A DNA stretch of 24,021 nt from positions 1-24,021 of IMG/VR virus record IMGVR_UViG_3300021389_000157; one strand, given 5' to 3'. This document shows, piece after piece, positions 1-24,021 of the stretch. The notes under the pieces are model-generated. The model searched no databases, was not told the DNA's origin, and saw only the letters and a program-made list of their open reading frames with translations. The stretch is from a virus. Numbering within the stretch: the stretch's first letter is position 1; every line of letters begins with the position of its first letter. The translations under genes were made by a program, and so were the position numbers.

Positions 1-3000
1 TATTTGCTGTACTTGAGGCTGGTTCTGCAGCAACTGTTTGTTCTGTATCATATCTTAGTTCTACTAAACCAAGAGCAGTTGAAGTCGCACGACCATATTG
101 AGTATTTACCCATGGTACGTTAACAACTAAATCATTATCAGCATCTGGCATTACAGCATATGTTCTATTTGCTGTTGTTGTAATACTTTGTGCAGTTACA
201 GCTCTTGATGTTTCATCAATAAAATTAACTTTTAATGTTTGAGTGTGTTCTCCTGAAGTAGTATCTTGTGTTCCAAGTAAACCCTTACCAGCTGTAATAT
301 TAACTCTTGTAATATCACCAATGTGTGATGTCCAACCTTGGTCATTAACAAACTGACCTAGCTTGATTTCTCCAATACGCTTTCTTCTTTCTGCGCTATT
401 GTCTAATAGTATAAGTTCATCTGCTGAACCGTCAACATCAGCAGTCATATCATCAAGTTCAGATAAATCTAGTGAAACATTATAACTAGATGCCCCAGCT
501 TGGTTTGCAGAAAATGTTGCAGATCCATCAAGACCAGCACTTGTACTTAAAGTAAGAATACCATTGCCTGGACTTGGGGTATTAAATGTAATCTGACCAT
601 CATTATTTCTAGTTACTGTTGTTTCACCACTACCTACTAATTTAATAGTATCATCAGCTCCAGTTGACGCGTCTAAGAATAGATTTGGATTTGTATTATT
701 ACCATCTGTCTGTTGTGCTTTTAGTAAGTATGTTGTATTATCATCAGCTGGTGTTGTATATGAATAAGTGACTTTCTTTTGTGATGCATCAAATGCAACT
801 GATAAATTACCACCTGCAGCAAACTCTATCCCATCTCCATGACCTACTGAGAATTGGTCTGTACTTGCATCGTTTTCAACTTGAAATACTGTTGCTTGAG
901 ATTGGTCTGTTGTTAAGTATCTTCCATCTAGGTCAACAGTTACTGCAGATAGCCCTTGACGTGAAAGTGTAAGAACACCATTACCAGTATTCCATGAAGC
1001 ACCAGTAACAAAGTTATTTGCTGTTGATACTGAACCAAAAGATAGAGTACCAGCACCATCTGTCTGTAATACTTGGCCAGCACTTCCATCTGCACAATTT
1101 AATTCATCTACTGCAATAGAATTACTATCTAATTTTATTTCAATACCATTAGTATTTGCAACAGTAGAAATTGCATTACCACCTTGGAAATCTACAACTT
1201 CAGTTGATGTAATATTATCGTTACTACCCGAGTCGGCCTGTAGTGTCCAATAGTTATAATTATCTAGTGTTGGTTTACCAGTTACATTACCCCATGCAAT
1301 GTTACCACTAAATGTTCCAGCAGTTAATGTATTTGAGCTTGGATTGTATAGTAAGTTATCATCATGTTCAACTCCACTATTTCCTGTCCCAGTTCCATCA
1401 TGGAATAATAATCTTAAATTAGCACTCTCTGTATTGTTTTCTGTTACATAAACTTGAGTTGCAGTAGCAGCATTACCTGTAATACTTGATGAAATACTAT
1501 TTGGCAATCTAGCATCTGCAATTGTTCCAGTTAGATAAGATGCAGCAAGATTACCAAGGAATGTAGGAGCCTGAATATTTTTATTAGACTCTAATTTAGT
1601 TCCTGTATGATTATAATTAAATGTTGCAGCGGCCGCATATTCACCAAAGGTAATTCCGGTTCCAGTATTTGCAGTACCAGTAGTAGAACCTTTACCTAAT
1701 AGAATATTTTTATCTGTAATTTCTACATTTGTAGTATTGAGATATGTCGTTGTTCCTTGAACTTCTAAGTTACCTGCAATAATAACGGACGTTGTATTAG
1801 CACCAATAGTTAAATTGTTTGCACCAACTCCGTCAAAGATTGTTTTACTACCTGCAGTTAAATCAATGTCTGTTAACCCTGTAAGAGTAGTATCTGAACT
1901 ACCTAGTGCGATTGTACTATTACCAATTGTAATACTTGAATTAGTTAATTTAGAATTTCCAATACTTCCTGCAAGTTTACTTGCAGCAATACTTCCGGCC
2001 AACATTGCATTAGTAATACCAAGAGCCTTAACTCTTAGATTATTACTACTTACTTCAATAGAGGAATTATCTACATTTACACCAAAATCAAAGTTCTGAT
2101 TAGTAGAATCCCAACCTACTGTAATAGCAGTTTCTGTATTGGAAGTAATTAAATCTTTTGCATTGTAGAAAGTAACTACGTCAGCAGTATTAGCAACAGG
2201 AGCATTATCATTAGTAAGTCCAGCTAGTTGCCAAGCTCTATGAGAAGTATTATTAGCACCTGTGCCTACTCTACCCTCGCTCCATTGTAATACGGCATCT
2301 ACTGTTGGTTGAACACTATTAGCAGTAATTGCACTTCTATCTACTTTTAAACCTTCTGTACTTGCAGTTGAATTTAATGTTATGAATGCCGTATTAAATG
2401 TTTGGGCACTACCAGCTCCTCCACCTAGTATGAGAGAACCACCTGATAAATTTATTGTTCCAGTAAATGTCTTTGTTCCAGAAATTTCTTGGTCTTGTGA
2501 TAATCTCATTACACCATCATCACCATCATCATCTATATCAAAGTGAAGTTTTCCACTTGTATCATCATAGGTAACACTAATTCCATCTTCACTAGAACTA
2601 TTAACCATCAATCCGACTATATCTTGAATAGCCTCATCTTTTAATGATACTGTGCCACTTGAAACTGTAAAGTCAGTAGATGTAAATTTAGCAACACCTT
2701 TATTAGTAGTTGATGCATCCTCTCCAGATATCTGTAATGTGTTATCATTAATATTAGTGTTAATACCTTCACCAGCACTTACTGTTAGAGTTTCTCCAAG
2801 AGCAATTGCATGAGCAGTTCCACTTTCTGCACCAATAGTAATAGTAGAATTATCAAGTTTAGCATTAGTTACATTACCATCTGTAATCTTAATAGTTGTA
2901 ACTGCATCTGTTGCTAGTTGAGTTGTTCCAACTCCCCCATTTGCAATACCTACTGCATCGGCCGTAACATTAATACCTGTTCCTTGACCTACATTGAATG

Positions 3001-5314
3001 TTCTATTGGATGCAAGTGTTCCGCCACCTGTAAGACCACTACCTGCAGTGAGATTAAGTCCATTCAGAGCATCTAGTTCATCATTAAGATTTACTAATAC
3101 TCCAGAAATTGTTGTTGCACCATAAGTAATTGCTTCACTACCTGTGGCTCTATATCCTTCATCATTACCAATCTCTGTTTCTATTAAACCAATTGCCGCT
3201 GTTACTGAACCTGCACCATTTGTAATATCTCCGACGAAATTTGCAGAACCAATTTCTGATTGTAATTCATTGATAGCCAATTTTACTGTTTGTGCTGTCG
3301 TTGTTAGTGCACCAATATCTAATGTACCTGTTACATCAAGATTTCCACCAACATAAGTATCCTTTGCAATTCCAACACCGCCGTCAATTCTAACTGCACC
3401 TGTAGTTGTACTTGTAGATTGAGTAGTACTATTAAAGTTAGTAACACCATTTACATCTAGTGTACTTCTTAGAGTTGTTCCGTTAAGAACATCAAGAGTA
3501 GAATCAATATCTGTAGCACCGTCAATGTTAACTGTTCCACTTAATAGTGTATTAACATTAACTGTTAAGTCTCCAGAGACTGTTGTATCATCTCCTGTAC
3601 CATTACCTAGAGTATTATTACCTTGAGTAGCTAAATTACCTGTTAGAGTAGTTGCACCTGTAACTCCAAGTGTTCCTGCAATAGATGTATTACCACTAGT
3701 GTTTGCAACTGTGAATGCAGTACCATCTACTGCAATACCACCATTAAGACTTGCAAGTCCACCTACCGATAGAGTTAAATCAATAACACCTTGACCATCT
3801 ACATTTAAATTGTTATCAACATCTAGGTCATTTGTGACTGTTAAGTTATTGGCAAAGGTTGCATTGGCACCATTACCTGTTATCATTGTAGAAGTACCAG
3901 ATTTAATAAGAATATTATTGGTACCACTTACTTTGTCTATTTCTCCATATTGAGTACCACCGGCCTTTAGTGTTAAATTACCAGCACCCGAATCTAATAT
4001 AACATCTCCAGCAGAATCAATAGTAAATGTCCCAGATGTAATATTAAATGCATTTGAACCTGCACTAATCTCATGTGTTGATGCATCGAATACTGCTTCA
4101 ATTTCTCCGATGGCTCCAACCAAAGTAGCTTTATGTGATGTGGTTAATGATGTAACATCACCGATATCGCCTTGGATTTCTGTGATACCAGTTACAGCTG
4201 TTGTTGCTGTATAACCAGTAGCATTATTAATATCATTATGATTACCAAGTTCTGCTCTTAGTTCATTAATACCTGCTTTAAAGTCGTTAGCTGATAGACC
4301 AGTGAATGATACTCCACTATCATATAGATGTGTATCAATTTGGTTAAGTGCAGTTACTACTTCCTTTGTTGAATATCTTGATTGTAAATTTTCTACTGTT
4401 CCAATATCATCTTGCAATTCATTAACTGCATCTATGATATCTCCAGTAATAACTTTTACTGCCTGACCATTAGTAGCTGGTGTATTAAGTTCTACTATAT
4501 GAGAATCAGCAGGAGATAGATTAGTAATATTTCCATGATTGGCTCCAGCAATAGTATTACTTAGGCCTAAGAATCTAATTATATTACCTTCGGCAAATAC
4601 ACCACTTATTGTTTTAACAAGTAAAGTAGTAGCATTAATATGATAAACTGTTCCGTACCAAGTACCATTTGCCTCTACACCTGCAACAGTAGTTTGAGCA
4701 GCACCTTGATAAGATAATGTACCTTCTGTAATATCAGTTAGAGTATTACTTCCTGTAAGAGTTATTGAACCTGCAATAGTAGGAACATGATAACCAGTAG
4801 CAGTTAAGTCTTGTACTAACTCTGTACCGGCCTTAGTAACTCTAATAGAGCCTACTTGATAAGATTCTACTATAAGTCTTATTACGTTTGCATTACCTAT
4901 ACTACCAGTACCATCTGTTAAATCTTGACCAGCATTAAAAGTACCACTTGTATTTTTAACCAATAGTTTCTTTTTGCCATCTACTATTGAAATACTTACT
5001 AGTGTTGCACTAAATCCACCTGATTGTGAAAGAGTAGAATCTGTTGCAAAACTTGCTGGAATAGTTGTACTATCCTTTAAGATAATATATCCGCCAGTAT
5101 TATCAATAGTTATTTCAGGTAAGTGAGAAAATACTAAACTATTTCCGAAGAATTTTCCACCATTGGCAGTTGTAGCTGAATAAGAAAATACTTTATCTGC
5201 TAGTCTTGTAACATCAAGTGTTGTACTATCACCTTGATTAAAAGAAACTTCATTTGTCTTTTGTCTTAATTCTTCTAAAGTATTATTCTTTAAAACTTTT
5301 ATATCATTTGCCAT
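1..5314 (-). CDS. Giant tail fibre protein, partial (C-terminus beyond window start)
   Basis: An open minus-strand frame starts at ATG 5314 and runs without a stop to base 1 (1771 codons visible). I checked the frame at about 4090, 2470, 1210 and 10. The protein begins MANDIKVLKNNTLEELRQ. Residues about 290-410 and 670-760 hold repeated I-x-E-L/I-Q-x-x-I-G units, likely short coiled coils. Residues about 480-665 are beta-rich LDVxG/LTVxG repeats, including RIDGGVGIAKDTYVGGNLDV. Residues about 1182-1205 carry the fibre motif GTTTYLNTTNVEITDKNILL, and about 1355 carries YWTLQADSGSNDNIT. These are typical of long fibres of marine T4-like phages, so a distal tail fibre that binds the host surface is inferred. 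The receptor-binding C-terminus is not visible. A Shine-Dalgarno AGGTGG (5321-5326) lies 6 nt upstream. The start overlaps the previous stop (TAATG). Confidence 0.85.
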   Translation of the reverse strand, partial: MANDIKVLKNNTLEELRQKTNEVSFNQGDSTTLDVTRLADKVFSYSATTANGGKFFGNSLVFSHLPEITIDNTGGYIILKDSTTIPASFATDSTLSQSGGFSATLVSISIVDGKKKLLVKNTSGTFNAGQDLTDGTGSIGNANVIRLIVESYQVGSIRVTKAGTELVQDLTATGYHVPTIAGSITLTGSNTLTDITEGTLSYQGAAQTTVAGVEANGTWYGTVYHINATTLLVKTISGVFAEGNIIRFLGLSNTIAGANHGNITNLSPADSHIVELNTPATNGQAVKVITGDIIDAVNELQDDIGTVENLQSRYSTKEVVTALNQIDTHLYDSGVSFTGLSANDFKAGINELRAELGNHNDINNATGYTATTAVTGITEIQGDIGDVTSLTTSHKATLVGAIGEIEAVFDASTHEISAGSNAFNITSGTFTIDSAGDVILDSGAGNLTLKAGGTQYGEIDKVSGTNNILIKSGTSTMITGNGANATFANNLTVTNDLDVDNNLNVDGQGVIDLTLSVGGLASLNGGIAVDGTAFTVANTSGNTSIAGTLGVTGATTLTGNLATQGNNTLGNGTGDDTTVSGDLTVNVNTLLSGTVNIDGATDIDSTLDVLNGTTLRSTLDVNGVTNFNSTTQSTSTTTGAVRIDGGVGIAKDTYVGGNLDVTGTLDIGALTTTAQTVKLAINELQSEIGSANFVGDITNGAGSVTAAIGLIETEIGNDEGYRATGSEAITYGATTISGVLVNLNDELDALNGLNLTAGSGLTGGGTLASNRTFNVGQGTGINVTADAVGIANGGVGTTQLATDAVTTIKITDGNVTNAKLDNSTITIGAESGTAHAIALGETLTVSAGEGINTNINDNTLQISGEDASTTNKGVAKFTSTDFTVSSGTVSLKDEAIQDIVGLMVNSSSEDGISVTYDDTSGKLHFDIDDDGDDGVMRLSQDQEISGTKTFTGTINLSGGSLILGGGAGSAQTFNTAFITLNSTASTEGLKVDRSAITANSVQPTVDAVLQWSEGRVGTGANNTSHRAWQLAGLTNDNAPVANTADVVTFYNAKDLITSNTETAITVGWDSTNQNFDFGVNVDNSSIEVSSNNLRVKALGITNAMLAGSIAASKLAGSIGNSKLTNSSITIGNSTIALGSSDTTLTGLTDIDLTAGSKTIFDGVGANNLTIGANTTSVIIAGNLEVQGTTTYLNTTNVEITDKNILLGKGSTTGTANTGTGITFGEYAAAATFNYNHTGTKLESNKNIQAPTFLGNLAASYLTGTIADARLPNSISSSITGNAATATQVYVTENNTESANLRLLFHDGTGTGNSGVEHDDNLLYNPSSNTLTAGTFSGNIAWGNVTGKPTLDNYNYWTLQADSGSNDNITSTEVVDFQGGNAISTVANTNGIEIKLDSNSIAVDELNCADGSAGQVLQTDGAGTLSFGSVSTANNFVTGASWNTGNGVLTLSRQGLSAVTVDLDGRYLTTDQSQATVFQVENDASTDQFSVGHGDGIEFAAGGNLSVAFDASQKKVTYSYTTPADDNTTYLLKAQQTDGNNTNPNLFLDASTGADDTIKLVGSGETTVTRNNDGQITFNTPSPGNGILTLSTSAGLDGSATFSANQAGASSYNVSLDLSELDDMTADVDGSADELILLDNSAERRKRIGEIKLGQFVNDQGWTSHIGDITRVNITAGKGLLGTQDTTSGEHTQTLKVNFIDETSRAVTAQSITTTANRTYAVMPDADNDLVVNVPWVNTQYGRATSTALGLVELRYDTEQTVAAEPASSTAN

Positions 5315-5514
5315 TATTTACCACCTAGTGTTTTAAGGAGTTCTTTTATTTCAGCCATATCGGCCTTTAAACTTTGAAATTCATCATTGAACTTCTGTTG
5401 ATTTTTTATTTGATTTAGTCGATTTTCGTAACCATTCATATTAGTATTTATAACGGCATTACTATGGATATCTCGTTCTAATTCCAAATTGTCTTTTATT
5501 TTTACTCTTTCCAT
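5314..5514 (-). CDS. Small coiled-coil protein between two giant structural genes
   Basis: A 66-aa protein starts at ATG 5514 and reads MERVKIKDNLELERDIHS. An in-frame TTG at 5529 would add five residues and overlap the upstream stop by 14 bp. I prefer the ATG, which follows the stop of the 1799-aa gene by one base. The second half (about residues 32-62) has a heptad-like pattern of I, F, L, M and L among charged residues, ending EIKELLKTLGGK, so it probably forms a coiled coil. There is no signal peptide or membrane segment. Its tight place between two large virion genes and the TAATG overlap with the fibre gene suggest a small structural protein or fibre-assembly factor. The family is not recognised. 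A TATAAATA element lies inside the gene, and an internal in-frame ATG sits at 5439. Confidence 0.7.
   Translation of the reverse strand: MERVKIKDNLELERDIHSNAVINTNMNGYENRLNQIKNQQKFNDEFQSLKADMAEIKELLKTLGGK
5445..5452 (-). promoter_or_regulatory. Candidate internal T4-type late promoter ahead of the fibre gene
   Basis: An exact TATAAATA reads on the minus strand within the 66-aa coiled-coil gene. It is followed by CT, giving the same TATAAATACT decamer as the divergent pair near 21850. With T4 spacing, transcription would start at about 5439 and yield a 125-nt leader before the giant fibre ATG at 5314. Because it is inside a coding region, chance occurrence is possible. Confidence 0.4.
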
Positions 5515-5515
5515 T

Positions 5516-8500
5516 TTATGTATTTGCAATTGCCCTTAGGTTTTTAACTGTAGGAACATAACAACTATTACTACTTCTTAATACAATCTTAATAGAGAAA
5601 GCATTGAATGGGAATCCTGCAGCCACCTGATAATGTGCTTCGTGATAATCGAATTCATTTTGATTAATTGGTAGTGGCAATAAAGGATTAACAAGAGTCC
5701 AGCCAATATCATCAAAGTCTATATCAGTATCATCTGTTGCTTTATAGTAAACATCAATGTTGGTGCCAGTAGGTCTATTTGTATCTAAGAATATATCTAT
5801 ATTACTACCGTCTGTATTTAGTATTACTTTCTTAGTAATATATTTTGCAACATTACTGGTACCAGTAGCATTAGTCTCTGCAACATAAGTACCCTTAGAA
5901 GTGTAACCAGCAACATTAGTAGTAGCATCATTAATTCTATTCTGAACACATATTGCTGATGTTCTATTTAAATCAATTACTGGAGATAGATTTTCAATTC
6001 CATTATTACTTAGTACAGCATTAATCTGATAAGTTCCTTGTTGAGTAATACTATTATGAGTTTTATTAATTTCTGATACGACTGCACTAGGCACTTCAAG
6101 TAGAGTATTCTGATTTGCAATTATAGGAACTGACGCTGTATTAGTATATAGTGTTTGTGCTGAATCACTATTTCCATCTAATGATTTCGTGGACATTCCA
6201 ATATGACTAAATGTAATAGTAACATCGTCAGTTGGGTCTTCAGGATTACCTGGGAATTCAAGTGTCTGCGCATTAAGTCTGGTTAAATCATACATCTGAT
6301 TTTCTGTAGCTGTAATCTCAACACCACCACCTCTTCTTCCATCTGCTACTGTTGAACTTTGTTGGTCATCTAATACTAGTACATAAGAATCATGTTCTGC
6401 CTTAGTTACTACATGAGAGCCATTAAATACTGTTCTAGCTAATCCATTAATAGTAGATGTAGTAGTAGGAATAGATAGTGTAACTTTATGTTGAGTATCC
6501 GTTCCATACATGCCATGATTTGGGTGTAGAACTCTAATTGTAGTTGTATCTGCACTTGCATCTTTAGATAAGAATATAAATGGATCTGCAACTAATTCTT
6601 TAGGTGGTACTACATCATTAACTAGATTAACTTGTGCAGATGAACCTGTAAAGGATGCTCTATTTAATTTGAATTTAAGGTCTTTAGTTTGTTCAGGAGT
6701 CCATGTTGAAGCATTTGCAGAAGTAAAGAATACCCCATTAAATGGCTGTTTAGTAATTCGGTAAGCATTATTAGTTAAATCAAACTTACTAGTCTCTGAA
6801 ACATATACTTTATATACACTAGAGTTAGAAACAAGTACTATAGCATATTCTGTTCCTTCTTTAAGATATACTGGATGGTCCCAACTAATTGTAGTTGCAA
6901 CGTCAGCATTACCAACACCATTATTTGCAGTCATATCTGATGCAACATTAATAGAAGTTGGATATACTACTGTAGATGCTCCTGGCACTTCTCTTTGAGT
7001 CGGTATACCATTTTCTACTTCTCTAATAGAAACATGAATTGGAATATTAGCATCTTTTATTGCAAAGAATAAGTCTACTGAAGTAGTAAAGATACCACCC
7101 TGAGTACTAACAACGAATGTTTCTGCAAGAGGGTCATAGTATCTAATTAATTCGTGAGTTGTTTCGCTACTTCTTTGTGTAACTGCATTAGTTTCACTTA
7201 CTTCTCTAAAGGCAATTCTAGGAACTTTAGTAGAAATAATTGTTTTCTGATATGTTTCTAATACACCCTGTGAATAGAAGTTAACTGCTGCTTTAGTAGT
7301 AGAGTTAGCATCATTATTAACATTTGAATCAGTTAGTTTAAATTCTCTTGTTCCAGCCTTAAATTTTAATACATCATTTCTAGGAATAACAAATGACCCG
7401 ATACATCTACCTGAGGCATCAGATACTAGTGCACCACTACTGCTTCCTGGATGGGAAGTCTTACCTTGATATGTGATAACATTTGCTCGGTCTGAGAATT
7501 CTGAGAATGAAGATTCTTGTCTACAATAAGCAGTAACATCTACTCCATTAAAGAATGCATATAATTTAGTAGATGGTTTTAATAGTTCTGCATCAAAGAA
7601 GATTTTTCTTGACCTCATAAATGGTATGAAATTAACTTCAACTACTACATTACCAATTTCCTTTGTCTCTCTGTCGAATGCAACATATGCATCTTGACCT
7701 GTTCTAGTTGCAGTTCCTGTTTGTGTAACAGCTCTAGTAGTAGTATTAACTTCTGCCCTAGCCTTACCTCTAGTATTTGCAACACCAGTTAATCTTTGAC
7801 CTTCTCTACCTGAAACATTTTGTGTTCTTTGACTTATAATACCACCTACTGACCTTCCCGTCCAGTTAGTTTCCCATTCGTTCCATACTGTACCCAAAAT
7901 ACCTTCACTTTCTGCAGCAGTAACAAACTGGTCGAATGCACTTGTATCATCAATGATAATATCTGGTCTTTGGTCTACATCTTTCCATTCATCTGATTCT
8001 GGTGAGAGTCTAACTGTTCCGTCCCAGATTACTACATCATAAGGATTAACAAACTCTGCATATGAAGAGTATGGTTGATTTAGTTCAACTACATTTGTAT
8101 ATGGCATTGTAATAATACCACCTTTGGCAGACTTAACTGCAGTTCCACTATCTCCAGTCTTTCTGATGAGATTTATACTTCTTTCATCAAACTTAGGTCT
8201 TAATATACCTACATCTCTATCTACTGAAACATTATAGTCTGGATGTGATGCATCTCCGATACCATGGCCAAAGAAACCATCTACAATAAATCCATTTTTA
8301 AATCTTGCTTGACCACTTCCGTCAAAAAGTTGTGCTTCTGAAGCAGACTTTTCTAATAGAGAAAGTGAAGTGTAGTATTCTAATCTTTTAACACGAGAAT
8401 CAATCTGGCCTATATCTCTCATTGTATATCTTTTATTATCAATCTTTTGTACTTTAACATCTTCTACACTAAAGACATAAGGATTTAAACTAATATTATA

Positions 8501-10915
8501 AAGATGAATGGCATTTTCTAGCCCTTCAGGTTCAACAGGATATAGTCCTGATTCACCTTTTACTACTTTATATGTTCCATCTTTTGCTAAGAATAACTTA
8601 TCAATTCTTCCAACAAAGTGAGTTAGATTATATGAAATTGTGCCAACTGGAGGTAGCATGTTAAGTCCTGAGTGACCAGCACCTGTACTAAACTCTTGGC
8701 CTGTTGTTGTTCCTGACCTACCTTTCGTTGGTCTAAAATCTAAAACATCTCTTAGTGATTGGCCGTTATAAGAACCTATGTCAGCATAAGGAATCGCACC
8801 ATAAGAATCAACTGAAAAGTAATTACCAGATTCATTATGAGTAAAACATTTAAAGGTTACAGTAAAGTTACCCGCAGGAAGAGTTTGACCACCTTTTAGA
8901 ATTACTTTACCTCTATCATAATAGGAATCTCTTTGCCCGTTATCTAAAATAAACTTATCGGTTACTACATTATTTGCAGAATCTCTAATTTCTGTTAACT
9001 CTCTGATATCAACTTCATTTAATTCATAAATTGATTGAGATGAACTATAGGTAAGTGTTGTACTTCCATTATCTTTTGCAGTTTTGGTTTTTACTGAACC
9101 TGTAGTAATAGCACCAGTACATATAACGGTAATACTTGCCCCATCATTACTACCTAGAGAGCTTAATGTTATAGCTCCACCACCTACACCACTTACTATA
9201 GAGTCCGGTGCAGCCACTGCATCATTATTAGCTGATAGGTTTCCGATGTGATAAATAACATCATCATCATTTGCAAGTGAAACTCCTGACGGCATATTAA
9301 TAGTTACGCCAGTGCCTGAAATAGTACCTGAAACTTTTACTCTTACATTATAAGCAGCAGTAAAATTGCCACCAGTCTTTAGTGTTTTTACCGCTGATGT
9401 AGGTAGATTATATACTAAACTATTATTACCAGTTTCAAACCTAGTTCCTAAAATACCAGTAGTAACTAAGCTAGATCCATTCCTTGCACCTAAATTAGCT
9501 TCAAAGTTAGTACCCTGAGAAACTTTTTGAACTGAACTAAAGCTTTGACCTGAATTCATTGTTACATCAAAGATGTATAATCTAAAGTGTTGTGGAGAAG
9601 CTGAATCATGTTCGAAGCCTCTTGCTCTAGCTGTACCTATAGTTGCACTACTTGAATTCTTTAAGTTTACTGTAGTAAAGTCATTAATGTCTGGTGTGCC
9701 TTCACACTCATTAGGGTCTAATTTAATATAGTTACCAAACCCAACTGATTGAGTAATACCATTAATTACTCTTTCATCAGATGTACCTCTACCCTTATCT
9801 ATTACTATATGGTCAGTCTTGGTTTTTTCTATTCTACGGCCTTCGATATATGCAACACTTGGTTCAATACCAATTGCAAGTTTTGCATCATTACCACCTT
9901 GTGATTGAATTAGATAACCATTATTATTATTGGCATTTAAATGTTCTTTAATATCAAGAACGAATGGCGCAAGAATATAATCTCCAGATTCTTCACTTGT
10001 TCTTCTTTCAAATCTATCTGAAAGCCCAGTATTAATTGGAGTATCATCTTTCTTTACTATAATACCATTTTTAATATCTGCCAAATGAATATAATCATTA
10101 ACAGATCTGCTAGCTAAACTAATATTCTCTTTAATTAGATTTAGATTGATAACATATCTATTTGCACCTGGCGCAGATTCATTTGGACTTCCTGTAGCAT
10201 TATCTACTAAGTCACCATAACCTGAATCTAGGTTAGATTTAATACCACCTGTAATTTCTAGACCGAGAATATAAGTAGGAGTATTTGTGTACTTATCAAG
10301 TAAGATTGTTTCTGCTGGTACGTGAACAAAAGAACCATTTACGAAAAAGATACCTTCTTCAATTGCATATGCAGAACCAAACCCAATTGGATTTGCAACT
10401 GCTCCACTACCTGTTGATGAACTAATAGTGGCACTTACTACTGTACCTGATGTGGTTGAAATTACATCACCCTCTGAAAAGACTGATGTTGTTGTATTAG
10501 TACCAGAATTAACATATTCAAGATAAAGAGTATCAGGTTCTGCAGAACCATTAACTGTTTCTGCTGCAACTACATTTAATACTCTAGCCTTAAGACCAGC
10601 TGTATTTTGAATTTCTTTACCTAAGAAAGTGGAAAGATAAGCAGAAATGGCTGCACTGTTATGAGTGGCGTTTAATTTAATGTATTGATAATTACTAGCA
10701 AGTAATGTTTGTTTACCACCAAGTACTCTATCACCATCAGCAAATGTATACTGACCCAACTTATCAATTTGAGATTGTAGTGCAGTTTGTAATTGTGTTA
10801 ATTCTCTTGCCTGGACTGCAAATCCTGGACGAAATAAAATCCTATGATAATTCTTTGTTTCATCAAAATCATCATAGTATGGTGCGCCGAATTTTTTTAC
10901 ATTTGTTATAGCCAT
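5516..10915 (-). CDS. DUF4815-type giant virion structural protein (baseplate or fibre-proximal)
   Basis: This is a 1799-aa protein. Its N-terminus contains YYDDFDETKNYHRILFRPGF followed by QARELTQLQTALQSQID, the hallmark of the DUF4815 family of structural proteins in marine T4-like phages. Further landmarks are a conserved stretch near residues 825-857 (RDIGQIDSRVKRLEYYTSL), a beta segment near 1095-1127 (STKLYAFFNGVDVTAYC), and DLFFAIKDANIPIHVSIREV near 1275-1315. The C-terminal block near 1755-1795 is YHEAHYQV...IKIVLRSSNSCYVPTVK. No enzymatic motif is seen. Its position after gp8 matches where T4 keeps the baseplate-periphery genes gp9-gp12, so a connector between baseplate and fibres is inferred. 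A purine-rich ribosome site GAGAG (10923-10927) and a late promoter element precede the ATG. Confidence 0.85.
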   Translation of the reverse strand: MAITNVKKFGAPYYDDFDETKNYHRILFRPGFAVQARELTQLQTALQSQIDKLGQYTFADGDRVLGGKQTLLASNYQYIKLNATHNSAAISAYLSTFLGKEIQNTAGLKARVLNVVAAETVNGSAEPDTLYLEYVNSGTNTTTSVFSEGDVISTTSGTVVSATISSSTGSGAVANPIGFGSAYAIEEGIFFVNGSFVHVPAETILLDKYTNTPTYILGLEITGGIKSNLDSGYGDLVDNATGSPNESAPGANRYVINLNLIKENISLASRSVNDYIHLADIKNGIIVKKDDTPINTGLSDRFERRTSEESGDYILAPFVLDIKEHLNANNNNGYLIQSQGGNDAKLAIGIEPSVAYIEGRRIEKTKTDHIVIDKGRGTSDERVINGITQSVGFGNYIKLDPNECEGTPDINDFTTVNLKNSSSATIGTARARGFEHDSASPQHFRLYIFDVTMNSGQSFSSVQKVSQGTNFEANLGARNGSSLVTTGILGTRFETGNNSLVYNLPTSAVKTLKTGGNFTAAYNVRVKVSGTISGTGVTINMPSGVSLANDDDVIYHIGNLSANNDAVAAPDSIVSGVGGGAITLSSLGSNDGASITVICTGAITTGSVKTKTAKDNGSTTLTYSSSQSIYELNEVDIRELTEIRDSANNVVTDKFILDNGQRDSYYDRGKVILKGGQTLPAGNFTVTFKCFTHNESGNYFSVDSYGAIPYADIGSYNGQSLRDVLDFRPTKGRSGTTTGQEFSTGAGHSGLNMLPPVGTISYNLTHFVGRIDKLFLAKDGTYKVVKGESGLYPVEPEGLENAIHLYNISLNPYVFSVEDVKVQKIDNKRYTMRDIGQIDSRVKRLEYYTSLSLLEKSASEAQLFDGSGQARFKNGFIVDGFFGHGIGDASHPDYNVSVDRDVGILRPKFDERSINLIRKTGDSGTAVKSAKGGIITMPYTNVVELNQPYSSYAEFVNPYDVVIWDGTVRLSPESDEWKDVDQRPDIIIDDTSAFDQFVTAAESEGILGTVWNEWETNWTGRSVGGIISQRTQNVSGREGQRLTGVANTRGKARAEVNTTTRAVTQTGTATRTGQDAYVAFDRETKEIGNVVVEVNFIPFMRSRKIFFDAELLKPSTKLYAFFNGVDVTAYCRQESSFSEFSDRANVITYQGKTSHPGSSSGALVSDASGRCIGSFVIPRNDVLKFKAGTREFKLTDSNVNNDANSTTKAAVNFYSQGVLETYQKTIISTKVPRIAFREVSETNAVTQRSSETTHELIRYYDPLAETFVVSTQGGIFTTSVDLFFAIKDANIPIHVSIREVENGIPTQREVPGASTVVYPTSINVASDMTANNGVGNADVATTISWDHPVYLKEGTEYAIVLVSNSSVYKVYVSETSKFDLTNNAYRITKQPFNGVFFTSANASTWTPEQTKDLKFKLNRASFTGSSAQVNLVNDVVPPKELVADPFIFLSKDASADTTTIRVLHPNHGMYGTDTQHKVTLSIPTTTSTINGLARTVFNGSHVVTKAEHDSYVLVLDDQQSSTVADGRRGGGVEITATENQMYDLTRLNAQTLEFPGNPEDPTDDVTITFSHIGMSTKSLDGNSDSAQTLYTNTASVPIIANQNTLLEVPSAVVSEINKTHNSITQQGTYQINAVLSNNGIENLSPVIDLNRTSAICVQNRINDATTNVAGYTSKGTYVAETNATGTSNVAKYITKKVILNTDGSNIDIFLDTNRPTGTNIDVYYKATDDTDIDFDDIGWTLVNPLLPLPINQNEFDYHEAHYQVAAGFPFNAFSIKIVLRSSNSCYVPTVKNLRAIANT

Positions 10916-10935
10916 TTATATTCTCTCTTTTTATA

Positions 10936-10943
10936 TATTTATA
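10936..10943 (-). promoter_or_regulatory. Late promoter element TATAAATA upstream of the 1799-aa gene
   Basis: An exact TATAAATA reads on the minus strand in the 35-bp gap between the gp8 stop and the start of the 1799-aa gene. T4 spacing puts the transcript start near 10930. This leaves about 15 nt of leader containing the GAGAG ribosome site before ATG 10915. Position, strand and spacing are all appropriate for sigma-gp55-type late transcription. Confidence 0.7.
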
Positions 10944-10950
10944 GAACTTA

Positions 10951-12396
10951 TTAGAATTCTATAATACATTTAATATCTTCAATCTGTGAGGCAGTTCTTG
11001 AAATAGGAGCTCTATTCTCAAGGAATACCAATTGTCCACTACCTTCAACAAATTCTGAATTTTGAACAGGGTGTGTAGCATCTGTAGAAGAGGTACCACC
11101 TGTTGGTAAAGTACCATTAATCTGTTCTGCTGCTCCTGAACTACCATCAGTAAATGATTTAAATCCAGTCTTTCTATTTTGGTAATAGTATAATCTTTTA
11201 TTAGTAGTATCAATTTCTGCAAGGTATGCCTTAGCACCTGAAGTACCACCAGTAAGTAAACAGTCTACATTATATGCAGTAACATCTGCAGAACCATTCA
11301 TCTGTAAGTATTTAAGACCTTTTAGAGTAGATGCAGTTGCAATTGTTGAAGTTGCTGCTCCATTAGCTTCTGATGTATGACCACTATCTGTATTTGTTGC
11401 TCTCTTAAAAGGATTCTTAATAATACCGATCTGTCTAAAATCATTACCTACAGTTAAGTCACCACCTTCTGCTGAATCTAATTGAGCATTAAGTGCAATA
11501 TAGAAGGCACCTAGTTCTCTTACTGGGTCAACTCCATGACCTGAAGAAGGTGAAATGACTGCTCTTGCAGTAGCACCTGAGCCACCACCACCAGAAATTA
11601 CTATATCAGCAATGGTATAATCGGTTCCTTTAGCAGTAACAGCAATACTTGCAACAGTTTGGTTCGAACCAGAACCTGCCATTGTTACTTGTGCAGCACT
11701 AACTGTTGCACCTGTACCATCACCCGAAATAGTTACTGTTGGTTTAGAAGAATATCCTGTACCTGCGGCTGTAACTTCGATTCTTTCAATACCTGCGGCA
11801 GTTGCAGAATCTCTGGAACCAATTTGCGATGACTGTTGTGGAAAATCTACACTTGTATTTGCAAGAGTTGGGGCCATTGCCAATGTTTTTACTGGCATAT
11901 ATGAATTAGTTAAAAACTTTTCTGAATCTGCAGTAGTAATAGTATACATATATTTCCATGTATATCCGTCACCTAAAGTAACTGGGTCAACTCCTGTATG
12001 AACTGGCTGTACTGATGTTACTGAATCACCTGCCTTAATACATTTATAAACTTTAAATTCAGACCTTGTAACAACATAAAATCTTTCATCAAAGATATCG
12101 GAATCATTCGAATCCCATGCTACGTAAGTTTGTCCGTCATCATAATTATATCTGGGTATAACATGAGAAATATCACTAGATGTGACTTTCTTCATACCAA
12201 GTATTTGCTGGAATGACTCATTGGTATCATCAATGTGGTCTCCAGGGACGAAAGGAGTAGTGTCAGTCAGGTCGGAAGTGGCATTCGACCAAACATCTGA
12301 TTTACCGATGGCCAAATAAACACTGGAGCCTGTGACATCTTCCTTGAAATTCTCTGCATTGAGAACTCTAAAAGGGGTTGTAATAATTGCTGCCAT
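10951..12396 (-). CDS. 8: Baseplate wedge protein gp8
   Basis: This 481-aa protein resembles T4 gp8, the dimeric wedge subunit that bridges gp6/gp7 and gp10. Diagnostic blocks are FRVLNAENF (9-17), YLAIGKSDVW (27-36), FKVYKCI (114-120), GDGYTWKYMYTI (142-153), and GHGVDPVRELGAFYIALNAQ (286-305) followed by NDFRQIGIIKNPF (318-330). The C-terminus FVEGSGQLVFLENRAPISR (449-467) is also typical of marine gp8 homologues. It is longer than T4 gp8 (334 aa). Residues about 203-274 carry two GxGY-type beta repeats, and residues about 378-415 carry a TGGTSGAKA module. Shine-Dalgarno AGGA (12404-12407) lies 7 nt from the ATG. A candidate late promoter lies at 12452-12459. Confidence 0.9.
   Translation of the reverse strand: MAAIITTPFRVLNAENFKEDVTGSSVYLAIGKSDVWSNATSDLTDTTPFVPGDHIDDTNESFQQILGMKKVTSSDISHVIPRYNYDDGQTYVAWDSNDSDIFDERFYVVTRSEFKVYKCIKAGDSVTSVQPVHTGVDPVTLGDGYTWKYMYTITTADSEKFLTNSYMPVKTLAMAPTLANTSVDFPQQSSQIGSRDSATAAGIERIEVTAAGTGYSSKPTVTISGDGTGATVSAAQVTMAGSGSNQTVASIAVTAKGTDYTIADIVISGGGGSGATARAVISPSSGHGVDPVRELGAFYIALNAQLDSAEGGDLTVGNDFRQIGIIKNPFKRATNTDSGHTSEANGAATSTIATASTLKGLKYLQMNGSADVTAYNVDCLLTGGTSGAKAYLAEIDTTNKRLYYYQNRKTGFKSFTDGSSGAAEQINGTLPTGGTSSTDATHPVQNSEFVEGSGQLVFLENRAPISRTASQIEDIKCIIEF
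11575..11790 (-). repeat. Two GxGYxxxPTVT beta repeats inside gp8
   Basis: Residues about 203-227 (IERIEVTAAGTGYSSKPTVT plus ISGDG) and about 249-274 (ASIAVTAKGTDYTIADIVIS plus GGGGSG) share one pattern: two short beta strands around a G-x-G/D-Y turn, followed by a Gly-rich tail. The same pattern recurs five times in the neighbouring 726-aa protein. This segment lies between the two conserved gp8 halves, so it looks like an inserted decoration. Confidence 0.7.
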
Positions 12397-12416
12397 AATT
12401 CTTTCCTATGTTTATG

Positions 12417-14597
12417 TTAATCTAAGTTTATAAAACTACTATTGTTATAACTATTTATAGTGTTTTTATATTTGTTTTGTATGATTTGAGAACCTAATTG
12501 TTCTATTGTAAAGTTACTATTAAAGAGCTTATCACTCTCATAAAAACTATTACCTTTACTATTATAATAGTTATTTAGTCTTGTTTGATTTAAGTCATTA
12601 AGCAATACTTTGAGTATCATCTTAATATCCTTAGCTCTATATTCTGAAACTGTAGTAGAACCTAAAGTTACTGATGGGTCTAATACATAACCGTTACCAG
12701 CATTAGTAATACTTATAGTAGTTATTCCTGCAGGTAGCATAAATACTTCACCTACAGCATTACTTCCACCGCCACCACTAAATGTTATTGTAGGTGGTTG
12801 AGTATATCCACTGCCTTGATTTGTTATAACAACTCCGTCTACATCACCTAGGTCATTTATTAGTGCATAACCTAATGCAGTTACACCACTTGTCGGTGCA
12901 GAGAAAGTTACAGTAGGTCTTGAAGTATATCCAGCACCACCAGATATAATACCCACTCTTTCTACACCAGTTGCTGCAAGATTAAACTGTGCTGTGGCCT
13001 GTACATTAGTACTTAATGGAACTCCGTCAGCATCTGTTGCTGTTGGTTGCCCTATCTTTATAACAGGCGGCCTACGATATTGTCTAAGAGATACTGATTC
13101 GGTAGGGAAGGTAAGTTTTGTAACCGTACCAACACCACTATTGGCTGCTACTGCTAGAGACGCAGATGTATAACCAGTATTTGTTCCACTTATAGTAACA
13201 GACTCTATCTCTCCTAGAGCATTAAGAACTGGAGTTAATGTAGCATTTCCACCCTCTGCAATTGTAACAGCAGGAACAGAACTAAAACCAAATCCTGGAT
13301 TAATAACTTGTACTGAACTAATTTTACCATTAGTAATCTGTGCAGAAAGAACCGCATTACGACTAATCCTAGCTTCTGCAGTAGGAGTAAATATAGAAGC
13401 AAAGGCCTCTACTAATAATGGTATATCTTCTGCACCAATTAATCCTGGCTGAATACCTGGCATAGATGATAATGTAAATCTATTAACTCTAGTTGCACCA
13501 TATGCATTTACTAGTTGATTTACCAACTGTCCAGTTTCTGGATTTTTAGTCTGTACAGTAACGCCTTTATTACTATCACCAAATACTGTTCTGGTTAATT
13601 GTAATAAAATTAAAATTTCACCGAAGAATATAAATCCTGCAGGGTGAACTAATCTATTAAATACACTATCCCAATCTTCAATATTTCTACCTGTCTTAAT
13701 AAGATAACTATACTTCTGATATCTATAACTGTCTTGTAATCTAATTTTCTTTTCAGATATAAAACCTTTAGTAGAGATAAACTGATTAGCATCAGAGTCC
13801 CAATCTCCAGAAGAAGGTATAAGAGTATTATCCCAAGGTCTTGTTACTTCTACTTCATCTTCAAAGAAGAGTCTGAAGAATGTAGCAATAGAATCTTGGC
13901 TACCTCTTACTTTATAAAAATCAATAATTCTTTTGTAAAGTGTCGCTTTATTAACTGAGATATCTCTTGGTATAATAGCAGCAATCTCTTTCTGCATAAA
14001 ATTTAGATATTCATTAGTAGGGTCTTTGGCATCATCTAAGTTCTTATCAATATCCATTGCATCTTCTAATGCATTAAGTACATAAGATGGCCCTGGGCCT
14101 ACCCAATTTTTAATCGTGGTTGTAAGTTTAGCAGTCTTAGTATTATGGCTTGCTAAACCACTAACAGTAAAAGTCTTACCAATTTCTACTGTGCTTTTTG
14201 CAAGAGAACCTGGGAGTTCATTACCATTAGATATTTGTACGTTTGTGTTACTTAGTGTTATTACTGTATCATCATCTAATACTAGTGTGCTATTAGCACC
14301 ATCATGGTCAGAAAAGAATTCATTACCATTAGAGTCTAGGTCTGGATATCTAAAGACTGCCTGACCATCTAATATTCTATCTGAAAACGATTCCGTAGTT
14401 TGATATATAAACTCGTTCATATTCATAAACTCATAATATGATTCCAAGAGTTTTTGAATACCAACGTTGCTGGTAGTATCAATATTATCTAAGATTCCAT
14501 CAGGTAATAATTGTTTTACCTGCAAATCTTCCTTAGATTTTCTCTTAGAGGAGAATACCGATTCTATAAATCCTGGTGAATTATTATCTATTGACAT
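12417..14597 (-). CDS. Baseplate wedge-region structural protein (gp7-position)
   Basis: This 726-aa protein is encoded between gp6 and gp8, the slot held by gp7 in T4. No clear sequence match to gp7 (1032 aa) can be asserted. Residues 1-80 include GIQKLLESYYEFMNMNEFIY. Residues about 195-335 are mostly helical and conserved-looking: YKRIIDFYKVRGSQDSIATF (221-240), then FRLFFEDEVEVTRPWD and a VFNRLVHPAGFIFFGE block (312-327). Residues about 428-648 hold five beta repeats with GxGYxxxP turns. The Asn- and Tyr-rich C-terminus reads SFYESDKLFNSNFTIEQLGS. Proteins of this type sit next to gp6 in marine T4-like phages and are annotated as virion structural. A wedge role is inferred from context. 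The start lies one base past the gp6 stop (TAATATG), suggesting translational coupling. Confidence 0.75.
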   Translation of the reverse strand: MSIDNNSPGFIESVFSSKRKSKEDLQVKQLLPDGILDNIDTTSNVGIQKLLESYYEFMNMNEFIYQTTESFSDRILDGQAVFRYPDLDSNGNEFFSDHDGANSTLVLDDDTVITLSNTNVQISNGNELPGSLAKSTVEIGKTFTVSGLASHNTKTAKLTTTIKNWVGPGPSYVLNALEDAMDIDKNLDDAKDPTNEYLNFMQKEIAAIIPRDISVNKATLYKRIIDFYKVRGSQDSIATFFRLFFEDEVEVTRPWDNTLIPSSGDWDSDANQFISTKGFISEKKIRLQDSYRYQKYSYLIKTGRNIEDWDSVFNRLVHPAGFIFFGEILILLQLTRTVFGDSNKGVTVQTKNPETGQLVNQLVNAYGATRVNRFTLSSMPGIQPGLIGAEDIPLLVEAFASIFTPTAEARISRNAVLSAQITNGKISSVQVINPGFGFSSVPAVTIAEGGNATLTPVLNALGEIESVTISGTNTGYTSASLAVAANSGVGTVTKLTFPTESVSLRQYRRPPVIKIGQPTATDADGVPLSTNVQATAQFNLAATGVERVGIISGGAGYTSRPTVTFSAPTSGVTALGYALINDLGDVDGVVITNQGSGYTQPPTITFSGGGGSNAVGEVFMLPAGITTISITNAGNGYVLDPSVTLGSTTVSEYRAKDIKMILKVLLNDLNQTRLNNYYNSKGNSFYESDKLFNSNFTIEQLGSQIIQNKYKNTINSYNNSSFINLD
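12452..12459 (-). promoter_or_regulatory. Candidate late promoter for gp8
   Basis: An exact TATAAATA reads on the minus strand in the last codons of the 726-aa gene. The predicted transcript start near 12446 gives about 50 nt of leader before the gp8 ATG at 12396, which has a good ribosome site. It lies within coding sequence, so it is less certain than the intergenic copies. Confidence 0.45.
12654..13316 (-). repeat. Five GxGYxxxP beta repeats in the 726-aa protein
   Basis: Degenerate protein repeats lie near residues 428-450 (SVQVINPGFGFSSVPAVTI), 466-486 (SVTISGTNTGYTSASLAV), 546-568 (ERVGIISGGAGYTSRPTVTF), 587-610 (GVVITNQGSGYTQPPTITF) and 627-648 (TISITNAGNGYVLDPSVTL). Each has V-x-I, a G-x-G-Y/F turn and then a beta strand, usually starting with Pro. 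They resemble the two repeats in gp8. Confidence 0.75.
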
Positions 14598-14598
14598 A

Positions 14599-16467
14599 TT
14601 ATCTTAACCTAGAATTAACTGAATAGTCTATTAAGCCTGATGAACCTGCTGTAGAAATAGTATCTACTTGTGCAGTAATATTTACAAATGATTGGTCTAT
14701 ATTAATTAACTGGTCTCTTTTAGGCGCTATATCTAGTGAGTTTGGAATAGCAGTAATTTTAATAGAAGTACCTGATGCAGATGTAGTAAAGTTATTTAAT
14801 GAAATTTTACCAGATGATGGAGTAATAAGTCCTGCATCATTTATAACAGTAATATTATTTCCATCCACTACTTTATAAACCATAACTTGTCTATTACTAG
14901 ACCCCGTAATTGGAATATCACCAAAGAAATGGTCTACACCGCCTGGAACCAATTTAAATGCATTTGAACTAATTAAGAAATTACTTGAGTCACCTGACTC
15001 ATATAAAGGAGCAGCAAAGGATAAGTTAAATACATTATCTACTGCTGTAGTTCCTGCAGAAATATTCTGATACATATAAGGTCTAATAGTTGAGTTAAGA
15101 ATAGAAGGGTCTGCTGAATCAATTAATTTTAAGAGTTGAGAATGTCTGAAGACTCCATCAAACTTATTTAAGTTGTTAAAATTATAATCCGAAATAACAT
15201 CTCTTACCACATTCTGTAGTTCAACACTAGTTCTATCAGTAATGTTTGGATTGTACTTAAAGAATACATCTAATTCCAAATTAGTAAAGTTAGGGTCTAC
15301 AATTTCTGGAGTAATAGAAACAATATTTTTACCTTTCAGTACAGTATCTTTAATCGCGAGTTTTTCTGTTGCTGTAAGTGTGGGTGCTGTAAGAGGTTTA
15401 ATTGCAATATAGACCGTTCCGAAATCTGCAGGGTCGTTATCTTCTCCACCCCATGTAGCAATAGAAGAAATGTTTGCAAATCCTTTTAGAATAATAGACC
15501 TATAATCTTCTGCAGTAACTGCTCTATTTTGTGCAGTAAATGTAAGAGGAGCATTAAATCTGATTGACTCTATTGTTTCTGGTTCATTACCACCTGATGC
15601 ATTACTTACAGTTGTAATAGCATTAGTAAATGACCCAGTAAGTTGAGGGATAGTATCATTAAATATAAAAGTACTTGCTCCATTAGCTTCTTCACCATCT
15701 GTATAAATATAATCCAAAGTTACAATATTATCATTAACTGGTTTCTTACCAGTAATACCATCTCCAAAGTAAACTTCATATCTACCACCTGGATTTTCTT
15801 GTAGATAATATACTTGAGCTTTAGAATCTACATTTAGTAGTGATTCGAATCTTGTATAAATATTGTAAGAGGTTGATTTTTCATTGTCTTGTACTCTTAC
15901 TCTTAATGTGCTTGTATCTGCATCAGTATCTGCAAGTTGAAATTTCTGATTATCAATATCATTATCAACTCTATAGAGTAGACTTTTAAGAACACCTTGA
16001 ACAATACTAATATTACTAAAAGTATATTTGTTAGTTACTGCATCAAGGTTAGCAGATTCATTATTAAGAAGTGCAAAATCATACTTGATTCCACTTAATT
16101 GTGACCTAAGTTTAGTCCCTCTTTTAAGTATTAAAGTTTCAGGCTTAGAACTTTCATTAGTTGCATCAATTACAATATTTACTGTTGCCCTAGATGCAAG
16201 GATACTTCTTGGAGTATAACCTAAAAGTTTAGCACGAGTAACTACATTACCTCTAATCTGAGCAGAATCTAAGAATGCTTCATTTAATGCATAGTGAGCG
16301 GCCATTGCATTATAATGTGTATTATATGCAAGAACATCAAGCAGTACATTAAGACTACTTCCTTCAAAGTTAAAATCATTAAACTGAGATTGATTTTTTA
16401 GATAATTTTTTAAGTTATCTTTGATTTGGTCGAAATCTAGTTCGGTTACATTTAAATTACTAGCCAT
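14599..16467 (-). CDS. 6: Baseplate wedge protein gp6 (baseplate J-like)
   Basis: This 622-aa protein is close in length to T4 gp6 (660 aa), the core wedge subunit that forms the ring around the hub and drives sheath contraction. The N-terminal block SSLNVLLDVLAYNTHYNAMA (37-56), followed by NEAFLDSAQIRGNVVTRAKLLGY (62-84), is diagnostic of gp6/gpJ proteins. EVYFGDGITGKKP (231-243) and FTAQNRAVTAEDYRSIILKG (310-329) plus ISSIATWGGEDNDP (333-346) are the classic baseplate J motifs. The C-terminal half, including FDGVFRHSQLLKLIDSADPS, matches the gp6 dimerisation region. A ribosome site AAGGT precedes the ATG. The start follows the gp25 stop by 4 bp, as expected for the conserved gp25-gp6 pair. 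Confidence 0.93.
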   Translation of the reverse strand: MASNLNVTELDFDQIKDNLKNYLKNQSQFNDFNFEGSSLNVLLDVLAYNTHYNAMAAHYALNEAFLDSAQIRGNVVTRAKLLGYTPRSILASRATVNIVIDATNESSKPETLILKRGTKLRSQLSGIKYDFALLNNESANLDAVTNKYTFSNISIVQGVLKSLLYRVDNDIDNQKFQLADTDADTSTLRVRVQDNEKSTSYNIYTRFESLLNVDSKAQVYYLQENPGGRYEVYFGDGITGKKPVNDNIVTLDYIYTDGEEANGASTFIFNDTIPQLTGSFTNAITTVSNASGGNEPETIESIRFNAPLTFTAQNRAVTAEDYRSIILKGFANISSIATWGGEDNDPADFGTVYIAIKPLTAPTLTATEKLAIKDTVLKGKNIVSITPEIVDPNFTNLELDVFFKYNPNITDRTSVELQNVVRDVISDYNFNNLNKFDGVFRHSQLLKLIDSADPSILNSTIRPYMYQNISAGTTAVDNVFNLSFAAPLYESGDSSNFLISSNAFKLVPGGVDHFFGDIPITGSSNRQVMVYKVVDGNNITVINDAGLITPSSGKISLNNFTTSASGTSIKITAIPNSLDIAPKRDQLINIDQSFVNITAQVDTISTAGSSGLIDYSVNSRLR

Positions 16468-16471
16468 ATTA

Positions 16472-16924
16472 TTACCTTAATCTTCTTAGAGAAATGTCAA
16501 ACTTATCTATTTGATTATTCTCTTTTATTTTAAATTTTATAGTAATGTCGTATCTATTTTTATTTTCATTACCTTTTACATTTACATTTAGAATTTCTAC
16601 TCTACTTTCTTTCCTAATTACTGATTTAATCTGACTAGTTATTGATAGTTCAGTTAAGACTCCCATGGGCTCAAAAAGTAACCCTCTAAGATTGGCACCT
16701 AAATCTGGCTGAAAAGGCCTTTCAAAGGAATCTGTTAAGAGTAGATTCTTCAATGAATTCCTGATAGCTCTATCATCTCTTAACGGCATTATATCTTTTC
16801 TATATGGATGAACTGCCAAAGTTAAATCTAAATCAGCATGGCCCTTTTTTCGAGCTATATTATTAGAACCACCTGTTTTATCAGATGGATTTGTTCTACT
16901 ATTTGACATATCGTGTATACTCAT
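16472..16924 (-). CDS. 25: Baseplate wedge protein gp25 (GPW/gp25 family)
   Basis: This 150-aa protein belongs to the gp25 family, the sheath-initiating wedge subunit at the top of the wedge. Family features visible are HADLDLTLAVHPYRKDI (29-45), the helix RAIRNSLKNLLLTDSFERPF (52-71), and QPDLGANLRGLLFEPMG (72-88), which includes the F-x-P-x-x-G-x-x-L core. T4 gp25 is 132 aa. The extra length here is an N-terminal extension of about 25 polar residues. ATG 16924 has no recognisable ribosome site. A second in-frame ATG is at 16909. A late promoter element sits 5 bp upstream of ATG 16924, so the mRNA may begin at or inside the start codon. The assignment is firm, but the exact start is not. Confidence 0.9.
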   Translation of the reverse strand: MSIHDMSNSRTNPSDKTGGSNNIARKKGHADLDLTLAVHPYRKDIMPLRDDRAIRNSLKNLLLTDSFERPFQPDLGANLRGLLFEPMGVLTELSITSQIKSVIRKESRVEILNVNVKGNENKNRYDITIKFKIKENNQIDKFDISLRRLR

Positions 16925-16929
16925 ATAGT

Positions 16930-16937
16930 TATTTATA
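16930..16937 (-). promoter_or_regulatory. Late promoter element TATAAATA abutting the gp25 start
   Basis: An exact TATAAATA reads on the minus strand in the 30-bp gap between the 409-aa gene and gp25. With the T4 arrangement (element at about -13 to -6), position +1 falls at about 16924, which is the A of the annotated gp25 ATG. Either the transcript is leaderless for gp25, or translation starts further in, or the element mainly serves gp6 and later genes. Confidence 0.6.
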
Positions 16938-16954
16938 AGGGCTTAGTTAAAGAA

Positions 16955-18184
16955 TTATTCAATAACCAATAATATCTTGTCGGCTATAGGCTGGTCAGTA
17001 AGTGTTACACTAGTAGAATTATGAGTGTATTTATTTGTTGCCAACTTAACACCGTCTAAAAATACCTCGCCACTTCCTCCTGTAGTTCCATATTCGGTTT
17101 GATTAAGTACTGTAGTAAATTCATATAAACCAGAAGTATCATTACTAACTTCTTGCAGAGTCGGTAAAGTTAATCCTGCTGCTGGAGTTACTGTATTTAT
17201 AGAGGATGGCAATGTTAGTGTAACAGGATTAAATCCTATCAGAGTTAAAAACTGACAGAAATTAAATGAAGTCCACTGTGTTAGGGCCCCAAGTCCTATA
17301 GCAGAAAAGAATTTAGTCACAGTTTGCATCCATTCTTTAAGTAAGTATGTTTGCCACTCTTCTGCAAATTGTCTTGCTTTTTCTTTTAATCTTTCTTTAT
17401 CATAGTCATCTATCTGTAGATTATTAGTTATTTCACCCCCTAATAAATCTTCTAAAGTAAAACCAAAGACAGATACTGCTTTAAGTTCTGCCGCAGTCTT
17501 ATCTTTTACTAATGCTTCAACATCAATTACTTGTAGTGCCGGTAATGCAGGTAATCCTAATGTATCCCATATCTCCTGAAAGGCACTAATAAGAGCACCG
17601 AATCCACCATGTATTAATAGATTCATTTTCTTTTTCATTTCTGTTCTAATATAGTTCCATACTGCATCAGCTTTTAATTCTTTTGTTTCAAACTTCTCAT
17701 AATTCTTATATGCATCTGGTAACATTTCATATAGTCTATCTGCTTCTTCTTTTATAGATTCTTTTATAGATGATGGATCAGTAAACACCTCTACTATATC
17801 AAAAGTAATACCCATAACAGTGATATTAAAATCAATCGGTACTAAAGTTTTAATTAATGCTAGAATTTCAGTCTGTACATACATAGGATATTCGGTAGTT
17901 AACCGAGTTACCATAATATCCCATTCTTTTTCTGGTGACCTAAACTTTACATTCTTTGGATCATACTTATCAAGTAACGGCCTTAAACTATCTAACTGCG
18001 ATTGTATATCTTCTGCAATTTTAATATATTCTGCAGCTTCGTCTTTCGCAGTAGTAACTGCTAGTGCTTTTAATTTTTCTGGATATGCTGCAAGACCACC
18101 GAAAAGGTTAGAAAGATTTGCAGGTTTTGGAAGTAAAGTAGCTTCACATTCAAAAGGAGGTAATGATAACGAAGGAGCAGTCAT
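16955..18184 (-). CDS. Unassigned structural protein between gp5 and gp25
   Basis: This 409-aa protein has no T4 counterpart that I recognise. Residues 35-75 and 135-190 are charged and helical (EYIKIAEDIQSQLDSLRPLL; then KESIKEEADRLYEMLPDAYK), as are 258-292 (YDKERLKEKARQFAEEWQTY). Hydrophobic patches occur near 110-132, 194-222 and 293-320, but they look amphipathic rather than clear membrane spans. The C-terminal tail (about 372-409, GEVFLDGVKLATNKYTHNST) resembles short beta appendages found on phage structural proteins. Its start overlaps the gp5 stop (TAATG), so it should be made together with the spike protein. Similar-length proteins sit at this spot in marine T4-like phages. A hub, spike-associated or tail-length role is possible, but none can be shown. 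Confidence 0.75.
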   Translation of the reverse strand: MTAPSLSLPPFECEATLLPKPANLSNLFGGLAAYPEKLKALAVTTAKDEAAEYIKIAEDIQSQLDSLRPLLDKYDPKNVKFRSPEKEWDIMVTRLTTEYPMYVQTEILALIKTLVPIDFNITVMGITFDIVEVFTDPSSIKESIKEEADRLYEMLPDAYKNYEKFETKELKADAVWNYIRTEMKKKMNLLIHGGFGALISAFQEIWDTLGLPALPALQVIDVEALVKDKTAAELKAVSVFGFTLEDLLGGEITNNLQIDDYDKERLKEKARQFAEEWQTYLLKEWMQTVTKFFSAIGLGALTQWTSFNFCQFLTLIGFNPVTLTLPSSINTVTPAAGLTLPTLQEVSNDTSGLYEFTTVLNQTEYGTTGGSGEVFLDGVKLATNKYTHNSTSVTLTDQPIADKILLVIE

Positions 18185-18723
18185 TATACAACCGTAGTCT
18201 TAATGGCAGATGTTATTGTTATGGCACCCGCGGAAGTTAATGCAGTAGTACCATTATTAGTGATAGATAAATTACTATCTTTATCAATCGTTATTACTGC
18301 ACCTTTTGCATGTGTAACTGTAATAGTTTCGTCTCCTGATTTATTTTCTAATTCTATCTTATGTCCTGCTTTAGAATTATAAACTTTATTAGTAATAGAA
18401 GAACCTGTAGGAACATCTTTTACGCCGTCAGTTTGTGTCGCAATAGAACCCATAACTAAAGGGTCTTGTGCTGAGTTACCATCTCTAAAGAATCCTACTA
18501 CCCATGAACCTATTTCCAAGTGATGGTTACCACCTACACCTTTTATAGACGCAGAAGTTGTTGGCATCATAACAGTTGCCCATGGTAAATCTTTAACTTC
18601 AATTTCACTAGCATAAAAACCTAGACACCTAACCTTTACTCTATTGAGATTTTCTGGGTCTTTTACATCTTCTACTATACCAGTAAACCAAGTAAAAATG
18701 CCACCTTTAAATTCATCTTTCAT
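18184..18723 (-). CDS. 5: gp5-like baseplate spike/hub OB-fold protein lacking lysozyme
   Basis: This 179-aa protein contains the gp5/VgrG OB-fold (about residues 8-105): FTWFTGIVEDVKDPENLNRV, then KVRCLGFY, DLPWATVMMPTTSAS, GSWVVGFFRDGN and DPLVMGSI. After a linker, residues about 135-179 form a short beta-helix-like tail starting GHKIELENKSGDETITVTHA. T4 gp5 (575 aa) has a lysozyme domain between these parts and a long beta-helix. Both are absent or reduced here, so the protein should cap the hub and form a short spike without cell-wall hydrolysis. No PAAR-type tip protein is seen in the window. A strong ribosome site AGGGGTGG lies 7 nt upstream. Both ends overlap neighbours by one base (TAATG). 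Confidence 0.87.
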   Translation of the reverse strand: MKDEFKGGIFTWFTGIVEDVKDPENLNRVKVRCLGFYASEIEVKDLPWATVMMPTTSASIKGVGGNHHLEIGSWVVGFFRDGNSAQDPLVMGSIATQTDGVKDVPTGSSITNKVYNSKAGHKIELENKSGDETITVTHAKGAVITIDKDSNLSITNNGTTALTSAGAITITSAIKTTVV

Positions 18724-20087
18724 TATTTATCCACCCCTTGAATTTCTTTAGGCCTAGAATCTCTCACTATAGTTACAGTTTGTAAATACTGATTTTTAAA
18801 TTCATGTTCTATATTAATAATTAAATATTTGCCACTTGTAAATTCATCTTTAATTTTACGGTCTTCCTCATTATGACCTGAGTGATTTACCTTTAAGTTA
18901 ATTAACTGACCCACTCTAATTGAAAAATCACCTGGCAATATAATTGAATGCTGATATGACTTTAATGATGCAATTCTTCCATGAATATAATTTCTATTAA
19001 GTTCTTGCATAATATTTAAATCATCACCATAAGCTTTAGAGTTTTTAGAAATATGATAAGTCTTACTATCAAAGCTATCTTCATAACCATAATTTTTATC
19101 TGCTGTATATGACTTTTCAGATTCTAGGGCACCCTTTGTAAACTTATATTGTTCATTTTCTTTAAAATCTTTAGTGGCAATATCCAAAGTTAAAGTCTTG
19201 GATGCCATTGCACCTTCCATTGCAGCAATGAATTTAGAGAAACCTGCAGTAGATGAAAGTGCCCTTACATAAGTTCTTTCTTGTTCATAGCTATCATCAT
19301 CTGCTTGTTTAAAAGGTAAGTTAATAAATGGCCTATATTCGTATGTAAAATAATCTTGGTATGACTTAGAATCTTCAATCATTTTATCTAGTGATTTAAA
19401 TCTTAATACTCCATCATTAGTTTGATATAAAAACATAGGAGAATTACTGTCTGAAGAATATTCCTTTAACCATCTCATAGCATTTAATGGTTTTAAATTA
19501 GGATATATTCCTTTTATTATATTAACTCCATTCTCTTGAATATCAATTTTATTTTCTTTTATATCTAGTTCATTTGTTGCAATGTTTTTTATAAGAGTTC
19601 CCACATTACCATTAAATGCATTCTTTATAGTTTTCTTATTAGAATAATCTACATATTCTGAAACACAATTTAAAATATAAGTAGTTAAACCAGGCTTTAC
19701 TCTTGTAAAATTTTGTATTTCTATAATTCTTAAATTTAATTTTATTTCACGAACTAGTTGGTCTCCTTTAAGACTATCAGGTAGATTCTTTTGCACTACT
19801 AGTTCAATTTTTTCATCACCAGATAATTTTGCATCACCAATAAAGTTTACAGTATCACCTATTGCAATTCTAACTTCTATTTGAGGATTGCCTAAATCTT
19901 CTTTTATATTAAAATATGCAATGAGGTCTGATATTTCATTTGCAAGGTCAGCATCTTTTTTATTAACATAATCATGTCGAGTTAGTTTACACCTAGCTAT
20001 TCTATAGCCAGTAGGAGTAGAAGCAACTTCTGTGCCCTCTACTACATTACCAAGTTTACCTAACCCAGGGTTTAATTCTTCACTCAT
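18723..20087 (-). CDS. 27: gp27-like baseplate hub protein
   Basis: This 454-aa protein is encoded directly upstream of the gp5-like spike. In T4 and related injection systems gp27 forms the trimeric hub that the spike plugs into. Supporting features are the beta-rich N-terminal half (IEVRIAIGDTVNFIGDAKL, 70-88; LVREIKLNLRIIEIQNFT, 111-128), and TTYILNCVSEYVDYSNKKTI (135-154) followed by the helix NVGTLIKNIATNEL. The middle reads SPMFLYQTNDGVLRFKSLDK (216-235). A C-terminal beta block, LPGDFSIRVGQLINLKV then GKYLIINIEHEFKNQYLQTV, matches the end of gp27/gpD-type hubs. T4 gp27 is 391 aa. The gene overlaps the gp53 stop by 8 bp and shares TAATG with gp5. The assignment rests on fold-level pattern and context, since primary sequence in this family is weakly conserved. 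Confidence 0.72.
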   Translation of the reverse strand: MSEELNPGLGKLGNVVEGTEVASTPTGYRIARCKLTRHDYVNKKDADLANEISDLIAYFNIKEDLGNPQIEVRIAIGDTVNFIGDAKLSGDEKIELVVQKNLPDSLKGDQLVREIKLNLRIIEIQNFTRVKPGLTTYILNCVSEYVDYSNKKTIKNAFNGNVGTLIKNIATNELDIKENKIDIQENGVNIIKGIYPNLKPLNAMRWLKEYSSDSNSPMFLYQTNDGVLRFKSLDKMIEDSKSYQDYFTYEYRPFINLPFKQADDDSYEQERTYVRALSSTAGFSKFIAAMEGAMASKTLTLDIATKDFKENEQYKFTKGALESEKSYTADKNYGYEDSFDSKTYHISKNSKAYGDDLNIMQELNRNYIHGRIASLKSYQHSIILPGDFSIRVGQLINLKVNHSGHNEEDRKIKDEFTSGKYLIINIEHEFKNQYLQTVTIVRDSRPKEIQGVDK

Positions 20088-21030
20088 TAATTAATTCCAA
20101 ATAGTCGTTGTAAAACTGCTCTATATTTTCTGGTCTGATTACTCTTAATTTAGACCTTTGGTCGTTAAGAGCAATTATGTGTTGTCTATTACTTATATAT
20201 TGTAAACCATTCTCTGATGCTCCTGTGGCATCTGCTTCTGCTAGTTGAGCCCTTTGAGGAATGTTTGTTTCATCAACAAGGCCTTCTCTATTAGCATATA
20301 AGGCTTCGTATTCATTAGTAATAGTATTATTGTTATTACTTGTATTTACTGCATCGGGTGATTCTGTAAATACTATATTAGAAAATTCTCTTTGGTAAGT
20401 AACACCATTTGCATCTATGACATTTTTATAATATCTATGTGGTGCCTCTGCATATTTCCAAGCCCTGTATGATTGTACTGAATCGTTTGAAGTACCACCA
20501 GTTATAATTTCGAATGTATTACCATCACCTATAAATGAACCTGTAGTATCTTGAATAATTAATTGGTTCTTATCTATATCTTTCTTGATTAGAGTACCTG
20601 TGGCACCTGAGGTTCCACCAGTAATAGTTTCACCCAATTCAAATCTTCCTGCAATAGAATCAGTATGACCTATTACAATTCCATCTGAATCTGTATTGGG
20701 TCTTGGATTACTTGCTACTGCCCATCCATTAAATTCTTTTTCTATATAATCTTCCAACATTCTGGTACTCATAGGCCAAAGTTTATAACCATCATGTAAA
20801 AAATCATTTACTACAAAAAATGTCCAATAGTATTTTGTAGTTCCATATAATCTTTGAGAAACAATGTCTGGTCTTTCACCATCTTGAACATCATAGGTAG
20901 TATAGGTATACTGTTCGTCAAGTCTATCACCAATAGGCCTAACCTGTCTGTAGATATCAACAATATCTTGTGTAGTACCTGTTCTATTAATATCGTATTC
21001 TATTTTAGGAAAAAATTTAAAATAATTCAT
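20080..21030 (-). CDS. 53: Baseplate wedge protein gp53
   Basis: This 316-aa protein resembles T4 gp53 (196 aa), the wedge subunit needed for joining wedges around the hub, which contains a LysM-like fold. The N-terminal block FKFFPKIEYD (4-13), DIYRQVRPIGDRLDEQYTY (25-43) and ERPDIVSQRLYGTTKYYWTF (52-71) with FVVNDFLHDGYKLWP (72-86) matches gp53. The C-terminus LRVIRPENIEQFYNDYLELI (295-314) is also typical. The extra length comes from a module at about 128-180 containing ETITGGTSGATGTLI, and from an Asn/Ala-rich region. The start overlaps the gp48 stop (TAATG). Ribosome site GAGGA (21037-21041) lies 6 nt upstream. Confidence 0.88.
   Translation of the reverse strand: MNYFKFFPKIEYDINRTGTTQDIVDIYRQVRPIGDRLDEQYTYTTYDVQDGERPDIVSQRLYGTTKYYWTFFVVNDFLHDGYKLWPMSTRMLEDYIEKEFNGWAVASNPRPNTDSDGIVIGHTDSIAGRFELGETITGGTSGATGTLIKKDIDKNQLIIQDTTGSFIGDGNTFEIITGGTSNDSVQSYRAWKYAEAPHRYYKNVIDANGVTYQREFSNIVFTESPDAVNTSNNNNTITNEYEALYANREGLVDETNIPQRAQLAEADATGASENGLQYISNRQHIIALNDQRSKLRVIRPENIEQFYNDYLELINE
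20491..20649 (-). repeat. SGATG-type beta module inserted in gp53
   Basis: Residues about 128-180 read GRFELGETITGGTSGATGTL, then a loop with QLIIQDTTGSFIGDGNTFEI, then a second ITGGTSND. This is an 'E-x-I-x-G-x-x-S-G-A-T-G' unit followed by a strand with D-x-x-x-x-x-L-x-I. A related unit, LLTGGTSGAKAYLAEIDTTN, lies in gp8 at about residues 380-399. T4 gp53 lacks it. Confidence 0.6.
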
Positions 21031-21815
21031 TATGCATCCTCAGTTTCTTGTTGGGAATCATCTCTTATACTTTCCATTTTATTAATATCTTCCCTTGTTA
21101 ACTGTCTAGTTTCTTGGAATGTTAAAGAAAGTGTTGTATCTGTAGGAGCGCCGGTGTGGTAAAACATATTACTATTTTCATTATAAGTTGAAGATAAGCC
21201 TGTTAAATATGCCTCATGCATCATAGGCATGTAATTATCAATCTTCTTGCCCCTATGAAAAGCAACCTTAAATCTTGGAGGGTATGACACTGCTACATTT
21301 CCTATAATTTCAGGATACATATATTTCCTAAAAGTCTTTTCAATCTTTTTCATAACATCACTATCTTCTTTATTACTAGGAACCATTTTAAAATTAAATG
21401 AGAAAGTTCTAATACCCATATCTTCAAATGTTGCAGTAGCTTTACTATTTAAAACTACACCTGCATTTGCAGCGGCCATAGTAGCTCCATCACCAGCACC
21501 TGCAAATAATTTATTAATTACTGCTGCTCCAATAGCCAGTGATTCTCCAGAACTTGCCGTAGCCTTCGCCTTGGCTGCTTCGGGATCAGATCCATATTGT
21601 CCTGCAAATTTCTTTACGGCATCAATAGTACCAAAATTCATTGTTCCAAAATTGGCACTATCTTCCATTTGAAAACCATTAGGGATAAACATATTTATGG
21701 TTCCATCTTCTTCACTGATAATGTCTCCACTTTTATTAATTATTTCAATCCTAACGAAACTGGCATCTTTTTCAATAGATAAGCTTATCTCTGTGGGAAA
21801 GGTTATATTTGCCAT
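21030..21815 (-). CDS. 48: Tail tube cap / baseplate protein gp48
   Basis: This 261-aa protein is a gp48-type baseplate component, which sits on the hub and lets the tail tube polymerise. Key blocks are the C-terminal half FSFNFKMVPSNKEDSDVMKK followed by FRKYMYPEIIGNVAVSYPPR, and then LTGLSSTYNENSNMFYHTGA with LSLTFQETRQLTREDI, shared by gp48/gp54-type proteins. T4 gp48 is 364 aa, so this is a short version. Residues about 70-120 are Ala/Gly-rich and poorly conserved-looking. It is the first gene of the minus-strand cluster. Ribosome site GGAG (21823-21826) is 7 nt from the ATG and the late promoter element is at 21862-21869. A gp54 identity is the main alternative. Confidence 0.82.
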   Translation of the reverse strand: MANITFPTEISLSIEKDASFVRIEIINKSGDIISEEDGTINMFIPNGFQMEDSANFGTMNFGTIDAVKKFAGQYGSDPEAAKAKATASSGESLAIGAAVINKLFAGAGDGATMAAANAGVVLNSKATATFEDMGIRTFSFNFKMVPSNKEDSDVMKKIEKTFRKYMYPEIIGNVAVSYPPRFKVAFHRGKKIDNYMPMMHEAYLTGLSSTYNENSNMFYHTGAPTDTTLSLTFQETRQLTREDINKMESIRDDSQQETEDA

Positions 21816-21827
21816 ACTTTTACTCCG

Positions 21828-21835
21828 TATAAATA
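21828..21835 (+). promoter_or_regulatory. Late promoter element TATAAATA for the gp4 operon
   Basis: An exact plus-strand copy lies in the 54-bp divergent gap. The predicted transcript start near 21841 leaves about 29 nt of leader before the gp4 ATG at 21870. The element is the left arm of the inverted repeat TATAAATACT/AGTATTTATA and overlaps the upstream leader of gp48. Confidence 0.75.
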
Positions 21836-21861
21836 CTTATATTATTAACTAACATATAGAG

Positions 21862-21869
21862 TATTTATA
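21862..21869 (-). promoter_or_regulatory. Late promoter element TATAAATA for the gp48 cluster
   Basis: An exact minus-strand copy lies directly next to the gp4 start codon (21870). The predicted transcript start near 21856 gives a leader of about 41 nt to the gp48 ATG, including the GGAG ribosome site at 21823-21826. It occupies the place where a gp4 ribosome site would be, and gp4 has only a weak TAGAG there. Confidence 0.75.
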
Positions 21870-22316
21870 ATGGCTTATAGAGGGAAATATACAATTAAAC
21901 GTAAAGATAAATATCTGGGTGATGCATCCAGTGTAGTTTATCGTTCATTATGGGAAAGACAGGCATTTAAGTGGTGTGAAAGTAATCCTAAAGTAAAAAG
22001 ATGGAATAGTGAAGAGATAGTTATTCCCTATAAGTGTAAGACCGATAACAAGCTGCACAGATATTATGTAGACTTACTAATAGAATTAGACAATAAAGAA
22101 ATCATATTGGTTGAAATTAAACCAAAGAAAGAAACATCACCCCCAAAGAAGCCCTCTCGTAAAACTAAAAGATATATTAATGAGGTTATGACATACATTA
22201 AGAATCAATCTAAATGGGAAGCAGCACAACAATATGCAGACCATAAAGGTTGGAAGTTTCAAGTATGGACCGAAGATACTTTAGGCAATCTAGGTATCAA
22301 ACTACTGAAAAGTTGA
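21870..22316 (+). CDS. 4: Head completion protein gp4 (nuclease-fold)
   Basis: This 148-aa protein matches the length and pattern of T4 gp4 (gp50/65, about 150 aa), which finishes filled heads before the tail is attached. Conserved blocks are YRSLWERQAFKWCESNPKVK (24-43), RWNSEEIVIPYKCKTDNKLH (44-63), RYYVDLLIEL (64-73) and IILVEIKPKKE (78-88). The pattern E29, D68, E82-x-K84 fits a PD-(D/E)xK/TnsA-like nuclease core, which is known for this family. The tail KWEAAQQYADHKGWKFQVWT (115-134) also agrees with TnsA-like proteins. It is the first plus-strand gene, with a late promoter element at 21828 and a weak ribosome site. In T4, gp4 also neighbours gp53 and gp2. Confidence 0.9.
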   Translation: MAYRGKYTIKRKDKYLGDASSVVYRSLWERQAFKWCESNPKVKRWNSEEIVIPYKCKTDNKLHRYYVDLLIELDNKEIILVEIKPKKETSPPKKPSRKTKRYINEVMTYIKNQSKWEAAQQYADHKGWKFQVWTEDTLGNLGIKLLKS

Positions 22317-22324
22317 TATAAATA
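22317..22324 (+). promoter_or_regulatory. Late promoter element TATAAATA upstream of the gp2-like gene
   Basis: An exact copy begins immediately after the gp4 stop TGA (22314-22316). The predicted start near 22330 leaves a short leader of about 16 nt holding AGGAG (22332-22336) before ATG 22346. Confidence 0.7.
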
Positions 22325-22345
22325 GTTATACAGGAGAAAAAGTTT

Positions 22346-22939
22346 ATGGCATCATTATTCGATACATTACAGGCCCAGGCATTTAAGGCTGGTATTACTG
22401 CTAGGACTAAGCAGTCCCAGAAGTGGTTTCGTAATAAAATTGAGGATATGAAAACACCTGCAAGAAGCGCGTTACTAAAAGATGATGCATTAGAACCCAC
22501 TACACGAGAGTTGAGAGGTTCAATGTATATGTACTTCTATGACCCTAAACATAAAAAGACTTTACCCTATTATGATAGATTCCCTTTAGTACTTTTAATT
22601 GAACAAAGAAAGGGTGGTTTTTTAGGATTAAATTTACATTACCTAAGACCCGATATCCGTGCAAAGTTTTTAGATGAATTGATGAAACTATCTCCAGGAA
22701 AAATTACTGATAAATCAAGATTAATGAAAGCACGTTATGATTTAATTTCTAGTACTAGGAAATATAAAGAGTTCAGACCGTGTCTTAAAATGTATCTGAG
22801 TAATCATGTTAAATCAAGAATGGTAAGAGTACCGATGAGTGAATGGGAAATAGCAATATTCTTACCAACAGAACAATTTAAGAAGAGTCAGAAGTCCAAG
22901 ATATGGGCAGATTCAATTAAAATAGCGAGACAGACATAA
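22346..22939 (+). CDS. Probable DNA end protector-like protein (gp2-position)
   Basis: This 197-aa protein starts MASLFDTLQAQAFKAGITAR. Its central block YMYFYDPKHKKTLPYYDRFP (61-80), followed by LVLLIEQRKGGFLGLNLHYL (81-100) and RPDIRAKFLDELMKL, is a strongly conserved-looking motif I associate with a T4-like virion protein often labelled gp2 (DNA end protector) in marine phages. The C-terminal part is basic, with many Lys and Arg, compatible with contact with DNA. In T4 gene 2 is next to gene 4, and the same holds here. T4 gp2 is longer (274 aa), and I cannot confirm homology by eye, so no symbol is given. It has its own late promoter element and a good ribosome site (AGGAG, 9 nt spacing). 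The next ATG follows its TAA directly. Confidence 0.75.
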   Translation: MASLFDTLQAQAFKAGITARTKQSQKWFRNKIEDMKTPARSALLKDDALEPTTRELRGSMYMYFYDPKHKKTLPYYDRFPLVLLIEQRKGGFLGLNLHYLRPDIRAKFLDELMKLSPGKITDKSRLMKARYDLISSTRKYKEFRPCLKMYLSNHVKSRMVRVPMSEWEIAIFLPTEQFKKSQKSKIWADSIKIARQT

Positions 22940-23575
22940 ATGAATATAGATAAATTAAAATCTACAATAGGTAAACGTGGTGGTCTTGCAAAGGCAAATA
23001 GATTTAAAGTTATGTTTACACCACCACAACAGAGTTTATTTAATATAGACCCACAGGCAATCTTTACTAGTTTAATCTCTGGTGAAGGAATTAATGCAAA
23101 AAGTCTTATTAATGACCCTCGTGACATATCAATGTTATGTACCTCAGCTAATATTCCAGGCAGGTCTTTTAGTACTGATGAGATTCAAATGCATAAACAA
23201 GCAGTGAAAATGGTTTATGGTTTTATTGATGAAGATATTGAAATGACCTTCTTACTTACAAATGATATGTATATGAAGAAGATGTTTGATGATTGGTCAC
23301 AAGCTATTATCAATGACCAAACATATACTTTAAGCTACAAGAATGAATATACAACCGATGTTGTTATTCAACAATTAAATATGGATAATAAAGTTGTCTA
23401 TGGAGCAAAATTAGAAAATGCTTACCCAATAACTATTTCTCCAATTGAATATTCGAATGATTCGGAAGATATTGGAAGTTTTACGGTGACATTTTCATAT
23501 GATAAATATAAACTAGAAGGTTCAGTTGAATCCGGATTATCTGGAATCAGTACCGCACTAGATGTATTAACATAA
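22940..23575 (+). CDS. gp19/gp54-family tail tube or tube-initiator protein
   Basis: This 211-aa protein has the tail tube fold pattern shared by gp19, gp54 and gp48: ANRFKVMFTPP (19-29), LCTSANIPGRSFSTDEIQMH (66-85), and VYGFIDEDIEMTFLLTNDMY (92-111) with MKKMFDDWSQAIIN (112-125). These are followed by YTTDVVIQQLNMDNKVVYGA (137-156) and AYPITISPIEYSNDSEDIGS (161-180) plus FTVTFSYDKYK. T4 gp19 is 163 aa and gp54 is 320 aa. The usual gp19 gene lies beside the sheath gene gp18, which is absent here, and this gene precedes gp26. I therefore favour a baseplate-proximal tube initiator (gp54-like) over the main tube protein. It starts at ATG directly after the previous stop (TAAATG) with no clear ribosome site, suggesting translational coupling. 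Confidence 0.8.
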   Translation: MNIDKLKSTIGKRGGLAKANRFKVMFTPPQQSLFNIDPQAIFTSLISGEGINAKSLINDPRDISMLCTSANIPGRSFSTDEIQMHKQAVKMVYGFIDEDIEMTFLLTNDMYMKKMFDDWSQAIINDQTYTLSYKNEYTTDVVIQQLNMDNKVVYGAKLENAYPITISPIEYSNDSEDIGSFTVTFSYDKYKLEGSVESGLSGISTALDVLT

Positions 23576-23600
23576 TTATATTATAGGAGAATAAAATATT

Positions 23601-24021
23601 ATGGCACTACCAATTGTAAATTCCTCAAGGTATGAGGTAACAATTCCAAGTATGAATGTGAAGGTTCAATATCGACCATTCTTAGTAAAAGAAGAAAAGA
23701 TATTAATGGTTGCATTAGAATCTAAAGATGAGGCCCTCATAGTTAGGTCATTAAAGGACGTTATTCGTTCTTGTGTATATGATGATATAGCAGTAAATGA
23801 TTTAACAACCTTTGATTTAGAATTCTTATTCTTAAAATTAAGAGCTAAATCAGTAGGAGAATCAGTAGAATTAAAATTTACTTGTGAGGCTAAAGATTGT
23901 GGACACACAATTCCAGTTAATCTTAATTTAGAAGAGATTGAACTGAAAGGTTTAGATTTAGATAGAATAGTAATGGTAACCGAAGAGGTGGGAGTTCAGT
24001 TTAACTATCCCTCATTAGATG
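23601..24021 (+). CDS. 26: Baseplate hub protein gp26, partial (C-terminus beyond window end)
   Basis: The frame starts at ATG 23601 and stays open to the window end (140 codons visible). It begins MALPIVNSSRYEVTIPSMNV and continues VQYRPFLVKEEKILMVALES (22-41), the signature of gp26-type T4 baseplate proteins. Next come VRSLKDVIRSCVYDDI (48-63), DLEFLFLKLRAKSVGESVEL (72-91) and a small C-x4-C-G-H motif (FTCEAKDCGH, 93-102), which may be part of a metal-binding knuckle. T4 gp26 is 208 aa, so about one third is missing. The protein belongs to the central hub. Ribosome site AGGAGA (23585-23590) lies 10 nt upstream. No late promoter element was found in the 25-bp gap before it. Confidence 0.88.
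   Translation, partial: MALPIVNSSRYEVTIPSMNVKVQYRPFLVKEEKILMVALESKDEALIVRSLKDVIRSCVYDDIAVNDLTTFDLEFLFLKLRAKSVGESVELKFTCEAKDCGHTIPVNLNLEEIELKGLDLDRIVMVTEEVGVQFNYPSLD

Follow-up and report, generated by a model that had tools for sequence, protein, structure and literature searches.

The octamer of a bacteriophage T4 late promoter occupies positions -13 to -6 (PMC1524935), and the late open complex melts the DNA from -12 to +2 (PMC7892883). Promoters that overlap compete sterically (PMC6593788). In the symmetric -10 bidirectional promoters of Warman and colleagues, a near-symmetric A+T element drives transcription both ways and one binding event excludes the other; the starts flank or lie within the shared -10 element, are usually 18 bp apart, and diverge. 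Opposing polymerases likewise compete or interfere at phage 186 pR/pL and pR/pE and at lambda PR/PRE. The 186 and lambda pairs serve the choice between lysis and lysogeny; the distance within 186 pR/pE and within lambda PR/PRE exceeds 300 bp. T4 has a pair that resembles the shared -10 type: overlapping back-to-back octamers (TATTTATAAATA) in the 50-bp gap between genes 26 and 51 (AF158101 116428-116479), a shared-element bidirectional arrangement.

T4 also has a pair of late octamers that face each other. Genes 4 and 53 are divergent, and the 47-bp gap between them contains TTATAAATAGATAATATATTTATAAAC, in which the two octamers are arranged as TATAAATA-GATAATA-TATTTATA. Nowhere else in the 168.9-kb T4 genome do two exact TATAAATA octamers face each other within 60 bp. 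These octamers stand at 77,349 and 77,364 of the T4 record, from which the -13/-6 rule predicts starts near 77,362 for gene 53 and near 77,358 for gene 4. In the open-access text searched we found no description of a facing late pair, and nothing surfaced for T4 gene 53.

The window analysed here, a virus fragment of 24,021 bases, holds such a facing pair (Table 1). A gp48-type and a gp4-type gene diverge from a 54-bp gap that carries TATAAATACT on the plus strand and, 22 bp further on, its exact complement AGTATTTATA, which reads TATAAATACT on the minus strand. The octamers within these decamers are 26 bp apart. The genes run outward and the promoters point inward, toward each other, and every coordinate in the original prediction of this geometry proved exact. 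Unlike the symmetric -10 type, the pair consists of two separate elements with the predicted starts between them. It also differs from the 186 and lambda pairs, as both of its products are late virion genes, the two promoters use the same sigma factor and the starts are less than 20 bp apart.

On the minus strand gp48 is followed by gp53-type, hub and wedge genes. The plus-strand run had been taken for head genes, but it is not purely of that kind: after gp4 itself, a head closure protein, come genes that profile matches identify as a DNA end protector and a tail tube protein. At 261 aa the gp48 homologue is short (about 394 aa in C48C1), and its profile match covers the later portion only (340-595 of 628).

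Table 1. Features at and around the gp48/gp4 junction of the window.
Feature	Position	Strand	Length	Basis or remark
gp48-type baseplate tail tube cap, opens the minus-strand baseplate run	21030-21815	-		phrog_230, E 2e-38; ATG at 21815
Divergent intergenic gap between gp48 and gp4, with both late promoters and both ribosome-binding sites	21816-21869		54 bp	
Probable gp48 Shine-Dalgarno, GGAGT	21822-21826	-		adjoins the gp4 promoter
Late promoter of the gp4 operon, TATAAATA(CT)	21828-21837	+		motif, conserved in relatives; predicted start ~21841, leader 29 nt
Predicted overlap of the two transcripts, at the 5' end of each mRNA	21841-21856		16 nt	
Probable gp4 Shine-Dalgarno, AGAG	21858-21861	+		
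Late promoter of the gp48 operon, TATAAATA(CT)	21860-21869	-		motif, conserved in relatives; predicted start ~21856, leader 41 nt
gp4-type head closure protein, opens the plus-strand run	21870-22316	+		phrog_218, E 3e-55; ATG at 21870

The assignment of both elements as T4-type late promoters, also part of the original prediction, is well supported by motif, position and strong conservation. The octamers have the expected orientation, each precedes a virion gene by a short leader, and the segment downstream is A+T-rich by sequence, with no conserved -35 element; upstream of the octamers there is little conservation outside the opposing ribosome site. Homologues of the gp55 sigma factor and the gp45 clamp, on which T4 late promoters depend together with gp33, were found in eight of the nine relatives searched, other marine clades included. 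G001, a near relative with an identical gp4 protein, carries both homologues; the window itself is a 24-kb fragment. The start sites given in Table 1 are predictions, set by the -13/-6 octamer rule, and the shared stretch they define is close to the overlap of about 15 nt estimated originally. One further exact TATAAATA lies at 16930-16937 on the minus strand and ends 5 nt before the ATG of a gp25-like gene (16472-16924). Transcription from it is predicted to begin at the start codon itself, which would give a leaderless message, unless the annotated start is wrong.

The two promoters are interleaved with the translation signals. That the opposing promoter occupies the region of the gp4 ribosome site had been noted, and this is borne out: the gp48-operon promoter abuts the gp4 ATG, and its octamer is the exact spacer between AGAG and ATG. 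The probable gp4 Shine-Dalgarno sequence, directly 5' of the opposing octamer, is AGG, AAGG or AGAG among relatives.

A near search of deposited phage records with the whole window gave no match, so relatives were gathered by protein-guided searches. The resulting set of gp4 loci comprised four kinds from IMG/VR, T4-type loci and annotated isolates. Counts were made over non-identical gp4 upstream regions with a divergent neighbour; some C48C1-type contigs with no divergent neighbour or with a misplaced start were left out of the denominator. Facing late motifs were present in 185 of these 199 regions: all 40 of the window type, 32 of 33 of the C48C1 type, 64 of 65 of the S-RIM2 type, 44 of 55 of the AG-345 type and all five of the T4/Acinetobacter type. 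The single Vibrio member was back-to-back. About a fifth of the AG-345-type sequences have only the gp4-side motif, as judged by a relaxed pattern. When gp4 was clustered at 80% identity, 30 of the 38 clusters were facing, one was back-to-back and seven were neither. Because members of one clade share ancestry, the counts do not represent independent events, and agreement between clades is the stronger argument: representative gp4 proteins of different marine types are only 35-56% identical, and so are those of marine types compared with T4 types.

The motif itself is NATAAATA in the window, C48C1 and T4 types. On the gp4 side of the S-RIM2- and AG-345-type cyanophages it is mostly NCTAAATA, a variant reported for Aeh1; our relaxed cyanophage motif, N[AC]TAAATA, is based on this precedent and on position. 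In each of 13 large records (52-170 kb), exact octamers face each other across 4-34 bp at a single site, always this junction; one record has a nested second match there. The back-to-back arrangement occurred in three of the 13, once each. Tevenvirinae and RB49-like isolates (KaAlpha, PEi20, NM4.3, FL38) and Acinetobacter AbTZA1 have the facing pair too. In Sf-CH3 and S-RIM44, facing late motifs lie upstream of gp4 with a different divergent neighbour, and gp48 is downstream of gp4. Several relatives compared with positions 20301-23200 of the window are 87-98% identical on the gp4 side, with 2-7 mismatches in the gap, but only 44-70% identical in gp48. A boundary of recombination or between modules may lie at the junction; alternatively, gp48 may evolve fast.

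Not every T4-like phage has the facing order. Vibrio and Shewanella (schizoT4) phages and Aeromonas phage 65 have the gp48/gp4 divergence with CTAAATA-type octamers placed back-to-back at a distance of 5-7 bp. By annotated starts their gaps measure 65-73 bp; facing gaps are 31-67 bp, with a median of 41 bp. No recognisable pair was found at the gp4 junction of CBA120, KM3, S-SCSM2R, P-RSM6 or 44RR.

Conservation in relatives had been proposed as a check, for both arms of the repeat and for their spacing. The facing order is conserved as described above, but the 22-bp spacing is not. Octamers are 7-28 bp apart across relatives, with modes at 7 and 14-15 bp (T4 and Acinetobacter types), 9 bp (C48C1), 16 bp (S-RIM2), 25-26 bp (AG-345) and 17, 19 and 26 bp (window type). 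We considered a fixed helical spacing and rejected it, since the spacings cluster by clade and no rule is valid across clades. The perfect 10-bp repeat reduces to the octamers among relatives, the arms outside them being different. The predicted transcript overlap, which equals the spacing minus 10, reaches about 18 nt at most and is absent in T4 and C48C1-type phages, so it is not a conserved feature either. All three features, repeat, spacing and overlap alike, are thus details of the local sequence.

The T4 gene 4/53 gap and the window share the octamer, the facing order and a gp4-type gene opposite a baseplate run, and by this arrangement of genes the T4 and marine junctions look homologous. 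They differ in that the T4 octamers are only 7 bp apart, so no transcript overlap is predicted there, and in that the T4 baseplate partner is gene 53 rather than 48; the marine run starts gp48-gp53, and in the window gp53 comes after gp48. Marine cyanophage late promoters (NATAAATA of S-PM2, or CTAAATA-like as in Aeh1) form the S-RIM2-type facing pair at the gp48/gp4 junction. Here the gap is as a rule 31-43 bp, shorter than in the window, with CCTAAATA as the motif on the plus side and a gp48 promoter that overlaps the gp4 ATG. The elements themselves are ordinary T4 late promoters, and the face-to-face layout is a variant of T4 late promoters and competing promoter pairs. That T4 and marine phages alike retain a facing late pair at this one junction goes beyond the original prediction.

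Such short motifs might be expected to occur by chance in A+T-rich DNA, with at most one of the two a real promoter. Single octamers are indeed not enriched in the window (96 one-mismatch matches against 108 expected), and it is therefore position and conservation that carry the argument. The window has one exact facing TATAAATA pair within 45 bp, compared with 0.01 in dinucleotide-shuffled windows. Shuffling the relatives' own gaps gave 0.87 facing regions expected in total, against 167 observed in this gap-limited subset, and the 13 large records each have one site. Chance is thus an extremely improbable explanation.

We think that the junction is probably a compact two-way late promoter whose halves are mutually exclusive and each embedded in the leader of the opposite gene. 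In this reading two gp55-type late promoters face each other, with each octamer in the 5' leader and ribosome-binding region of the opposite gene, an order that would accommodate both promoters and both ribosome-binding sites in 31-67 bp. Given the octamer position and the melted stretch cited above (-13 to -6 and -12 to +2), the two complexes would lie on the same ~40 bp. The predicted starts are about 4 bp apart in T4 and about 16 bp apart in the window. At distances of about 20 bp or less, an open complex formed on either promoter would cover the other one. Initiation on each DNA molecule would then alternate between the baseplate and gp4 operons. Mutual blocking of initiation follows from the geometry, from which we infer exclusion of polymerase.

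Packing economy with built-in mutual exclusion is, we infer, the most likely reason that the layout persists, and the shorter facing gaps (median 41 bp, compared with the 65-73 bp of back-to-back relatives) fit packing. The stronger idea that packing forces the facing order is weakened by T4 genes 26 and 51, where a back-to-back pair fits into 50 bp. A facing pair is thus one compact arrangement among others, and packing by itself does not enforce it.

The original prediction went further and suggested a dedicated balancing device: by blocking each other, polymerases or clamp-bound complexes would set how much transcript arises on the baseplate side relative to the gp4 side. Such a role would suit an order kept over clades only 35-56% identical in gp4, in which spacing and leaders change freely, and an exact facing site found once in each of 13 records. 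The same freedom tells against it, as the spacing is not tuned and the predicted overlap runs from nothing to about 18 nt, and the Vibrio and Aeromonas 65 phages manage the same junction with back-to-back promoters. Competition at E. coli bidirectional promoters is, moreover, negligible unless they are strongly activated, and absent at basal strength (PMC12825309); clamp-activated late promoters may well be strong. On balance we regard a dedicated balancing device as unlikely. It is also quite unlikely, in our estimate, that the single-copy exclusive pair partitions late transcription between the baseplate and gp4 operons and has been kept because exclusion, perhaps through sliding-clamp polarity, sets assembly stoichiometry.

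Two other readings fare worse. The inverted repeat could be a structural or protein-binding element (a hairpin, terminator or operator) rather than promoters: its arms are perfect complements in the window and the gap strand folds, if weakly (-7.4 kcal/mol). Since transcription is predicted to start between the arms, no mRNA would carry both of them, and for this reason we reject a hairpin or terminator. Relatives keep only the promoter octamers, beyond which the arms are often non-complementary (TATAAATAGT or CCTAAATA against TATTTATG), and the spacing varies, all of which makes a structural element very improbable. The pair might instead read fork direction: a late promoter depends on a sliding clamp of matching polarity, so facing promoters would answer clamps of opposite orientation and the direction of the fork would pick the operon. 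This would hold for any divergent late promoter pair, nothing in the sequence points to fork reading specifically, and branched replicating T4 DNA receives clamps in either orientation; we give it hardly any weight.

The compact, mutually exclusive late promoter we favour has a facing layout that is conserved at one junction over large distances and whose exact form occurs once per genome, T4 included. In it a late promoter at the same time forms part of a ribosome-binding site or start codon. T4 has purified gp55, gp33 and gp45 as well as genetics, and so offers a ready system in which to ask whether two strong, clamp-activated and mutually excluding promoters set the ratio of structural operons.
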